From positions 1 through 64,000 of the forward strand of contig JAJTBZ010000074.1 in NCBI GenBank assembly GCA_021286645.1: a DNA stretch of 64,000 bases, in the 5' to 3' direction. The position numbers and the translations under genes are program-made. The notes beneath the pieces were generated by a model. It did not search any database, was not told the DNA's origin, and saw nothing but the letters and a program-made list of their open reading frames with translations. The DNA is from Ignavibacteria bacterium. Lineage in GTDB: Bacteria; Bacteroidota; Ignavibacteria; Ignavibacteriales; Ignavibacteriaceae. Shown here piece by piece: positions 1-64,000 of this stretch (the stretch's first letter is position 1; each line of letters starts with the position of its first letter).

Positions 1-372
1 AAGTTCATCAAGTTCCTTATCCTGAGCCCCATAAACGGAGCACGTGGACATAAACACGATACGTCCGTCAAAATTTTCACTCAGCCATTTCACGGACTCC
101 TGATTTACCGCGATCGTGAGATCGGGATTCAACTGGCAGGCACCATCGCCAACAATTGCAGCCAGCCAAACTACTGCATCAGCCCATTTGAGATGTGGGG
201 CAAGGGCAGCTCTGTCCAAAACATCACCGTAGCGGAATTCCACTTCCTTGCGGTAAGAATCTTCGTATAATAAATTATCGTAAACGCGAACATTATAATT
301 TTTGCTATGAATCAGGTCTGTTATGGCCCCACCCACGTAACCGGCACCACCGACGATTAATATGTTTTTCAT
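1..372 (-). CDS. NAD-dependent epimerase/dehydratase (SDR), 3' end outside window
   Basis: The reverse strand is open from ATG at 370-372 to the window edge, so only about 124 N-terminal residues are present. The protein begins MKNILIVGGAGYVGG, a Rossmann-fold GxxGxxG nucleotide-binding loop of the extended SDR family, and has the later STCSVYG strand that carries the catalytic serine region. Such enzymes epimerise, dehydrate or reduce nucleotide sugars in the cytoplasm. Its ATG shares one base with the wecB stop codon (TAATG), so the two genes are probably translationally coupled and act on the same sugar nucleotide. The exact reaction cannot be read from this fragment. Confidence 0.85.
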   Translation of the reverse strand, partial: MKNILIVGGAGYVGGAITDLIHSKNYNVRVYDNLLYEDSYRKEVEFRYGDVLDRAALAPHLKWADAVVWLAAIVGDGACQLNPDLTIAVNQESVKWLSENFDGRIVFMSTCSVYGAQDKELDEL

Positions 373-1445
373 TATTTCAGATTCCTCTTTAACAGGTTTA
401 CAATTCTTTCCGAAGTCTTACCATCGCCGAGCCACTTAATTTGTGCCGGCGAAATTGAATAATTTTCAAAAAATGTAACTGTCTCTTTTATCATTTTTTT
501 AACGGGTCTGGTTTCGCCAATCAGTATTGAATTACCGTTATCTACCGATTCCGGCCGCTCTGTATGCTTACGTGGTACAACAACCGGCACTTTAAGCAGC
601 GGGCATTCTTCCTGGCTTGTGCCTGAATCGGATACAATACCGTAAGCATGATATTGCAATTCAAGGTACTTCAGAAAACCATAAGGACCAACGAGCGATA
701 TATTCTTCTTGCCTTTCAGCAGCTTATGCTTCTCTATATGCTTTAACGCCCTGTTAAATTTCACCAGACGAATTTCCATCTTCAGGGTATTCCCCAGTTC
801 ATTTAAGTATGTTAAAATATGATTGTACTGCTCCGGTGTTGAAAGATTTTCATTTCTATGAATATCTGCCACTATATAGTTGCCTTCTTTTTTACCGGTA
901 GGTAAATATGGTTTCACCACTTCTACAATTGTATTGCCAACCACGTGTATATGCTTCGGGTCTTTATTTTCTTTCATCAGCCGCTCTTTATACAACGGTG
1001 TATATACAAATACCATATCGGAAACATAATCACAAATTACTCTATTCACCTCTTCCGGCATTCTCCGGTCGTAGGAGCGCATACCTCCTTCGATGTGACC
1101 TATTTTATACCCTTCCTTATATAGCGGGGCACTTACCATAGCCGAATGAGAATCGCCCAGAAAAAGTATCATGGCAGGGTCAATTTTCTTCTTTTTCAAA
1201 AGATAAATAACTTCTTTTGACAGGTAGGATAGTTGTTCGTAGGGTGTAGTGCTGTTTTTACCGGCTGCCAGGGTATAATTTGGCTTTCTGATTTTCAGAT
1301 CATCAAAAAATATCTTACTCAGCTCATCATCATAATGCTGCCCCGTATGAATCATAATGTGTTCGAATTCAGCATCAAGGCGCTCAAATATTTTGCTCAT
1401 CCGAATAAAATCCGGACGGATTCCCGTAATAGTTACTATCTGCAT
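372..1445 (-). CDS. wecB: UDP-N-acetylglucosamine 2-epimerase (non-hydrolysing)
   Basis: This 357-residue protein has the usual family length and motifs: GIRPDFIR near the N-terminus (family GTRPExIK), HTGQHYD, HIEGGMRS followed by PEEVNR, and the late SGTSQEE and TERPESV segments that bind the UDP-sugar. The family interconverts UDP-GlcNAc and UDP-ManNAc for surface polysaccharide synthesis. It overlaps the downstream SDR gene by one base, and lies near a divergent glycosyltransferase, which fits a glycan locus continuing to the left. The GIRPDF variant and FLGDSHS in place of the usual HGDTTS place it in a divergent subfamily, so a related 2-epimerase substrate is possible. Confidence 0.88.
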   Translation of the reverse strand: MQIVTITGIRPDFIRMSKIFERLDAEFEHIMIHTGQHYDDELSKIFFDDLKIRKPNYTLAAGKNSTTPYEQLSYLSKEVIYLLKKKKIDPAMILFLGDSHSAMVSAPLYKEGYKIGHIEGGMRSYDRRMPEEVNRVICDYVSDMVFVYTPLYKERLMKENKDPKHIHVVGNTIVEVVKPYLPTGKKEGNYIVADIHRNENLSTPEQYNHILTYLNELGNTLKMEIRLVKFNRALKHIEKHKLLKGKKNISLVGPYGFLKYLELQYHAYGIVSDSGTSQEECPLLKVPVVVPRKHTERPESVDNGNSILIGETRPVKKMIKETVTFFENYSISPAQIKWLGDGKTSERIVNLLKRNLK

Positions 1446-2051
1446 TTATACCCTAACAATGGTTGTAATACTGAGATTTTGCAAAATCCGTACCAGTATT
1501 TTTTTCCTGCATGAATTGGTAATACTATTTTCCGGCCCCTGCATTCCTTTGAATTTATCCCGATAAAATTGTTATTATAGATTCTCCGGACCGAAGCAAT
1601 CTCTTCGAAAGTATATAAATACTGCTCATTATTACTCGCCTGGCCAATATTAACCAAATACAATCCGACTCAATGGAACAATTCAAAGAACAGATTTGCT
1701 CTATGGCAAAAAGCATTCAACAGATTAATAGAGATTCAAATCCGGAGCATCGAAGAATGTAATGGCTCCCTGATTTCCCCCTCTGTCCTCCCGATTTTAC
1801 AAATACATACCCGTATTCGCACCTCAGTACCAATTAAACCATACAAATTGCAGATGGATCCGGTATAATATATACAGGTATCACTCCGAAACTCCAATAA
1901 AAATTCTATGGTATGATTATCGATAGTATTCAGTCGGATTCTCCCGGATTTACCGGGCTGCATCCAATTGTATAGCCGAAGCCGGGCGAGATATCAGCAG
2001 ATGATTAATATCCCGGCCAAAGTTTTATGAATTTTAATATAATGGAATACT
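1446..2051. other. Divergent intergenic region, no supported gene
   Basis: About 600 bases separate wecB (minus) from the large glycosyltransferase (plus). Short open frames exist on both strands, including a 29-codon frame at 1673-1762, but none has a ribosome binding site or recognisable sequence. The region presumably carries both promoters; no convincing promoter was identified. Confidence 0.5.
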
Positions 2052-5000
2052 ATGGGCGAGAATACAACATTAGGCATTTCTGAGCACAAAGCTGAGTTTA
2101 CTCCCGGGGGGAGCGAGTCCCGGAAACCATTTTTTTCTGTTCTGATACCCGCGTATAACCAGGCTGATTATCTGTGCGAAGCTCTGAATACCCTTAAGGC
2201 ACAAACCTTTGGGGACTGGGAGGCCCTTATTGTTAACGATGGTTCAACTGACCATACCGAGGAAGTAGCCCTGCGGTATAATGCGCTCGATAGCCGTATT
2301 AAATACTTCAAAAAGGCAAACGGCGGTTGTGGTTCCGCATTAAATGAAGGGTTACGTCATGTTTCCGGTGAATGGATTTGCTGGCTTTCATCAGACGATT
2401 TTTTTGAACCGGATAAATTAGAAAACCATGTTAAGGCCATACAAGCGAATCCCGGAATAAAATTCTTTTACTCATTATGGTATGTACTTATTGAAGAAAC
2501 CGGGCAGAAACTACCTCAGAATCTGCGATACCCGGCACCGGGTAAAGAATATCAGGTATTTGACTTTTTCAAAATCAATTATGTGCATGGTAACTCGTTT
2601 GCAATGCACCATACTATTCCAGAAAAAGTGGGCAATTTTAATATTGAGCTTAAGCAGGGGCAGGATTTTGATATGTGGCTCCGCGTAAGTTCACTATTCG
2701 AAACCCGTTTCATGCCCATACGCACCTGTACCACCAGGCTTCATGCTGCCCAAACGACTAATCAATTTCCTGAAGGAGGGACTTTCGATTCAACGCGAAG
2801 CTTATTCGAATTTACCAATGCACATACATTCCGGGATATATTCCCATTTTGCAATCTGAACGATCTGGAAGTTTTCATAAAAATATTCCACGATATTATT
2901 ACTGTCACCTGTAATAAAGATAACTTTGTTAACCGCCTGGGATGGAATTCATTATTAATAGATAAAGCGCTTGACTTCGCGACTCACTTTTATTCGCCCA
3001 ATGAACGAAAACATTTGCAGGAGGCTTTTAACGAGCGCATTGCTTTAATGGACCAGTATGTTACCTTACCCGCGCTGCGAACTATTTTATTAAAAATTAA
3101 TTTCCTTGAGCCTTTTGAATTTCATCCTATCGATTGTATAGAACTTGCCCGCGAAGAAGCCAATACTATAGCAAAATCGGGCTACCAGAAAAAATGCCTT
3201 ATCTATGAAAGATTTATCTTTAACGCTACCGGCGGCAAAGACAACCGTCTGTTGTTCTATAGTCCCGAAGTAATTAACGAGGCACCACTACTCCCGGTCT
3301 CAAATGTATTACTTTGGAAGACAAAATCAGTATCAACAAAGAAGAACCTTATTGCTCATAGCGTGCAAATTACCTGTCCCGAATGTAATAATGATTATTT
3401 GTATTATACGGAGATGGAATTTTCGCCAAAAACAAGCGAAGAGTTTTTCCGCTGCCCATCCTGTAAAAAGCCATTTACATTCTCGGATTCTCTTATTGAA
3501 AAGTATTGGCAGCAAAAAGCCCAATTACCATTAAACACTGAAACTACTCCTGAGACGCATATCGGATTCATCATTCCAACTGCCGATTATCTTGGCGGGG
3601 GCACGAAGGTAGTTTTCCAATATATCCAGTGGCTTGAAGAAGCCGGTATCCGATGTACTGTTCTAACCCAAACTGACGGGCCGGACTGGCTGGCCTTAAA
3701 AACTCCATTTATCAAGTTCACCGATCTTGCAGGTATCGACTTCGCACCATTTTCTCATATAGTAACATTTAGTGTTTTTGAAATACTCGAACTCCTGTCG
3801 TACGTTCATATCAGCAAGTTAATCCATTTATGCCAGGGATATCAGGGATACCATTATGGCACTACATACGAAATTCTTCGGGCTGATAAATATGTATTTG
3901 ATGTTTTGCATAGCATCCCTGTTACACTTCTGGTAGTTTCGAAACACTTACAGGATTTATTCAAATCCCGCTTCGGACGCGAATCGTGGTATATTAATAA
4001 TTTTGTAGATACCAACATATTTAGACCGATACCCAAAGTACAAAAACACCCCCACTCTGTCCTATTTGTCGGCACGCCGGATCATCTGCTGAAGAATTAT
4101 ATATTTCTTGTTAATTCTATTCAGCTGTTGAAGCAGCAGTATGGTATTGCTGATACAACAATCTATTTAGTTACCGGACACGGTCAACAATTAGATATTA
4201 TGATAGAGGCACAACTTCAGGAGCAAACCGGAATTACAACCAAAGCATTTCACCATGTTGCACCGGAACAAATCGCATACCTGATGAATGCAGTAAATGT
4301 TGTTGTATGTACATCATGGTATGAAGGCTTTGGCCTGCCCGTGCTCGAAGCTATGGCTTGCCAGGTACCGGTTATCACAACCAATACCATGGGAACTGAG
4401 TCATTCTGCTCAGATCAAAATAATGCGTTCGTTGTTCCTTACCCGGATATTGCACTGTTTGCCCATAGACTCTATCAGGTATTTTCTGCCGATTCAATTC
4501 TGCAGGCGATGGCAGTGAAAGCACAAAATACTATAACAGAATACTCACCACTGCATGCTCAGGAAAATTTCAGCTTAGCATTTTCACGGATTCTGGGGAA
4601 GGGAATAGTAATTGGCCGTACGAATACGAAAACCCCGCCGGAAAAATTCAGCCGGGAATTTTTACCCGCGAGTATATTTGTAACTGCCGACTCTGATTTC
4701 ACCCACACAGCTGAAACTTTAAATAACCTGCTCGAGTCATCGGATGAGACGCTGGATGTGACTCTTTTGCAGGGTGAACAGGGCAATACAGAAGAGGATG
4801 ATATACGGTTATTCCAGCGAAAGCACTTTTTCCATACAATCGGGCACATAGAGAAACAAGAGGCCGCTTTCACATTAAATGACGGGCTAAAATCTGCACG
4901 ATATGAATTTGCAATTTTTTGTACATCACAGGTAAAGTTCAGTCGCGGCTGCATTAAGGGAATTTTTTCAACCTTCACTAAATACCCTGAAATAGCGGCA

Positions 5001-5549
5001 TTGATTCCCGGTGTAGTATCAGTACAAGGGGCTTCAGTAGAGATCAGTGAAAAATTAGAGAAATCATTTTTTAATGCCGATCCTGTATTCGCGCTTCGGC
5101 AAAGCTTAATTAGCGTAGTTGGTGGATTTGATGAGCGTTTCAACTCAATTGAGTATCTGTTATATGATTACTACTTACGCGCAGGCATTGCCGGAAAAAC
5201 TGTTTGTAAATCGCATGATATCACTGTTTTAGGACATACGGTAAAAAATACCCATGCGGGTTCAGCGGATTTCGAAAAATTTACAAAAAAATGGGGCGCG
5301 GCTCCGGAACAGATATTTACCGGAAAAGCTAATCCCCAAAAAAGGAGTATATATATTCCATTGCACTTTAACCGTGCGAAGGAATTATTAGACCGGGGGC
5401 AGTATTTGATAGCTGATAACGATTATTATTGGGCTCATTCCTGTTATACAGTAGCGTTGAAACTGATTCAAACCGGGTCAGGGTCGTTCACCCCGGCCGA
5501 AGTGGCAAAAATTAGCGCATTAACGGAAAAACTACAACTGCTCATATAA
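2052..5549 (+). CDS. Multi-domain glycosyltransferase (GT2 + zinc ribbon + GT4 + degenerate GT2)
   Basis: This is a 1165-residue cytoplasmic protein built of several modules. Residues about 24-250 are a GT-A family 2 domain (FSVLIPAYNQ, VNDGSTD, SSDDFFEP). Residues about 442-471 hold two CPxC pairs (C442/C445, C468/C471), a zinc-ribbon-like insert. Residues about 503-850 are a GT-B family 4 domain with the EGFGLPVLEAMA motif around residue 758, whose two glutamates form the EX7E signature. Residues about 870-1080 resemble a second, weaker family 2 domain with VGGFDERF. No signal peptide or membrane helix is apparent. It likely adds several sugars in surface glycan or O-antigen synthesis. Acceptor and donor are unknown. 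Confidence 0.85.
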   Translation: MGENTTLGISEHKAEFTPGGSESRKPFFSVLIPAYNQADYLCEALNTLKAQTFGDWEALIVNDGSTDHTEEVALRYNALDSRIKYFKKANGGCGSALNEGLRHVSGEWICWLSSDDFFEPDKLENHVKAIQANPGIKFFYSLWYVLIEETGQKLPQNLRYPAPGKEYQVFDFFKINYVHGNSFAMHHTIPEKVGNFNIELKQGQDFDMWLRVSSLFETRFMPIRTCTTRLHAAQTTNQFPEGGTFDSTRSLFEFTNAHTFRDIFPFCNLNDLEVFIKIFHDIITVTCNKDNFVNRLGWNSLLIDKALDFATHFYSPNERKHLQEAFNERIALMDQYVTLPALRTILLKINFLEPFEFHPIDCIELAREEANTIAKSGYQKKCLIYERFIFNATGGKDNRLLFYSPEVINEAPLLPVSNVLLWKTKSVSTKKNLIAHSVQITCPECNNDYLYYTEMEFSPKTSEEFFRCPSCKKPFTFSDSLIEKYWQQKAQLPLNTETTPETHIGFIIPTADYLGGGTKVVFQYIQWLEEAGIRCTVLTQTDGPDWLALKTPFIKFTDLAGIDFAPFSHIVTFSVFEILELLSYVHISKLIHLCQGYQGYHYGTTYEILRADKYVFDVLHSIPVTLLVVSKHLQDLFKSRFGRESWYINNFVDTNIFRPIPKVQKHPHSVLFVGTPDHLLKNYIFLVNSIQLLKQQYGIADTTIYLVTGHGQQLDIMIEAQLQEQTGITTKAFHHVAPEQIAYLMNAVNVVVCTSWYEGFGLPVLEAMACQVPVITTNTMGTESFCSDQNNAFVVPYPDIALFAHRLYQVFSADSILQAMAVKAQNTITEYSPLHAQENFSLAFSRILGKGIVIGRTNTKTPPEKFSREFLPASIFVTADSDFTHTAETLNNLLESSDETLDVTLLQGEQGNTEEDDIRLFQRKHFFHTIGHIEKQEAAFTLNDGLKSARYEFAIFCTSQVKFSRGCIKGIFSTFTKYPEIAALIPGVVSVQGASVEISEKLEKSFFNADPVFALRQSLISVVGGFDERFNSIEYLLYDYYLRAGIAGKTVCKSHDITVLGHTVKNTHAGSADFEKFTKKWGAAPEQIFTGKANPQKRSIYIPLHFNRAKELLDRGQYLIADNDYYWAHSCYTVALKLIQTGSGSFTPAEVAKISALTEKLQLLI

Positions 5550-5640
5550 AAATTCTATAAAGAAAAAAAAATATCTTTTTTTATCGATATTTGTCCGGAT
5601 TTAATAAATTGTACAGTTATATATTTAATAATTTGAGGTT

Positions 5641-6111
5641 ATGAAACTATTCGAACTTTTATCGGAAACAACGATTATCCCGGAACTGAAGAGTACCGAG
5701 AAAATTGATGTCATCAACGAGCTTATAGACTTGTTCAAAGACGACCCCCGGGTTAAGGATATAGAACAAGTACGCGAGACAGTAATTGCCCGCGAAAAAA
5801 TCATGTCAACCGGAGTCGGGAAGAATTTTGCTATACCGCATGGGAAAACCGAGGCTGTTACCGATGTAATCTGTGCCTTTGGTAAATCTACCGCCCCAAT
5901 TGAATATGACGCTCTTGATCAGCAGCCTGTACATCTGGTGTTTTTAATCGTAGGGCAGGATAATCTTGTATCTTTACATATTAAATTGCTTAGCCGAATC
6001 TCTCGAATGATGACAAAAGATGAGTTTAGAGAAAAACTGATTCAGGCGGCTACTACCGCGGAAATATTGACTATTTTCCGTGAAGAAGAAGCTTCGTATT
6101 TCGATTTATAG
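5641..6111 (+). CDS. ptsN: PTS IIA-like nitrogen/fructose-type regulatory protein
   Basis: The 156-residue protein is a single EIIA domain of the fructose/mannitol/Ntr family. The phosphorylatable histidine is H67 in the motif NFAIPHGKT, preceded by the typical REKIMSTGVG segment. In this family the histidine is phosphorylated by HPr or NPr and the protein either feeds a sugar permease or regulates partners. No EIIB, EIIC or HPr gene is adjacent, so a regulatory role is more likely than transport. Nineteen bases separate it from the next gene, which with lgt suggests one transcription unit. Confidence 0.88.
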   Translation: MKLFELLSETTIIPELKSTEKIDVINELIDLFKDDPRVKDIEQVRETVIAREKIMSTGVGKNFAIPHGKTEAVTDVICAFGKSTAPIEYDALDQQPVHLVFLIVGQDNLVSLHIKLLSRISRMMTKDEFREKLIQAATTAEILTIFREEEASYFDL

Positions 6112-6129
6112 ACTGAATAGCGGAACAGT

Positions 6130-6657
6130 ATGCCATTGAGAAAACCGGGGGAAGTAGCCCATATCCCCAAAACCCGGAAAAAGAGTATCACGAAAATAAA
6201 ATCCGCTACTCCGGAGAAAAAAAAGAAAGAGCTCGAATACCGCGCCTCTCTTTATTTTCAGTATGATGCTATTGAAAAAAAACAATACTATATTATTTCT
6301 GTTAATACAGTTAAGGAATTCACTTTCCTTAACTATGAGCTGAGTATCGGTGTACAAAAAAAGAAAGATGCAATAGACCTTAGCCTCTTGGGACTGAGTG
6401 CTACACATTCCTATTTGGTACAACCGCAGCCGGCGAAATTAGAAATACGTCTCGAAGATCTATACGGCACTTTTACAGTTTCGTTTATTAAACCGGACGG
6501 TAGTATCAATTCTTTCGTGGTTGAATTCAATATCTTTAAAAAATCCATAACGATTGAAAAAGAAATTATTCCCCGTAAAAAGAATAATCATAAATTTGTT
6601 ACACTTGATACATCACCATCACTTAATACCTTTGCTAAGGATTTTAATACTCTATGA
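6130..6657 (+). CDS. Hypothetical protein with lysine-rich N-terminus
   Basis: I do not recognise this 175-residue protein. It has a strongly basic N-terminal stretch of about 35 residues (KTRKKSITKIKS and a run of lysines) and then an alternating hydrophobic/polar pattern suggesting a beta-rich domain. No signal peptide, membrane helix or cysteine motif is seen. It sits between the ptsN-like gene and lgt, ends in a four-base ATGA overlap with lgt, and is therefore probably translated from the same message. A cytoplasmic, possibly nucleic-acid or membrane-surface-associated role is only a guess from its charge. Confidence 0.7.
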   Translation: MPLRKPGEVAHIPKTRKKSITKIKSATPEKKKKELEYRASLYFQYDAIEKKQYYIISVNTVKEFTFLNYELSIGVQKKKDAIDLSLLGLSATHSYLVQPQPAKLEIRLEDLYGTFTVSFIKPDGSINSFVVEFNIFKKSITIEKEIIPRKKNNHKFVTLDTSPSLNTFAKDFNTL

Positions 6658-7463
6658 TGCCGGAACTTTTTAGGATAGGTCCGTTACCCGTATATAGCTT
6701 CGGGTTTATGTTGGCCGTTTCGATAATTATTGCTAATTATATACTCTCGAAAGAGTTTAAGAGGAGTAACATCCCGGAGGATTCCGCATCGGTAATTACC
6801 CTGTTATCGGTACTTCTCGGAATCGCGGGCAGCAAGTTATTCTATTTATTCGAAGATTGGGATAACTTCCTCATTCATCCTGTTTCAGTCATTTTTAATC
6901 CCGGAGGTTTAACCTTTTTCGGTGGATTCATTCTCGCCTCGCTGGGCATTTATATATATGCACGGATTATCAAAGTTCCATTCCTTCGAATTGCTGATTT
7001 AACAAGCCCTTCATTGGCCCTCGCGTATGGTATTGGAAGAATAGGATGCCATTTGGCCGGCGATGGAGATTATGGTATCCCCAGTTCGCTGCCCTGGGCT
7101 TGCAACTATGAAAAAGGCGTTGTCCCCCCGTCTTATATGTTTCGCGGGTCTGAAATAGCAAAGGCTTTTCCCCATGGTGTGGTACCGGATAACACTCCCC
7201 TGCATCCTACACCGATTTATGAATTCCTGGGTGCAGTTGTAATTTTTGCAATTCTGTGGAAGTTACGGAAAAAACTTAGTCAAAACGGGGCGATATTCTC
7301 TGTTTACCTGATTCTAACCGGTGTTGCTCGCCTCCTGGTTGAATTCTTGCGATTAAACCAAAAACTAATGTTTGGACTTACTGAAGCACAATTAATTTCA
7401 GCAGCGTGTATTGCTGCCGGTATTTTTGGACTTTATAAACTAGATCTTCTGACAAAAAAGTAG
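6654..7463 (+). CDS. lgt: Prolipoprotein diacylglyceryl transferase
   Basis: Lgt moves the diacylglyceryl group of phosphatidylglycerol onto the lipobox cysteine of prolipoproteins in the inner membrane. This 269-residue protein has about seven hydrophobic segments, the GGLTFFGG motif (residues 84-91) and the family signature in the Bacteroidota form, GRIGCHLAGDGDYG (residues 128-141). Start ATG at 6654 overlaps the previous stop as ATGA; a second ATG follows at once and could be used instead. Likely substrates in this window include the Rieske lipoprotein, a SpoIIE phosphatase and an NTF2-like lipoprotein. The 3' end overlaps the convergent SWIM-finger gene by about 30 bases. Confidence 0.95.
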   Translation: MMPELFRIGPLPVYSFGFMLAVSIIIANYILSKEFKRSNIPEDSASVITLLSVLLGIAGSKLFYLFEDWDNFLIHPVSVIFNPGGLTFFGGFILASLGIYIYARIIKVPFLRIADLTSPSLALAYGIGRIGCHLAGDGDYGIPSSLPWACNYEKGVVPPSYMFRGSEIAKAFPHGVVPDNTPLHPTPIYEFLGAVVIFAILWKLRKKLSQNGAIFSVYLILTGVARLLVEFLRLNQKLMFGLTEAQLISAACIAAGIFGLYKLDLLTKK

Positions 7464-7999
7464 TTATTAAGCATCTGAAGAAGTTGGGCAGCTCCCGCCG
7501 GGTGTTGCCCTCTCCGCCACCTGCCTGTTAGTATATTGTACCCATACCTCACAACTATATCTCCTTCAACGATAAAAATTTCGAGCCATTCTTTTGTTTC
7601 CAGCCAACTCACATACCAGGTATATGTTTCTTGGTTAATACAAAACAACCATACTTTTTCTTTCTGATGAACGAATCCGGTTAGCTCTTTCAGGATGGGA
7701 GAAAACCCCACGAATGAATTCCGCGCGTATTCCGACGATAAATGCTTGCAAACTGTCCGTATATCTCCCGGATCATAGAGACGTGATACACGCATTGCAT
7801 AGCTACATGTACATCGAACGAGGTTAGGCTGACACCGATAGGTTCGTCCATTGACAATATAATTATATATATCAGGTAGCGGTGGAATAAATAAATTATC
7901 TGTTTCCCTACAAGGTAGTATTATCCTGTGATTGTTTTCTGCATCTTCCAATGATTGGAAAATTCCCTGCTTATGGTAGTGGCGTGACTGTAGTATCAT
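7433..7999 (-). CDS. SWIM zinc-finger-like protein
   Basis: This 188-residue protein carries a SWIM-type zinc-binding signature, CxC followed by 18 residues and CxH (C63, C65, C84, H86), inside a YRCQPNLVRCTCS context. SWIM fingers bind DNA or proteins in bacterial and eukaryotic regulators and some helicase partners. The start ATG at 7999 is preceded by AAGGGG at good spacing. No other domain is recognised; the C-terminal third is aromatic-rich. It is convergent with lgt and overlaps its end. Function is unknown. Confidence 0.72.
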   Translation of the reverse strand: MILQSRHYHKQGIFQSLEDAENNHRIILPCRETDNLFIPPLPDIYNYIVNGRTYRCQPNLVRCTCSYAMRVSRLYDPGDIRTVCKHLSSEYARNSFVGFSPILKELTGFVHQKEKVWLFCINQETYTWYVSWLETKEWLEIFIVEGDIVVRYGYNILTGRWRRGQHPAGAAQLLQMLNNYFFVRRSSL

Positions 8000-8169
8000 A
8001 TTCCCCTTCTATTGTATAACAGCATACCAATTTATATCTTTTATCCCGGAACATCAATAGATATTACCGTACATCATTATTTACCGTAAAAAGGACATTA
8101 TCTATTCATAAGCAGCGGGAAATTTTGTAATTTATACCTTTCGATCAATCCAACTCTATTAATACGGAA

Positions 8170-10137
8170 ATGAAAAAATTACATACATATCTGTTTCCGG
8201 CTGTAACCGGAATAATAGTTTTCATAATGTACTTATTAACTTTGGCCCCGAGTGTTGTACAAATCGATGCCGGCGAACTGGCGGCTGTACAGATTACCGC
8301 AGGTATTGCTCACCCTACCGGCTACCCTTTCTATACAATTATCGGGCACGTATTCAGCCAGTTACCGCTCCCCTTCCGGCCGATCTATTCCATGAACCTG
8401 CTGGCGGCCCTGTATTGTGCCGGAGCAATTGTGGTATTTGGCTTTCTTATGCAATATCTGCTCGCGCATATTTCGGTTTTCATGCCGGCTATACGGGTTA
8501 CACCGAAAAAAAGTAAGAAAAAAAATCAGCAGAAAGATTCAGGCAGCACAGAAAAGGTACAACCTGAGTATTTTTCCATTCAGGAGAACGCCAGGATTGC
8601 AGGCTTTGCCTCTGCTCTTGGCGGCTTAATGCTTGCCTTTAGCAAAACATACTGGATGCAAAGCACATCGGTAGAAGTATATTCCGCGCAAATTCTTTTA
8701 TTCCTCGTTACCATCAGCTTCATTTTGCGGGCATATATAATAACGCAGGAAAACCCCGAGAAATCTTTTGTTGCATGGGCCATTGCCACCGGTATGCTTG
8801 CAGTAAGTTTTTCAAATCACATGACCACATTGTTTCTGTTGCCTGCAGGGTTGTTCTTTTTCTTTTCTTCATTCGGGTTTAGCAAAAAAACATTCATTAC
8901 TATGGGAAAATTACTGATTCCCTTTTTTATAATTCTCGCGGGCTTCTATTCATATTTACCCCTCAGAGCGGCACAGCACCCGGCAATTAACTGGGGCAAC
9001 CCTGTTGATTGGGAACATATTTACCGGCATATCTCGGGTAAGCAATATCAGGTATGGCTTTTTTCATCGTTTGCTTCTGCCGGAAAACAACTAAGCTATT
9101 TTTGCAATAATTTTCCTTCCGAATTCAATATCAGTCTGGTTTTCGTGTTGTTGGGTATGTATTTTTCGTTCAAAAACGCCCGTAAACTTTTTTGGTTCAT
9201 AAGTATTACGGCGGTTTTCTGCGTTCTTTATTCCATAAACTACGATATTAATGATATCGATTCGTACTTCTTGCTAACATATATATGCCTCGGTCTTTTT
9301 GCTTCGTTCGGTGTTGTACAATTATTCAAACTGCTGTACGATTCAAAATTCCAGTACGGACTGGCTTTAACGGCTTCAATCGTATTTATCGGAGTACAGA
9401 TTTACTTCACGGCTGACAAAGTTGACCAGCATGATAATTATGCTTTTGAAGATTACTCGAAAGCGGCGCTGCAGAGTGTTCAGCCAAACAGCATAATTTT
9501 TACGTATGAATGGGACTATCTTGTATCGCCTTCATATTACTTCCAAATGGTTGAAAAATTCCGGCCGGATGTTGCCGTTGTTGATAAGGAATTACTTCGT
9601 CGCTCATGGTATTATAACCAGTTAAACAGAAATTATCCGTATTTGTTAACCGGTGTTACCGCCGATGTTGACGCGTTCTTAAAAGGACTGATAAATTTTG
9701 AAAGAGATAAACCATTTGATCCCGGCTATTTAGAAAATTTCTACCGCAGAATCATGGCCGGATTGATAGAAACGAACTTCCCGAATCATCCTTATTATGT
9801 GGCGGTTGAATTATATGAAGCCGAAATGCAGCGGGGCGAATTCACCTTGCCGCAGGGCTATACACTCGTTCCTGACATATTCTTTTTCCGTGTCATTCAG
9901 GGGAACCAATATACCGAAGCCCCAAAGCCGGAATTTAAATTAAGGTTCCCGAAGAATTCCAGTTCATACACTGAGAACATAAAAAAAATGGTCTGTTCAA
10001 TGCTGGTACGCAGGGCGTTATATGAAATGGAGTTTGACAAGGTTGATCGCGCGAAATTGTATATAAAGAAATTAAGAACAGATTTCCCTGATTACGAACT
10101 TCCACAGGGACTAGCTGAAGTTATAGTAAATAATTAG
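8170..10137 (+). CDS. DUF2723 multi-pass membrane protein, GT-C-like glycosyltransferase
   Basis: The 655-residue protein opens with the DUF2723 hallmark: a first membrane helix, then LAPSVVQIDAGELAAVQ and HPTGYPFYTIIG. The acidic D-x-G-E loop is positioned like the catalytic loop of GT-C transferases, and the animal member TMEM260 is an O-mannosyltransferase, so lipid-linked sugar transfer to periplasmic proteins is a reasonable expectation. About ten hydrophobic segments occupy residues 10-430, broken by a basic linker near 115-135; the last 220 residues are soluble. It is followed after nine bases by a SpoIIE phosphatase gene. Enzymatic activity of bacterial members is not directly shown here. 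Confidence 0.85.
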   Translation: MKKLHTYLFPAVTGIIVFIMYLLTLAPSVVQIDAGELAAVQITAGIAHPTGYPFYTIIGHVFSQLPLPFRPIYSMNLLAALYCAGAIVVFGFLMQYLLAHISVFMPAIRVTPKKSKKKNQQKDSGSTEKVQPEYFSIQENARIAGFASALGGLMLAFSKTYWMQSTSVEVYSAQILLFLVTISFILRAYIITQENPEKSFVAWAIATGMLAVSFSNHMTTLFLLPAGLFFFFSSFGFSKKTFITMGKLLIPFFIILAGFYSYLPLRAAQHPAINWGNPVDWEHIYRHISGKQYQVWLFSSFASAGKQLSYFCNNFPSEFNISLVFVLLGMYFSFKNARKLFWFISITAVFCVLYSINYDINDIDSYFLLTYICLGLFASFGVVQLFKLLYDSKFQYGLALTASIVFIGVQIYFTADKVDQHDNYAFEDYSKAALQSVQPNSIIFTYEWDYLVSPSYYFQMVEKFRPDVAVVDKELLRRSWYYNQLNRNYPYLLTGVTADVDAFLKGLINFERDKPFDPGYLENFYRRIMAGLIETNFPNHPYYVAVELYEAEMQRGEFTLPQGYTLVPDIFFFRVIQGNQYTEAPKPEFKLRFPKNSSSYTENIKKMVCSMLVRRALYEMEFDKVDRAKLYIKKLRTDFPDYELPQGLAEVIVNN

Positions 10138-10146
10138 TTAGGTATT

Positions 10147-11238
10147 ATGAAGACACACGATGAGCCCAGAATTCGAACACTTTTAATGGAAGATGTTCGG
10201 AAATCCGATTATACAAAAACCTTGCGAACGGATTTTCGAAAGCTTACTGAGTTCATGTTGTCTGACGAAAAGAAAACCCGTCTTGAGAAAATGCACGGCC
10301 CTGCACGTTGGATTCATCAGGCTTACTGGTTGCTTCGTGCGTTAATAATTAACCTGACGCCAACCCGCCGTTTAATTCTTGTATTGGCTCTTGTTTTATA
10401 CTGTGTCCATTTCGACTCGGACAACGGGTCGGGCAATCTCTATTTTTTCTCATTCCTTTGCATGCTATTTATCCTTATGCTGGAGCTGAAGGATAAGCTG
10501 TTAGCGTTACGCGAACTTGAAGCAGGACATGGTGTACAGCTTTCCTTAATGCCGGAGCAGAACCCCTCAATTGAAGGCTGGGATATGTGGCTGTATAGCA
10601 AATCGGCCAACGAAGTAGGCGGTGATCTGGTAGATTTCATGGAATTTAAACCGGGTACATATTACGCTGCAATTGGTGATGTATCGGGTAAAGGCCTTAG
10701 TGCCGCCTTGCTTGCCGTAAAATTACAGGCTACTTTGAGGGCTCTTATTTCATTTGAGGAGCCGCTTGAAATTTTAGGGACCCGCCTTAACCAAACCTTT
10801 TGCCGAGACTGTATGCCGCAAATGTTTGCTTCTTTGATTTATGTACAATTAGACGGCAATTCAAATAATTTAACAATTATGAATGCAGGGCATTTCCCCC
10901 CGGTAATCATTACAAAAGATGGAACTACCCGTTTTGCCAAAGGCGGTGCCGCGTTGGGCCTGCACAATTCCATGAAATTTATGACTCAGGAATTGACTGT
11001 TCAGGACGATGAAATGATTTTTTTCTACACTGATGGACTGATTGAAGCGCAGAATGAGAATGGCGAATTCTTTGGCGAGGACCGGTTATCTGCATTTTTG
11101 CCAAAGTTACATCAATTCACACCGGCTGACGCGGGGATTCGACTGGTGGAAGCTGTTGATTATTTCTGTGGAGATGAAGACCGCAAGGATGATTTATCGC
11201 TTATTATTTTACGCAAAAAGAAACAGAATAATTCTTAA
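10147..11238 (+). CDS. Membrane-anchored SpoIIE-type PP2C phosphatase
   Basis: This 363-residue protein has two hydrophobic helices (about 74-89 and 98-114) followed by a PPM/SpoIIE phosphatase domain from about 125 to the end. Metal-binding acidic residues are visible in GGDLVDF (D160), GDVSGKG (D178), YTDGLIEA and the final DDLSLIIL. Such phosphatases dephosphorylate STAS-domain anti-anti-sigma factors in partner-switching. No RsbW kinase or STAS gene lies in this window, so the substrate must be elsewhere. It sits just after the DUF2723 gene and 54 bases before a second SpoIIE phosphatase, suggesting paired or successive action. Confidence 0.9.
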   Translation: MKTHDEPRIRTLLMEDVRKSDYTKTLRTDFRKLTEFMLSDEKKTRLEKMHGPARWIHQAYWLLRALIINLTPTRRLILVLALVLYCVHFDSDNGSGNLYFFSFLCMLFILMLELKDKLLALRELEAGHGVQLSLMPEQNPSIEGWDMWLYSKSANEVGGDLVDFMEFKPGTYYAAIGDVSGKGLSAALLAVKLQATLRALISFEEPLEILGTRLNQTFCRDCMPQMFASLIYVQLDGNSNNLTIMNAGHFPPVIITKDGTTRFAKGGAALGLHNSMKFMTQELTVQDDEMIFFYTDGLIEAQNENGEFFGEDRLSAFLPKLHQFTPADAGIRLVEAVDYFCGDEDRKDDLSLIILRKKKQNNS

Positions 11239-11292
11239 CTAATAATGGTTCTTTCGATACCAACAGAAAGGATCTGAACTAATGGAGTATGT

Positions 11293-13689
11293 ATGCAGAT
11301 ACAAAGGCTCAGCGTTTTTTTTAGCACTCAACGCATTTTTTTCTTCTACCTTTGTATACCTTTGCTGCTATTTTCCGGATGCCGTTCAGATGCCTCACTA
11401 ACTCATAGTGTAACATTTCAGATTACAACCACACCGGGCTTTTTTACCCAACAGCTTTATTTAACAGGTAACCATAAATTATTGGGTAAATGGAAACCTG
11501 CCGGATTGCCTTTAGTAAAAATTAACGACTCTACCTGGCAGGCAAGAATAATTGTTCAACCCAATACAAGTCTTATATGGGCAGTAACCGGCGGCGACTG
11601 GTGGAAAGATGCCTGCTCTCAAGAGAACCCGTTATCCAAATTCAGGGATACGTTAGAAATTACTCATGACACCACATTGAACATACGAATATCACGTTGG
11701 GCATTTGCGGCCAATGACGGGCAACCGTTGTTAACATCCACAATAATGCCGCGGAACAATGAGGTCTTTTATCTGGATTGGGAATGGAAATATTTTCCCG
11801 GAGATACTGCTCAGGCGGCAGCCCGACTATTCGATGATAGGAATTGGCGTTCTACAATCTCCAGTATAAATGGAGATGAGTTCGCCGCCAAACCCGCAAC
11901 CGGCTGGTTCCGTTTTCATTTTCACATCGATTCATCGTTATGGAACAAACCACTCGGCTTCAAGTTGCATCAATTTGGAGCAGCAGAATTTTACTACAAT
12001 GGACGGTTGTTAGTAAAATCAGGTAGAATGCCCGGTGATTCGGGAGGATTTTCCGCATACAACGATAACTACTGGAAGATCTTTATTACTGATAAGACGT
12101 ATGATAATGTATTCGCCATTAAGTACAGCGCCCCCAACTGGAAGAAGTTCGCTAATCTCGGCTTCGACCCCGGATTTACTCTGCTCCTTGGCAATGCTCT
12201 TGCCCGCCCGGAGTATATTGAGAAAGATACTATCAATTTCACAAAATATCAGTTCGTGTTTATTGCCATTCCGCTAACGCTGAGCTTTGTTCATTTATTC
12301 CTGTTTGTATTTTACCCACAGCAGCGACAAAATCTTTTTTATTGTTTATGCCTGATGGGTTTCGCGGGCATTTCATACGCAATTTTCCAGCGCAATTTCA
12401 CTAAAATACCCGATGATATTATATTTTATACGGCAATGTTAATGATTTCGATGACGGCGGGCGTGTTCTTTGGAGTGCTCTCTTCCTATGCGATCAGCAG
12501 TACAAAATTACCACGCACGTGGATACTACACGCAGTTATTGCAATCACGCTTACAATTCTGTCAATGTATCTTCCGGGATCATACCTCAGTAAAGCCATA
12601 TATGCATATTTTGGCATTTCGATAATCGATATGTTACGCCCTAAACCACAGAATGCCAATATTCAGTTTAAGGGTCGCTGGATTATGCTTACCGGATTCA
12701 TTATCCTTGTCATTTTCATCGGTCTGCAATTTATCATTGATTACAATATCATAAAATGGCCTTTCTCATTTACATTGATGTATGTTATAGGAATGCTGGG
12801 ACTTGCGGTATCAATTTCCTTATTCCTCTCCTACAATTTCGCTGCCACAGCAAAAAATCTTGAAGTGCAGTTAGAGACGGTTAAAGAACTTTCTGCTGAG
12901 GCTCTGGAAAAAGAACGGGTAGCTCATGAATTGATGCTTGAAAGAAAAATTATAGAATTGGAAAATGAAAGAAAATCCCGTGAACTGGAATCAGCACGAA
13001 GGCTTCAACTTTCATTATTGCCGAAGGAAATACCCGTAACCGGAACGATACAAATTGCCTGCTATATGAATACCGCAAGTGAAGTAGGAGGCGATTATTA
13101 CGATTTCTTTATGAACTCCTCCGGTGTTTTACACGCGGTTATTGGCGATGCAACCGGACACGGACTTGCAGCCGGCAATATGGTTTGTATTACGAAAGGA
13201 TTACTCAATTCCTTCACCTGGAGCGAACCTCTGCCCGAAATACTTTCCAAAACGAATAACGCGTTGAAGAGAATGCATATTAACATGTTGTACATGGGGC
13301 TTTCGGTTGTACGATACGAGAACTATCAGCTTTCATTTGCCGCGGCAGGTATGCCTCCTGTGTTGCATTTTCACTCCGCCGGGGCAACAGTGCATACACT
13401 CGAACAGAAATCCATGCCTCTGGGTGCATTTAAGAATTTTCCGTACACCGAACTAACTGTTCCCGTCCTCCCGGGCGATATACTGTTATTATTCTCCGAT
13501 GGCATCATAGAATTATTTAATAAGGATCGGGAAATGTTTTCCCTGCAAAGACTGCAGGCTCTACTTCCGGAACTGGTGAATTTGCCGATGGAGCAGTTAA
13601 TAGCCCGTGTTATTGAAGAAACAAATATCTGGACCGCGGATAAACCTATTGATGATGATATAACTATTTTGGCAATGAAAATAGTATAA
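11293..13689 (+). CDS. Lipoprotein 7TM sensor with SpoIIE-type phosphatase output
   Basis: The 798-residue protein combines sensor and output. Residues 1-30 form a lipoprotein signal ending LFSGC. Residues about 38-140 resemble a CBM20-like starch-binding beta-sandwich (LTGNHKLLGKW pattern), and 150-310 look like a second beta-sandwich with jelly-roll features. About seven membrane helices follow (roughly 318-520), then a charged coiled coil to about 575 and a SpoIIE/PP2C domain with VGGDYYDF, GDATGHG, FSDGIIE and DDDITIL metal-ligand motifs. This is a 7TMR-DISM-like architecture: an extracytoplasmic ligand would control cytoplasmic protein dephosphorylation. The ligand is unknown; a carbohydrate is suggested by the first domain only. 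Confidence 0.88.
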   Translation: MQIQRLSVFFSTQRIFFFYLCIPLLLFSGCRSDASLTHSVTFQITTTPGFFTQQLYLTGNHKLLGKWKPAGLPLVKINDSTWQARIIVQPNTSLIWAVTGGDWWKDACSQENPLSKFRDTLEITHDTTLNIRISRWAFAANDGQPLLTSTIMPRNNEVFYLDWEWKYFPGDTAQAAARLFDDRNWRSTISSINGDEFAAKPATGWFRFHFHIDSSLWNKPLGFKLHQFGAAEFYYNGRLLVKSGRMPGDSGGFSAYNDNYWKIFITDKTYDNVFAIKYSAPNWKKFANLGFDPGFTLLLGNALARPEYIEKDTINFTKYQFVFIAIPLTLSFVHLFLFVFYPQQRQNLFYCLCLMGFAGISYAIFQRNFTKIPDDIIFYTAMLMISMTAGVFFGVLSSYAISSTKLPRTWILHAVIAITLTILSMYLPGSYLSKAIYAYFGISIIDMLRPKPQNANIQFKGRWIMLTGFIILVIFIGLQFIIDYNIIKWPFSFTLMYVIGMLGLAVSISLFLSYNFAATAKNLEVQLETVKELSAEALEKERVAHELMLERKIIELENERKSRELESARRLQLSLLPKEIPVTGTIQIACYMNTASEVGGDYYDFFMNSSGVLHAVIGDATGHGLAAGNMVCITKGLLNSFTWSEPLPEILSKTNNALKRMHINMLYMGLSVVRYENYQLSFAAAGMPPVLHFHSAGATVHTLEQKSMPLGAFKNFPYTELTVPVLPGDILLLFSDGIIELFNKDREMFSLQRLQALLPELVNLPMEQLIARVIEETNIWTADKPIDDDITILAMKIV

Positions 13690-13726
13690 CTGAAAATTCA
13701 AATTCGCGGTTTATTCAGTTACTCAT

Positions 13727-13757
13727 TTTGTAGCTTAAAAATATCTGTGTAAATTAT
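13727..13757 (+). promoter_or_regulatory. Bacteroidota-type promoter upstream of comM
   Basis: TTTG at 13727-13730 and TAAATTAT at 13750-13757 are separated by 19 bases, matching the TTTG-N19-TAnnTT part of the Bacteroidota sigma consensus; the last two bases of the -7 box differ. It lies 46 bases ahead of the comM start. Confidence 0.45.
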
Positions 13758-13803
13758 TTAGTGCTGTTTAAGAATTTACTGAAAATCAGGAGTACAGGGG
13801 TTC

Positions 13804-15342
13804 ATGATTTCGAAAATCTATTCTGCCGCCACCTATGGCATTAATGCCTATCTGGTTGAGGTTGAAACGAATTCAGAAAAACAACTTTCATCTATTACTA
13901 TTGTAGGCCTGCCGGATAACGCCGTAAAGGAAAGCAAAGAGCGCGTTATGGCTGCCATCAAAAATTCAGGATATCAATTCCCTAAGGGGAAGATAACTGT
14001 GAACCTTGCCCCCGCTGATATAAAAAAAGAAGGAAGTGCTTTCGACCTGCCGATTGCAATTGGAATTCTGGCAGCAGCCGCTGATATCGAATCGAGCTTA
14101 CTTGAAGATACGGTAATACTTGGCGAACTAGCCCTTGATGGCACTCTCCGCCCCGTTCGCGGTGTTCTGCCTATAGCAGTGGAAATGCGGAACAAAAAAA
14201 TGAAGCGTTTAATCGTTCCCCTGGATTCTGCCAGAGAAGCATCAATGGTTCAGGATGTGGATGTTTTCGGGTTGCAAACCTTGCAGGATGCAGTGGATCT
14301 TCTCAACTCAAATCGCGAATTTGAACCCATAGTTACACCCCAGGAAGAAATTTTCGGAGAGAATTTCCAGCATTATGTTGACTTATCCGATGTAAAGGGA
14401 CAGGAAAATGTAAAACGCGCGCTTGAAGTAGCGGCGGCCGGCGGACATAATATCCTTATGATTGGCTCTCCCGGTTCCGGTAAATCAATGTTGGCAAAGC
14501 GCATTCCAACCATACTGCCGCCATTGGAATTCGATGAAGCACTCGAAACGACAAAAATTCATTCCGTGGCCGGAATTCTGCCAAGAAACAAAGCCTTGGT
14601 TACCGAACGCCCGTTCCGCAGCCCGCATCACACTATTTCCGATGCGGCATTAATTGGCGGAGGCTCATTCCCCCGCCCCGGTGAAGTTTCATTTTCGCAT
14701 AACGGTGTGTTATTTCTGGATGAATTACCCGAATTTAAAAAGAATGTTCTGGAAGTAATGCGGCAGCCCCTGGAAGATGGCAGGGTAACAATCAGCCGCT
14801 CGAAACTTTCACTCGAGTTCCCGGCTAATTTCATGCTTGTTGCCGCTATGAATCCCTGCCAATGCGGCTTCTATACTGACCCGTTTAAGCAGTGCACCTG
14901 CAACAGCCAGATGATCCAGAAGTACATGTCGCGTATCTCCGGTCCTCTGTTAGACCGCATAGATATACACATCGAAGTGCTGCCGGTAAAGTATAAAGAA
15001 CTTTCGTCCAATGCCGATGGAGAGTCCTCGGCATCCGTACGCGCGAGGGTTCAAAGAGCCAGGGATATTCAGAGCGAGCGATTCCGGGCATACCCGTATA
15101 TTCATAAAAACGCCGATATGCGTTCGGCGGAAGTAAGAAAATTTTGCAAACTGGATACAGCGGGTGCCGAACAGCTAAAAATGGCAATGACCAAACTCGG
15201 TCTTTCTGCCCGCGCCTATGACAGGATTCTGAAAGTTGCCCGTACAATAGCCGATATGGAAAACTCCGAGGCAATTCAGGCCCACCATATCAGCGAGGCT
15301 ATCCAATACCGAAGCTTAGACCGGCAACTGTGGAATCATTGA
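13804..15342 (+). CDS. comM: YifB/ComM family AAA+ ATPase (Mg-chelatase-like)
   Basis: This 512-residue protein is full length for the family. Its N-terminal Lon-protease-like domain (about 1-170) is followed by an AAA+ domain with Walker A GSPGSGKS, Walker B LFLDELPEF and a C-terminal Mg-chelatase domain with CxC and CTC cysteines. In studied bacteria ComM is a hexameric helicase that drives branch migration of incoming DNA in natural transformation. The last 145 coding bases and six bases beyond the stop (15198-15348) are repeated at 19783-19933, on the far side of a defence island, so the present 3' end of this gene may have arrived with the island. Confidence 0.95.
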   Translation: MISKIYSAATYGINAYLVEVETNSEKQLSSITIVGLPDNAVKESKERVMAAIKNSGYQFPKGKITVNLAPADIKKEGSAFDLPIAIGILAAAADIESSLLEDTVILGELALDGTLRPVRGVLPIAVEMRNKKMKRLIVPLDSAREASMVQDVDVFGLQTLQDAVDLLNSNREFEPIVTPQEEIFGENFQHYVDLSDVKGQENVKRALEVAAAGGHNILMIGSPGSGKSMLAKRIPTILPPLEFDEALETTKIHSVAGILPRNKALVTERPFRSPHHTISDAALIGGGSFPRPGEVSFSHNGVLFLDELPEFKKNVLEVMRQPLEDGRVTISRSKLSLEFPANFMLVAAMNPCQCGFYTDPFKQCTCNSQMIQKYMSRISGPLLDRIDIHIEVLPVKYKELSSNADGESSASVRARVQRARDIQSERFRAYPYIHKNADMRSAEVRKFCKLDTAGAEQLKMAMTKLGLSARAYDRILKVARTIADMENSEAIQAHHISEAIQYRSLDRQLWNH

Positions 15343-15348
15343 TAGTTA
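15198..15348 (+). repeat. Direct repeat, left copy (comM 3' end)
   Basis: These 151 bases cover the end of comM and six bases past the stop. They match 19783-19933 with four mismatches (about 97 percent identity), with no gap. The two copies bracket the Gabija-type island. Confidence 0.92.
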
Positions 15349-15683
15349 AGATTGCTAAAAGTAAAAGCTACAGTGTGAATGATGATTTTGAAGCTGCAAC
15401 AAGAAACAACTGGTCTCGAAATTAATGAGGAGCGAGGCTAAACAAATCAATAGGTCATCGGATCATGGTTGAGCGTTATACATGATGAAGGCAAAATATC
15501 TATTAAGATATAGATGAACACTTAACCTAAATAGATACATGTTACAAAATCTAAGAAAAATGACAAAGGGGTATCACATAGATAAAATCATTAGGAAAAA
15601 AACCAAAAGTGAGGGTGTGGACGAACTATAGCCTCTAAAGCGGATAAAGCATAAAATTATATTACAATAGTAAAGGTAAACCA
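15349..15683. other. Non-coding leader of the defence island
   Basis: No supported gene, tRNA or terminal inverted repeat is visible in these 335 bases. The block is AT-rich and lies between the left comM repeat and the nuclease gene, so it should hold the operon promoter. AGGTAAACC just before 15684 is a possible ribosome binding site. Confidence 0.45.
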
Positions 15684-17750
15684 ATGAGAATTGAAAAAAT
15701 TACAGTAAAAAATTTTCGTTTGTTGCAAGAAATATCGATTACGCTTGATAAAAAAACCACAGTAATTGTGGGACGCAATAATTCTGGAAAAACATCGCTT
15801 ACAGAACTATTTAGGAGGATTGTTGCAGATACAGCACCGAAATTCACATTAGACGACTTTAATAGTACAGTGCACAATGATCTATGGGAAGCGTTTCGAT
15901 TATTACGGGAAAATCATGAAGAGCAAGAAATTAGAAATAAATTGCCTACGATTGAAATCCAGCTAATTCTTTCGTATGACGACAGCACGGAGGATGAAGA
16001 TTTAGGGGTCTTGAGTGAGTTTATAATAGATTTGGATCCATCGATAAAACAAGTAATAGCAGTTATGAAATATCGTCTTAAGGACGGTGCTATTGAAGGA
16101 TTGTTTCAAGGTCTCGAATTCTCGAAGACTTCAGAAAGTGATAAACAGAAAAGTACCTTTTTTAGGATAATAAATGAACGTATAACACATTATTACACGG
16201 CAGAATTGCTTACGATTGACCCCACTGACCAAAATAATTTTAAGTCAGTAGAATTATCAAAGTTTAGAATGCTTTTCCAAGCAGGGTTTATTAATGCACA
16301 GCGAGGATTAGACGATACAACACATAAAGAAAAAGATGTTCTGGGGAAAATATTAGGAGCCCTGTTTTCGGTCACACAACAAGACAATGCAAGCGAAGGC
16401 GATAAAGAAAATAGTCGAAAACTCAATCAAATAGTTGCAGAAATGCAGGACAAGGTAGATACAAGTTTTAATGAGCAATTAACACAGATACTCCCGGTTC
16501 TAAGTATGTTCGGATATCCTGGACTTGCAGATCCCCAATTACAAACAGTAACAACGTTGGACACACAAAGACTACTTGATACTCACACAAAAATTAGATA
16601 TAAGGGAATAAACAGCAATAGTCTACCTGAAACATACAATGGCCTGGGTTCAAGGAATTTAATATACATTCTTTTTAGTCTGTATGAGTTTTTTAAGTCA
16701 TACCAGACAAGACAAACTGCTCCGGGGATACACGTTATATTTATTGAAGAACCTGAAGCCCATCTTCATCCACAAATGCAAGAAGTGTTTATTCATCAAC
16801 TAAGCAATATTGCCAGCGAATTCTCAACACGTCTTAATGGTGGAATTACATGGCCAGTCCAATTCGTTGTAACAACACATTCAACTCACATGGCGAATAA
16901 AGCATCATTCGATACGATACGATATTTTCTTCGTGCAAGCACAGAGGTCTCTAATACAATAATAAAAGATCTAAGTGACGGATTTAACGGGAAAGATATT
17001 TATGAAGACAAAGAATTTCTTCATAAATATTTAACATTAACCAAGTGTGATCTATTCTTTGCAGATAAGGCCATCTTAATTGAAGGACCGACGGAAAGAA
17101 TCTTAATGCCAAAAATCATAGAGAAAGTTGATGAAACACTATCAGATGAAACAAAACTGGCGAGACAGTATCTTTCGGTTGTTGAAGTGGGAGGAGCATA
17201 TGCACATCACTTCTATAAATTCCTGGATTTTCTCGAATTAAAAACACTCATTATTACTGATTTGGATTCTACTAAGGAACAAACAAAAAATGGGAGTAAA
17301 CGTTACAGCGCATGTAAAGTATCAGAAGGGACTAATACGAGTAATGAGTGTATAAAAAAATGGTATGACGGTCCTAAACCAATTAGCCTGCAAGAAATAA
17401 TGGCTGCCACTGAATCTGATAAAATATGCGGTTATAGAAGGATTGCATATCAAATACCAGAGCAAGCGGAAGCCGCATGTGGGAGAAGCTTTGAGGATTC
17501 ATTTATGTTGGCAAATCCGACATTGTTCCAATTAACCGGCGATGAGGAAGAAAAAGGAAAGCAGGCGTGGGAAAAGGCGGGTGATGTTATAAAAACCGAT
17601 TTTGCACTTAAACATGCTATCGATACAACAGACTGGAATGTTCCCCTGTATATTAAGGAAGGTCTTGTGTGGCTTTCAATTAACAATAATCGCGTGTCAA
17701 CTAATTCAAACGAAATAGAGAATACCATGAGTGGGGTTCAGAATGCCTGA
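15684..17750 (+). CDS. gajA: OLD-family ATPase with TOPRIM nuclease domain (GajA-like)
   Basis: This 688-residue protein has an ABC-type ATPase module split around a long insert: Walker A GRNNSGKT (residues 30-37), a signature-like NGLGSRN near 320, Walker B VIFIEEPEAHLHP with E355/E356, and a THSTHM switch. It is followed by a TOPRIM nuclease domain with E467 in LIEGPTE and D526/D528 in IITDLDS, ending in the RSFEDSFMLANP motif typical of OLD proteins. Together with the adjacent UvrD-like helicase this is the class 2 OLD pair known as Gabija, an anti-phage system whose nuclease is activated when nucleotides are depleted. It is longer than the commonly studied GajA of about 580 residues. Confidence 0.88.
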   Translation: MRIEKITVKNFRLLQEISITLDKKTTVIVGRNNSGKTSLTELFRRIVADTAPKFTLDDFNSTVHNDLWEAFRLLRENHEEQEIRNKLPTIEIQLILSYDDSTEDEDLGVLSEFIIDLDPSIKQVIAVMKYRLKDGAIEGLFQGLEFSKTSESDKQKSTFFRIINERITHYYTAELLTIDPTDQNNFKSVELSKFRMLFQAGFINAQRGLDDTTHKEKDVLGKILGALFSVTQQDNASEGDKENSRKLNQIVAEMQDKVDTSFNEQLTQILPVLSMFGYPGLADPQLQTVTTLDTQRLLDTHTKIRYKGINSNSLPETYNGLGSRNLIYILFSLYEFFKSYQTRQTAPGIHVIFIEEPEAHLHPQMQEVFIHQLSNIASEFSTRLNGGITWPVQFVVTTHSTHMANKASFDTIRYFLRASTEVSNTIIKDLSDGFNGKDIYEDKEFLHKYLTLTKCDLFFADKAILIEGPTERILMPKIIEKVDETLSDETKLARQYLSVVEVGGAYAHHFYKFLDFLELKTLIITDLDSTKEQTKNGSKRYSACKVSEGTNTSNECIKKWYDGPKPISLQEIMAATESDKICGYRRIAYQIPEQAEAACGRSFEDSFMLANPTLFQLTGDEEEKGKQAWEKAGDVIKTDFALKHAIDTTDWNVPLYIKEGLVWLSINNNRVSTNSNEIENTMSGVQNA

Positions 17751-19488
17751 AATAGCTGATATGAATCCCGCAGAATTGGCAGCAAAGGAATCACTAGAGG
17801 CCTTGTACCAAGCCATTGATCAGAAAAAAAATTTTTTACTTGAAGCAGGTGCAGGTGCAGGGAAGACTTACTCCTTAATAAAAGCCCTAAGATATATTAT
17901 TGCAAAAAACAGTCGCTATTTACTGCGCAAAGACCAACGGGTTGCATGTATTACATTCACAAATGTTGCAAAAAATGAAATAAGAACTCGAACAGATAGT
18001 CACCCGGCAATTCTTTCTGAAACAATTCATTCTTTTTGTTGGTCATTGATAGTGGACTTCCAACCTAGCATGAGAACAATTATACCGAAGCTTGATAAAT
18101 GGAAGCAAAGAATAGAGGAAGCAGGTGGTGTTGGAACAAGGAAAGTGATCTATGATCTGGGCTATCCAAAAGTAGAGGAAGAGGGTATATTCCTTCATCA
18201 TGATGATGTAATTGACCTAACGGTGCGCCTGATGAAGGAACAAAAATTCAGAACAATACTCGCTAGCCGATACCCTGTAATATTTATAGATGAATATCAA
18301 GATACGAATAAAAGCTTTGCGAATTCATTGAAGACTCATTTTATTGATCCCGAAACGGGTCCCCTCATAGGCTTTTTTGGTGATCATTGGCAGAAAATAT
18401 ATGGCCAAGAGGCGTGTGGAAAGATAGAATGGGATAAACTGACAGAAATAAAAAAGGAAGCGAACTTTCGCTCCGATAAGTTAATTGTAGAATGCCTAAA
18501 TATGATGCGTCCAGAATTGCCACAGAAGATTAAAGATGAACAGTCGCAAGGAATGATAGATATACTGCATACAAATATGTGGGTGGGAACGCGGCGGAAT
18601 GAAGCCCAATGGGATGGCGATCTTCCGGTAGAAAATGCCAGGGCATACAGAATCAGGGCAAAAGAATATCTCATGGGTCGCGGATGGGATTTTAACCCCC
18701 AAGAGACAAAAATATTAATGTTAACTCATAATCTTTTGGCTGACGAACAAGGTTATAAGAATTTGGCAAATGTTTTTAGTCATAATGACTCCTTTATAAA
18801 AAAAGAAGATGACTACATTGAATATTTTGTTGACTATTTAGAGCCCATTTGCAATGCCTATCAGAGTCGCAAATATGGGGAAATGTTTAAAGTACTTGGA
18901 CAAAGAACGCCAAATATCCGTACTTTGAAAGATAAGGTAAAATGGAAGAACGATTTTGATAAACTTATAAAAATTCGGAATTCAGGTAGCATTGGTGATG
19001 TTATAGATCATCTCAAAGAAACGCAACGTCCGCGATTATCTGATAAAATAGAGAGCAAGGAAAGAAAAATAGTAGATATAGAAACAGTTGCTGAGAATGA
19101 AAGATCAGAGGACGACAAGAGGTTTATGGAGCGTCTACAGAATTTAAAGCGTGTATCATATAAAGAAGTAACTACGCTCACTAAATTTGTAGAAGACCAA
19201 ACTCTATTTGCAACAAATCATGGAGTTAAGGGGGCGGAATTTGAAAATGTATTCATAGTAATTGGGCGGGGCTGGAGCCTATACAATTTTAATCAAATGC
19301 TAGAGTGGGAGCAGACTGGAATTCCTGCAGGGGAAGAAAAAAACTACGAAAGGAATAGAAATTTGTTCTATGTTGCCTGTTCACGACCTAAAAGTAAATT
19401 GGCGATTTTATTCACTCAAGAAATATCCAAAAGTGCAATGCAGACTCTCAAAAAATGGTTTGGCGAAAATTCTATTCATGCGTTATAG
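17743..19488 (+). CDS. gajB: UvrD/Rep-like helicase (GajB-like)
   Basis: The helicase partner of the preceding nuclease has 581 residues from ATG 17743, which overlaps the gajA-like stop by eight bases; a GTG at 17731 is an alternative start. Superfamily 1A motifs are clear: Walker A EAGAGAGKT (K41), motif II FIDEYQDTN (D183/E184), motif III region GFFGDHWQKIYG, motif V ATNHGVKGAEFENV and motif VI RNLFYVACSRPKSK. In Gabija the helicase binds the nuclease complex and senses DNA ends or unwinds DNA. The overlap implies tight co-translation. RecB or AddA are excluded by length and the lack of a C-terminal nuclease domain. Confidence 0.88.
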   Translation: MPEIADMNPAELAAKESLEALYQAIDQKKNFLLEAGAGAGKTYSLIKALRYIIAKNSRYLLRKDQRVACITFTNVAKNEIRTRTDSHPAILSETIHSFCWSLIVDFQPSMRTIIPKLDKWKQRIEEAGGVGTRKVIYDLGYPKVEEEGIFLHHDDVIDLTVRLMKEQKFRTILASRYPVIFIDEYQDTNKSFANSLKTHFIDPETGPLIGFFGDHWQKIYGQEACGKIEWDKLTEIKKEANFRSDKLIVECLNMMRPELPQKIKDEQSQGMIDILHTNMWVGTRRNEAQWDGDLPVENARAYRIRAKEYLMGRGWDFNPQETKILMLTHNLLADEQGYKNLANVFSHNDSFIKKEDDYIEYFVDYLEPICNAYQSRKYGEMFKVLGQRTPNIRTLKDKVKWKNDFDKLIKIRNSGSIGDVIDHLKETQRPRLSDKIESKERKIVDIETVAENERSEDDKRFMERLQNLKRVSYKEVTTLTKFVEDQTLFATNHGVKGAEFENVFIVIGRGWSLYNFNQMLEWEQTGIPAGEEKNYERNRNLFYVACSRPKSKLAILFTQEISKSAMQTLKKWFGENSIHAL

Positions 19489-19782
19489 ATAATTTCAGGT
19501 AAATCTTGAGCTCAATAATTTTCGACCATATCCCTGGAATTGCTGTATTTTTCTGTGAAGGATTACTTCTTAAGAATTTAATGATCTTTTAATCTTATTG
19601 ATTTGGGATTGAGCGGTTATTTTCGAAATTATGGGCGCTTCATTTTGAAGCCGATTAGATTAGCAAAATCTTTCTGAAATTAGTTCAATACTGGACGTTT
19701 CTGTTTGTGGGTTCGTTAAAGATAACAAATTGAGCAGGATATGACTTTTGGAGCCACTTTTGTCGCTCTACATAATTTAATC

Positions 19783-19933
19783 CGGTCTTTCTGCCCGCGC
19801 CTATGACAGGATTCTGAAAGTTGCCCGTACAATTGCAGATATGGAAAACGCCGAGGCAATTCAGGCCCACCATATCAGCGAGGCTATCCAGTACCGAAGC
19901 TTAGACCGGCAACTGTGGAATCATTGATAGTTA
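19783..19933 (+). pseudogene. Orphan comM 3' end, right copy of direct repeat
   Basis: These 151 bases repeat 15198-15348, including the stop codon, without any 5' part of comM. It differs at four positions: three are silent third-codon changes (Ile, Ala and Gln codons) and one changes Ser to Ala. That pattern means the two copies diverged while each was coding, in different comM alleles, rather than after duplication. It is the displaced or imported comM end flanking the island. Confidence 0.9.
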
Positions 19934-20028
19934 CTCTATTTAAGATTTTGTATATTTAAACGGCTCATAGTAATTTAGTTGGTCCGCATCAGGAAATCCT
20001 CTTTAACATTATAAAGCAATAATATTTT

Positions 20029-20907
20029 ATGACTAAAATAATTTCGCTTCTGTACATTTTTGTTTTTAGTTTCGCTGCTCTCGCGCAATCTGCCGATCCC
20101 TATACGCAAACGAGAGACACCTCCCGCGCATCGCTGGAACGTTGTTTTGGCAGTTGGCATTACGAGGGCAGTGTGTTTAATGCCAAACCGCCCAAAGGCA
20201 CCAAGAATCTGAAGTTAATTATTGCACAGAACCAGATTCAGCTAGGGGATGCAATCAACCGGGTAAAATCGTGGGATGTTCATTGCTTCGATAAGCATGA
20301 TTTATATTCCTATTATCGCCTGCAAGCTCAGCTATTCTCACCCAAACCATGGAAAGTTTGGGTTATTGAACCGGAAGATCATTGGGTAAAAGATAATATT
20401 TATAAAAACGGTTTTACTATTTATATGGGTTTGGATAATGACAAGCTGTTTGTCAATGTATGTGACGAATTTTTTATCTACCGTAGAGATGGTAGTAAAG
20501 AAATGTTACCGACACCTGCATCGGAACAACTTGAAATCACACCCTGCAATCTTAACAACCTTTTCGGGACTTACCGTTTTGTGAAAGGGCTTTCTACCGG
20601 GCAAGATGACGGTCAATGGGGAAAATATGACCTCATAATCACAAAGGATAAATTGATTTGCAGGGACACTGAAGATGTATATAAGTGGGTAGTTCACTCA
20701 CTTGATGCATATAATCTATATTATGAATTTCATCTCGACATAGAAAAAATTGCTCCAAACAAAGCCAATGTTTGTGCATTGTGTTGGCAAGAAAAAGCTT
20801 CAGAGGATATCACGCATACCTATTGTGAGTTCGTTAGTATTAATGAGAATGAGATTATATATCGCTTTAGCAACAACCAACTTTATCTTTACCGAAAAGT
20901 TAAATAA
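20029..20907 (+). CDS. Secreted hypothetical protein, tandem paralogue 1
   Basis: This 292-residue protein has a Sec signal peptide (MTKIISLLYIFVFSFAALA, cleavage near AQ) and no lipobox. The mature part seems to hold two similar lipocalin-like halves, each opening with FG-[ST]-[WY] followed by basic-hydrophobic strands: CFGSWHYEG near residue 43 and NLFGTYRFV near 180. I do not recognise the family. It is about 60 percent identical to the next gene, so the pair arose by tandem duplication. The mature protein is predicted periplasmic or surface exposed. TATATTTA at 19951-19958 fits a Bacteroidota -7 box, but no -33 element is well placed. Confidence 0.75.
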   Translation: MTKIISLLYIFVFSFAALAQSADPYTQTRDTSRASLERCFGSWHYEGSVFNAKPPKGTKNLKLIIAQNQIQLGDAINRVKSWDVHCFDKHDLYSYYRLQAQLFSPKPWKVWVIEPEDHWVKDNIYKNGFTIYMGLDNDKLFVNVCDEFFIYRRDGSKEMLPTPASEQLEITPCNLNNLFGTYRFVKGLSTGQDDGQWGKYDLIITKDKLICRDTEDVYKWVVHSLDAYNLYYEFHLDIEKIAPNKANVCALCWQEKASEDITHTYCEFVSINENEIIYRFSNNQLYLYRKVK

Positions 20908-20995
20908 AGTTGGTTGAAAATCTATCTATTAGATTTGAATGGAAAAATTTTATCACACATAAGCAGACTTTTATAAAAGAAGAAAATGATTATTT

Positions 20996-21874
20996 ATGAC
21001 TAAAATAATTTCACTTATATATTTAGCCCTTCTTTGCATTACATCTTTTGCACAGGAGATCGATGATTACGAGGAGTTCAAAGACACCTCCCGGGCCTCG
21101 CTGGAGCGTTGTTTTGGCAGCTGGCATTATGAAGGAAGCTTGTTTAAGGAGAAACCACCCAAAGGGGCAAAGTATCTGAAGTTAATTATTGCACAGAACC
21201 AGATTCAATTAGGGAATGCAATTGGCAGGGTAAAATCCTGGAATACGTATTGCTTCGGTAAAGAGGATTTGGATTTAATGTTTCGTCTGCAAGCCAGGCG
21301 TTTATCTCCCAACCCTGAGAAAGTTTGGTTGATTGAACCGAAAGATGTTTGGGTAAAAAATAATATTTATAAAACCCACTTAAGTATCTTTATGGGTTCA
21401 GATAATGATAAGTTATTTATCGAAACAGAGGACGCGTATTTTATCTACAGAAGAGATGGCAGTGAAGAAAAGAAGCCGGTACCTGCATCAGGGCATCGTA
21501 AAACCACGCCCTGCAATCTTAGCAGCCTTTTCGGGACATACCGTTTTGTGAAGGCTCTTCATACCAGGCAAGATGAGGATCAATGGAAAAAATATGACAT
21601 CATAATCGCAAAAAACACTAATGTAGTGCGTGACACCGTAACAAGGGTAGTAAAGTGGTCGGTTAAATCATATGACGCAGATAGTCTACTTTATCACTTC
21701 CAGCTAAATATGGAGGATATTGCTCCCGGCAACGCGAATGTTTGTGTATTGTCTGAAACAGTACGTTCCTATGATACATACCTTGAGTATCCATTTGGCA
21801 TTTTTATTAATGAGAATGAGATGATATATAACTATAGCGACGACAAACTTTATCTTTACCGCAGAGTAAAATAA
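20996..21874 (+). CDS. Secreted hypothetical protein, tandem paralogue 2
   Basis: This gene encodes the same length (292 residues) and same start (MTKIIS) as its upstream neighbour, with a signal peptide ending near FAQ. Conserved blocks include DTSRASLERCFGSWHYEGS, NLKLIIAQNQIQLG-type strands and VWxIEP, while the second half is more divergent. The internal two-half structure is retained (CFGSWHYEG and SLFGTYRFVK). A hairpin terminator follows after 62 bases, so the pair probably forms a two-gene unit. Function is unknown. Confidence 0.75.
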   Translation: MTKIISLIYLALLCITSFAQEIDDYEEFKDTSRASLERCFGSWHYEGSLFKEKPPKGAKYLKLIIAQNQIQLGNAIGRVKSWNTYCFGKEDLDLMFRLQARRLSPNPEKVWLIEPKDVWVKNNIYKTHLSIFMGSDNDKLFIETEDAYFIYRRDGSEEKKPVPASGHRKTTPCNLSSLFGTYRFVKALHTRQDEDQWKKYDIIIAKNTNVVRDTVTRVVKWSVKSYDADSLLYHFQLNMEDIAPGNANVCVLSETVRSYDTYLEYPFGIFINENEMIYNYSDDKLYLYRRVK

Positions 21875-21936
21875 AGTTGATTGAATTTTCTTATTGCCCG
21901 GGCGGCAGAGGAAAAAAATAAAAAAAAGTTATAGGA

Positions 21937-21980
21937 AGCCATAAAAGGAACGAACGGGAACTTTTATGGCTTTCATTTTT
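21937..21980 (+). terminator. Rho-independent terminator after the paralogue pair
   Basis: An 11-base perfect inverted repeat (AGCCATAAAAG at 21937 and CTTTTATGGCT at 21961) with a 13-base loop is followed by TTCATTTTTT. It ends the transcript of the two secreted paralogues. Confidence 0.8.
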
Positions 21981-22381
21981 TAAACAAGGATGAACGATAT
22001 ATTCGGCTTGCTATGCAATATAGTACTTTTAATAAATAAAACAGCATGTAAAATACCTTATACATTCCCTTTCTTATTTCAGACATTTTCTATGCTACCC
22101 GCAGCGTTACAGCATCCATACATCTTCGTGCATAGTATTTTCAGATTGCAATCCGGGTCATATAGTAACTTACCGAACTTCTCCAGCACCTACCCGGCTC
22201 CCTGTGCATAGCATTGTGCTACCTGGTGCGGTTCCTCCCCTTTCATTTCCTTAACCTCGGTAGATTAATAGTTATCCCAGCACAAAATTTGCTTCCCAAA
22301 TTAAAGCTTTATTTCAGCATTTAACCGTTCTCCGGGAAGTTGTATATTTCATTTATCAATAAAATAATTTCAGAGGTTCTT
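21981..22381. other. Intergenic region, no supported gene
   Basis: Open frames here are short and lack ribosome binding sites. The last part should carry the promoter of the metallo-beta-lactamase-fold gene; a TATATTTC box lies at 22343-22350 without a well-spaced -33 element. Confidence 0.4.
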
Positions 22382-23101
22382 GTGCGTTTTGTAATACTTT
22401 ACACATTAAGCTTCGGCTTCTTAATATCCGTTGCCGCTAAGCCTTTTGAATCTGATGTCATTAAAACGAAATCTGGCAATGTAACCATTACCTTTATCGG
22501 TCATGGCAGCCTGATGCTGGAGTTTAAAGGCAAAGTTATTCACGTTGACCCGTTTTCCAAACTAACCGATTATAGTTTGCTGCCGAAGGCCGATCTGGTG
22601 CTTATTACCCATGAACATTTTGACCACCTCGATACCGCCGCGCTGAATAAAATTGCAAAGGAAACAACTACAATTATTACAAATAAACAATGCGTTGGCA
22701 TTTTACAAAAAGGCATAGCATTAAGTAACGGCGATACGACTTCATTTGATGAAATAAAAATTAAAGCCGTTCCCGCTTATAATACCACTCCCGGACGAGA
22801 TAAATTCCACCCGAAAGGCAGGGATAACGGTTATATAGTAACCTTTGGGGATAGAATCATTTATATAGCGGGAGATACCGAGCCGGTTCCTGAAATGAAA
22901 GAGTTAAAGAATATTGATATTGCCTTTCTGCCGGTTAACCAACCATATACCATGACACCCGAACAGGCTGTTGAAGCCATTAGAATAATAAAACCAGCTA
23001 TTTTTTATCCGTACCACTTTGGAGAAACGAAATTGGAAAACCTAACGTTTTTACTTAAAGGAGTTAAAGGAACAGAAATACGAATTAGAAACATGAAATA
23101 G
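22382..23101 (+). CDS. Metallo-beta-lactamase-fold hydrolase, exported
   Basis: The start is taken at GTG 22382 because AGAGG lies five bases upstream and the product then begins with a clean signal peptide (RFVILYTLSFGFLISVAA). The mature domain is an UlaG-like metallo-beta-lactamase fold: GHGSLMLEF, THEHFDHLD with H77, H79, D81 and H82 as metal ligands, AGDTEPV with a bridging aspartate, and a late YPYHFGET histidine. Length is 240 residues, normal for the family. The substrate is unknown and could be a phosphodiester or lactone; export is unusual for UlaG-like enzymes. It precedes the DUF169 gene by ten bases and is probably cotranscribed with it. Confidence 0.85.
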   Translation: MRFVILYTLSFGFLISVAAKPFESDVIKTKSGNVTITFIGHGSLMLEFKGKVIHVDPFSKLTDYSLLPKADLVLITHEHFDHLDTAALNKIAKETTTIITNKQCVGILQKGIALSNGDTTSFDEIKIKAVPAYNTTPGRDKFHPKGRDNGYIVTFGDRIIYIAGDTEPVPEMKELKNIDIAFLPVNQPYTMTPEQAVEAIRIIKPAIFYPYHFGETKLENLTFLLKGVKGTEIRIRNMK

Positions 23102-23111
23102 GATCGACTAC

Positions 23112-23864
23112 ATGAAAAGTGCAATTGCCGAAGCGATAAAACTGCAAAAATCTCCAATCGCCGTATTGTTAAGCGATGAAAAACCTGAAAACTGTGTACA
23201 GTTTAAAAAAAATTCGTGGGGTTGCGTAGCTAACATGATGTTAGCCTCGCTAAAAGGAAAGGTAGCCGCGTTCGACCGTGAGACCTTTGGCTGCCCGGGC
23301 GGTGGTACCGCGCTTGGTTTTGGCGACCAATACAAAACCTGGCCAATTCATAAATTGCTTTCTACCGGTTTTGGTGAATACGTAAACGAAGAGGGGCGCA
23401 CCATTGCAGCCCGTGAGGGTGAGTATTATTTCGAGACGCCCGAACTCGCACGGCATTGGGTTGATTCTATGCCCATGCGTGAAGTTCCGGCGCAATACGT
23501 AGTATTTTCGCCATTGGATTTGCTTGAAGGTAATGAACAAATAACACAGATAGTATTCTTCGTGAACCCCGATCAACTTTCTGCATTAACCGTGCTGGCC
23601 AATTATAGCACCGGCAGATATGATAACGTTATCGCTCCTTTTTGCGCGGCGTGTCAATCAATCCTGTTTGGTTATCAGCAGGATGAAACCGAACAAAGTA
23701 AGGCAGTAATTGGCTTTTTTGATATTACTACCCGCAGGCACGTCGATCGTGAAACACTGTCATTCACCATGCCATATAAACTCTACCAGGCTATGGAAAG
23801 TAACGTGGAAAAGAGTTTTCTTAAGAAAAACCACTACTGGCAGGAACTGCTTGCCAGGCAATAA
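23112..23864 (+). CDS. DUF169 family protein
   Basis: The 250-residue protein matches the DUF169 pattern: an early SPIAVLLSDEKPE, a cysteine-containing middle (GCVANMM, FGCPGGGTALGFG) and a C-terminal CAACQS plus MPYKLYQ. Family members are soluble and are often found with redox or metal genes; several conserved cysteines (in GCV, GCP and CAAC) could bind a metal or cofactor. Ten bases separate it from the upstream hydrolase and a strong hairpin follows. No precise function is established for the family. Confidence 0.82.
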   Translation: MKSAIAEAIKLQKSPIAVLLSDEKPENCVQFKKNSWGCVANMMLASLKGKVAAFDRETFGCPGGGTALGFGDQYKTWPIHKLLSTGFGEYVNEEGRTIAAREGEYYFETPELARHWVDSMPMREVPAQYVVFSPLDLLEGNEQITQIVFFVNPDQLSALTVLANYSTGRYDNVIAPFCAACQSILFGYQQDETEQSKAVIGFFDITTRRHVDRETLSFTMPYKLYQAMESNVEKSFLKKNHYWQELLARQ

Positions 23865-23875
23865 GCAAGATTTTT

Positions 23876-23910
23876 CCGCGGCCTTTACCGGGGCCGCGGG
23901 CTTTCTTTCC
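23876..23910 (+). terminator. Terminator after DUF169 gene
   Basis: CCGCGGCC (23876) pairs perfectly with GGCCGCGG (23892-23899) across an eight-base loop, followed by GGCTTTCTTTCC. Confidence 0.75.
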
Positions 23911-24214
23911 GGTTATACTTTCTATCAATTGTGAACCATTCCCTCATCTCCCCTGTTATACCCTTACACTGATACAAGGTGATATTGTGTTTTCATATGA
24001 AAAGGAGACTGACAATGAACCGGAATTCCCTTTTTCGATCGCGTTATACCTTCCCAAAAAACGCCGGCATTCAGCTGGTCTGCTTTCAATCTATTTTATC
24101 TTTCACAAACGCACGAACCTGAGCGTTATTATCTAAATGATCCCGGGTTCATAGAACATCTTTTTAGCTGAAAGAAATAGTAAACAGCAAATTTCATTTA
24201 TCGTAAGGCAGAAT
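23911..24214. other. Spacer before the Rieske gene with one possible small gene
   Basis: Apart from a 35-codon frame at 24015-24122 described separately, these 300 bases show no recognisable feature; the Rieske gene promoter is expected near the end. Confidence 0.4.
24015..24122 (+). CDS. Possible small ORF with strong ribosome binding site
   Basis: A 35-codon frame from ATG 24015 to TGA 24122 is preceded by AAAAGGAG at seven-base spacing, one of the best ribosome binding sites in the window. The product is basic with one cysteine and no clear signal peptide. No homology is recognised. It may be a real small protein or leader, or a remnant of a longer gene. Confidence 0.3.
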   Translation: MNRNSLFRSRYTFPKNAGIQLVCFQSILSFTNART

Positions 24215-24694
24215 ATGAACAGAAAGCAATTTATTTCCCGTATCTCAGGCGGAGCCGTGTTAATAGCCTTAACCTCCTCTTCAAGTTTCTTCATTAACGC
24301 CTGCTCAAATACGTCGAATCCCGTCAACTCGCAGGGTGGTGTAGCTTCACTGCCTGTTATACAAGGCACCGCGGGAACAAATACAATTACCTTAGCGATT
24401 GGTGCAACTTCTCCGCTGGCGGCAGTGAACTCCGTTGCTCTGATTCAGAATGGATCTTCACGAATTTTAGTTAAGAGGATTTCTGATACTTCTTTTCTGG
24501 CAGTAAGCGCTATTTGCACTCACGCGGGCTGCGTTATAACTGAATATACCATTAGCGGGGCAGCCTATGTATGTCCTTGCCACGGCTCACAATTTCATCC
24601 CGATGGCACTGTGTTGCAAGGCCCTGCTTCTTCAGGATTAACCACTTATCCAACGCAATTTGCTAACGGGCAGTTAACAGTTACCATTAAATAA
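24215..24694 (+). CDS. Rieske [2Fe-2S] lipoprotein
   Basis: The 159-residue protein begins with a lipoprotein signal whose lipobox is FFINAC (C30), so it is anchored in a membrane on the periplasmic side. The Rieske motifs are complete: CTHAGC (C101, H103, C106) and CPCHGSQF (C120, C122, H123), giving two cysteine and two histidine iron ligands (C101, C120; H103, H123) and the C106-C122 disulfide seen in high-potential Rieske proteins. Its usual role is electron transfer in a quinol-oxidising complex. No cytochrome b gene is adjacent, so it may serve another oxidase or be a lone carrier. Confidence 0.9.
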   Translation: MNRKQFISRISGGAVLIALTSSSSFFINACSNTSNPVNSQGGVASLPVIQGTAGTNTITLAIGATSPLAAVNSVALIQNGSSRILVKRISDTSFLAVSAICTHAGCVITEYTISGAAYVCPCHGSQFHPDGTVLQGPASSGLTTYPTQFANGQLTVTIK

Positions 24695-24696
24695 AA

Positions 24697-24722
24697 AAGG
24701 AGTATGGACAACCATACTCCTT
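24697..24722. terminator. Bidirectional terminator between convergent genes
   Basis: AAGGAGTATGG pairs with CCATACTCCTT around an ACAA loop. A run of A on the left serves as the U-tract for the minus-strand fucose synthase message. Confidence 0.8.
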
Positions 24723-24748
24723 AAACTATATCAAACCGTGGGCAATTA

Positions 24749-25708
24749 TTACTGACGTTTGTCCACATTGTTTAAGAACCATTCATACGCTTTGCGTACA
24801 CCCTCTTCAAGGGATGTTTGGTATGTCCACCCAAGAGAGCGCAAACGTGATACATCGAGGAGTTTTTTTGGAGTCCCGTCAGGTTTGCTTGTATCATGTA
24901 CAATCCGGCCTTCAAAGCCAACAATATTTTTTATAAGTTTTGCAAGATCGCCGATAGTAATATCTTCGCCGGTGCCAATATTTATCTGCGAGATACCCAA
25001 ATCGTACACATCTTTAGCATTTATTTTATCCATCAGGTAAACTACCGCGTTTGCCAGATCTTCAACATAAAGAAATTCCCTGAATGGTGAGCCGGTGCCC
25101 CACATAACAACTTCTGCAGCGCCGTTCACCTTTGCCTCGTGAAATTTACGAATCAGGGCAGGCATTACATGCGAAGTTTCCAGGTTGAAATTATCGTACG
25201 GGCCGTACAGATTTGTCGGCATTACAGAAAAATAATTACATCCGTATTGCTTGTAATAACTTTCACACATTTTTATGCCGGCAATTTTTGCTATCGCGTA
25301 GGGTTCATTGGTGTATTCCAAATAATCGCTCAGCAAATATTCTTCTTTCAATGGCTGTGGAGCAAGTTTAGGATATATACATGAACTGCCGAGAAAGATT
25401 AACTTTTCTACGCCGTTTAAGTACGCTGCATGAATCAAATTATTCTGGATCATCAGGTTTTCATAAAGGAATTGTGCCCGATAGGTATTATTCGCGAGGA
25501 TACCGCCAACTTTAGCCGCGGCAATAATCATCGCTGAGGGTTTTTCCTGAGCAATAAAGGCTTCTACATCTGCCTGGCGCATCAAATCCAATTCATCGAT
25601 ACCACGGCCAATAACATTGGTATAGCCTACTTTTTTCAGTTCTCTGTGAATTGCCGAACCCACCATTCCCAAATGTCCGGCTAAATAAATTTTACTCGAT
25701 TTATCCAT
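24749..25708 (-). CDS. fcl: GDP-L-fucose synthase
   Basis: GDP-L-fucose synthase converts GDP-4-keto-6-deoxymannose to GDP-L-fucose with NADPH. The protein has the SDR start [13 protein letters not shown], the GSSCIYP segment with catalytic serine, and the YxxxK motif YAIAK, plus the RxFLYVxD-type [12 protein letters not shown] and a C-terminal [11 protein letters not shown] hallmark of this enzyme. I start it at ATG 25708 because AAGGATGAGA precedes it; upstream in-frame codons would add an unusual N-terminus. GDP-mannose 4,6-dehydratase is not in view. It fits with the glycan genes at the window start. Confidence 0.93.
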
Positions 25709-25821
25709 TCTCATCCTTATAAATTTCACTGCAAAATACGGCCCTGCACCGGGCAGCATGTAATTGCTTTTTTTTAGACTCAGCCTGTGCAAAGCAAAAT
25801 CAAATTCAGTACTAATATAAA

Positions 25822-25852
25822 TAAAAAAAGCGTTCCATGTACCGGAACGCTT
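25822..25852 (-). terminator. Terminator of the frr end of the translation operon
   Basis: AAGCGTTCC (25828) pairs with GGAACGCTT (25844-25852) around a seven-base loop, with a run of A to the left that becomes the U-tract on the minus strand. Confidence 0.85.
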
Positions 25853-25888
25853 ACAAACACCATTGGAAGAAAACAGGGTTATCCCTGG

Positions 25889-26443
25889 TTACACTTCCAT
25901 AATTTCTTTTTCTTTGTGTTTCAGAATGTCATCGACAATAACAATATGTTCATCGGTTAATTTCTGAACTTTGGTTTCATATTCTTTTAACAAGTCCTCA
26001 GAAAGTTTTTGATCTTTTTGAGTTTTTTTCAGATGCTCATTTGCCTCACGGCGAACATTACGAACGGCTACTTTTGCATCTTCGCCAAATTTTTTCACTA
26101 ATTTTACGAAGTCACGGCGACGTTCTTCTGTTAACGGAGGAATTGGCACTTTAAGATTCGTACCATCGCTAACGGGGTTCAAACCAAGATCGGCCGTAAG
26201 AATTGCTTTATCAATTGGCTGGATCATTGATTTATCCCATGGGGTAACCGAAAGAGTATGTGCATCGAGTACCGTAACGTTTGCTACCTGTTTCAGAGGC
26301 ATAGGGGACCCGTAGTAGTCAACCTTCACCATATCCAATAATGCAGTTGTAGCTTTTCCGGTACGAACTTTTGATAATTCAGCCCGCAGTGCCTCGAGCG
26401 TTTTATCCATTTTGGCTTTAGTTTCTTTAAATATTTTCTCCAT
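25889..26443 (-). CDS. frr: Ribosome recycling factor
   Basis: RRF, 184 residues, splits post-termination ribosomes with EF-G. The sequence is typical: MEKIFKETKAKMDKTLEALR, KVDYYGSPMPLKQVANV and the conserved PPLTEERRRDFVK segment. ATG 26443 is chosen over an in-frame GTG six bases earlier because GAGG lies five bases ahead of it. It is the last gene of the ribosomal/pyrH block and is followed by a terminator. Confidence 0.96.
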   Translation of the reverse strand: MEKIFKETKAKMDKTLEALRAELSKVRTGKATTALLDMVKVDYYGSPMPLKQVANVTVLDAHTLSVTPWDKSMIQPIDKAILTADLGLNPVSDGTNLKVPIPPLTEERRRDFVKLVKKFGEDAKVAVRNVRREANEHLKKTQKDQKLSEDLLKEYETKVQKLTDEHIVIVDDILKHKEKEIMEV

Positions 26444-26474
26444 AATCACCTCGAATTTAACATACGCAAAGATA

Positions 26475-27191
26475 CTAATTTTGGATCTTTGTACCTATAT
26501 CTTCTCCCAGTAAAACTTTAAGAAGATTGCCTGGTTTATTCATATCAAATACAATCATGGGCAGCGAGTTTTCTTTACAAAGACTTACCGCGGTTAAATC
26601 CATAACCCGTAAATTTTTATTTAATACCTCGCTATAAGTAACAGATTCGTATTTAATAGCATCGGGATTTTTTTCCGGGTCAGAATCATACACGCCATCT
26701 ACACGGGTACCTTTCAATATAGCATCTGCCTGAATTTCAACAGCGCGCAATGCAGCAGCAGTATCGGTGCTAAAATACGGATGTCCCGTACCGGCGCCAA
26801 AAATAACCACGCGTCCCTTTTCGAGATGACGCACGGCCCGGCGGCGTATATACGGCTCGGCAACTTCCTGCATATGAATGGCACTCATTAATCGTGTATA
26901 AGTTCCCTTCTGTTCAATTGCATTCTGTAAAGCGAGCGAGTTAATCATAGTCGCGAGCATTCCCATGTGGTCGCCGGCAACGCGATCAATTCCCTGATCT
27001 GCAGCGGAAAGGCCGCGGAAAATATTACCGCCGCCAATAACAATACCCACCTGAAAGCCATTACCATGCGCAATTTTTACTTCTTCAGCAAAATACCGTA
27101 AAGTATTCGCGTCAATTCCAAATCCTTTTTCACCCATTAACGATTCACCGCTTAATTTCAGCAGTACTCGTTTATACTTACCATTACTCAT
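26475..27191 (-). CDS. pyrH: UMP kinase
   Basis: UMP kinase phosphorylates UMP to UDP. This 238-residue hexameric-type bacterial enzyme shows [20 protein letters not shown], the [19 protein letters not shown] active-site loop and a DGVYDSDP motif. It lies 31 bases upstream of frr and downstream of tsf, the order common in bacteria. A terminator-like hairpin sits between tsf and pyrH, so pyrH-frr expression may depend partly on readthrough or its own promoter. Confidence 0.96.
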
Positions 27192-27210
27192 ACATACCTT
27201 TTATAAAAAA

Positions 27211-27236
27211 AAAGGTCTTAATTGCTTAAGACCTTT
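27211..27236 (-). terminator. Hairpin between tsf and pyrH
   Basis: AAAGGTCTTAA pairs perfectly with TTAAGACCTTT around TTGC, with A-runs on the left and T-runs on the right. It would attenuate transcription from tsf into pyrH on the minus strand. Confidence 0.75.
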
Positions 27237-27251
27237 TTGTTATTCAATTAT

Positions 27252-28121
27252 TTATTTAGAACTACCCAACAAATAGAGCAGGAACGAATCCAAAACAATT
27301 TGTGAGGAATTCTGCTTATTGAAATCGTTAACTAAAGTCGCGATTTGGCGCGGGTTAGTTTGATCTTTAAAGAATGTCTGCTCTAACAAGCAGGCTTCCT
27401 GATAGAATTTGTCAAGACGGCCAATAGCAATCTTTTCAAGAATCTGTTCAGGTTTACCTTCATTACGAGCCTGATCTTTATAGATTTCGATTTCTTTTTC
27501 AATAACTGTTTTATCCATGTTGTCTCTGCTTACAGCATACGGCTTCATAGCAGCAACCTGAATCGCTATATCGCGACCAAGTTTAGCGAATTCAGCCTTA
27601 ACTTCAGCCGGAACGTTTTTATAAACAACAACGGCGCCAATTTTATTGCCGGGATGAATATAATCGCAGATCAGGCCGCCTTCAACAGAAACGGTACCAA
27701 CACGGCTAACTTCAATTTTTTCACCAACTTTACCGATAATTTCATTGCTCATTTCAGCGATATCGGGATTTGCGGCAACTAATTCTTCAACAGAGTTAGC
27801 TTTTGAAGCATATGCTTTTTCGAGTAATGCATTAGCATACGCAAGGAAGTCATCTGATTTACCTACGAAATCGGTTTCGCAGTTAACTTCAATAATTGTT
27901 GCAACAGATTTATCTTCATTGGTTTTAATATAAACAACACCTTCGCTGGCGGTACGATCTGCGCGCTTTGCAGCAACAGCAGCACCTTTCTTACGGAGAA
28001 TGTCAAAAGCTTTCTCCATATCGCCATCGGTTTCTTTCAATGCATTTTTGCAATCCATCATACCTGCACCGCTTTTTTGCCGAAGCTCATTCACCTGTGC
28101 AGCAGTAATATTTACAGCCAT
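27252..28121 (-). CDS. tsf: Elongation factor Ts
   Basis: EF-Ts recycles EF-Tu-GDP. The 289-residue protein has the UBA-like N-terminus with SGAGMMDCKNAL, the DxxKA and core-domain strands VEVNCETDFVGKSDDF and ends with a four-helix domain (ILEKIAIGRLDKFYQEACLLEQ). It is 40 bases downstream of rpsB, the typical pairing. A hairpin terminator follows. No anomalies are visible. Confidence 0.96.
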   Translation of the reverse strand: MAVNITAAQVNELRQKSGAGMMDCKNALKETDGDMEKAFDILRKKGAAVAAKRADRTASEGVVYIKTNEDKSVATIIEVNCETDFVGKSDDFLAYANALLEKAYASKANSVEELVAANPDIAEMSNEIIGKVGEKIEVSRVGTVSVEGGLICDYIHPGNKIGAVVVYKNVPAEVKAEFAKLGRDIAIQVAAMKPYAVSRDNMDKTVIEKEIEIYKDQARNEGKPEQILEKIAIGRLDKFYQEACLLEQTFFKDQTNPRQIATLVNDFNKQNSSQIVLDSFLLYLLGSSK

Positions 28122-28161
28122 GTTATTTCCTTTAATTCAATTCTCTACAAACACAACCGGA

Positions 28162-28923
28162 TTACTCTTTAGGAGTTTCGGTTTCAGTTTCTTTAGCGAT
28201 TCTTTCTGATTCAGCAGCCTGTTCAGCGCGGAATTCTTTGGCTTTCTGTGAGCCTTCAATTACTGCATCTGCCAGTACTTTAGTAATCAGTTCAATTGTT
28301 TTTACAGCATCGTCATTTGCCGGAATTACGTGGTCGATCTGATCCGGATCGCAATTAGTATCTACAATAGCGAAAACGGGGATATTTAAGCGTTTTGCTT
28401 CCTGAACGGCAATAGCTTCTTTTTTAATATCAACGACGAATAAAGCACCCGGTAAACGACCCATGTTTTCAATACCTTCAAGGATTTTTTTCAATTTATC
28501 CTTTTCACGGCTTAACATAAGGCGTTCTTTTTTGGTAATTTGTTCAAATGTACCATCAACTTCTGCTTTTTCAATCGAATGCATTCTTTTAATGCTCTTA
28601 CGAATGGTAGTAAAGTTGGTAAGCATTCCACCTAACCAGCGTGCAGATACCCAATGAGCATCGCAACGTTTAGCTTCGGTTTCAATAATATTCTGTGCCT
28701 GTTTCTTGGTGCCGACAAATAATACTTTGTTACCTTCAGAAACAATGCGGCTGATTGCATCAGCGCAGTCATTAATGTGCTTAATGGTTTTTTTCAAGTC
28801 GATGATATGAATCCCGTTCTTCTCCATGAAGATATAGGGCTTCATTTTAGGATTCCAACGGCGGGTCAGGTGGCCAAAGTGAGCACCTGCCTCAACGAGC
28901 TGTGTAACGTCGATTTTAGACAT
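28162..28923 (-). CDS. rpsB: Ribosomal protein S2
   Basis: S2 is a small-subunit protein (253 residues here). Conserved blocks include [30 protein letters not shown] and [32 protein letters not shown]. The C-terminal tail is acidic and slightly long. Its 110-base leader (28924-29034) separates it from rpsI and may carry regulatory structure, though none was proved by eye. It is probably cotranscribed with rplM and rpsI upstream. Confidence 0.97.
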
Positions 28924-29034
28924 AAAATTACTCCTGTTTCACATTTACTTCCTTCAACTCGGCCCTTCATCCATTTATTTACAGGACACAGGAGGCAGAT
29001 CAGGAAGTATGGTTTTAAAAAAATTGTATAAAAA

Positions 29035-29421
29035 TTATCTCTTCGAGAACTGGAATCTCTTACGAGCTTTTGGACGACCGTATTTTTTACGTTCAACCAT
29101 ACGGGGATCTCTGGTTAAGAGTCCAACAGGTTTCAACATAGTACGGTATTCGGGATTCACGTCAACCAATGCCTTCGAAATAGCCAAGCGAATAGCCTGA
29201 GCCTGACCTGTTGTACCGCCGCCCATAACATTAGCGCGTACATCGTACTGGCCTAAAGTTTGGGTTGTTGCAAACGGAAAGTTTACATCATCACGGTTAA
29301 CCTGCTGGTTGAAAAATTGTTCAAGCGGGCGGCCGTTAACTGTAACGACACCAGAGCCACTGCGAACAATTACGCGAGCTACCGAAGTTTTTCGTCTTCC
29401 TAAATAAATTGTTTCTGTCAT
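29035..29421 (-). CDS. rpsI: Ribosomal protein S9
   Basis: The 128-residue S9 protein has the YLGRRKTSVARV start, INGRPLEQFF-like VNGRPLEQFF strand, GGGTTGQAQAIRLAISKAL core and the basic KARKRFQFSKR C-terminal tail that reaches the decoding site. It lies 10 bases downstream of rplM, as in most bacteria. Confidence 0.97.
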   Translation of the reverse strand: MTETIYLGRRKTSVARVIVRSGSGVVTVNGRPLEQFFNQQVNRDDVNFPFATTQTLGQYDVRANVMGGGTTGQAQAIRLAISKALVDVNPEYRTMLKPVGLLTRDPRMVERKKYGRPKARKRFQFSKR

Positions 29422-29431
29422 TATTTCTCCA

Positions 29432-29872
29432 TTATAAACTAATTACTTCTGGCTGCTGAGCTTCGTGTGGGTGTTCAGTTCCCTTGTACACTTTAAGCTT
29501 CTTGAATAAGCGCGCGCCTAAACGGTTTTTTGGTAACATTCCATGTACTGCATGTTCTATTACATATTCAGGCTTCTTTGCAATTAATTCTTTAAACGAG
29601 CGAATTTTTAATCCACCCGGATATCCTGAATAATGGAAATATTCTTTCATGCCTTCACGTTTTCCGGTTACTTTAACCTTGTCAGCATTAATAATAATAA
29701 CGTAATCTCCGGTATCGGTATTCGGTGTAAAGGTTGGTTTTTCTTTACCACGAATGATACGGGCTGCCTTTGTGGCAAGCCTGCCGAGTACCTGTCCTTC
29801 AGCATCAATAACGTACCATTTCTTATCGATGTCTTCGGTCCGGAAAAAGCGAGTTACTTTTTCTTGTTTCAC
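29432..29872 (-). CDS. rplM: Ribosomal protein L13
   Basis: L13 (146 residues) binds 23S rRNA early in 50S assembly. Motifs include [39 protein letters not shown] and [13 protein letters not shown]. It starts at GTG 29872, supported by GGAGG upstream at good spacing. It is the first gene of the operon and has a Bacteroidota-type promoter 43 bases upstream. Confidence 0.97.
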
Positions 29873-29914
29873 GGATCAATCCTCCAAATACATAATTTTC
29901 CTAAATAAAGCCTT

Positions 29915-29946
29915 TAAAAATAGATTTAAAACCGTCAAATGTCAAA
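29915..29946 (-). promoter_or_regulatory. Bacteroidota-type promoter of the rplM operon
   Basis: On the minus strand TTTG (complement of 29943-29946) and TATTTTTA (29915-29922) are separated by 20 bases, a near-consensus TTTG-N20-TAnnTTTr promoter. Transcription would start near 29908 and run through rplM. Confidence 0.65.
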
Positions 29947-30202
29947 TTTCCGGCACTTTTTTTTTAATCTAAAAATCAGCCCCTGCGTTTTTCGCCTGTT
30001 TTCCAACAAATTGCTCGAGTATCCTTTCTATCGACAAGCTAAATTCGTGACCGCCGTCACGTCCTGGCTCCTGTTTTTCATGCTTTTTACTTATTCTCAC
30101 GCTCATTTCGTCATTAGTTACACCTCAATTGCTGCGTTTATTTGGTTTGAGATTTCATGAAAAGCCCCTAATTTTCCGGCTACTTAAATTACGGGCATAA
30201 AT

Positions 30203-30490
30203 ATGAAAATTCTGGCTATCGAACGAGAGATCGGTTCTCCGGACTGGACGTCTTTGACTCCGGTACTGGCAGAAGAAGCTCGAAAAGTTTATTCACTGAT
30301 GAGGGAGGGGGTTTTACGAGAGATCTATTTTACCGAGCATCGGCAGGCAATTTTAATTCTGGAATGCTTCAACGCGGCACAGGCCTACGGTGTTATACAA
30401 CAGCTGCCTTTGGTTAAGGGTAAATATATAGATTTTACTATACTTGAATTACACCCCTTTACCGGCTTTGACCGGATTTTGCAAAGCTGA
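30203..30490 (+). CDS. Muconolactone isomerase-like small protein
   Basis: The 95-residue protein resembles the muconolactone delta-isomerase / dimeric alpha-beta-barrel superfamily: an early helix with EEARKVYSLMREG, a strand ILILECFNAAQA, then IQQLPLVKGKYIDFTILELHPF, which parallels the LPLFxYMDIEVTPL-HP end of the family. It lacks aromatic-pathway neighbours, so isomerase activity is unlikely and a small-ligand or stress role is more plausible. It stands alone between the rplM promoter region and a convergent hairpin. Confidence 0.6.
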   Translation: MKILAIEREIGSPDWTSLTPVLAEEARKVYSLMREGVLREIYFTEHRQAILILECFNAAQAYGVIQQLPLVKGKYIDFTILELHPFTGFDRILQS

Positions 30491-30513
30491 TACTCCCAAA
30501 CCCATGTATGTAA

Positions 30514-30551
30514 AATGCAAGAGGCGGGGAACATACCCGCCTCCATGCATT
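30514..30551. terminator. Hairpin between convergent genes
   Basis: GAGGCGGG (30521) pairs perfectly with CCCGCCTC (30536) and outer bases AATGCA and TGCATT extend it. No long U-tract follows on either strand, but it separates convergent genes. Confidence 0.65.
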
Positions 30552-30566
30552 ATATTCTGACAAATA

Positions 30567-33500
30567 CTATTTCATCAATACCAGTTTCTTGGTAGAAATA
30601 AAACCATTTGTACGTAATTCATAAATATAAACACCTGAACTAAATCCTGTCGCGTTCCAGGTTACCGAATAGTAGCCTGCTTCTCTTTCTTCATTCACTA
30701 ATTTTGCTACCTGCTGACCTAACTGATTGTATATTGTCAGGGTAACATGTGCTTTTTGCGGTAAGCCAAAATTAATGTTGGTCGTCGGATTGAACGGGTT
30801 TGGATAGTTCTGTTGCAATTCGAATGTTAACGGTTTAGTGATACTATTTACCGATAATGCAGTAACATTTTTATCGGCAATAATATATTGTTCACCATTC
30901 TTCACTATATGGTTAACCATTCTGCCATTCGTAGCAGCGTCATTAACCTGTAAGTCCATACCTTTTGCAGTTATGGTAACCGGGTATAATGCCGACTGTA
31001 TAGAAACTATCTGAGCAGATTTTTCCAGATTTTCTGCATTCCTGTTGGTACCAAATCGGGCATCGAATATACCTGTTGGAGGTACCGGTGGAAGGTCATT
31101 ATTAAATGATGCGGTACTGACTGAATACAATACAGAGCTATTACCTGCTGCATCAGTGATTATAATCTTGCCATTGTCTTTCTGAATAACCGGTTGCGAA
31201 GCAACTTGTTTTTCAACCGGGGCAGTTAATATTATATCGCCTGCCTGTGTTGCACGCACCCAACATCCCATACCCGGCTTCAGGGTATCAGCCTGGTTAT
31301 ATCCATTGGCAAACGAGAAGAAATAACTATTAAGGATACCACCCGGTACCGAGGTTATAACAGAAACGGGCACCTTATAATTGTAGACACCAACCATGTT
31401 CCAACCGGCTACAACAGGTATTTTATTCGTAGCTACAGGGTTACCGTTTACTGTTATCGTAGCAGGGTTCGCATAACGCACCCAGTAGCCTTTACCATTA
31501 CTTAAAGTAGCCTGTGTAACATAGCCGTTAACATAGCCGAATACTTCGGAATTGGCACCGGCAAAAATAGAGTTTGCTGCCATGTTTGATGCTGCCAACG
31601 GAACAGAAACCATATTCCAATTTGAGGTAACGGGGAAAGATGCGGTAAGTTGTTTCGACATCTCTATCTTTAGTCCTGTTACCGTATTATTCGTTAATGT
31701 ATAGGATCCCTGCGCTTTCATATCAACACTTACCAACTGACCGGTAACTCTGTCTTTCAACATGAAATTTCCGGCTGGTAATGATGCCGGGTCCCAGGTG
31801 AATGTCATCGGATAGCCTTGTGCTCCCGGCTGGAAGTTAATGTTCCAGGTAACTGCCTGCGCCGTATCCGGACGAAAATCTTTCAATGAAAACTCAACCG
31901 GGGTAACCGGTAATTCAAACCGTGCATCAAAATTGCCTGCCGGTGGTGCCGGAGGAATGGTTTCTTCTCCTAATACCGGATCGATACCATTTGTTGCAAT
32001 TGCTGCCATACCCAGGGTTAAATTCTTATTTAATTGTCCATTATCTTTTACATTTAACCCGGCAGCCCAATAGTTCTGCCCGAAGCTAATGGTAAAAGCT
32101 CCATCGCTCACATCAGATACTGTAGAATCAGCCGCGTTAATAATCTTTACCTTACACTGTTGTGAAAGCGTATTGGGAACTACCCAATCATAGGTACCTA
32201 AAGAAGCTTGTACATTCGAAGCTACCGGTAACCAGTCAGTGCCGTTATTTACACTGTATTTAATATGTACATTGGTAACACCATTAACAGCCCATGTAAT
32301 AGGATGATGGGTGCCAACAACCCAGCTTTCACCGCCATTTGGCGAGAGAACGGTAACCGGCAACTGAACAGTAGAAAGATTCATTTTTATTGGTACAACT
32401 TTTAACGGATTGTTCGGATCGTTACTGTGTACACGCAAATCCATAGAATAATTTCCAACAGGGAAATCTTCAGCACGGAATGTTAATTTTACACTTGCCT
32501 TATTATTCTGGTACAAGGTACCGCTAAGGTTTTGTGCAGATAACCAATCGGGCTCAGAAGACATTTTAACCGCGAAACTATTTTTCAGGTACGTTGCATT
32601 ATATGCAATTTGCAAACCTGTTGTACCGGTAGAGTTTTCGATACCGACGGTACAACTATTCGTTGCGCCGGTTAAACTCTTATAATAGAACATGATCTTT
32701 CCGCTTGAATACAGAACGATCTGGAAAGTCATCGCTGAACCGGTAGATAACCATTTCGGCCAATCCTGATACTGAATTGTAAGCTTATCGGCATCCTGTT
32801 TATAATAAACATGCCCCGAGCTTGAACCATCAAGATCGTCCCAGAATGGAGCTATATAATCGTTTGGTACTGCAGCCGTGGGAATTGTTGCATTGGTTAC
32901 ATAATTGGCCGTTGGCTGGTTAAATAATATCAAACCGTTACTACCAACGTATACCTGCGTTTTATCCTGTTTATAGAATTTAAATGGGAATCCTAAGGTA
33001 ATAGGACCTGAATAACCTTCATCTTTAGCATTGAATGTACCGGTAGCTACCCATGTAGTTAATTCTGTTCCGGTTGTGCTAATGTCATTCCACACATATT
33101 GAGGGCCATTCGGGTCATCGCTGTCAATCCATTTGTAACCAGCAGAATCAGGGCCGCCGCTTCCCTTAATCGATTGGCCAAACAGAGTTTCTTCTCTACT
33201 GTTTTTTTCCTGGAGCAATTTGTCACTGCCCGGTGTAGCAAACGGTACAATTGACATCTGAACTTTGCCCGGGAAGGTATTATTTGCCAGATCAACCGTG
33301 TAATCAAGAGTTGACTGAGCAGTTGATATATTGCTTATTACAACGCTATCTACCACTACTCCCTGTGGCTGCACCTGACGTGTAATTGATTCAGGTGTAA
33401 CAGAAAGTACAGGGTTAGTCAGAGTACTATCACTTAAGATATTGGAAAGCAATGATACATTGCCCCATGAATCTGAAGAACGAAGAGCAAAATAGTATTT

Positions 33501-35117
33501 CGTTTTTGGGGTTAATCCGGCAATAGAAATAGTTTCAGCAGAACCTGCCGGTTTTGGTTTGGTAGTTGCTACCGGTGTAGCAAGTGCAAAATTGTTTGTA
33601 TCAGTTATTGCATTGGTGCTATACCGCAAATCATATTTCATTACACCGCCATAGGAAGTATCCATTGGGGCGCTCCAACCAATTGTAATAGCATTCGAAA
33701 GTTTTGCAATTGTATGAATATCGGTTACTCTGGTAGGAGGAATGGAATCGCGGGTACCCATTGAAGGATCCCAGCCATTTAATACCATTGTACCGGTATT
33801 ATCGGGATCAAGCCAATCTTTCAAACGGGTAGTTGACGTGGTTCCATAGTTCCATGACCACGAGAATTTTCCATATAAGTCGGATTTATCAGTCGCGTCG
33901 CATGCAGAAGGACCGCCATGCAGCTGGCCTACCACGTGATGATCCTGATCAAAGATAGGAGAACCCGATGAACCTGGTTCGGTTACACCAGCGCTCCAAC
34001 GTGTGCGCCAATGTGAGTTAGCAGGTGTGCCGGAGTACGTGTCACTTTCAAACGGAACAGAAACAAAGGAAATTTTCTTTATATCACCATCAGGGTGGTG
34101 AATGCCTGCACCGGTACTGGCTGCAACTTCGTTTGCATTCCAACCCATGAAATGCACTTTATAACTATCCGGAGGTGCCTCATTTAACTTTAACAATGCA
34201 AAGTCACTTGATGCATTATTTGCTTTAATTGCGGAACCAGATAATGAGTAGTTAAGCGGCCCGTCTGTTATACTACAGTCAGGGCTTTCATATTTGAAAA
34301 CAAAAACCCAGGTTGCAGGGGTTTCACCGCTGATGCAATGATTTGCTGTAAGGAAATACGGTGTTAAGTCCTGGCGAACATTATTTATCATTGCACCGGT
34401 ACACAAACGTGAACCATCGGCAATGATTAAAGCGACTGCCCGCTTTTCATTCTGCCAGGGGGCTCCCTGCGGACAGTTAATATTTATATTACAGGTACCT
34501 GATGTACCAAAATCCTCGCCAAACCTGCGAAGCTTAAATACATCCCGATAGCCATGTACAATATCTGAAAGAGCGATAACACCATCACTGGCAGAATTTG
34601 CAGGGACATAGTACTCTAAAGTAACTGCTTCACCACGTAGGAGTGAAGTTGCAAATTTACCATCTTCTTTATTATTTCGGGAAGTAAATGCACCAAGCAC
34701 TTCTGTCTTCGCATCATTATACAGGTATAATTTTGCTCCGGAAGGTACCAGATATTCGCTGAATAATAAGTTGGTTGTAATAGCGCCCGGGCATACGATA
34801 TGCAATCTCCAAAGCTTTCCTCCATCGGGCAGGTTTTCCCAGATACCCGAATTTTGCGTAGAATAGGTAACTCCATGCTTATATCCAAAGCGCAATGGAA
34901 CTCCTTTTGTAAGGTCTTGTTCGTCTTCCGTAAGTAAGACTTGCGTATTTACTTCTGGCATGCGGAATTCAGGAACCATTACTCCAACCTTATGATTGAA
35001 GCTATACGGAATACCCCCTTCACTCAATTGAGCGAAAGCAGAAGGAGCCCACCACATTGCTATAAACAGGCACATGGCGAGCAGCCTCCGAAAGGCAGTT
35101 GTACTCGTTACTCTCAT
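30567..35117 (-). CDS. T9SS-secreted trypsin-like serine protease with fibronectin/Ig modules
   Basis: This 1516-residue secreted protease has a Sec signal to about residue 29. A chymotrypsin-fold domain (about 205-445) resembles lysyl endopeptidases: catalytic H260 (TANHC), D305 (SSDFALL) and S384 (EPGSSGSP) are all present, plus nearby cysteines. A fibronectin type III domain (about 460-560), a nidogen-like beta-sandwich (about 650-850), a second Ig-like region and repeats follow. The last 80 residues form the T9SS sorting domain (QQNYPNPFNPTT, YYSVTWNATGFSSGVY). It lies 30 bases downstream of the VanX-like gene with RBS GAGAGG, and probably degrades external protein. Confidence 0.9.
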   Translation of the reverse strand: MRVTSTTAFRRLLAMCLFIAMWWAPSAFAQLSEGGIPYSFNHKVGVMVPEFRMPEVNTQVLLTEDEQDLTKGVPLRFGYKHGVTYSTQNSGIWENLPDGGKLWRLHIVCPGAITTNLLFSEYLVPSGAKLYLYNDAKTEVLGAFTSRNNKEDGKFATSLLRGEAVTLEYYVPANSASDGVIALSDIVHGYRDVFKLRRFGEDFGTSGTCNININCPQGAPWQNEKRAVALIIADGSRLCTGAMINNVRQDLTPYFLTANHCISGETPATWVFVFKYESPDCSITDGPLNYSLSGSAIKANNASSDFALLKLNEAPPDSYKVHFMGWNANEVAASTGAGIHHPDGDIKKISFVSVPFESDTYSGTPANSHWRTRWSAGVTEPGSSGSPIFDQDHHVVGQLHGGPSACDATDKSDLYGKFSWSWNYGTTSTTRLKDWLDPDNTGTMVLNGWDPSMGTRDSIPPTRVTDIHTIAKLSNAITIGWSAPMDTSYGGVMKYDLRYSTNAITDTNNFALATPVATTKPKPAGSAETISIAGLTPKTKYYFALRSSDSWGNVSLLSNILSDSTLTNPVLSVTPESITRQVQPQGVVVDSVVISNISTAQSTLDYTVDLANNTFPGKVQMSIVPFATPGSDKLLQEKNSREETLFGQSIKGSGGPDSAGYKWIDSDDPNGPQYVWNDISTTGTELTTWVATGTFNAKDEGYSGPITLGFPFKFYKQDKTQVYVGSNGLILFNQPTANYVTNATIPTAAVPNDYIAPFWDDLDGSSSGHVYYKQDADKLTIQYQDWPKWLSTGSAMTFQIVLYSSGKIMFYYKSLTGATNSCTVGIENSTGTTGLQIAYNATYLKNSFAVKMSSEPDWLSAQNLSGTLYQNNKASVKLTFRAEDFPVGNYSMDLRVHSNDPNNPLKVVPIKMNLSTVQLPVTVLSPNGGESWVVGTHHPITWAVNGVTNVHIKYSVNNGTDWLPVASNVQASLGTYDWVVPNTLSQQCKVKIINAADSTVSDVSDGAFTISFGQNYWAAGLNVKDNGQLNKNLTLGMAAIATNGIDPVLGEETIPPAPPAGNFDARFELPVTPVEFSLKDFRPDTAQAVTWNINFQPGAQGYPMTFTWDPASLPAGNFMLKDRVTGQLVSVDMKAQGSYTLTNNTVTGLKIEMSKQLTASFPVTSNWNMVSVPLAASNMAANSIFAGANSEVFGYVNGYVTQATLSNGKGYWVRYANPATITVNGNPVATNKIPVVAGWNMVGVYNYKVPVSVITSVPGGILNSYFFSFANGYNQADTLKPGMGCWVRATQAGDIILTAPVEKQVASQPVIQKDNGKIIITDAAGNSSVLYSVSTASFNNDLPPVPPTGIFDARFGTNRNAENLEKSAQIVSIQSALYPVTITAKGMDLQVNDAATNGRMVNHIVKNGEQYIIADKNVTALSVNSITKPLTFELQQNYPNPFNPTTNINFGLPQKAHVTLTIYNQLGQQVAKLVNEEREAGYYSVTWNATGFSSGVYIYELRTNGFISTKKLVLMK

Positions 35118-35147
35118 TTTTCCTCTCCGAGTTGTGTTGAAAGTTAT

Positions 35148-35717
35148 TTATTTTTTTATAGGAACCTCTAACGAATCAAGCTGTTCAAATGAAATATCTA
35201 AAATTGGACGTGTGCCCCAGTGCAAAAAATCAAAATGCCACCATTCAGAATTCAAATGAGTAAACCCATGCTTTTCCATAATAGTACGCAACATAGCCCG
35301 GTTTTTTAGAACCTTTGCAGGCAATTTATTGTAGTTATCATGAGCCTTGTTAGAAAATGAATCAAATGGCGTGGGCATATCAAGTTCTTTACCTGTACGC
35401 GTATCAATTAATGTCATATCAAGCGCGCATCCCCTATTATGCCGGGAACCTTTTTGAGGAGTTGCTACATACCGGTCATCCTGATACACATCCCAAAGCT
35501 GTAATGAAATGGTGTATGGTCGGTATGCATCGTATATCTTAATATCCAAATGTTGCGGAAGTAACTCAGCCCGTATTTCCCGTAATGCCCGGGCTACCGG
35601 ATACAGCGCAAAAACTCTTGCCTGTTTATATAATTTCTTGCCCGTAAAATTATTTTTTGTAGCATATCGTACATCCACCGATAAACCGGGAAGATATTTT
35701 TGCAAATCTACCAACAC
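35148..35717 (-). CDS. vanX: VanX-like D-Ala-D-Ala dipeptidase, start codon unclear
   Basis: The catalytic part is a complete zinc D-Ala-D-Ala dipeptidase: YDAYRPY with R66, zinc ligands H93 and D100 (SRHNRGCALD) and H161, and base E158 (SEWWH), counting from the first conventional start, GTG 35717. The open frame continues 52 codons upstream to 35873 and further to the TAA of the M14 gene, coding a clear export signal (KQRKILFACILLLLCAG) that has no ATG, GTG or TTG. ACG at 35871-35873 is exactly where its start should be. So the exported form needs a non-standard or mutated start. It lies between the M14 peptidase and the T9SS protease in one minus-strand set. Confidence 0.85.
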   Translation of the reverse strand: MLVDLQKYLPGLSVDVRYATKNNFTGKKLYKQARVFALYPVARALREIRAELLPQHLDIKIYDAYRPYTISLQLWDVYQDDRYVATPQKGSRHNRGCALDMTLIDTRTGKELDMPTPFDSFSNKAHDNYNKLPAKVLKNRAMLRTIMEKHGFTHLNSEWWHFDFLHWGTRPILDISFEQLDSLEVPIKK

Positions 35718-35909
35718 ATTTGCACTATCATGTGAAGATATTTTTTTATATAACTTTATATCCGATAAAACCGGTAATCCGTATTTATTATTCGGAATAC
35801 TTTGGGTATGTACCGGTTCGCCCGCACATAATAATAAAAGTATGCAGGCAAACAGAATTTTTCTCTGTTTCGTATTTGCTCTTGTTGTTGTTGTGAATAA
35901 TTCCCGAAA

Positions 35910-37685
35910 TTACAACAATTTATTTTCAATTTCAAGCCGTAGAACCGGATAAACGTTTAATTGTTTGTCCCAGTACACCGATTTTCGGTAAAAAAATTGC
36001 AATCTCTGCTCCGGACTTGCCTTAAAAACTGAATCCGTTTCAAGTTTTTTCCTAAATTCTTCTTGAAGCTGAGAATCTTTTGCCAGCATTTCGGCGGCAA
36101 CTCTTTCCATTACGTAGTTTTCAAAGTATTCCTTCTGTTCAAATATAGCGTTCATAAAACCCCATCGAATAAACGAATCGGGTGATCGTGGTTCAAGAGC
36201 ATGCAGAATCACTTTTATTGTTCTTTGCCCTGTTGGAATAAAGAATGAACCGGCTGGAATTACTACTTTTTCCTGATAGGATTCAGTCTGAAAATTTACC
36301 ATATGTCTGCCTTCATACGGCCGTTCGTTAAACTTCACATCAGAAAATTTATATCGCGTTACCTCTGCCACTACGGTTTTTCTGACCTGTTGAACCTTTA
36401 CCCCATGCAATTTTAACCTGTCTGCCAGAATTGACCACTCAGCCGGAATAATATAACCATAGGGAGCCGAAACTGAGTCGGTTACCCGCGCTTTATCATA
36501 ATATGTAATAGTATCATCGGCCTTCCTGCCGGTATAGACTGTTTTAATCGTGCCCGAAATATCGCTCATTACCTTTTCGTAACCTATCGCGTGAAATGTA
36601 AAATCCCTGCCCTGGTCAGTAATTTTATACTGTAGAGGTAAATACTCTTTATGTGCCTGCAATAATTGCACTTCGTTACGATCCGCCTCAACATTAAGCG
36701 CTAAAATCCTTTTCGCATTATTCGCTATAAATTGTATTGAACCTTCAATCATGGATTTCGTTGCAAAAACTCTATCCTTATAGGGCTTTAACATATGAGT
36801 TTCTACTAAAAGCGCTATACGGTTTTGTGCAGCAAAATACCCGGTAGAAAACCGAGGGGTCCCGGGGAAATCGGATATTCCCTTTTTGTAATCTTCCTCC
36901 CGGAACCAGGCATAAGGGGCAATCAGGTACCCATCTTTCGCCATGCTCTGAACCAGGTGTGGAATCAATTCTGTTCTTATCAGGTTTGCTGTGGGGGCAT
37001 ACATATTTTGAAATTTTTCCAGGCCATAATTAGCCGTATACTGAAAATCGGCCCCGTCAGTAGTATGAGTATCAATAAAATAATCGGGGAGCCACTCGCT
37101 CATTAAACGCAGCATTGCCTGCATTTCCGGAGCATCGGCCTTTATCCAATCCCGATTTAAATTTAAGTTTTGTGCGGTAGTCCTCCAGCCCATTTCCTCC
37201 GGACCATTCTGATTAATACGGTTACCAGCGGAAAAACGTTCGTGCCCATCCACACTAAAAATAGGAATCACCAGCAAGGTTATTTTATCCAGTAATGCTG
37301 CTTTCTCTTTTGTTACAAGCATTTCCCTAAGCAGAATCATACAGGCATCTTTTCCCTCAATCTCACCCGAGTGAATACCATTATTAATGCACAAAATTGG
37401 TTTTCCCGTTTTACGGGCTGCTGCTGAAGTAAATGTTTTTTCCTTTGATATTACGAGGTAATAAAGGTCTCTTCCCTGCGGCGATTTACCAAAACTACGC
37501 ATTGTAACATAGGGACTCGCCTTTTCCAGTTTTCTGAAATATGCCATTGTTTCCTCATACCTCGCGGTGCGCAAAAAACCGGATTTTTCAAAAACAGTGG
37601 CCCATTGTGCCTTGCCCGGCACCTCAGCCTGAAGTGAAATATAACCTATAATGATAAGTAAGAAAATTCGTGATATAGATCGCAT
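35910..37685 (-). CDS. Exported M14 zinc carboxypeptidase
   Basis: This 591-residue M14 metallocarboxypeptidase has a signal peptide (MRSISRIFLLIIIGYISLQAE). Zinc ligands H105 and E108 lie in HSGEIEG and H207 in DTHTTDG; the substrate-binding NLNLNRDW (N177, R178) and catalytic E295 in LLVETHML complete the site. The C-terminal 250 residues form beta-rich modules not assigned. It probably trims peptides in the periplasm. The gene downstream is the VanX-like dipeptidase, only 36 bases from its predicted non-standard start. Confidence 0.9.
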   Translation of the reverse strand: MRSISRIFLLIIIGYISLQAEVPGKAQWATVFEKSGFLRTARYEETMAYFRKLEKASPYVTMRSFGKSPQGRDLYYLVISKEKTFTSAAARKTGKPILCINNGIHSGEIEGKDACMILLREMLVTKEKAALLDKITLLVIPIFSVDGHERFSAGNRINQNGPEEMGWRTTAQNLNLNRDWIKADAPEMQAMLRLMSEWLPDYFIDTHTTDGADFQYTANYGLEKFQNMYAPTANLIRTELIPHLVQSMAKDGYLIAPYAWFREEDYKKGISDFPGTPRFSTGYFAAQNRIALLVETHMLKPYKDRVFATKSMIEGSIQFIANNAKRILALNVEADRNEVQLLQAHKEYLPLQYKITDQGRDFTFHAIGYEKVMSDISGTIKTVYTGRKADDTITYYDKARVTDSVSAPYGYIIPAEWSILADRLKLHGVKVQQVRKTVVAEVTRYKFSDVKFNERPYEGRHMVNFQTESYQEKVVIPAGSFFIPTGQRTIKVILHALEPRSPDSFIRWGFMNAIFEQKEYFENYVMERVAAEMLAKDSQLQEEFRKKLETDSVFKASPEQRLQFFYRKSVYWDKQLNVYPVLRLEIENKLL

Positions 37686-37709
37686 AGCACACCTTAGAAA
37701 TGAATTAGC

Positions 37710-37739
37710 TTGGAATAATCCGGTATATTAGTATTTTTA
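37710..37739 (+). promoter_or_regulatory. Possible Bacteroidota-type promoter of the TerB-like gene
   Basis: TTGG (37710-37713) and TATTTTTA (37732-37739) are 18 bases apart in the divergent gap. Transcription would start near 37746, which is after the longer GTG start at 37745, supporting an internal ATG start. Confidence 0.4.
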
Positions 37740-37867
37740 AGATAGTGGATTTATATTACTTTCAAAAGCCGGCTGAGCTGCGGGATTACGCGTTTTTCCA
37801 CCCGCCAATTGTATCGCGAAGCTCACTAAAGAGCGGTTTTTCAAACATGACAGGACAGGAATACAGC

Positions 37868-38257
37868 ATGTCGACCATTCTTGACAACAGCAATTATCTG
37901 AAAGGATTGCTCATTTTAGCACGCCAGGATAAAAAGTTAGCCAGCCAGGAAAAGGATTTTATTCGCGGAATCGCCCAGCGTTTTGGCTTTAGCAAAGATT
38001 TCTATGAAGATACTCTAAAATACCTTATGAGTAACAAGTATATCGTGGATGAACCGATTCACTTTTCCGAAAAATCAATTGCAGAATCATTCCTGAACGA
38101 TGGACTGGAACTAGCCATGAGCGATGATGATCTGGATACTAAGGAGCTTGCCTGGTTAAAGAAAACCGCTGAAGCCAACCAAATTAACTCCGAAGCTTTT
38201 GAAAACATTGTAGCTACACACCGCCAGCAAAAAACAGCGCCAAAAGTGGAGATGTAA
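37868..38257 (+). CDS. TerB-like domain protein
   Basis: Starting at ATG 37868, the 129-residue product is an all-helical TerB-family domain. It has paired acidic helices LARQDKKLASQEKDFI and AMSDDDLDTKELAW spaced as in tellurite-resistance TerB proteins, which bind metal ions and act near the membrane. A longer version from GTG 37745 would add 41 residues without homology, and the predicted promoter start at about 37746 argues against it. The stop shares one base with the downstream glycosyltransferase start (TAATG), so the two are coupled. Confidence 0.7.
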   Translation: MSTILDNSNYLKGLLILARQDKKLASQEKDFIRGIAQRFGFSKDFYEDTLKYLMSNKYIVDEPIHFSEKSIAESFLNDGLELAMSDDDLDTKELAWLKKTAEANQINSEAFENIVATHRQQKTAPKVEM

Positions 38258-39135
38258 TGGCTGTAAAAATTTCTGGTTTTACCATTGTTCGTAATGCTAT
38301 AAAGAATGATTATCCCGCAGTAGAATCAATAACTTCTATACTTCCTGTTGTTGATGAAATGATTGTAAGTATTGGTAATAGTGATGATGATACCGAGGGA
38401 CTGATTCGAAGTATTAATTCCCCCAAAATTAAAATTGTTCATTCTGTTTGGGATCCGGCGTTGCGCCAGGGTGGCAGAGTGTTAGCCGTAGAAACGGATA
38501 AAGCCCGGCAGCATATTTCGGCTGATTCAGATTGGGCGTTTTATATTCAGGCCGATGAAGTAGTACATGAAAAATATCATTCGGCAATTCGACAGGCAGC
38601 CGAACAATATAAAGATAATACTAATGTTGAAGGATTAGTATTTAAATACACACATTTTTATGGGACTTACGATTATATTGGTGATAGCAGGCGCTGGTAC
38701 CATCAGGAAATACGGATAATCCGAAACATTCCGGGTATCAGTTCATTTCGCGATGCCCAGGGTTTTCGTCGGGATGAAAAAAGGCTGAACTGTAAATTGA
38801 TTGATGCTTACATATACCATTACGGCTGGGTAAAAAGCCCGCTGCAAATGAAAATTAAGTGTGATAGCATGAGTGAATTCTGGTATGAAGATGGCGAAGA
38901 ACGGCAAAAGCTGATTGAATCGCGCGATGTTTTTAATTTTAGCGATTTTGACTCTTTGCAGGAATTTACCGGCAGCCACCCTGTGGTTATGCAAGAGCGG
39001 ATAAGGAAAGCAAATTGGAACTTAAAGCTCGACATTTCGAAAAAGAAGTTCTCGTTTATCTATTGGTTGCTCTATCGATACGAAAAAATAACAGGAATCC
39101 GACCTTTTGCGTTCAGAAATTACAACTTAATTTGA
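38257..39135 (+). CDS. Family 2 glycosyltransferase
   Basis: The 292-residue protein has a GT-A fold start (ISGFTIVRNAIKNDYPAVESI) and a QADEVVHEKY motif in place of the metal-binding DxD; the EIRIIRN and YHYGWVK segments are typical of this family, which often modifies glycans or glycoproteins. There is no membrane segment. Its start overlaps the TerB-like stop by one base. Donor and acceptor sugars are unknown. Confidence 0.8.
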   Translation: MAVKISGFTIVRNAIKNDYPAVESITSILPVVDEMIVSIGNSDDDTEGLIRSINSPKIKIVHSVWDPALRQGGRVLAVETDKARQHISADSDWAFYIQADEVVHEKYHSAIRQAAEQYKDNTNVEGLVFKYTHFYGTYDYIGDSRRWYHQEIRIIRNIPGISSFRDAQGFRRDEKRLNCKLIDAYIYHYGWVKSPLQMKIKCDSMSEFWYEDGEERQKLIESRDVFNFSDFDSLQEFTGSHPVVMQERIRKANWNLKLDISKKKFSFIYWLLYRYEKITGIRPFAFRNYNLI

Positions 39136-39162
39136 CTTTAACTGAAAAAATTGCTATATTTA
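39131..39162 (+). promoter_or_regulatory. tRNA-array promoter (Bacteroidota type)
   Basis: TTTG at 39131 and TATATTTA at 39155-39162 are 20 bases apart, a near-consensus promoter. It would transcribe the first tRNA-like element at 39203 and tRNA-Pro, so the fragment at 39203 is where the original first tRNA probably stood. Confidence 0.6.
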
Positions 39163-39202
39163 TCATCTTGTTATTTTTAATTTTGCAAACAAGAAAACGG
39201 TC

Positions 39203-39257
39203 CACCGCGCAGTCCGGTTAGCGCGTCCCGCACCTGGCGGGAAGGCCGCAGGTTTGA
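39203..39257 (+). pseudogene. tRNA-Pro-derived element A (hairpin replaces anticodon arm)
   Basis: The D-arm and start of the T-arm of tRNA-Pro are recognisable (GCGCAGTCCGGTTAGCGCG, GGCCGCAGGTT), but the anticodon arm is a hairpin, TCCCGC-acctg-GCGGGA, and the 3' acceptor is missing. Confidence 0.7.
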
Positions 39258-39278
39258 AGAAGAAGTTATTGAAAAATT

Positions 39279-39353
39279 CGGGGCGTAGCGCAGTCCGGTT
39301 AGCGCGCCTGCCTTGGGAGCAGGAGGCCGCAGGTTCGAATCCCGCCGCCCCGA
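39279..39353 (+). tRNA. tRNA-Pro (TGG)
   Basis: A full cloverleaf: acceptor CGGGGCG with CGCCCCG, anticodon stem CCTGC/GCAGG with loop CTTGGGA giving anticodon TGG (39314-39316), and T-arm GCAGGTTCGAATCCCGC. CCA is not encoded. The gene is flanked on both sides by degenerate tRNA-Pro-like elements. Confidence 0.95.
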
Positions 39354-39400
39354 CTTTAGATCTTTGAATTTTTGTTTGTGCAGTGTTGGTTTGTTGCTTT

Positions 39401-39454
39401 GCGCGTCCCGCTTCTGACGGGAAGGCCGTCAGGCTGCAAGTCCGCCGCCCCGAC
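39401..39454 (+). pseudogene. tRNA-Pro-derived element B
   Basis: The 3' half resembles tRNA-Pro (CCGCCGCCCCGAC end), but the D-arm is gone and the anticodon arm is TCCCG-cttctga-CGGGA, whose loop reads TCT. It is likely a decayed or chimeric tRNA. Confidence 0.65.
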
Positions 39455-39515
39455 AAAAATAGTTCTTTTTAAGTTTGTTCATTTCTGGTACTGTGAAATC
39501 AGAAAAGTACGAAAT

Positions 39516-39589
39516 GCGCCCGTAGCTCAACCGGATAGAGCATCAGCCTTCTAAGCTGGGGGTTGGTGGTTCGAGTCCACCCGGGCGTA
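39516..39589 (+). tRNA. tRNA-Arg (TCT)
   Basis: Acceptor GCGCCCG pairs with CGGGCGT (one G-U), anticodon stem TCAGC/GCTGG, loop CTTCTAA with anticodon TCT at 39550-39552, and T-arm GGTGG/CCACC. CCA is not encoded. Confidence 0.95.
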
Positions 39590-39625
39590 CACGATACAAA
39601 TATCTGCTTCGTGAACAGAATCTCC

Positions 39626-39656
39626 TTTGAGAAGCAGCACGAAATTTGTATATTTG
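39626..39656 (+). promoter_or_regulatory. Promoter of tRNA-Glu (Bacteroidota consensus)
   Basis: TTTG (39626-39629), 19 bases, then TATATTTG (39649-39656) is a full match to TTTG-N19-TAnnTTTG. It lies 21 bases before tRNA-Glu. Confidence 0.75.
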
Positions 39657-39677
39657 GAATCTAAATTTTGTTTGTCC

Positions 39678-39749
39678 GGCCCCATCGTCTAGTGGTTAGG
39701 ACATCGCCCTTTCACGGCGGTAACAGGGGTTCAAATCCCCTTGGGGTCA
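39678..39749 (+). tRNA. tRNA-Glu (TTC)
   Basis: Acceptor GGCCCCA pairs with TGGGGTC; anticodon stem TCGCC/GGCGG, loop CTTTCAC with TTC at 39711-39713; T-arm GGGGTTCAAATCCCC. A terminator follows directly. From position 5 the gene is identical to the copy at 43058-43129. Confidence 0.95.
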
Positions 39750-39752
39750 CAA

Positions 39753-39777
39753 AAGCTTGCCATTGGCAGGCTTTTTT
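39753..39777 (+). terminator. Terminator of tRNA-Glu
   Basis: AAGCTTGCC (39753) and GGCAGGCTT (39765-39773), one G-U pair, around ATT, then a T-run. Confidence 0.85.
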
Positions 39778-39816
39778 CATTTTAAACATCACCTTTATAT
39801 AGCCTGGCAAAATCAG

Positions 39817-40140
39817 GGCGGTAACAGTGCCAATGGCATTGGGGTCACAAAAAGCCTGCATGAATAGTGTAGGCTTTTTTCGTTTAAACCAGTAACAGGG
39901 ATTCCCCAGTGGGATTTCGTGGCTCTGCCTCTCAACAAATCCCCTTGGGGTCACAAAAGCTTGCCATTGGCAGGTTTCTTTTCGTTTAAACTGTCAACTG
40001 GGGATTCCCAGTGGGATTTCGTGGTTCCGCCTCTCAACATTTCCGCTTGGGGACACCAAAAAGCTTGTCATTTGCCGGCTTTTCGTTTAGTCTGGCAGCA
40101 GGGACTTCGTGGAGCAACCTTTCAACAGAAAAATTGGGAG
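39817..40140 (+). repeat. Tandem degenerate copies of tRNA-Glu 3' end plus terminator
   Basis: At least three to four successive units carry the tRNA-Glu 3' sequence (TTGGGGTCAC), the AAGCTTGCC terminator hairpin and a CGTTTAAAC boundary: 39817-39890, 39891-39991, 39992-40089 and a partial one to 40140. Their T-arms are altered by small hairpins (for instance TGCCA-a-TGGCA) or by an inserted segment beginning ATTCCC. No gene is present. Confidence 0.75.
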
Positions 40141-40214
40141 ACTATCAACATCGGAAAGACTTTTATTTTATCAGTCCTATATTTATTTTTCTTTTGGAAA
40201 CAAGGATAAATAAA

Positions 40215-40412
40215 ATGGAAACATTTCAAACAAAAGAACAGATCTTTTTCGCTAAAACCGGCAAGCCAAAAAGTGTTTTGTTGGATTATAAAGTCTACAC
40301 GAGCATGCTTGAATTAATTGAGGACGCAAAATGTATTAAAGTAATTCGAAACCGCGAAAACGAACTCAGTGTCAGCGAATCTGATTTTAAGAAGAAACTA
40401 AAACTTACGTAA
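40215..40412 (+). CDS. RelB/Phd-like antitoxin
   Basis: The 65-residue protein has the type II antitoxin pattern: METFQTKEQI, a hydrophobic strand VLLDYKVYTSMLELIED and an acidic C-terminus. ATG 40215 is preceded by AAGGATAAATAAA. The stop overlaps the toxin start by one base (TAATG), a coupled pair. The toxin downstream is broken, so this antitoxin now has no intact partner here. Confidence 0.75.
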   Translation: METFQTKEQIFFAKTGKPKSVLLDYKVYTSMLELIEDAKCIKVIRNRENELSVSESDFKKKLKLT

Positions 40413-40667
40413 TGTACTCATTAGAGGTAAAAAGTTCGGTTATCAATGACTTTAGAAAAATCCCCAAAAATCAACAACAAAAAATTTAGGATCATATTCA
40501 GCAATTAAAAATTGGAACACTCCCCAAAAAACTCTCATAAATTGCCAAGATCTGGTTCTTATTATCCCATCAGGATTGGCGACTACAGGGTTGTTTACCG
40601 CATTCTGGATGATAACAGGATAGTAATAATTTTTGCAGCCGAACACAGAAAAGATATTTACCGATAG
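40412..40667 (+). pseudogene. RelE/ParE-type toxin, broken
   Basis: It begins MYSLEVKSSVINDFRKIPK and ends in GDYRVVYRILDDNRIVIIFAAEHRKDIYR, the RelE/ParE core. It is inactivated by TAG at 40487-40489 and by a shift to another frame near 40520. The catalytic C-terminus (HRKDIYR) is otherwise intact. Confidence 0.85.
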
Positions 40668-40994
40668 AGAATTTCGGGAGGTTTTTGTCAGCCGAAGCAC
40701 AGAAATGTGACGAAGCTTAAGCCGATATTGATAAGAAATTATCAAAGTTAAATGGTTTATTTGTTCGCGCACAAAAGGAAAGGCTTGAGGCACAACGCCT
40801 CGTATAGCAGGAACAACTAAATAAGTCTATAAAGATAAACGCTCAACTTTTATATCAAGAATTACACTTGCAGTAGTTATAATCTCATACTAGCCACATG
40901 ATTTTCTGAAAAATACCGACAATTATTGGTTCTCCGGAAATGCAGACTACTTATATCCGATAATGGTAAAAAATATAGAAATTTATTCATTTTT
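40668..40994. other. AT-rich spacer, degenerate coding remains
   Basis: One frame reads KKLSKLNGLFVRAQKERLEAQRL and continues after a stop, a coiled-coil-like fragment of unknown origin. No intact gene. Confidence 0.4.
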
Positions 40995-42578
40995 TTACCT
41001 GAATTTCATCATTAAATCACGGGACTCTTTATCTCCAAGCCGGCTCGCTTTCATCCAGTCAACCGTTGCCCCGTTATGGTCCTGCATATTATATTTCAAA
41101 ATACCGCGCATCCTAAAATATACACCATCCCAATCGCATAATAGGATTGCCTGATCGAAATCTTTCAAGGCATTCTCATTATCACGTAACTTCATCTTGC
41201 ATAACCCATGCCTAAAATATGCTTCAGCAGAGTGGTCAAAATCAATCGCTTTCTCGAAACACTGTAATGCAGGAAGATAATTCTGTTCTACAAATAGGCG
41301 GCTGCCATACAATAAATACTTCTTTCCGGAAGCCTTTGCCGCAACTAAATACAGGCGGCGGTACGAAGTATCATAGTTTGCCGCCGACTTTAAATCCGAT
41401 AGCGCTTCTTCAATTTTCCAAAGGCTGTCTTTGCTCATTGCCCTGTAATAATAAGCCTCAGCATTACCCGGAGCGATCATTAGTGCTTTATCCAAGTCCT
41501 GAATTGCCTCATGGTATTTATGTAGCTTAAACAGAACCTGTGAACGCTTGATCAGGGATAGAGTATCATTTGCGTTTAGCGCGATAGCTTTTGTATAATC
41601 AGAAAATGCGCCATCGTAATTTTTTAAATTCTGCCTTGCTACTCCCCGGCCGAAAAAGGCATCGGCGTAATCAGGCGATATCTCAATGGCTTTATCAAAT
41701 TTCTGAACCGCGTCGGAATAGTTCATTGTTTCATTCAGACTGGAACCCAGGCAATTATAGGCAACAGGATCATTAGGAATTCTTAGAATATATTCCGACA
41801 ATTCCGCGATGCTCGAAGAATAATTCCTATTTTCTATGGCATGCAGCCCCGATGCGAAGTATTTAAAATCTTTAAACCGGTCATTTTTGCCGTAAGAGCC
41901 GACCACAACATTGATAATTTCATTAACCGGAATGGCGAAATTTACTTTTTTCTCGTTCGATACAACAGTAGTGCTTATGCCGATCAGTTCTCCTTTATCA
42001 TTTACCACCGCCCCGCCGCGGCTCTTCATTGATATTCCTGCAGTTATCTGGATATAACTTCTCTTCAGTTTATCATTTTTAATAAATTGAGTTATTACAC
42101 CTTCTGAAACAAGGCTGTCTTTACTGAGCGGACTGGCGACAGCGTATACTTTAGCGCCGGCAGCAAGGGACGTCGGGTTTCCAATTATTAGCCGGGGAAA
42201 CTTTTTGGCTTTGATCTTAAAGATCAGTAAATCCTTGGCGGGATCTACGACGATAATATCAGTATAAGGAACGGGCTCCTTCCCATTCATAATCTTAATT
42301 CTGCTGTTCCCATAGAGTAACTGATAATTGGTTATCACCCATCCACTGTCATTCAATACGACACCGCTCGACTGGGCGGTTGATTTACCATCATCACTAT
42401 ACGCGTTTATCGTTACCACCGCTCCGCCTACCTTCTGGTAGATTTGTTCAGATGATAATGACTGGCAATAGACGGTATTCGGTTGTAACAGACCAATAAT
42501 AAGTATAAGAGATATTGAAATGAAGTAAGGATTGCGGTGAATCCCGATATTGAACGGACAGTCAGATATTTGCAACAT
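40995..42578 (-). CDS. Trypsin-like pseudo-protease fused to TPR repeats
   Basis: The 527-residue protein has an N-terminal hydrophobic signal or anchor and a DegP/HtrA-like domain (about 42-225), then about eight TPR repeats to the C-terminus. The fold is recognised from VVLNDSGWVITN and DPAKDLLIFKI, but the catalytic residues are lost: the family His is Q86 (TNYQ) and the Ser is R187 (MKSRGGA); only the Asp (D116) remains. It therefore cannot be an active serine protease of that mechanism and is more likely a scaffold or binding protein. It lies within the duplicated tRNA region. Confidence 0.8.
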   Translation of the reverse strand: MLQISDCPFNIGIHRNPYFISISLILIIGLLQPNTVYCQSLSSEQIYQKVGGAVVTINAYSDDGKSTAQSSGVVLNDSGWVITNYQLLYGNSRIKIMNGKEPVPYTDIIVVDPAKDLLIFKIKAKKFPRLIIGNPTSLAAGAKVYAVASPLSKDSLVSEGVITQFIKNDKLKRSYIQITAGISMKSRGGAVVNDKGELIGISTTVVSNEKKVNFAIPVNEIINVVVGSYGKNDRFKDFKYFASGLHAIENRNYSSSIAELSEYILRIPNDPVAYNCLGSSLNETMNYSDAVQKFDKAIEISPDYADAFFGRGVARQNLKNYDGAFSDYTKAIALNANDTLSLIKRSQVLFKLHKYHEAIQDLDKALMIAPGNAEAYYYRAMSKDSLWKIEEALSDLKSAANYDTSYRRLYLVAAKASGKKYLLYGSRLFVEQNYLPALQCFEKAIDFDHSAEAYFRHGLCKMKLRDNENALKDFDQAILLCDWDGVYFRMRGILKYNMQDHNGATVDWMKASRLGDKESRDLMMKFR

Positions 42579-42740
42579 ATGATACTCCCGTAGTAATAAT
42601 TGGATTATTTAAAATAAGAATCAAATATCAGAACTACAAACGAGGTTGGTTGACAAATATTCGTTGCACAAATTCAGCGGAATAGGCTGCGCCAGAAGCA
42701 AGGCGCAAAAAATATCAGGAGTAATAAGGCATAGCTTAGC

Positions 42741-42799
42741 CGGGGTAGCGCGTCCCGAGATATCGGGAATGTCGCGGGTTAGAATTCCGCTGCCCCGAC
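42741..42799 (+). pseudogene. tRNA-Pro-derived element C (D-arm deleted)
   Basis: A 58-base tRNA-like form: acceptor CGGGGTA/TGCCCCG, 7 pairs with one G-U, no D-arm, hairpin TCCCGA-gata-TCGGGA in place of the anticodon arm, and a T-arm with loop TTAGAAT. Confidence 0.7.
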
Positions 42800-42824
42800 G
42801 GAAAGTTTATCAAAATTACGACAA

Positions 42825-42884
42825 GCGTGTCCCGACTTAAAAGTCGCTAAGACCACAGGTTTCCCGTAAACGGGACCGCCCCGA
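42825..42884 (+). pseudogene. tRNA-Pro-derived element D
   Basis: GCGTGTCCCGA leads into hairpins CGACTT-aa-AAGTCG and TCCCGT-aa-ACGGGA and ends CCGCCCCGA, the tRNA-Pro 3' acceptor. No anticodon loop is left. Confidence 0.6.
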
Positions 42885-42945
42885 CGAGAGCTCACAATTT
42901 CCCTTGAAATTTGTAAATAATGAGCTAAAATAGAGTTTAAGAACT

Positions 42946-43019
42946 GCGCCCTTAGCTCAATCGGATAGAGCAACAACCTTCTAAGCAGTAGGTTGCTGGT
43001 TCGAGTCCAGCAGGGCGTA
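42946..43019 (+). tRNA. tRNA-Arg (TCT), second copy with irregular anticodon stem
   Basis: Acceptor GCGCCCT/AGGGCGT and T-stem GCTGG/CCAGC differ from the first copy (39516-39589) by compensatory changes, as in a functioning gene. The anticodon loop CTTCTAA gives TCT, but the stem ACAAC/GCAGT has two mismatches, so its function is uncertain. Confidence 0.8.
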
Positions 43020-43057
43020 CAAAAAGTAGTAAGTAATTTCGAAAAAAATTGATTGAG

Positions 43058-43129
43058 AGCACCATCGTCTAGTGGTTAGGACATCGCCCTTTCACGGCGG
43101 TAACAGGGGTTCAAATCCCCTTGGGGTCA
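43058..43129 (+). pseudogene. Duplicate tRNA-Glu (TTC) with altered acceptor
   Basis: From position 5 this matches tRNA-Glu 39678-39749 exactly, but the 5' acceptor is AGCACCA instead of GGCCCCA, leaving mismatches at pairs 1 and 4. It has no promoter of its own in view and is probably non-functional or a recombination-site remnant. Confidence 0.7.
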
Positions 43130-43167
43130 CAAAAGCTTGCCATTGGCAGGCTTTTTTCATTTTAAAC
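43062..43167 (+). repeat. 106-base exact repeat of the tRNA-Glu region (copy of 39682-39787)
   Basis: The block includes the tRNA 3' part, terminator and TTTAAAC boundary. It brackets a 3.3 kb segment between the two tRNA-Glu copies, as attachment-site duplications do. Confidence 0.9.
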
Positions 43168-43262
43168 TATGAGTCGTCCTGAAAAAAGGTGACACTTATT
43201 TAAAGCGATAAAATACTAAAATAATTAATAAGTACCCCCTTTCGGTCTACGACCTCAAGGGG

Positions 43263-44138
43263 TTACTTATTTGCGCCAAAATGTACCGCCTCCGGTGCCT
43301 GCATTCCTAAACTCAAATGCGGTCGCTCCCGATTATATATCCCTACACTTTCCCGGACAACCATTGATAGGAATGCACGATCAGAAAAACGATGCTCGCC
43401 AAAAAATTCCTCCTTGATTGTCCTGTTCATTCTCTCGGCCAGAGCGTTTTCGTATGGATCTCCATTTTCTGTCATGTTGATTCCGATATCGTTTTTTTGT
43501 AATATATACACATACTCTTTACTGCAATATTGTATACCCCGGTCCGAATGATGTATTAACTTTTTATCCGTCTCCCGTGTCCGTAAGGCTTCCTGGAGTG
43601 CTGCAATACATATTTCACTGCTCAATGAACTACTGACTGCGCTACCAACTATCTTCCGGCTATACACATCCGTTATCATACTTAGGTAACAAAACCCCTC
43701 TGCTGTTCTGACATAGGTAATGTCACTTACCCACACCTGTTCTTTGCGCGTAATTGTCAGTTCCTTTATCAGGTTAGGATATTTTCTCATCCAATGCTTC
43801 GAATCGGTTGTCTGCAAATACCGTTTTCGCCGCCTCTGAAGCATGTTTTCCTGCCCTAATATTGCAAAGAGCTTGTCCCGCCCGATTCTCAGGTGCTCCT
43901 CCCCAAACTTTTCTCGAAGTAGAGCATGTAGTTTCCTCGTCCCAAGACGCGGCATCCGATTCCGTACACCTTGAACCATCTCTACAACCTGTGCGGCTTC
44001 TTCTGCTTTTCGTCTTTCTGCGTGTTTTCGCTTGTAATAGCTTTGTCTACTGAGGCCAAACAGTCCTCCGATTCTCCGGATACTAACACCTGTCCCTTGT
44101 TCCCGACTTGCTTGGACAGTTTGGCCAAATATTTTTTT
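43263..44138 (-). CDS. IS3-family transposase OrfB (DDE)
   Basis: OrfB supplies the rve integrase core with catalytic acidic residues in VSDITYV, HHSDRGIQY and the NALAERMNRT glutamate. The frame reads into GTGVSIRRIGGLFGLSRQSYYKRK, the usual OrfB start region, and is entered by a frameshift at a run of seven A (44132-44138 as T on the plus strand), as in IS3 elements. It is otherwise intact from there to TAA at 43263. Confidence 0.85.
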   Translation of the reverse strand, partial: KKIFGQTVQASREQGTGVSIRRIGGLFGLSRQSYYKRKHAERRKAEEAAQVVEMVQGVRNRMPRLGTRKLHALLREKFGEEHLRIGRDKLFAILGQENMLQRRRKRYLQTTDSKHWMRKYPNLIKELTITRKEQVWVSDITYVRTAEGFCYLSMITDVYSRKIVGSAVSSSLSSEICIAALQEALRTRETDKKLIHHSDRGIQYCSKEYVYILQKNDIGINMTENGDPYENALAERMNRTIKEEFFGEHRFSDRAFLSMVVRESVGIYNRERPHLSLGMQAPEAVHFGANK

Positions 44139-44482
44139 CGGATGTCTATTCCCAGTTCCTTCTCTGCTATGTCCATTGCAATTTGTAATACCTGCTTATC
44201 TTATTTGGCTCGCTCCAACTCTAGCTTCAACTGCCTAATTTCCTCTCGCGGTGTTGGGCCTTTTGCTTTACTCATTTTACCTTCTGGTTTTCTCCAACCA
44301 AAGGTACCATGTTTTCTCAACCAAACCAACACTGTACTTCGCCCCTGAATTCCGTATTTCCTTTGAGCCTGTTTATATGTCAAATAGCCTTCTTCAACTT
44401 CCGTGTCTACCTGCAACTTGAACACCAAACTGTATTCCTTTTGCGTACTTTTTCTCCTTACTTCTGCTTCGCTTCTTTCCAT
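43982..44482 (-). pseudogene. IS3-family OrfA with nonsense codon
   Basis: OrfA begins MERSEAEVRRKSTQKEYSL with the helix-turn-helix region YKQAQRKYGIQGRSTVLVWLRK. A TAA at 44201-44203 stops it at codon 94; the same frame then continues DKQVLQIAMDIAEKE, so the stop is a premature mutation. The element cannot transpose alone. Confidence 0.8.
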
Positions 44483-44617
44483 AGTTTGACTCCTTTTCTG
44501 TCGCCTATTTCAGGACGATACAATAACTTTTACCAATAGGAAAGCGACATTATTCATAACGCTTTTCTTATCTCAAATGGTAGGTTTCTTTTCATTATTT
44601 CATTCCTTAGCTTTCAA

Positions 44618-44818
44618 GTGTTTATAAAAATCTCACCGAATATTTCTGATTTTGAAAATAGATTTGTTGCTGATGAATCTTTGGATGGGGGCCTCAAAGC
44701 TAAAGCCATTGGTTACTCAATATATACACAAGCTGCGACTATTGATGAAGTGAAATTTGTCAGGAAAGATTTGGGGCAATATCATTTTGACGGACATGAG
44801 AAGCAGAAGATTATTTGA
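44618..44818 (+). pseudogene. HicB-like antitoxin fragment
   Basis: The 66-codon frame matches the small HicB-like family in SLDGGLKAKAIGYSIYTQA and DLGQYHFDGHEKQ, but its N-terminal strand and C-terminal end are out of frame or lost. No HicA partner is present. Confidence 0.55.
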
Positions 44819-44835
44819 ATAGATAGGAAGTAGAC

Positions 44836-45093
44836 ATGCAGATTATTTCGATGTTTTATGGAATTATTGTATCAATGTATTATTTGGATACAAAATAATA
44901 CCATTTGCCGCACATACATATAAAGTATCAGGAGCAGGAGACTGAATTCGCAATTTCTGATGAGATTTTGATTGGCGGTAACCTGAGCGAGAATATATCA
45001 CGGCTTGTTATTGCATGGATAGAAATTCATAAAGATGAATTAATAGCTGATCTGGAGCTCGCCATCAATGGGCAATTAATGTCGGTGCGATAA
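44836..45093 (+). pseudogene. DUF4160 family protein, interrupted by a stop codon
   Basis: The frame from ATG 44836 reads the DUF4160 N-terminal pattern (IISMFYGIIVSMYY) and, after TAA at 44896-44898, PHIHIKYQEQETEFAISDEI with GNLSENISRLVIAWIEIHKDEL. The nonsense codon separates the two parts. Confidence 0.7.
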
Positions 45094-45702
45094 TTATGTA
45101 AAGAAATTCTATATTGTTCGATAAAATGGATCAGGTTTATTGGCTCGTCATATCAGTCAAAAGTTCTCAAAATTCAATTTAGTTCGAGAATGGCTCTGAT
45201 ATTCTGTGCAGAAAGAGAAATTGCACACAATGTATTAGATTGAGTGAATTCGGCGTTGCTATAAAAACGAATAATACACAGTTCTGCAGCAGAATTAGAG
45301 ACGCAAAAATTATATTTTTGACATGGGGCTGTACTACAGGAGCCTTCGTGCAAATGGAGCCAAGGTATTTTAAGAACAGGAAGGCCGCCCCCTCCATTTT
45401 AAAGCAGACTGTGCAAATTGGGATAACCAGCACCGATTAGTTTTCGAATCTTGGCGCGAAAAAACACAATTGTAAAAAAATTTGATATTCATAATCTCAC
45501 TATTTCCTTTATATTTTGGAGCAGTTTAAAGATTTTTCTTTGACTGGCTGTCTGGTCATTTACACATAATTTTCGATACAAATATGAACCGGGAGATTAT
45601 TTCTTTGCGCTCTGGTTCGTGTGTAAACAACTTACTGCTATTGCCACCGCGTAGTATAGGATAAAGTTTGTATGTTTTTTTATTTATAACAGAAAGGTTG
45701 CC
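45094..45702. other. Intergenic remnant region
   Basis: No intact gene was recognised in these 600 bases; short open frames lack ribosome binding sites. The last 200 bases presumably hold the promoter for the repeat protein. Degenerate remnants of toxin-antitoxin genes may continue here. Confidence 0.4.
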
Positions 45703-47838
45703 ATGAGAAGATTTGTTTTGATTTTGTCAATTTTGTTTTTTTTTGTCGCAGACTGTTTGCCGCAGGCACGCTGGTACTCTCAGGATCCGGTCCGGAGCGG
45801 GAATTACCTGATTGGTATATCCTTTAGCGATGTAAACATTGGCATAGCTGTTGGATGGACTGGAATAATAATCCGGACAGCCAATGGCGGAACATCATGG
45901 ACACGACAGCCGAGCCCAACTACTATGACCCTGTACGGTGTATCTTGTACTGGTGGAGGCTATGGTACGGCTGTGGGAGACAGTGGAACAATTCTCCGTA
46001 CAACCGATGGCGGAGTCTCATGGATAAGGCAGTCAAGCGGAAGCAGTAAGTGTTTACGGGGTGTATCCTTTACCGATGCAAACAATGGCACGGCTGTAGG
46101 AGTTAGTGGAACAATCCTCCGGACGACCAATGGCGGAACATCATGGACACAGCAGCCCAGCGGAACTGATAACACCCTTGAGTGTGTATCCTTTTCCGAC
46201 ACGAACCATGGCACGATTGTGGGGGGTAATACAATCTTTCGGACGACCAATGGCGGCGCTTTATGGACACCACTGTATACCGCCGCAGGTGCTACAACCT
46301 TCCATGGTGTATCATTTACAGACGCAGACAATGGCACGGTTGTAGGCGTCAACTACGATCTCTCCCTGGGAACAGACAATGGCACCGTTGGTTTTTTCAA
46401 GTCAACAATCCTCCGAACGACTAATGGAGGTGCATCTTGGACAGAGCAGTATGCCGCACCATTACGCAACTTTGCAAGTGTATACTTTGCCGACGCAAAG
46501 AATGGCACGGCTGTGGGTTATGGTGGAATAATAGTCCGGACTACTGATAGCGGTGCATCTTGGATAGAGCCGGGTGGCGGAACTGGAAATTGGTTATGGG
46601 GTGTATCCTATGCCAATGTAAACAATGGCATAGCTGTGGGAGAATGTGGAAACATCCTCCAGACGACTAATGGCGGCGCCTCTTGGCTGAAGCAGCCAAA
46701 CGGAATTTATTGCGACCTTATGAGTGTGTCCTTTACCGATGCATTTCACGGGTCAGCTGTGGGAAAATCTGGAACAATCTTACGAACCGTGGTAGGGGGC
46801 TTCGATTGGTTACCGCAGGTTAGCGGAACTAATAACACCCTGCAGTGTGTATCTTTCACCGATGCAAACAATGGCACGGCTGTGGGAGACAGTGGAACAA
46901 TCCTCCGGACCTTCAATGGCGGAAACTTATGGACATTACAGGTAAGCGGAACTATTAACAGACTGTGTGGCGTAACCTTCACCGATGCAAACAATGGCAC
47001 GGCTGTGGGAGACAGTGGAACAATTCTCCGTACAACAAACGGCGGCACCTCTTGGACAAAGCAAAAAGGCGGAACTAATAAGTTGTTGCGCAGTGTAACC
47101 TTCACCGATGTAAACAATGGCACGGCTGTGGGAGACAGTGGAATAATTCTCCACACCGCAAACGGCGGCACCTCTTGGGCAGTGCAAAAAGGCGGAACTA
47201 ATAAGTTGTTGCGCGGTGTATCTTTCACCGATGCAAACAATGGCATGGTTGTGGGTGACAGTGGAACAATCCTTCGGACCACCGATGGCGGCGCCTCTTG
47301 GTCAAGGCAGTCAAGCGGGATTTATTGCAACCTGAATGCAGTATCGCATACCGATCCAAACACTGGTCTAGTTGTGGGAGAGAGTGGAACAATACTTGGG
47401 ACCACTAATGGCGGCGACTCTTGGGCAAAGCAGTCAAGCGGAACCAATGCAACTTTTTTCGGTTCATCCTTTATCAATCAAAACCAGGGGTGGATTGTAG
47501 GAGAATGTTCAATAATCCGACGGACCGTCAATGGCACGGGTTCTTTGGACCGGGATAGTAAAAACACAATAATCAACGGCTTTGTACTCAACCAAAATTT
47601 TCCGAATCCGTTCAACCCTGCTACAACAATAACGTTTTCTTTGCCGGAAAGAACCAAAGTTTCGTTAAGTATTTACAACCTACTTGGTAAAAAAGTAGCC
47701 GAACTTTTTAATGGAGAAAAAGCAGCGGGGTCTCATAGCATCCAATGGAACGCGAAGAATTTTGCCTCAGGCGTGTACTTCTATGAACTGAAAGCCGATA
47801 AGTTCACTTCTGCTAAAAAGTTAATTCTCCTGAAGTAA
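45703..47838 (+). CDS. T9SS-secreted YCF48-like repeat protein
   Basis: The 711-residue secreted protein has a signal peptide to about residue 22, then fourteen repeats of about 41 residues, each with the pattern VSFTDANNGTAVGDSGTILRTTNGGxSW. Repeats of this YCF48/BNR type fold as a beta-propeller. Several repeats near 46.8-47.3 kb are almost identical at the DNA level, showing recent internal duplication. The T9SS sorting domain (QNFPNPFNPATT) is at the C-terminus. It is likely surface-exposed and binds a ligand; which one is unknown. Confidence 0.9.
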   Translation: MRRFVLILSILFFFVADCLPQARWYSQDPVRSGNYLIGISFSDVNIGIAVGWTGIIIRTANGGTSWTRQPSPTTMTLYGVSCTGGGYGTAVGDSGTILRTTDGGVSWIRQSSGSSKCLRGVSFTDANNGTAVGVSGTILRTTNGGTSWTQQPSGTDNTLECVSFSDTNHGTIVGGNTIFRTTNGGALWTPLYTAAGATTFHGVSFTDADNGTVVGVNYDLSLGTDNGTVGFFKSTILRTTNGGASWTEQYAAPLRNFASVYFADAKNGTAVGYGGIIVRTTDSGASWIEPGGGTGNWLWGVSYANVNNGIAVGECGNILQTTNGGASWLKQPNGIYCDLMSVSFTDAFHGSAVGKSGTILRTVVGGFDWLPQVSGTNNTLQCVSFTDANNGTAVGDSGTILRTFNGGNLWTLQVSGTINRLCGVTFTDANNGTAVGDSGTILRTTNGGTSWTKQKGGTNKLLRSVTFTDVNNGTAVGDSGIILHTANGGTSWAVQKGGTNKLLRGVSFTDANNGMVVGDSGTILRTTDGGASWSRQSSGIYCNLNAVSHTDPNTGLVVGESGTILGTTNGGDSWAKQSSGTNATFFGSSFINQNQGWIVGECSIIRRTVNGTGSLDRDSKNTIINGFVLNQNFPNPFNPATTITFSLPERTKVSLSIYNLLGKKVAELFNGEKAAGSHSIQWNAKNFASGVYFYELKADKFTSAKKLILLK

Positions 47839-48225
47839 TTTATTTGCAGCAATTAATAATTGAGAGCCTTTAGCGCTCCCCCGCTAAAACGGGAGAACTG
47901 ACAGCTTTTTCCTTGTGTACTGATAAAAGAAATGTGAAAGAACAATACTTATTGCTATTCCCTGCAGTGAGGCAAAGTTCGTTAGCCCCTCCTCGCCTGC
48001 TCTGCGAGAGCGGTAACAGTGCCAATGGCATTGGGTTCACCAACAAGCTCGCCATGGGCAGTTTTTTTTCGTTTTAGCTATAATCAGGGATTTAATCGCT
48101 GTGCCTAACCTGAGAATCCTGTAGAAATTACCGGCATTGGCAGCGCCAAAGTTATTTAGGTAAGTGTATGAAGAGTAAGACCGGGTGGTTATTTTTTTAG
48201 GCAGTTATAACCACCCGGTAATGGG
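47839..48225. other. Intergenic region with tRNA-Glu-derived element and terminator-like hairpin
   Basis: Holds the element described at 47981-48078 and, at 48180-48219, the inverted repeat ACCGGGTGGTTAT / ATAACCACCCGGT with a T-rich loop near the end of the minus-strand redoxin gene. Confidence 0.55.
47981..48078 (+). repeat. tRNA-Glu-derived element with terminator hairpin, distant copy
   Basis: GCGGTAACAGTGCCAATGGC and GGTTCAC match the degenerate unit at 39817-39890; hairpin CTCGC-ctgctct-GCGAG replaces the anticodon arm, and a CGCCAT-GGGCAG hairpin with a T-run follows. It lies 8 kb from the array. Confidence 0.65.
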
Positions 48226-48756
48226 TTATTCAGCAAGCAATTTTTTGCATGCTTTGGCAACTTCGTCAATATTTATCGTATTTTGTGCATAGCCGCGGAT
48301 TTTGCTTTTTTTATCAATCACGAAAACAGCAAAATCATCACGCGGGCGAGATAACGATATATTAAATCCCCCAGTGATTCCGTAACTGGCATTATCCCAC
48401 AAAATCGTATAGGTGATACCCCATGACTTTATATGTTCGGGGAGATAATGCGATACCTTATTAATATCGTAATTAATGCCCACGACAACGACATCCTTAT
48501 TCTGGGATGCCTGGAATTGATTCAAATCCAGCAAAAATTTCTTGACTCTGGAATCTTCTATCCTTTCCGAATGCCAAAAGCCGATAACAACTACCTTGCC
48601 TTTTAAATCGATAAGTTTAACGGGCCGCCCCTGCAGTATCGGTAATCGAGCAAAATCTGTACACGGTTGCGGAGCTTTCATTGTATAATATTGCGCTGAA
48701 ACGCTCATAAAAGGAATAAGGAATAGCCATAAAATCAATAACAGTCGGTTTTTCAT
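48226..48756 (-). CDS. Exported thioredoxin-like (redoxin) protein without redox cysteines
   Basis: The 176-residue protein has a signal peptide (MKNRLLLILWLFLIPFMSVSA) and a TlpA/AhpC-type thioredoxin fold: KLIDLKGKVVVIGFWHSE and VVVGINYD strands. In place of the WCxxC motif it has WHSERIED, so the usual cysteines (near 65 and 68) are Arg and Asp. It cannot do disulfide exchange through this site and may be a binding or structural homologue. Role unknown. Confidence 0.8.
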   Translation of the reverse strand: MKNRLLLILWLFLIPFMSVSAQYYTMKAPQPCTDFARLPILQGRPVKLIDLKGKVVVIGFWHSERIEDSRVKKFLLDLNQFQASQNKDVVVVGINYDINKVSHYLPEHIKSWGITYTILWDNASYGITGGFNISLSRPRDDFAVFVIDKKSKIRGYAQNTINIDEVAKACKKLLAE

Positions 48757-49048
48757 ATCATTTCCCGTTTTTGTAAATAAAATAAGTGCAGCCTGCCATT
48801 ATAAGAGAAAAGTAATTACCGGGATTGGTTCAGAGGAACCACTACAAAATCCGGGTAGAAAACTTTATCTGCTACAACTCACTAACCGTGGCTGCATTGT
48901 TTATAAAATTCGCGATGCCGGTTAATACCAATTTTTCAGAATTGGCATAATAAATTACCGATATTTTTTGAGCAGACAAACGTTTATACAAATTTATATC
49001 GAGGGTATTTCTATAGAACCATAATAAGCAGATATAGAGAAGATTTTA

Positions 49049-49765
49049 TTATCGTGCCAAACGGTTTAATATTTCCAGCTTGTAGTTTCTCCCCAATGGC
49101 AGCTCTTTATTCAGTATTTCAATACTTGTCTGCGTGTAAGCCTCCACTTTTTGTACAGCTACGATGTACGAACGATGAATACGCATGAATTGATTTGCAG
49201 GCAGTATATTCTCAAAATGACTTATAGGTACTTTGGTAATTACTTTCTTATCCTTTTTATAAATAATAACATATTCCTTCAGACTTTCTATCAAATAGAT
49301 TTCATCCAGAAAAACCCTCATCATCTTTCGCTCGGTCTTTACAAAAATCGATGCGCGTTGTGCTGCGGGCGCAACCGGTATTTCAGTGGGTAGATCAGCG
49401 GGACCCGCGGCCGAAGCATAGTATTTATCAATTGCCTGTATAAAACGCTCCAAAGAAATTGGTTTAAGCAGGTAATCGATTGCATTTAAGTCAAATCCTT
49501 CAATTGCAAAATCACGGTAAGCGGTGGTAAAAATTATCGCGGGTGGTTTTTTTAGTGATTTTACGAAGCTGATACCGTTAATCTCCGGCATCTGGATATC
49601 AAGAAATACCAGATCAATCCGATGTTTCTTTATCATTTCAAAAGCCTCGACTGCATTGCTGCATGTACCGGCAACAGCCAGTCCGGAAAAATTACCGAGA
49701 TGGTTTACAATTACATCAATTGCCAGTGGTTCATCGTCCACTATAAGGCACTGCGCTTTTAACAT
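49049..49765 (-). CDS. LytTR-family response regulator
   Basis: A 238-residue response regulator: a receiver domain (phosphoacceptor D56 in VFLDIQMPE) followed by a LytTR DNA-binding domain (about 135-238) with RxHRSYIVAV. The two ends overlap the sensor gene by seven bases. It would regulate target promoters after phosphorylation by the adjacent sensor. Targets cannot be read here. Confidence 0.93.
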   Translation of the reverse strand: MLKAQCLIVDDEPLAIDVIVNHLGNFSGLAVAGTCSNAVEAFEMIKKHRIDLVFLDIQMPEINGISFVKSLKKPPAIIFTTAYRDFAIEGFDLNAIDYLLKPISLERFIQAIDKYYASAAGPADLPTEIPVAPAAQRASIFVKTERKMMRVFLDEIYLIESLKEYVIIYKKDKKVITKVPISHFENILPANQFMRIHRSYIVAVQKVEAYTQTSIEILNKELPLGRNYKLEILNRLAR

Positions 49766-50880
49766 ATCAATGGCACCAGGTTAAGTAGTAAATGAACAGA
49801 GAAATTTGATTCGTCTTTTTCAATATTCAATGAATATTGCCCCGGATAGGTCAAGTCCAGTCGTCTGGTAACATTTTTCAGCCCGATTCCTTCATTATAA
49901 TTTCGGCCGATCTCATCTTTCCTGCCTCCTTTTGTATTTGATATTTTCACATCAAGCCGCCCTTCGCGGAATTCAATATCAATAGATATCGCAGGGTTTT
50001 CAATGTTAGTACTCGCACCATGTTTAAAGCTATTCTCGATAAATGGAAATATGATAAGGGGCGCGATGAAAAAATCGCTCTCGCATCCCCTGACTTTCAT
50101 CACCAGCTGCAGCCTGTTTCCATAGCGAAGCTTTTCTAACTCAATATAATCTTCTATAAGTTTAAGTTCCTTGGAAAAAAGTATAGTCGTATTCCCCGAT
50201 TCATGTAATATAAAATCCATCATTGAAGATAAACGAAGAACCATATCCGCGGTCTGGCCGGAATTCTTTAAGGCCAGGGAATATAGACTGTTAAGAACGT
50301 TAAACAGGAAATGAGGATTTAATTGAGAGCGTAAAAATTTCATTTCCGCTTCTGTATTTTCCTGCTTCAATCTAATTGCATTTAAGCGTGCTTCATTCCA
50401 ATTGCGAAATGTTTTCACAAAACCGAAAACAAAGGTAACGGTATAGAGTTCAAGTAAATGACTTAGATAAAATGGAAGATAGAAAAAGCCGGATCGATAA
50501 TAAGAACCTATGCCTTCTAAAGTATAATAGTGTTCAATCAGATACCTGAAGAAAACAACTTTAAGACAGGTAGTAAAAAAAACTGCCGACAGCAGGGAAA
50601 ATAATATAAATAGCGTGTATCTTCGCGTTAATAAATAATCCGGCACTAAAAAATAATTGGTGAAATATGCACTAGCCATCATTATAGGCAAATTCCGCAG
50701 ATATATAACTAACGCTGAGCCATACTGGTTTTTATTGAATCCCTCCAACAGCACAAAATAGCATAAATAACCCAGCCAGAATATTATATGCAAAAATACC
50801 CTGGATCTTAGAAGAAGACTAACATGACGATATATATAATCAGTTGTCTGCCCAAATATCAGTTTATTCTGAGTTTTCAA
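49759..50880 (-). CDS. LytS-type sensor histidine kinase
   Basis: The 373-residue membrane kinase has about four to six hydrophobic helices in residues 30-160, then a His_kinase domain with phosphoacceptor H190 in QLNPHFLFNVLN and an ATPase domain with N- and G-boxes (ENSFKHG, GIGLKNV). With the following LytTR regulator it forms a complete two-component system, overlapping by seven bases. Confidence 0.93.
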   Translation of the reverse strand: MKTQNKLIFGQTTDYIYRHVSLLLRSRVFLHIIFWLGYLCYFVLLEGFNKNQYGSALVIYLRNLPIMMASAYFTNYFLVPDYLLTRRYTLFILFSLLSAVFFTTCLKVVFFRYLIEHYYTLEGIGSYYRSGFFYLPFYLSHLLELYTVTFVFGFVKTFRNWNEARLNAIRLKQENTEAEMKFLRSQLNPHFLFNVLNSLYSLALKNSGQTADMVLRLSSMMDFILHESGNTTILFSKELKLIEDYIELEKLRYGNRLQLVMKVRGCESDFFIAPLIIFPFIENSFKHGASTNIENPAISIDIEFREGRLDVKISNTKGGRKDEIGRNYNEGIGLKNVTRRLDLTYPGQYSLNIEKDESNFSVHLLLNLVPLIC

Positions 50881-51216
50881 TGCCTGGCCAAATTTATATC
50901 AAAGGTTTTCCTGCAAATTACGTATTTCACGGCAAAAATACTCCCTAATATCTACCAACTACGTTATTCTACTACCGGACAGCATGTTTTTGTCTATCAA
51001 TTTCACATGCACCTGAAATTGCGCTATAAAACAATGAGCATACAGCATTAAGAGATTAGAAAATTTTCACACACTTCTGCCACGTAAATTTGCTCTACGC
51101 GCCTAAAGTAACTTGTTACAAAGGGGAGATACATGTTGCATTTAGAGACCGAATAAGTAAAATTTATTCTGAAGTCGACGCATATAAACACAATAATTAC
51201 GAAAAGGAGTAATCTT
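50881..51216. other. Divergent promoter region, nothing else seen
   Basis: No supported gene. AAAAGGAG at about 51202-51209 is the ribosome binding site of the lipoprotein gene. Confidence 0.4.
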
Positions 51217-51984
51217 ATGAGACAATTGATCGTGCCCGTGATATTCTGTTTTGCACTGATGTTATATTCCTGCAAGGAATCGACTAATCCGGTCATTCCT
51301 GCTGCACCGGTTAAGATAATGTTCACGCTGGAGACACATAAACAAAATGATACCGGCTCTACAATGGTAACTTTTTCCGGAAAACTTAGTGGCAGCTATG
51401 ATACTTTAAAGGTTACCGACCCGGGCGCTTTTATTATTGGAGTTGATTCAGCCATAGCTCCTTACTTAGCTTCGAGTAAGATAAGTGCAGCAAGCAATTC
51501 TTATACGGTAACCCAGAAGGTTTGGGCAGGCAGCTATAAAGTGTTTATGCTCCTAAAGTGCGCGAATAACCTTACTATATATTCGGATACACTTTTATTA
51601 ACCATAATTCCCAATGATACTGATTTACTCAGCCATAGTATGGCATTATACGATAACTACGTGCTTAACATGTACAAAGATAGTATTGCTTCCTTGTTCA
51701 CCGCTGATGGACAAATGATCAGCGGGTCCACGGTAACGGCTCAAACCCCGGCCGGAATACGAAACTATTTAGCAGCTTTCGATGGCGTAGTACAGGTACT
51801 TGCTCAGAAAACTACCATTACTTCTATTACCATTACCAACAACTCCGCGATTGTTCTGGGCAGTTACACACAAAAATACAAGCTGCTATCGAATAATCAG
51901 ATCGGAACAGCTTCCGGCACGACTCGTTTCGAATGGACGAAGACGGGCGGGCGGTGGTTAATATCGCGGGCGATTACCAACTAA
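51217..51984 (+). CDS. Lipoprotein with NTF2-like domain
   Basis: The 255-residue protein has a lipobox (LMLYSCKES), an N-terminal beta-rich part and a C-terminal DUF4440/SnoaL-like NTF2 fold (SMALYDNYVLNMYKDSIASLFTADGQ, RFEWTKTGGRWLISRA). NTF2-like domains bind small ligands or catalyse simple reactions. It is anchored to a membrane after processing by Lgt and signal peptidase II. Function is unknown. Confidence 0.8.
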   Translation: MRQLIVPVIFCFALMLYSCKESTNPVIPAAPVKIMFTLETHKQNDTGSTMVTFSGKLSGSYDTLKVTDPGAFIIGVDSAIAPYLASSKISAASNSYTVTQKVWAGSYKVFMLLKCANNLTIYSDTLLLTIIPNDTDLLSHSMALYDNYVLNMYKDSIASLFTADGQMISGSTVTAQTPAGIRNYLAAFDGVVQVLAQKTTITSITITNNSAIVLGSYTQKYKLLSNNQIGTASGTTRFEWTKTGGRWLISRAITN

Positions 51985-52462
51985 ACGAATAGCGCAATAA
52001 TGAACTTATAACGAAACATCACCTCGTTATTAGTTGGCACTCGTTCCTTCTGTACTATAGTTCTCGTCATCAGGCGTTGTGTACTCCTTCCTCGTTTACA
52101 GAGAGTGAATACACATACGCCTGATTGATTTTGCGCTAATTGTAATGCAGAATTTTTACAATACATGCCTTTTCACTCGAAAAGAGCTAAACTGAAAACT
52201 GCTGGAAATACGAGCATGTAGTTTTGCTTAGAGTACCGCCTTTAATTTCCTTTCGCCAGTATCCGTAATTTTACAAAGCTATAAGGTCATTATATGATTA
52301 GTTTCTTCATTCAATTGAATTATCTCACCTATTGACTCTGATTCAGCTAACGAGCGACCTGACGTATTATACCAAGAGGACTGAGACGATTGAAAGATTT
52401 TCATTTTTCTTAGCAATTAATATTATTTTATATAGTAATTTTAACAATCACTAATTTTTAAT
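51985..52462. other. Intergenic region with two inverted repeats
   Basis: ATAACGA (52008) pairs with TCGTTAT (52024-52030), and ATCAGGCGT (52069) with ACGCCTGAT (52117-52125) plus inner TGTGTA/TACACA. The latter could be a structured RNA or a terminator. The rest shows no gene. Confidence 0.5.
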
Positions 52463-52474
52463 ATGGAAAAAAAC

Positions 52475-52813
52475 ATGACACGTATCATTGTAGCATTATT
52501 TGTTGTTTTTGCTTTTGTTGGCGCGAACTTTGCTCAGGTTAAGGAAGCAAAAGATACAAAAGCGACCAAAAAGGTTACTGCCCCGGTAAAAGCTGAGACA
52601 AAAAAAGCAGCCAAAAAGGAAGCAAAGAAAACAGAAGCAAAAGTTGCCCCTGCGAAAAAGGCCGAGACAAAAGCTGCACCCGCGAAAAAAGCTGAAAAGA
52701 AGGCACCTGCCGGTAAAGAATCCGAAGCAGACAAAGCCATGAAAGAAGCTAAAAAAATAGGTGAAAAAGCCGCTAAATCAATTAAACCAACGAAATCACC
52801 TGAAACCGAATAA
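52475..52813 (+). CDS. Exported lysine/alanine-rich low-complexity protein
   Basis: From ATG 52475 (a second ATG 12 bases upstream is also possible) the 112-residue product has a signal peptide (TRIIVALFVVFAFVGANFA) and then almost only Lys, Ala, Glu, Thr and Pro, with repeated KKAETKAAPA units. It is strongly basic and probably disordered, recalling histone-H1-like or cell-envelope-binding proteins. A strong terminator follows 26 bases on. Confidence 0.75.
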   Translation: MTRIIVALFVVFAFVGANFAQVKEAKDTKATKKVTAPVKAETKKAAKKEAKKTEAKVAPAKKAETKAAPAKKAEKKAPAGKESEADKAMKEAKKIGEKAAKSIKPTKSPETE

Positions 52814-52839
52814 TCCTTACTGAAATTTTCTCTCAAAGA

Positions 52840-52880
52840 AACAGGCTGCTGTAATTTATCGGTAAGCAGCCTGTTTTTTT
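52840..52880 (+). terminator. Terminator after the lysine-rich gene
   Basis: AACAGGCTGCT pairs perfectly with AGCAGCCTGTT around a 14-base loop, followed by a T-run. Confidence 0.9.
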
Positions 52881-53196
52881 ATTTCCAATTGCATGTGAAT
52901 TATCCTGAATACTGATTCGGAAGTGTGCCGATGCCAGAGTTCAATGACATTGTATTGAATATCCGGTAATTATTTGTATATTGTACTTACTATTTGCAAA
53001 ATAATCATATTTTTAATCTTCTGATTTCTGCCATACAGGAACATAACACTTTTGAAAACTGAATTAATTGAGCAAATATCCATTGCAAGTATTTGCAATT
53101 ATTAAATTCACAGGTCAGAAGTCATATTCCTTTATTAAATAAGCGGGCATAACTGATATTCTTACCTTTTTTACCCTCTCTTTTTAAGGAGTTATA
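52881..53196. other. Leader of the RRM protein gene
   Basis: About 315 bases precede the RNA-binding protein gene without a gene. A long leader is typical of cold-regulated RNA-binding proteins, but no specific structure was recognised. AAGGAG before the ATG is the ribosome binding site. Confidence 0.4.
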
Positions 53197-53526
53197 ATGA
53201 ATATTTTTGTAGGCAACCTTGCCAATACCGTAACAGATGAAGATTTAAATAAAGAATTTTCAGTTTATGGTAACGTATCGAGTGTGAAGATTATCCGTGA
53301 TTTATTTTCGGGTGATTCAAAAGGTTTTGGATTTGTTGAAATGCCGGCGAAAGCTGAAGCTGAAGCTGCTATCAATGAATTAAACTTAAAAGATTTAAAA
53401 GGCAAAAAAATTACTGTTAACGAAGCTCGCCCGAAAACCGACAATCGTCGCAGCGGCGGAAGAAATAACGGCCCTCGCGGTGGTGGAAACAGCCGTGGTG
53501 GAAATAGTTTCGGCTTCCGTAGATAG
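53197..53526 (+). CDS. RRM-type RNA-binding protein
   Basis: The 109-residue protein has one RRM domain with RNP2 IFVGNL and RNP1 KGFGFVEM, followed by a Gly/Arg-rich tail (RRSGGRNNGPRGGG). Such small RRM proteins occur in Bacteroidota and cyanobacteria and are often cold-induced, acting as RNA chaperones. It is flanked by a long leader and a strong terminator, so it is a single-gene unit. Confidence 0.93.
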   Translation: MNIFVGNLANTVTDEDLNKEFSVYGNVSSVKIIRDLFSGDSKGFGFVEMPAKAEAEAAINELNLKDLKGKKITVNEARPKTDNRRSGGRNNGPRGGGNSRGGNSFGFRR

Positions 53527-53555
53527 TCTTTAAGTTCTCACTTACAGAATTTCTC

Positions 53556-53588
53556 AAGGCTGTTCGCTCAAACGGACAGCCTTTTTTT
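53556..53588 (+). terminator. Terminator after the RRM gene
   Basis: AAGGCTGT (53556) pairs with ACAGCCTT (53576-53583); TTCG/CGGA extend the stem around CTCAAA, then a T-run. Confidence 0.9.
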
Positions 53589-53604
53589 ATTTCTTTGAGC
53601 TCTG

Positions 53605-55503
53605 TTATTTAAGTAACATGCACTTCCGGGTCTCGCTCATTGATTCAGATTGCAGTTGATAATAATAAACTCCGCTGGGTAAATTCCTGCCGTCAAATTG
53701 CACGGAATACACGCCCGGAGTCTTGTATTCATTAACAACTACTGCCACTTCCCTACCCATCATATCAAACACTCTTAGTAGAACTTGTGCCCCTCTTTTA
53801 AGCTCAAAGTTGATTTTTGTTACCGGATTGAACGGGTTCGGATAATTCTGTTCCAACCGGAATGCCCGCGCGGGTGCCGTGGTAGTTTCAGCTATACCGG
53901 AAACTAATTCAGCTTTAAATACCGCGCTTGTATAAGCAGAAAGAGTCAACGATGGCAGGCTAAAAATATCTCCATTGGCCGATACTTTTAATTGCCCCGC
54001 TGCCTGCCCGGTTAATAAATCGGTAATCTTATACGTACCCGGTGTAAAGAGCGTTCCGGATGCAGATATTGTATATATAGATATAGCACCGGATGTGAAA
54101 TTATGCACCGGAATTATAATTTCATTATCGGGCGAATAATACCGGCCAAACATATACACCGAAGAAGAGGAGGAAGATAGCTGCACATAGCTGCCTTTTC
54201 GTAGTGCATTACTGTTATTTCTAAATCTTATGAGTTTTTTATAAAAATTTAATATCGAAGTTGAATCGGAACCAAGTGTTTGTACGTTATTCGTTGTATA
54301 ACCGGAGTTAAGCGAGTGCCAGGGGCTTCCGGATGTAAATCCGGCATTAGTACCGGCAGTCCATTGCATTGGTGTACGTTTCGAAGGATCATCCGTTGCA
54401 CTGTTCATAGCAAGTTCTTCGCCATAATAGATAAATGGTACGCCGGGCATAGTTAGCATTATTGCGGCCGCGAGCTTTGATTTTGGTATACTTGAACCCA
54501 ATTGCGAGTAAACTCTTTGTTGATCATGATTACTGAGAAACGTAGCATATTGCAAAAAAGGATATTTTTTTGTGACTATGTTATTCATTTGAGAAATTAG
54601 TGTGGATGGATTACCACTATTGATGCAGCTAATAATATCACCGGCCGTATCGAACTCAAAGCACATATCTATTCCGGTACCATCGACATACGGAATAACC
54701 TGGGATGTTGTCGTCCAGGCCTCACCTACGGCCATTGCATCGGGCATTACACTTTTATACATATTCCGAAAATCGCGCAGGAATGAGAGCGTTGAACGGG
54801 AATCAGCAAGGGTATCTCCATCCTCACATATATACCGAACTGCATCAAGCCGGAATCCATCCACTTTCAGCGTATCAAGCCAATACTTCGTGGTGTTAAA
54901 CATTTCAGTTTTCACAGCCGGATTAAAATAGTTCAGATCAGGCATACTACTGGTAAAAACGCTATAATAATAATACCCGCCATAGCTATACCAGACCTGT
55001 TCGCCCCAAGGGCCCAAATTACCGGGGTTACTCGTTTTCCAAATATACCAGTTCCTATACTCGGCACCGGTACCGGAGCGGGAGTTTACAAACCATGGGT
55101 GCTGATTCGAAGTGTGATTCATAACGAAGTCAATAATAACCTTAATACCTCTCGCATGCGCGCTATCGAGAAAAGCTACAAAATCAGCATTGGTGCCGTA
55201 ATCCTGTTCAACTTTTTTATAATCAATCACATCATAACCATGATAGCTCGGCGATTGCATAATTGGCATTAACCATATTGCAGTTATACCTAAGTCATTC
55301 GTAGTCGCCGGATTTCCGTCATTAAGATAATCAAGTTTACTCGTAAGCCCCTTAAAATCGCCTATACCATTCCCATCCTGGTCATAAAAACTACGCACAA
55401 AAATTTCATAGAATACCCTGTCATTCCACCAGTATGTTTGTTGTTGTGCCTGCATAATTAGTTGAGTTAACAAAAGAAGAACAAGGGTAGTATAAAATTT
55501 CAT
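53605..55503 (-). CDS. T9SS-secreted GH13 alpha-amylase
   Basis: The 632-residue enzyme has a signal peptide (MKFYTTLVLLLLTQLIMQA), a GH13 barrel with nucleophile D220 (GFRLDAVRY), acid/base E261 (VGEAW) and third acidic D327 (LSNHDQQ), a C-terminal beta-domain and a T9SS sorting domain (EQNYPNPFNPVT). It would cleave starch or related alpha-glucans at the cell surface. Terminator-like sequences separate it from the RRM gene. Confidence 0.93.
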   Translation of the reverse strand: MKFYTTLVLLLLTQLIMQAQQQTYWWNDRVFYEIFVRSFYDQDGNGIGDFKGLTSKLDYLNDGNPATTNDLGITAIWLMPIMQSPSYHGYDVIDYKKVEQDYGTNADFVAFLDSAHARGIKVIIDFVMNHTSNQHPWFVNSRSGTGAEYRNWYIWKTSNPGNLGPWGEQVWYSYGGYYYYSVFTSSMPDLNYFNPAVKTEMFNTTKYWLDTLKVDGFRLDAVRYICEDGDTLADSRSTLSFLRDFRNMYKSVMPDAMAVGEAWTTTSQVIPYVDGTGIDMCFEFDTAGDIISCINSGNPSTLISQMNNIVTKKYPFLQYATFLSNHDQQRVYSQLGSSIPKSKLAAAIMLTMPGVPFIYYGEELAMNSATDDPSKRTPMQWTAGTNAGFTSGSPWHSLNSGYTTNNVQTLGSDSTSILNFYKKLIRFRNNSNALRKGSYVQLSSSSSSVYMFGRYYSPDNEIIIPVHNFTSGAISIYTISASGTLFTPGTYKITDLLTGQAAGQLKVSANGDIFSLPSLTLSAYTSAVFKAELVSGIAETTTAPARAFRLEQNYPNPFNPVTKINFELKRGAQVLLRVFDMMGREVAVVVNEYKTPGVYSVQFDGRNLPSGVYYYQLQSESMSETRKCMLLK

Positions 55504-55673
55504 TTTCCATTTCCGTTTTTAAGCTCAGAAGAAAATATCGGTTAAGAATTCGACAATTATTTTACATTTTGCAATATTAAATATAAAGCCGCCAGATGCA
55601 ATTTGAATATTATTTTTTCCGACGTACTGGAACATCTCCAGTCAGATATGTGTATTATGTTTATATTTACTCA

Positions 55674-56105
55674 TCAGGTAAGTTTTTTCAGTTCTTCTTC
55701 CAGGCGGTCAAAGTTCTCTTCATTCGCGGGAATAGCATATTTCGCAATTGCGTCACGTAATTCAGCAGATTCGAATTGCATGCTCCAGTTAATTCGCGTT
55801 TTGGCATCAAGCAACTCAAGAGTTATAATAAGAATAAACCGTGGTGCGCAATCGTGCTCGATAACTATTTTTTCATTCTCCCGTATTTCTGTAAAGATAT
55901 TCCGATTTTCATAAAGCTTCCCTTCAGGGCTATGCATGGTAAATTTCCAAATGCCTCCTTCGCTAAAACTGAATTCAGTAAATGTGTTGGTAAATCCTTT
56001 TGGCCCCCACCACCGTTGCAATATTAGCGGATCTGAAAAAGCTTTAAATACTTTAGCCGGTAACGATTCAACTATTCGTGATGAAAAAATCTCTTTCGAT
56101 TCCAT
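55674..56105 (-). CDS. SRPBCC/AHSA1-type protein
   Basis: The 143-residue protein has the START/SRPBCC pattern: SLPAKVFKAFSDPLILQRWWGPKGF and FTEIRENEKIVIEHD strands. These bind hydrophobic ligands in a cavity; the AHSA1 branch in bacteria is mostly uncharacterised. No neighbours hint at a role. Confidence 0.85.
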   Translation of the reverse strand: MESKEIFSSRIVESLPAKVFKAFSDPLILQRWWGPKGFTNTFTEFSFSEGGIWKFTMHSPEGKLYENRNIFTEIRENEKIVIEHDCAPRFILIITLELLDAKTRINWSMQFESAELRDAIAKYAIPANEENFDRLEEELKKLT

Positions 56106-56173
56106 AATCTTCCTTTATCTTTCATAATTGTTATACACTCATATCGGTAACTGCATAACCATGCCTGCCTGCT

Positions 56174-57118
56174 TTATTTCAATTTATGACGCTCGTTTAT
56201 AATGGCATAAATTTTTTCGGCAAGCATTTTCATTTTTGGCTTTGCCAAACTTTCTTCCAGAGGTAAAAAACACGCGATAACGTATTTCAGTTGGCCGTCA
56301 TCAACAATACCAACATCATTTGTCCAGTATGCAAACCATCCGGTTTTATGGTAAAACATTGCAGTTGCCGGAAGCCCTTGCGCAATTTTTGATTTATCCA
56401 GTTGTCGCCCCAACAGAGTCATCATCTGTTGGCTTACCCATGGATTTACCAGATTATTTGTATATATACGATATAAAAAATCTGCTGCATGAAAAGCGCA
56501 GGTTTCTGTGCCCCGAATAGTATCATACCCCGGATCTTCAAATTTCCGTCGTAGATATTTCCGGGTAACTTCACTTCCATACCAACCATATTGATGAAGC
56601 AAATTATTGATAAATGGCCTCGTTGCCTTATCTATCAGGCAATTTGCCGCCGAGTTATCACTCCGGGTTATCATCAGATCAAGCAAATAGTTTACCGTAA
56701 CCGTATCTCCCTCTTTAAGCAAGGGACGCGGGTCTGTTTTTATTTCCCTTCCCCTATCAACAATATTAGGTTCTTTGGCAATCAGGTAATCATACAAAGA
56801 AAAATCTCCATGTGAAATTCTTGCTAAAACCGCGGCTGCAACATACATTTTATAGACAGAAGCAGGGTAAATAAAGTTATCCATATGAAAACCCGCGAGA
56901 GTTGGTTCTGCACCGGTGATGTCGATTACCGCGAGTGATATTTGTTCTGTTCCATCTTCACCCACGTTAAAAGTACTATCGAGTCCAAGCGATTTAACTG
57001 TCTCTGCAAGTTGTTCGGTGAACTTTTTATCCGATTTATATCCGGATAAATTGTCGGTTGTTTGGGCATAAAAACTTTGCGATAGAACTATAAAAATCAT
57101 TAACAAAGCGACTTTCAC
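56174..57118 (-). CDS. Exported class A beta-lactamase-fold serine hydrolase
   Basis: From GTG 57118, supported by GGAGG four bases upstream, the 314-residue product has a signal peptide and a class A-type site: S87-VY-K90 (SxxK), S153-D154-N155 (SDN) and K258-T259-G260 (KTG). The Glu166-containing omega loop is not evident, so true carbapenem or penicillin hydrolysis is doubtful and a D,D-peptidase-like or other hydrolase role is possible. The N-terminal part before S87 is longer than in TEM enzymes. Confidence 0.8.
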   Translation of the reverse strand: MKVALLMIFIVLSQSFYAQTTDNLSGYKSDKKFTEQLAETVKSLGLDSTFNVGEDGTEQISLAVIDITGAEPTLAGFHMDNFIYPASVYKMYVAAAVLARISHGDFSLYDYLIAKEPNIVDRGREIKTDPRPLLKEGDTVTVNYLLDLMITRSDNSAANCLIDKATRPFINNLLHQYGWYGSEVTRKYLRRKFEDPGYDTIRGTETCAFHAADFLYRIYTNNLVNPWVSQQMMTLLGRQLDKSKIAQGLPATAMFYHKTGWFAYWTNDVGIVDDGQLKYVIACFLPLEESLAKPKMKMLAEKIYAIINERHKLK

Positions 57119-57451
57119 GGTACCTCCGGTTTGAATACTACTCATAGCTTCTGCAATCAGGTAAATTATTATTCAGAATATTTTTGCTTGAGTACTAATA
57201 TACATTTTAATCCGTAAAATATCTTTGAAGTTTTCACGATTACTCAAGACAATATTCATATTAAACCGGGCTACTGTTATTGGGATGTAGAGCCTTTCGG
57301 CACACCTTTACCTGACAAGCAAGCATTAACCACTTTTCAATTGTGCCAGGGCACACATGGGAAAAGATGTTTGTCTTTCCTACGATTTGTCTTTGGATTA
57401 TTCCATTTACTTATGTATTGTGTGCAATATTTTCATTTTAGTGAGGGCTTT
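57119..57451. other. Divergent promoter region, nothing else seen
   Basis: No gene is supported. GAGGG at about 57443-57447 is the ribosome binding site of the next gene. Confidence 0.4.
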
Positions 57452-58993
57452 ATGAAATATTTGTGTGCAATTGTTTTCACCGTAGTATTTTCGACTCTGC
57501 TTACAGCGCAGACAGTTAACGGGAAACTGCTCTCAAAATCCGGCAATATCACTATTATCAAAATATGGGGCAATCATCAGGAAAGAGGATACGCGCAAGG
57601 CTACTTTTTAGCAGATGAGATTGAAACCCTTATAATCAATTATATTCATGGACGGTTTCCCGCGATTTATTACCAGGCGGCCCGAACCATGGTTCAAGAC
57701 ACTACATACTTCCATTTTGCTCCTCAATATGTCGATGAACTAAAATCAATAATTACAGGAATGCGCGCGGCACGCCCCGCCAGCACAACTGACTTACCAG
57801 ATTTACTAATTGCAAATTCTTTCCTCGATATACTCGGTTTTCTTGGCTCAGGCTTACAGGCAAATTCGCCCTACGGTTGTTCATGCCTCATGAATTGGGG
57901 CAACTCTACCATAGGTACAGTTCAGGCTGGAAAGTTAATCACAACCAGAAATCTGGACTGGGAGCCGGATACCAGTCTGGTTGCACATCAGGTAATGGTA
58001 ATTCACATCCCTGCCGAACCAAATGAGCAACCATGGTTAATGATTGGTTTTGCAGGCCAGGTAGGAGTACTTTCCGGCGTCAATAAATCCGGCATGAGCG
58101 CCTTTCAGCATGTTCTGCATGTTGATGCTTCATTAGCCTCTGCAGGAAAAAAATATGAGCCTATATGGTTAGCCATACGTGATGGGCTCGAAGCCAAAGA
58201 TTTTAATGGCGATGGCGTAGTGAATACTTCTGATATGCGCGCGGCTCTTGAGATAAATCCGATGGGCTACGCAGCTTCTTGCATTGTGTCTTGCTCAGCA
58301 CCGGCTATTTCTGGTAATGACACTCTCGTTGCAATGATTGCTGAATTAACCCATTCCACTCCCCTGCTCACTTTTCGGAATAATACATATACTGACTCTA
58401 TTCCCGGTCAGAATCTTTATGCAGCCAATTCTCCCGTAGCACGTCTTGATGCGCGTACTTATGAACCCCGTTATATTTCTGTAATCAATGCACTTTCTTC
58501 CGGTACATCACTTGACTCAAACAAATCCTGGAACATTATGCGCGATTCCTCTCGTGTGAGTGGTGGGAATATCCAAATGATACAAGTTATTCCTGAGCAG
58601 AAAATACTACGGGTAGCAGTATACGCGAGCGGGCAGTGTGCATATTCGCGGTCCCCGCTGAATTTTAATCTGGACACGCTCTTCGCGTATCCGAATTCCG
58701 TGGTTAACTCAGGCCTTGAGAAAAATGAGATGAGTTTCAGTTTGTCACAAAACTTTCCGAATCCATTTAACCCCGTAACAACTATTGAATATACCATTCC
58801 TCACAAGTCGTATGTACAATTATTTCTATTTAATAATTTAGGCGAGCAGATTACCACCTTAGTTGCAGGTGAAATCGCAGCGGGCAAACATTCTTATATA
58901 TTGAATATGCCGGGCAAACCTTCAGGTATATATTACTATTCACTCGTGTCCGGAGAAAACCGGATTACAAGAAAATTTGTATTTTTAAAATAA
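57452..58993 (+). CDS. T9SS-secreted C45-family acylase-like protein with an EF-hand loop
   Basis: Starting at ATG 57452 (RBS GAGGG), the 513-residue product has a signal peptide and a peptidase C45/phospholipase B-like N-terminal-nucleophile fold: GNHQERGYAQG, a GCSCLMNWG with candidate nucleophile C143 or C145, LITTRNLDW and the VSGVNKSGMSAF block. A 12-residue DFNGDGVVNTSD segment near residue 250 is a dockerin/EF-hand-like calcium loop, unusual in this family. A T9SS sorting domain (QNFPNPFNPVTT) is at the C-terminus. The substrate is likely an amide or ester at the cell surface. Confidence 0.85.
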   Translation: MKYLCAIVFTVVFSTLLTAQTVNGKLLSKSGNITIIKIWGNHQERGYAQGYFLADEIETLIINYIHGRFPAIYYQAARTMVQDTTYFHFAPQYVDELKSIITGMRAARPASTTDLPDLLIANSFLDILGFLGSGLQANSPYGCSCLMNWGNSTIGTVQAGKLITTRNLDWEPDTSLVAHQVMVIHIPAEPNEQPWLMIGFAGQVGVLSGVNKSGMSAFQHVLHVDASLASAGKKYEPIWLAIRDGLEAKDFNGDGVVNTSDMRAALEINPMGYAASCIVSCSAPAISGNDTLVAMIAELTHSTPLLTFRNNTYTDSIPGQNLYAANSPVARLDARTYEPRYISVINALSSGTSLDSNKSWNIMRDSSRVSGGNIQMIQVIPEQKILRVAVYASGQCAYSRSPLNFNLDTLFAYPNSVVNSGLEKNEMSFSLSQNFPNPFNPVTTIEYTIPHKSYVQLFLFNNLGEQITTLVAGEIAAGKHSYILNMPGKPSGIYYYSLVSGENRITRKFVFLK

Positions 58994-58995
58994 AA

Positions 58996-59017
58996 AACGG
59001 AGAGTCAACTCTCCGTT
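58996..59017 (+). terminator. Terminator after the C45-family gene
   Basis: AACGGAGAG pairs perfectly with CTCTCCGTT around TCAA. Confidence 0.75.
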
Positions 59018-59032
59018 AAATACCTACCTTAA

Positions 59033-59236
59033 TTATTGCGGCAGAATTCTGCCTGTAGGTGCCATTCGGTCATCAGGCGCCTTTCCGGTTGCTTGTTTTA
59101 GCTTTTTCCTTTCGCACTTTGCCGATTTATCTATATCTGCACAGTAAAGGTTTATCCATCCATTTTTAATAACTTCATTATTCGATTGGAATTTATTAAA
59201 AAAGCCACAATTAGCAAGATTTTCGCAATCCTTCAT
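59033..59236 (-). CDS. Small four-cysteine protein
   Basis: The 67-residue product has C4, C10, C32 and C41 in a pattern seen in a family of small hypothetical proteins (ECxxLAxCxFFN, YCxxDxSxKC). A ribosome binding site AAAGGA precedes ATG 59236. The cysteines may bind zinc or an iron-sulfur cluster; the role is unknown. Confidence 0.6.
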   Translation of the reverse strand: MKDCENLANCGFFNKFQSNNEVIKNGWINLYCADIDKSAKCERKKLKQATGKAPDDRMAPTGRILPQ

Positions 59237-59469
59237 AACATTAAGTCCTTTCGTGTATTGTTACCAAGTTGAATTGGCCGGGTAAGTAGATGCCATGTTA
59301 CTTAATTACACCAATTAATGCTCATGTTAACTATTGCGCCAATTCAGTATGCAATAATAAAAAAAAAGTGAGAAAGACTCACATTTTTTTTGATCGCGAT
59401 AAGCAAAAAAGTTCAGTTTTTCAGAGTAGAAACGGTTTACTCCGCAAAACTCTTTCTGCACTGCTGATT

Positions 59470-59847
59470 CTATTTTTGCGTAAACAATGATCGGTAGTTC
59501 TCTTTATAATAGAAGGCTAAAAACAGGTTAGCCCCCAATAGTGCAATAGCCATTGGAATGCCCTGTGGTAAAACGAACAGATGATAAAGGAAAATATTCA
59601 GTGTAATTGGGAATATTACAACTGATGCGAGAGTAACAAATCTGCCGCTAAGGAATGAGAGAGCACAAACAAGTTCAGTTATCTTGATAAAATTCAGCAA
59701 ATATCCGGAAGCCAGCATTCCCTGCATAAATAACCGTGCTCTTTCCGGAAGTTCAGGTTGTGGAGCTAATTTTAGGAAAAATGCTAATGAGGCAAAAAGG
59801 AACAATGCCCCCATCAGGCTTCGAATAATTATCATGGCAATTTTCAT
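59470..59847 (-). CDS. DoxX-like membrane protein
   Basis: The 125-residue product from ATG 59847 has four membrane helices in the DoxX family pattern (IIRSLMGALFLFASL, LNFIKITELVCALSFLSGRF). Members are associated with redox or quinone enzymes or thiol stress. It is shorter on the N-side than the longest open frame; an AAGAAAG-like site favours ATG 59847. Confidence 0.8.
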   Translation of the reverse strand: MKIAMIIIRSLMGALFLFASLAFFLKLAPQPELPERARLFMQGMLASGYLLNFIKITELVCALSFLSGRFVTLASVVIFPITLNIFLYHLFVLPQGIPMAIALLGANLFLAFYYKENYRSLFTQK

Positions 59848-59971
59848 GTATTTCACTTTCTTATTTTGATAATCTGTTAACAACCGTCTTGTCAAAATAA
59901 TTCCCCTGAATTTCTGCCGCCAATACCCGAAGAAAGAATACTTCCGGATATTGGCGGGTAATAGAACAAAC

Positions 59972-60451
59972 TTACAGCATTTCCCTGTTCACCAGAAAAT
60001 ACTCTAAATCTCTGTTTATTCGCTTTAATCGTTGAACTATATCATCCTCGGAATACATAAGGGCTTCTTTGTCGTTGGGCCTCAGGCTTACATAAGTTTC
60101 GCTCCACTGCCATTCACTGGAGTTCTTGTTTTCACTAATTAGTTGAATATCCAGGCGAGTAACTTTTATATCGGAAAATTTTGTATACTGAATCCGATTG
60201 TTGGGTTCATATCTTGTGCAAATCCATGTCTCTTCGCGAGAATCAGCGAAATGCGTCGTAAATACACAAAATTCTTCTGCATATCCTGAGTCCGAAAAGA
60301 TCATGTCGCAATTCCAACCACGAATCCACTCATACTCTCGAACCGGGCACAAGAGCGGAAACACGGCAGCGGCATTATTGCTAAGCGAAACAATAATGCT
60401 CCCACTGATTTTTTTTGCGTTTTTTTTAGTCCCATATCGCAGACTATTCAT
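59972..60451 (-). CDS. SRPBCC-like protein
   Basis: From ATG 60451 (RBS AAAGGAG) the 159-residue product shows SRPBCC-like strands: SLSNNAAAVFPLLCPVREYEW and WICTRYEPNNRIQY. It has no signal peptide and would be cytoplasmic. Function unknown; it may bind a hydrophobic ligand. Confidence 0.75.
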   Translation of the reverse strand: MNSLRYGTKKNAKKISGSIIVSLSNNAAAVFPLLCPVREYEWIRGWNCDMIFSDSGYAEEFCVFTTHFADSREETWICTRYEPNNRIQYTKFSDIKVTRLDIQLISENKNSSEWQWSETYVSLRPNDKEALMYSEDDIVQRLKRINRDLEYFLVNREML

Positions 60452-60526
60452 ATCATCTCCTTTTGTTAATTGAGATAACAAATATGAAACTCTATATGGA
60501 AACGGCCATTTACAAATGTAAATAAA

Positions 60527-61105
60527 CTAGTTCTTTGCTGTAAGAAGGGTTCTGCGAATTCGGCTCAACTGTGTTTGAGTTATACCCAAATAGTTTGCCA
60601 CATGAAAATGGGGGATTCTATTAATAAGATTCGGATACTCCTCTAAAAATTTCAAATACCTGCCTTTTGCATTCAGTCGTAAATATTGGGTCAGCCTGTT
60701 TTGAATCCGCAGATGGGCTTTGGCCATTGACGAATAAAAATATTGCTCTACCCAATTATTTTGCCTCAGTAAATCCATAAAATTCTCCACGGGAGCAACT
60801 TGCATTTCAACATTTGTTAAACACTGAATATAAACATCACTCGAAGATTCAGGGACAAAACTCCCTAACAACGTGTTCCCTTCCTGCGAAAGCACCAAAT
60901 TATATTCTTCTCCTTTTTCATCAACAGTGAACGTGCGGCTGACCCCGGATATTATAATACCTATACGGTCCATGGGGCGATGTGGCTTTAGGAAATATTC
61001 TCCGGCCTCCAAATGCATAGGCGAAAATATTTGTTCTATTTCACCACTAACAGATTCTGTAAACCCCAGTGATTTTGTTAATAGATTATGTGGCATTTTA
61101 TTCAA
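60527..61105 (-). CDS. Crp/Fnr-family transcription regulator
   Basis: The 192-residue protein has a cyclic-nucleotide-binding-like N-terminal domain (LEAGEYFLKPHRP, GIIISGVSRTF) and a C-terminal helix-turn-helix (HVANYLGITQTQLSRIRR). No cysteine cluster of FNR type is seen, so it is not an oxygen sensor of that kind. It lies 75 bases upstream of the SRPBCC-like gene on the same strand and could regulate it. Confidence 0.9.
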   Translation of the reverse strand: MNKMPHNLLTKSLGFTESVSGEIEQIFSPMHLEAGEYFLKPHRPMDRIGIIISGVSRTFTVDEKGEEYNLVLSQEGNTLLGSFVPESSSDVYIQCLTNVEMQVAPVENFMDLLRQNNWVEQYFYSSMAKAHLRIQNRLTQYLRLNAKGRYLKFLEEYPNLINRIPHFHVANYLGITQTQLSRIRRTLLTAKN

Positions 61106-61413
61106 TCCAAATATTTTACTAATTAGCTATTACCAACTCTGACAAATTGATCAAAATTTGGTGGTATCACAAATTTATTGCGCCTGTTCAATCAGAGAAT
61201 CCAATAAAACTTCAATAACTATTCAATTTTCCGACGTGCAATGCAAAATTACAATAACAAAGCAGATTAACTACAAATATTGTACAAGCTGTTACGAAGA
61301 ACTTTTTGGGGAGATTGCATCTTGCAGGCCGGCAGCCAAAAACATACCGGCCCGCGGAGAGGTTTTATGAGAATCAATATGATTTGTCTACTAATTGAAT
61401 TATCATCTTTATG
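61106..61413. other. Intergenic region, nothing seen
   Basis: No supported gene; upstream region of the Crp/Fnr gene. Confidence 0.4.
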
Positions 61414-62895
61414 TCATTCCAACCGAAGTATAGGGAAATGGAAAGGATCTACCAGCAGGTAATTAAAATCCTTATACTGGACTAAACCATACATTGATAC
61501 TGGCTCAAGGGCCATAATACATGCTATTGAGGATATGTTTTCCAAATTATAATAATAATAATCCTTCGCAACTATAGTAACCGGGTGTTTTTCGACCTGA
61601 TATTTATCCCAGTTTGTTTCTTCTTTCACACATACTTGCTTCCCAAGCAGCCGATATTCCGATATCATGTCTCCATCTGCAGGTATATAGTTTAATGGAA
61701 TCAGCCCAATTTTACCGAGCCAGTGAACCAATGTGCTATCACTTTTGCGAATTAAATAACCCCGGGGGGCCTTAACCGAATCCAGTCCTTTTACTATAGG
61801 ATTAAAATCTTTTACTGTAATAAGCGTGTCTTTGTTCGTTGCAACCGACCGGGCTGTAAACTGTAAATAATGTGAATCTGTGAAGTGCTCAAATGATGTA
61901 TATACATAGGAATTGCTTTTCTTACTAGCCAATTGCATTCGGGTGCTCTCAACCAGTTGCATGATTCGCGAAGCATTCTCAGAAGCGATCTTAATGATTG
62001 CCAATCCTGTCTTGTATTGCTTCTCGGTCCTCCCTGCAATATCATCAAGCAGAGTTTTCCCATTCTTTCCCTCTATAATTAACGACAGCGACCCAAATAT
62101 TCCCAAGCCCTGCCTACCATCATTAATATCAGCCGTACTGTACCGAATTCTTTCGACTCCGGGGGGCCCTCCTACTAAATATTCGTGAATACTGATATTA
62201 TTATGCTTAAGTTCCTCCGCGACAAGCGGTAAAAATTGAGTACGTTCATAAGTCCGAAGTGCAGGACTAATATTACAGTTTGTGAGGCATCCCATTTGTT
62301 CATCGAAATTTTTTGTGGCCCCATATTTTATCCACGAACCTGTATAAGGAAAATATTCATGGAAATCCACAGTTAAATGAGGCAGAATTTGCCAATACAA
62401 TTTGTGAATAAGCCGGCTTTCGATTTCTGATAATATGAGATGATTTCTATTCAGATCCACTCCCCTTCCATTTTTACGAGTACTTAAATCTGCCCCGTCA
62501 GGGTTAACCATTGGAACTATCGTTATATCAAGGTTGGAAAGCCAATCTATTTGTTTATTTTTTGCCAGGGTTCTAATAAGCATAATAAGCCCTTCTTTAC
62601 CCGATGGCTCATCACCGTGCTGTTGACCAAATAATAATATTTTTAATTTCTTTTCCTGCGGATTAATCTTCCCGGTGATATGAACAACAGGGATTGAATG
62701 ACCTGAGAAAGTATAAACACTGGTATCCAATGAAAACCCTTTTGTTTCATCCTGCAATTGTACTAAATAGCCCAGTAAATCTGCATTAGACGACAATTGA
62801 ACGTAGCTGTGTTTTTCAAGAGGGGTTTGTGCTTCAAGGCTCACGGGGAAGAGTATGCCTATACAGATGGCCATTATTACAAGTACACGAATCAT
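61414..62895 (-). CDS. Exported M14 metallopeptidase
   Basis: From ATG 62895 (AAAGGTAAT upstream) the 493-residue product has a signal peptide and an M14 domain: zinc ligands H93 and E96 (GQQHGDEPSG), NPDGADLSTRKNGRGVDLNRNH and H179 (DFHEYFP), with a late LIIEGKNG glutamate. The C-terminal 170 residues form a beta-rich module. It is another peptidase of the extracellular protein-degrading set. The product is distinct from the 36-38 kb M14. Confidence 0.88.
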   Translation of the reverse strand: MIRVLVIMAICIGILFPVSLEAQTPLEKHSYVQLSSNADLLGYLVQLQDETKGFSLDTSVYTFSGHSIPVVHITGKINPQEKKLKILLFGQQHGDEPSGKEGLIMLIRTLAKNKQIDWLSNLDITIVPMVNPDGADLSTRKNGRGVDLNRNHLILSEIESRLIHKLYWQILPHLTVDFHEYFPYTGSWIKYGATKNFDEQMGCLTNCNISPALRTYERTQFLPLVAEELKHNNISIHEYLVGGPPGVERIRYSTADINDGRQGLGIFGSLSLIIEGKNGKTLLDDIAGRTEKQYKTGLAIIKIASENASRIMQLVESTRMQLASKKSNSYVYTSFEHFTDSHYLQFTARSVATNKDTLITVKDFNPIVKGLDSVKAPRGYLIRKSDSTLVHWLGKIGLIPLNYIPADGDMISEYRLLGKQVCVKEETNWDKYQVEKHPVTIVAKDYYYYNLENISSIACIMALEPVSMYGLVQYKDFNYLLVDPFHFPILRLE

Positions 62896-63007
62896 TCCAT
62901 TACCTTTATATCTTAATAAAATAATTTCAGGGTGACAAGGCCATGGAGTTAACCCTATCACCCTGGATTTTCATCTATCGGAGATTCATTTCCACCCCAT
63001 AGAGACC

Positions 63008-64000
63008 TTACTTCATCAGAACCATTTTCTTTATCTGCATTGATTCGCCGGCGCGTAATTCATAATAATATACACCACTCGATAAATTCTGAGCATTCAC
63101 AATTTGAGTGTATCTTCCTGCAATTTTGTTTCCGGGAATAAACTGCATTACCTTTTCTCCAAGGCTGTTATATATACTAATTGTAACGAACGCATTTTGA
63201 TTTAATGAATATTCAATACTCGTGGTTGGGTTAAAAGGGTTAGGATAGTTTTGGCTTAAATTAAAGCTGACCGGGCTCGAATTTTTTCCGTCAACAACAC
63301 CGACAAAAGCAGGACCTTCATCCGCACCCATGTAAGGTTTTGTTGTATTTCTAACATCACCATCGATATCCTTCGTATAGCCGCTTATTGGAGTTCCGGC
63401 AAATGAAATCGAAGGTTTTGAAACCCAATGCAAATCTTGTGGAGAAACAAACTGACCCGCTGCACCAAATGGGAGAGCCGGATTAACATTTATGCTGTTT
63501 ATGTCTTTAGCTGCAGATGTTTGCCAATTGTTTAGGGTTTTTTGTTTAACTGCATTATATAGTCCCACATAGGCACTTGCGCCTGTTACACACAGGTCAT
63601 TATAATCCGAAGTCTTTAAGCAATTATTTGCAACCGGGCTTGCATATATAGCATATGAACTATCATGATTAACGTTATTGCAGATAATATTGTTTTTCAG
63701 ATTTACCTGCATACCGGCATCATCATATACCCGTATTCCACTGGCAGGATTAATATTGATATTTGTTTTATTAATATATATTGAATTATAGTAGACATTA
63801 ATATTTTGGTCAACAGCATCCAAAGCCAAGCCGTCAATTTCTGAAGCCTGAGTAGTAGCATCGGCTGTATAGCCAAAATCACTAATGAAATTATTATAAA
63901 CATTCGCGGTCTGTCCGGTAACACCCGTACCCGTAGCATAATAAACCAGTAAGCCGTACATTGGTTTTAGAGCAGTTTGGTTTAGAGCTTTTCCATAAAT
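63008..64000 (-). CDS. T9SS-secreted repeat protein, 5' end outside window
   Basis: The frame is open to the window edge, so the start is missing. Visible residues show a right-handed parallel-repeat-like region (NVYNNFISDFGY, NVYYNSIYINKT), typical of beta-helix adhesins, and a C-terminal T9SS domain (LSQNYPNPFNPTTSIEY). It is a secreted surface protein. Length upstream is unknown. Confidence 0.9.
   Translation of the reverse strand: MYGKALNQTALKPMYGLLVYYATGTGVTGQTANVYNNFISDFGYTADATTQASEIDGLALDAVDQNINVYYNSIYINKTNININPASGIRVYDDAGMQVNLKNNIICNNVNHDSSYAIYASPVANNCLKTSDYNDLCVTGASAYVGLYNAVKQKTLNNWQTSAAKDINSINVNPALPFGAAGQFVSPQDLHWVSKPSISFAGTPISGYTKDIDGDVRNTTKPYMGADEGPAFVGVVDGKNSSPVSFNLSQNYPNPFNPTTSIEYSLNQNAFVTISIYNSLGEKVMQFIPGNKIAGRYTQIVNAQNLSSGVYYYELRAGESMQIKKMVLMK

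Follow-up and report, generated by a model that had tools for sequence, protein, structure and literature searches.

Partial tRNA copies with hairpins beside tRNA genes of an Ignavibacteria bacterium and their probable relationship to a family of tRNA-linked GIY-YIG elements

The tRNA-Glu(TTC) gene of an Ignavibacteria bacterium is followed by a tandem array of partial copies of itself, located within the stretch of 64,000 nucleotides that was analysed in this work (the window). Units made of hairpinned tRNA parts beside tRNA genes represent a widespread and, it seems, undescribed class in bacteria; given that they lie by tRNA genes and often carry a small nuclease gene of their own, they look like the product of selfish elements with tRNA genes as homing sites. 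We consider it probable that the tRNA-Glu array consists of ORF-less units that belong to a homing-type family of GIY-YIG elements with tRNA genes as targets. Its tie to this family is suggested by the anatomy of the units, by shared hairpin words and by the ORF-bearing units of the same genome.

Results

The array behind tRNA-Glu

The intact tRNA-Glu(TTC) gene occupies positions 39678-39750 of the window, and about four units of ~100 bp are found 3' of it, each formed by the tRNA-Glu 3' end, a terminator hairpin and a boundary similar to CGTTTAAAC. The array is composed as follows:

39678-39787, plus strand: U1, the intact tRNA-Glu(TTC) (39678-39750), terminator hairpin and boundary CATTTTAAAC
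39788-39889, plus strand: U2, partial tRNA-Glu, terminator and CGTTTAAAC
39890-39991, plus strand: U3, partial tRNA-Glu 3' end with a T-loop insert of ~33 nt, terminator and CGTTTAAAC
39992-40087, plus strand: U4, built like U3, including the T-loop insert
40088-40143, plus strand: U5, degenerate remnant of a unit, with its end at ~40143

The start-to-start spacings of the units are 98, 106 and 102 bp. An alignment of the units (U3 and U4 share 82% identity across 82 nt) and the tandem repeat detected by TRF (102-bp period, score 283) confirm the array of tRNA-Glu 3' ends, terminators and boundaries that an earlier note on this DNA had described. The start at 39817 given in that note has to be moved slightly upstream, in view of the positions of U1 (39678) and U2 (39788). 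Its observation that the T-arms are altered by hairpins was also borne out, since in U2 the sequence TGCCAATGGCA stands where the T-arm was, and U3 and U4 have the T-loop insert. In addition, CCTG-gcaaaat-CAGG takes the place of the anticodon arm in U2, which retains the tRNA-Glu stretches GCGGTAACAG and TTGGGGTCACAAAA; the word TTCCCAGTGGGAT of U4 is also present in one tRNA-Asp unit elsewhere in the genome. The units are not merely decayed copies: stretches of the tRNA are preserved, and hairpins split the anticodon arm or the T-loop or stand in their place.

The word GTTTAAAC was considered as a special core and rejected, given that its frequency in the window is that expected by chance (2 found, 1.99 expected). 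What goes beyond chance is the colinear succession of tRNA end, terminator and boundary, not the boundary word by itself.

Other tRNA copies and neighbouring genes in the window

Several further features had been overlooked in the earlier note, namely partial copies of tRNA-Pro, a second tRNA-Arg/tRNA-Glu pair and a lone unit at 48 kb:

39207-39258, plus strand: partial tRNA-Pro with positions 10-28, the hairpin TCCCGCACCTGGCGGGA for the anticodon arm, then positions 46-57
39401-39454, plus strand: 3' part of tRNA-Pro, with the hairpin TCCCGCTTCTGACGGGA for the anticodon arm
42730-42799, plus strand: degenerate partial tRNA-Pro unit with the hairpin TCCCGAGATATCGGGA
42823-42885, plus strand: degenerate partial tRNA-Pro unit with the T-arm hairpin TCCCGTAAACGGGA
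42946-43167, plus strand: second tRNA-Arg(TCT) and second tRNA-Glu
47995-48078, plus strand: lone unit of the U2 type, GGTAACAG-TGCCAATGGCA-TTGGG, terminator and CGTTTTAGC

The first of these copies lies upstream of the intact tRNA-Pro(TGG) gene (39279-39354). A TCCCG-n-CGGGA hairpin replaces the anticodon arm in the copies at 39207-39258, 39401-39454 and 42730-42799, and the T-arm in that at 42823-42885. The motif TCCCGN{3,10}CGGGA occurs four times in the 64 kb, where 0.18 occurrences are expected, and all four are inside tRNA-Pro copies. The second tRNA-Arg(TCT) is, by eye, ~80% like the first one; the second tRNA-Glu (43058), located 3.3 kb downstream of the first, has the same terminator and boundary and a mispaired 5' acceptor strand.

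Spaced copies of tRNA-Glu were also observed in two other genomes. In G001, from the same genus, a partial tRNA-Glu with a terminator is located at ~1550-1660 of locus L047, 1.75 kb downstream of the intact gene; in G009 a similar one is found at ~4000-4070 of locus L365, ~3.4 kb downstream of the intact gene. The loops of both copies are free of hairpins, and these distant copies may have arisen by a different process from that of the hairpinned units. The genes between the spaced copies differ among the window, G001 and G009, and no integrase was seen between them in any of the three.

The 3' ends of tRNA genes are classic attachment sites, and integrases that use tRNA sites usually act at the anticodon and T loops. 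The earlier note regarded the array as an accretion of attachment sites; in the integrase sense, the units would be att remnants left where a tyrosine recombinase had repeatedly inserted phages or islands into the 3' end of tRNA-Glu, and the several kb that separate partial or full tRNA-Glu copies in the window, in G001 (around VapBC-like genes) and in G009 might reflect such islands. This interpretation was not sustained. The 39 ORFs of the window scanned with Pfam include no site-specific integrase or resolvase, and only one fragment of an IS3-type transposase, so the array was not assigned to the integrase islands; units with tRNA 5' parts are also present upstream of tRNAs, the anticodon and T loops are hairpinned, the ~100-bp spacing is too short for cargo, and the genome-wide pattern tracks GIY-YIG genes (see below). 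We judge an origin from integrase islands to be very improbable. Integron attC sites were discarded as well, the boundary being apparently at odds with the attC consensus.

Regarding other genes of the window, the first gene after the Glu array encodes a RelB-like antitoxin, and next to it there is a toxin-like and seemingly frameshifted frame (40216-40667, plus strand); by eye, a VapBC-like pair is found behind tRNA-Glu at L047 of G001. Between the two tRNA-Glu copies, a trypsin-like protease with TPR repeats (40995-42578, minus strand) matches weakly the protease half of PADLOC RT-Protease_XI, and adjoining the second tRNA-Glu unit there is an rve integrase-core transposase, probably an IS3-type fragment (43263-43979, minus strand). 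A YCF48/BNR repeat protein that bears a type IX secretion tail, and whose DNA contains 123-bp repeats, is encoded at 45814-47441 (plus strand), and a Gabija anti-phage system at 15684-19488 (plus strand), with GajA at 15684-17750 and GajB at 17731-19488 (935 and 860 bits in PADLOC).

Similar units in the same genome

A scan of the surroundings of the tRNA genes revealed same-strand partial copies at 9 of the 41 distinct tRNAs of the assembly, and at none of the 41 in the control with reversed tRNAs. Copies were found for ThrTGT, GlyGCC, two Asp, ValCAC, ProTGG, Glu and ArgCCG; a match to Cys beside GlyGCC comprises 15 nt and may be the same copy as that of Gly. At tRNA-Asp, five units of ~120 bp form an array (contig C42, 52.5-53.2 kb). 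Hairpin words recur at different tRNAs: TGCCANTGGCA is common to the Gly and Arg units, the Glu unit U2 and the 48-kb unit, with TGCCAATGGCA in U2 corresponding to TGCCACTGGCA at Gly and Arg; GTGCCTCTGGCAT is common to the Gly and Val units, and a word similar to TCCCGCTTCTGGCGGGA to the Pro and Asp units.

Two of the six GIY-YIG matches of this genome are inside such units, at tRNA-Asp and at tRNA-Val(TAC) (contig C81). These ORF-bearing units share the architecture of the others, with a terminator, a CGTTTTAAAA/C boundary and a partial tRNA with a palindromic anticodon arm. At the tRNA-Asp locus (C42, 80.1-80.6 kb) the order is tRNA, terminator, unit and GIY-YIG ORF; the C-terminus of the encoded protein, GGRPDE, is specified by the next partial tRNA, and the stop codon falls within the hairpin of that tRNA. 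A six-frame search of the window gave no GIY-YIG match, that is, the Glu array is ORF-less, and no Glu-targeting GIY-YIG was present among the ~100 tRNA-linked loci that were examined; hence the Glu array is linked to these elements by its anatomy and by the genome that it shares with them.

Units and GIY-YIG genes across relatives

The pattern CGTCCCGN{3,10}CGGGANNGNCG, which represents a tRNA with such an anticodon arm, was detected in 31 of 146 relatives, often as tandem copies ~80-130 bp apart, and the reversed pattern was almost absent. When all species were scanned, Flavobacterium, Niastella and others also appeared among the matches listed; of the single matches outside Bacteroidota in that list, many are probably due to chance. 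ORF-less arrays of the upstream type, which directly precede an intact tRNA and carry TCCCG hairpins for the anticodon arm, were observed in Niastella caeni (L165, 100-1000), where the 5' part of tRNA-Ala is present five times at ~70 bp each, and in a Cyclobacteriaceae MAG (L201, 7300-8000), where that of tRNA-Val is present twice at ~80 bp each. Among the matches in Flavobacterium, Niastella and others the repeat unit is enlarged to ~358 bp because it contains an ORF.

The ORFs present in units encode GIY-YIG proteins of ~80-90 aa on the same strand as the tRNA, and may start as close as four nucleotides past it. From a search of 45 relatives, the best GIY-YIG match of each of 29 genomes was scored; in 15 of these genomes it is placed within 500 bp of an intact tRNA, on the same strand in all 15, where ~0.5 would be expected from the tRNA density (43 tRNAs in 3.7 Mb). 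Two arrangements were recognized. In the first one, an intact tRNA is followed by units of ORF plus tRNA 3' part, as for Asp in G002 (five units of 315 bp) and for LeuCAG (five, 450 bp) and SerTGA (three, 306 bp) in G020. In the second, units of tRNA 5' part plus ORF precede the intact tRNA, as for ProCGG and SerTGA in G027 and ArgCCT in G020, with three units each. Units are single or in tandem, and tandem copies are often identical; decayed units and broken ORFs also occur, and many units have no ORF.

The association was reproduced in a held-out set, for which an alignment of 12 proteins of the tRNA-linked branch (see below) was used to search 38 genomes new to the GIY-YIG search. Same-strand tRNAs or tRNA fragments flank 29 of the 30 best matches, and an intact tRNA is located within 500 bp of 23 of the 30, in no case on the opposite strand. 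As a control, 300 bp on each side of the GIY-YIG genes of the non-tRNA branch were inspected, and a fragment, a single 13-nt match, was found at 1 of 23. The gene thus lies at or beside its target, as in free-standing homing endonucleases (29 of 30 against 1 of 23), with the tRNA as the presumed site of cutting. Asp, Asn, Ser, Arg, Pro, Cys, Leu, Val, Gly, Met, Lys and Ala are among the targets that were labelled, and Glu is absent from them. In the phage and plasmid collections, tblastn with one query protein, of the Flavobacterium tRNA-Pro type, gave no match.

Empty sites and a variant tRNA-Pro(CGG)

In the genus g27, genome G027 carries three copies of a unit upstream of tRNA-Pro(CGG). G083 and G067 have no units at this tRNA, and their flanks are 92-93% and 85-88% identical, respectively, to those of G027. 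Empty sites in relatives and lineages specific for a site, the latter indicated by the clustering of targets on the protein tree (see below), are both features of homing elements. In G076 this tRNA is flanked by ORF-less units upstream as well as downstream, from which it follows that ORF-bearing and ORF-less units share a site within one genus.

The tRNA-Pro(CGG) of G027 differs from that of G083 and G067 at 13 of 76 positions, mostly paired ones, and the other tRNAs of the G027 cluster look nearly unchanged, which suggests, as judged from these comparisons, that this tRNA arrived together with the element. Within the same nuclease lineage, the ORF is intact in G027 and G023, which have the variant Pro allele, and broken in G020, which has the ordinary one. 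These observations, with the nearly unchanged flanks and cluster, are the clearest hint of a home-and-rescue strategy, in which the nuclease would cut an essential tRNA gene and the element would supply an uncut working tRNA along with hairpin-disarmed copies, so that its loss would be punished. Against it count the open nuclease genes of G038 and G026, which have the ordinary allele, the variant allele of G000, where the tRNA has no units, and tRNA-Asp and other occupied loci, which show no such recoding. G038, G026 and the Asp cases are in conflict with a recoded rescue tRNA as a general rule, and we regard home-and-rescue as a rather doubtful possibility.

Positions and stems of the hairpins in the tRNA copies

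In a typical unit the anticodon arm or the T-loop, and sometimes the D or the variable loop, is hairpinned, the rest is nearly or fully identical to the parent tRNA, and the unit also includes the flank or terminator that belongs to that tRNA. A set of 27 inserts was collected from GIY-YIG-linked units; they are hairpins in the anticodon arm, the T-loop or the variable arm, and the flanking tRNA blocks are identical to the parent. In the SerTGA and SerGCT units of independent genomes the T-loop is split at GTTC|GAAT, with blocks 100% identical on both sides, and the anticodon loop is split between the same two bases. The mean maximal stem of the GIY-YIG-linked inserts is 6.0 bp, as compared with 3.3 in shuffled inserts (0 of 1000); for 15 inserts of the own genome it is 4.6, as compared with 2.6 (0 of 1000), and given that these 15 were picked by eye the fair test is that of the GIY-YIG-linked set. 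The hairpins frequently have UUCG-type loops (TCCCTTCGGGA).

As to the role of the hairpins, our first guess is immunity to cleavage and our second is that they avoid tRNA-like folding or processing. A guard against homologous loop-out was rejected as a general reason, since locus L274 keeps 55 nt of uninterrupted identity.

The hairpins also bear on the mode in which the arrays were formed. The earlier note proposed either serial insertion at the same tRNA end or amplification by slippage. Serial insertion comes close, in view of the related units with a GIY-YIG gene, the single intact tRNA, the empty sites and the identical tandems; simple slippage leaves the hairpins unexplained, although tandem copying must still follow the first event. 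A broader version would be plain tandem duplication by slippage or recombination without any nuclease, with the hairpins as scars of template switching or as landed repeats and the GIY-YIG genes as later settlers. Identical tandem units do need some duplication to expand, a full tRNA is always kept beside the arrays, and many units lack an ORF. However, such duplication predicts neither that one branch of nucleases is bound to tRNAs and divided into lineages by target, nor hairpins at exactly the same loop positions between unchanged tRNA blocks, nor hairpin words that recur from one tRNA to another within a genome, and we consider it unlikely.

The tRNA-linked GIY-YIG proteins

In the phylogenetic tree all the tRNA-linked proteins are on one side of a branch with an SH-aLRT of 98, and 23 other small GIY-YIG proteins are on the opposite side; many inner forks are unresolved since the alignment has only 84 columns. 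The target labels cluster on the tree (26 changes against 53.4 in shuffled labels, 0 of 200, a figure helped by near-copies). The tRNA-linked branch is represented throughout the order (Ignavibacteriota), in Flavobacterium and in other phyla. The remaining GIY-YIG genes of these genomes group in a branch of their own and are located away from tRNAs; in our reading they are putative UPF0213 members.

The ORFs of the related units belong to the GIY-YIG superfamily by catalytic residues and fold: they exceed the cut-off of PF01541, the catalytic Y, YxG, R, H, N and E hardly vary across 72 sequences, and the AlphaFold2 model (pLDDT 83) has its best PDB match in the UPF0213 protein 1ZG2, and also matches Slx1. 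By sequence and fold, the nearest solved structures are those of UPF0213 (1ZG2, 1YWL). NCBIfam contained no family that recognized the tRNA-linked proteins at its cut-off. With dN well under dS in every pair listed, and judging from sequence conservation, these proteins are likely active.

The purifying selection on the ORFs, the frequent UUCG-type loops, a sign of selection on RNA, and the sense orientation of the units within the tRNA transcript would also be in line with a host function, in which hairpinned tRNA-like RNAs made from the tRNA promoter would have a role in regulation, as decoys or as spacers for processing, with the GIY-YIG protein as a domesticated partner. This is at odds with the patchy presence of the units inside a genus, the variation of the affected tRNAs from genome to genome, the absence of one tRNA half from most fragments, and the existence of decayed units and broken ORFs; such a function seems quite unlikely to us.

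Discussion

According to the homing account that we favour, the nuclease would cut in the loops of the tRNA gene or close to them, and repair would copy the element in with one intact tRNA retained. The hairpins would render the extra tRNA copy uncuttable, and arrays would grow from the unit as its repeats recombine, whether or not further cuts are made; arrays like that of tRNA-Glu would be left when the ORF is lost or when the nuclease acts in trans. The elements would use the tRNA genes as target and probably also as promoter. Against this account count the lack of a GIY-YIG ORF in the window and of a Glu-targeting one among the ~100 loci; in addition, the intact tRNA beside the ORF, although it is the predicted target, is mostly standard-looking (e.g. 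Asp), and several loops are hairpinned per unit, more than a single cut site requires. A unit that persists after the loss of its ORF may serve some other purpose.

Tandem repeats behind a tRNA gene are also known at E. coli tyrT, where 178-bp repeats with the rtT RNA each contain the tRNA 3' end, as the Glu units do; to our knowledge those repeats have neither loop hairpins nor a nuclease gene. This class was rejected, given that Rfam identified in the window (38900-43600) only tRNAs, with no intron family and no RtT at E<=1. tRNA genes are also a known target of group I introns, whose homing endonucleases, such as I-TevI, have the same catalytic domain (1MK0 and 1LN0 match weakly). Unlike those systems, the tRNA is here uninterrupted and the proteins of ~85 aa have no separate DNA-binding domain; in eight GIY-YIG/tRNA loci Rfam identified the intact tRNA and no intron family, and with the same result in the window region group I introns were rejected.

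The closest known case, by analogy, and the best precedent for tRNA-linked elements is SegB of phages T4 and T6, a free-standing GIY-YIG homing endonuclease whose gene often adjoins tRNA genes. According to the statements on SegB in PMC13096335, where Brok-Volchanskaya 2008 is cited as source, the enzyme cuts inside tRNA genes at the motif RAWTSGAAC, and drives tandem amplification of the tRNA plus segB segment through recombination. On the other strand the motif reads GTTCSAWTY, which resembles the T-loop. SegB is phage-borne and the amplified unit contains a whole tRNA, whereas the units described here are located in the chromosomes of bacteria and contain tRNA parts with loop hairpins; in addition, the lineages are specific to one tRNA and many units are ORF-less. 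In the open-access literature we found phage SegB and nothing on such elements in bacterial chromosomes. Judged from the sequences, the elements would belong to a known kind, that of the free-standing homing endonucleases, to which the hairpinned tRNA copies and the ORF-less arrays would be added features.

If this explanation is true, bacterial tRNA genes host a homing nuclease family of their own, with lineages split by tRNA and without intron, intein or recombinase, and the arrays are a record of past insertions. It would offer a chromosomal counterpart of the SegB-like amplification of phage tRNAs, and would make it possible to test how a nuclease targets an essential gene and yet spares the host, and for what reason the extra copies invariably have hairpins in their loops. 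It would also account for the clutter of 'pseudo-tRNAs' and for the small unnamed GIY-YIG genes, and thus bear on the annotation of tRNAs.
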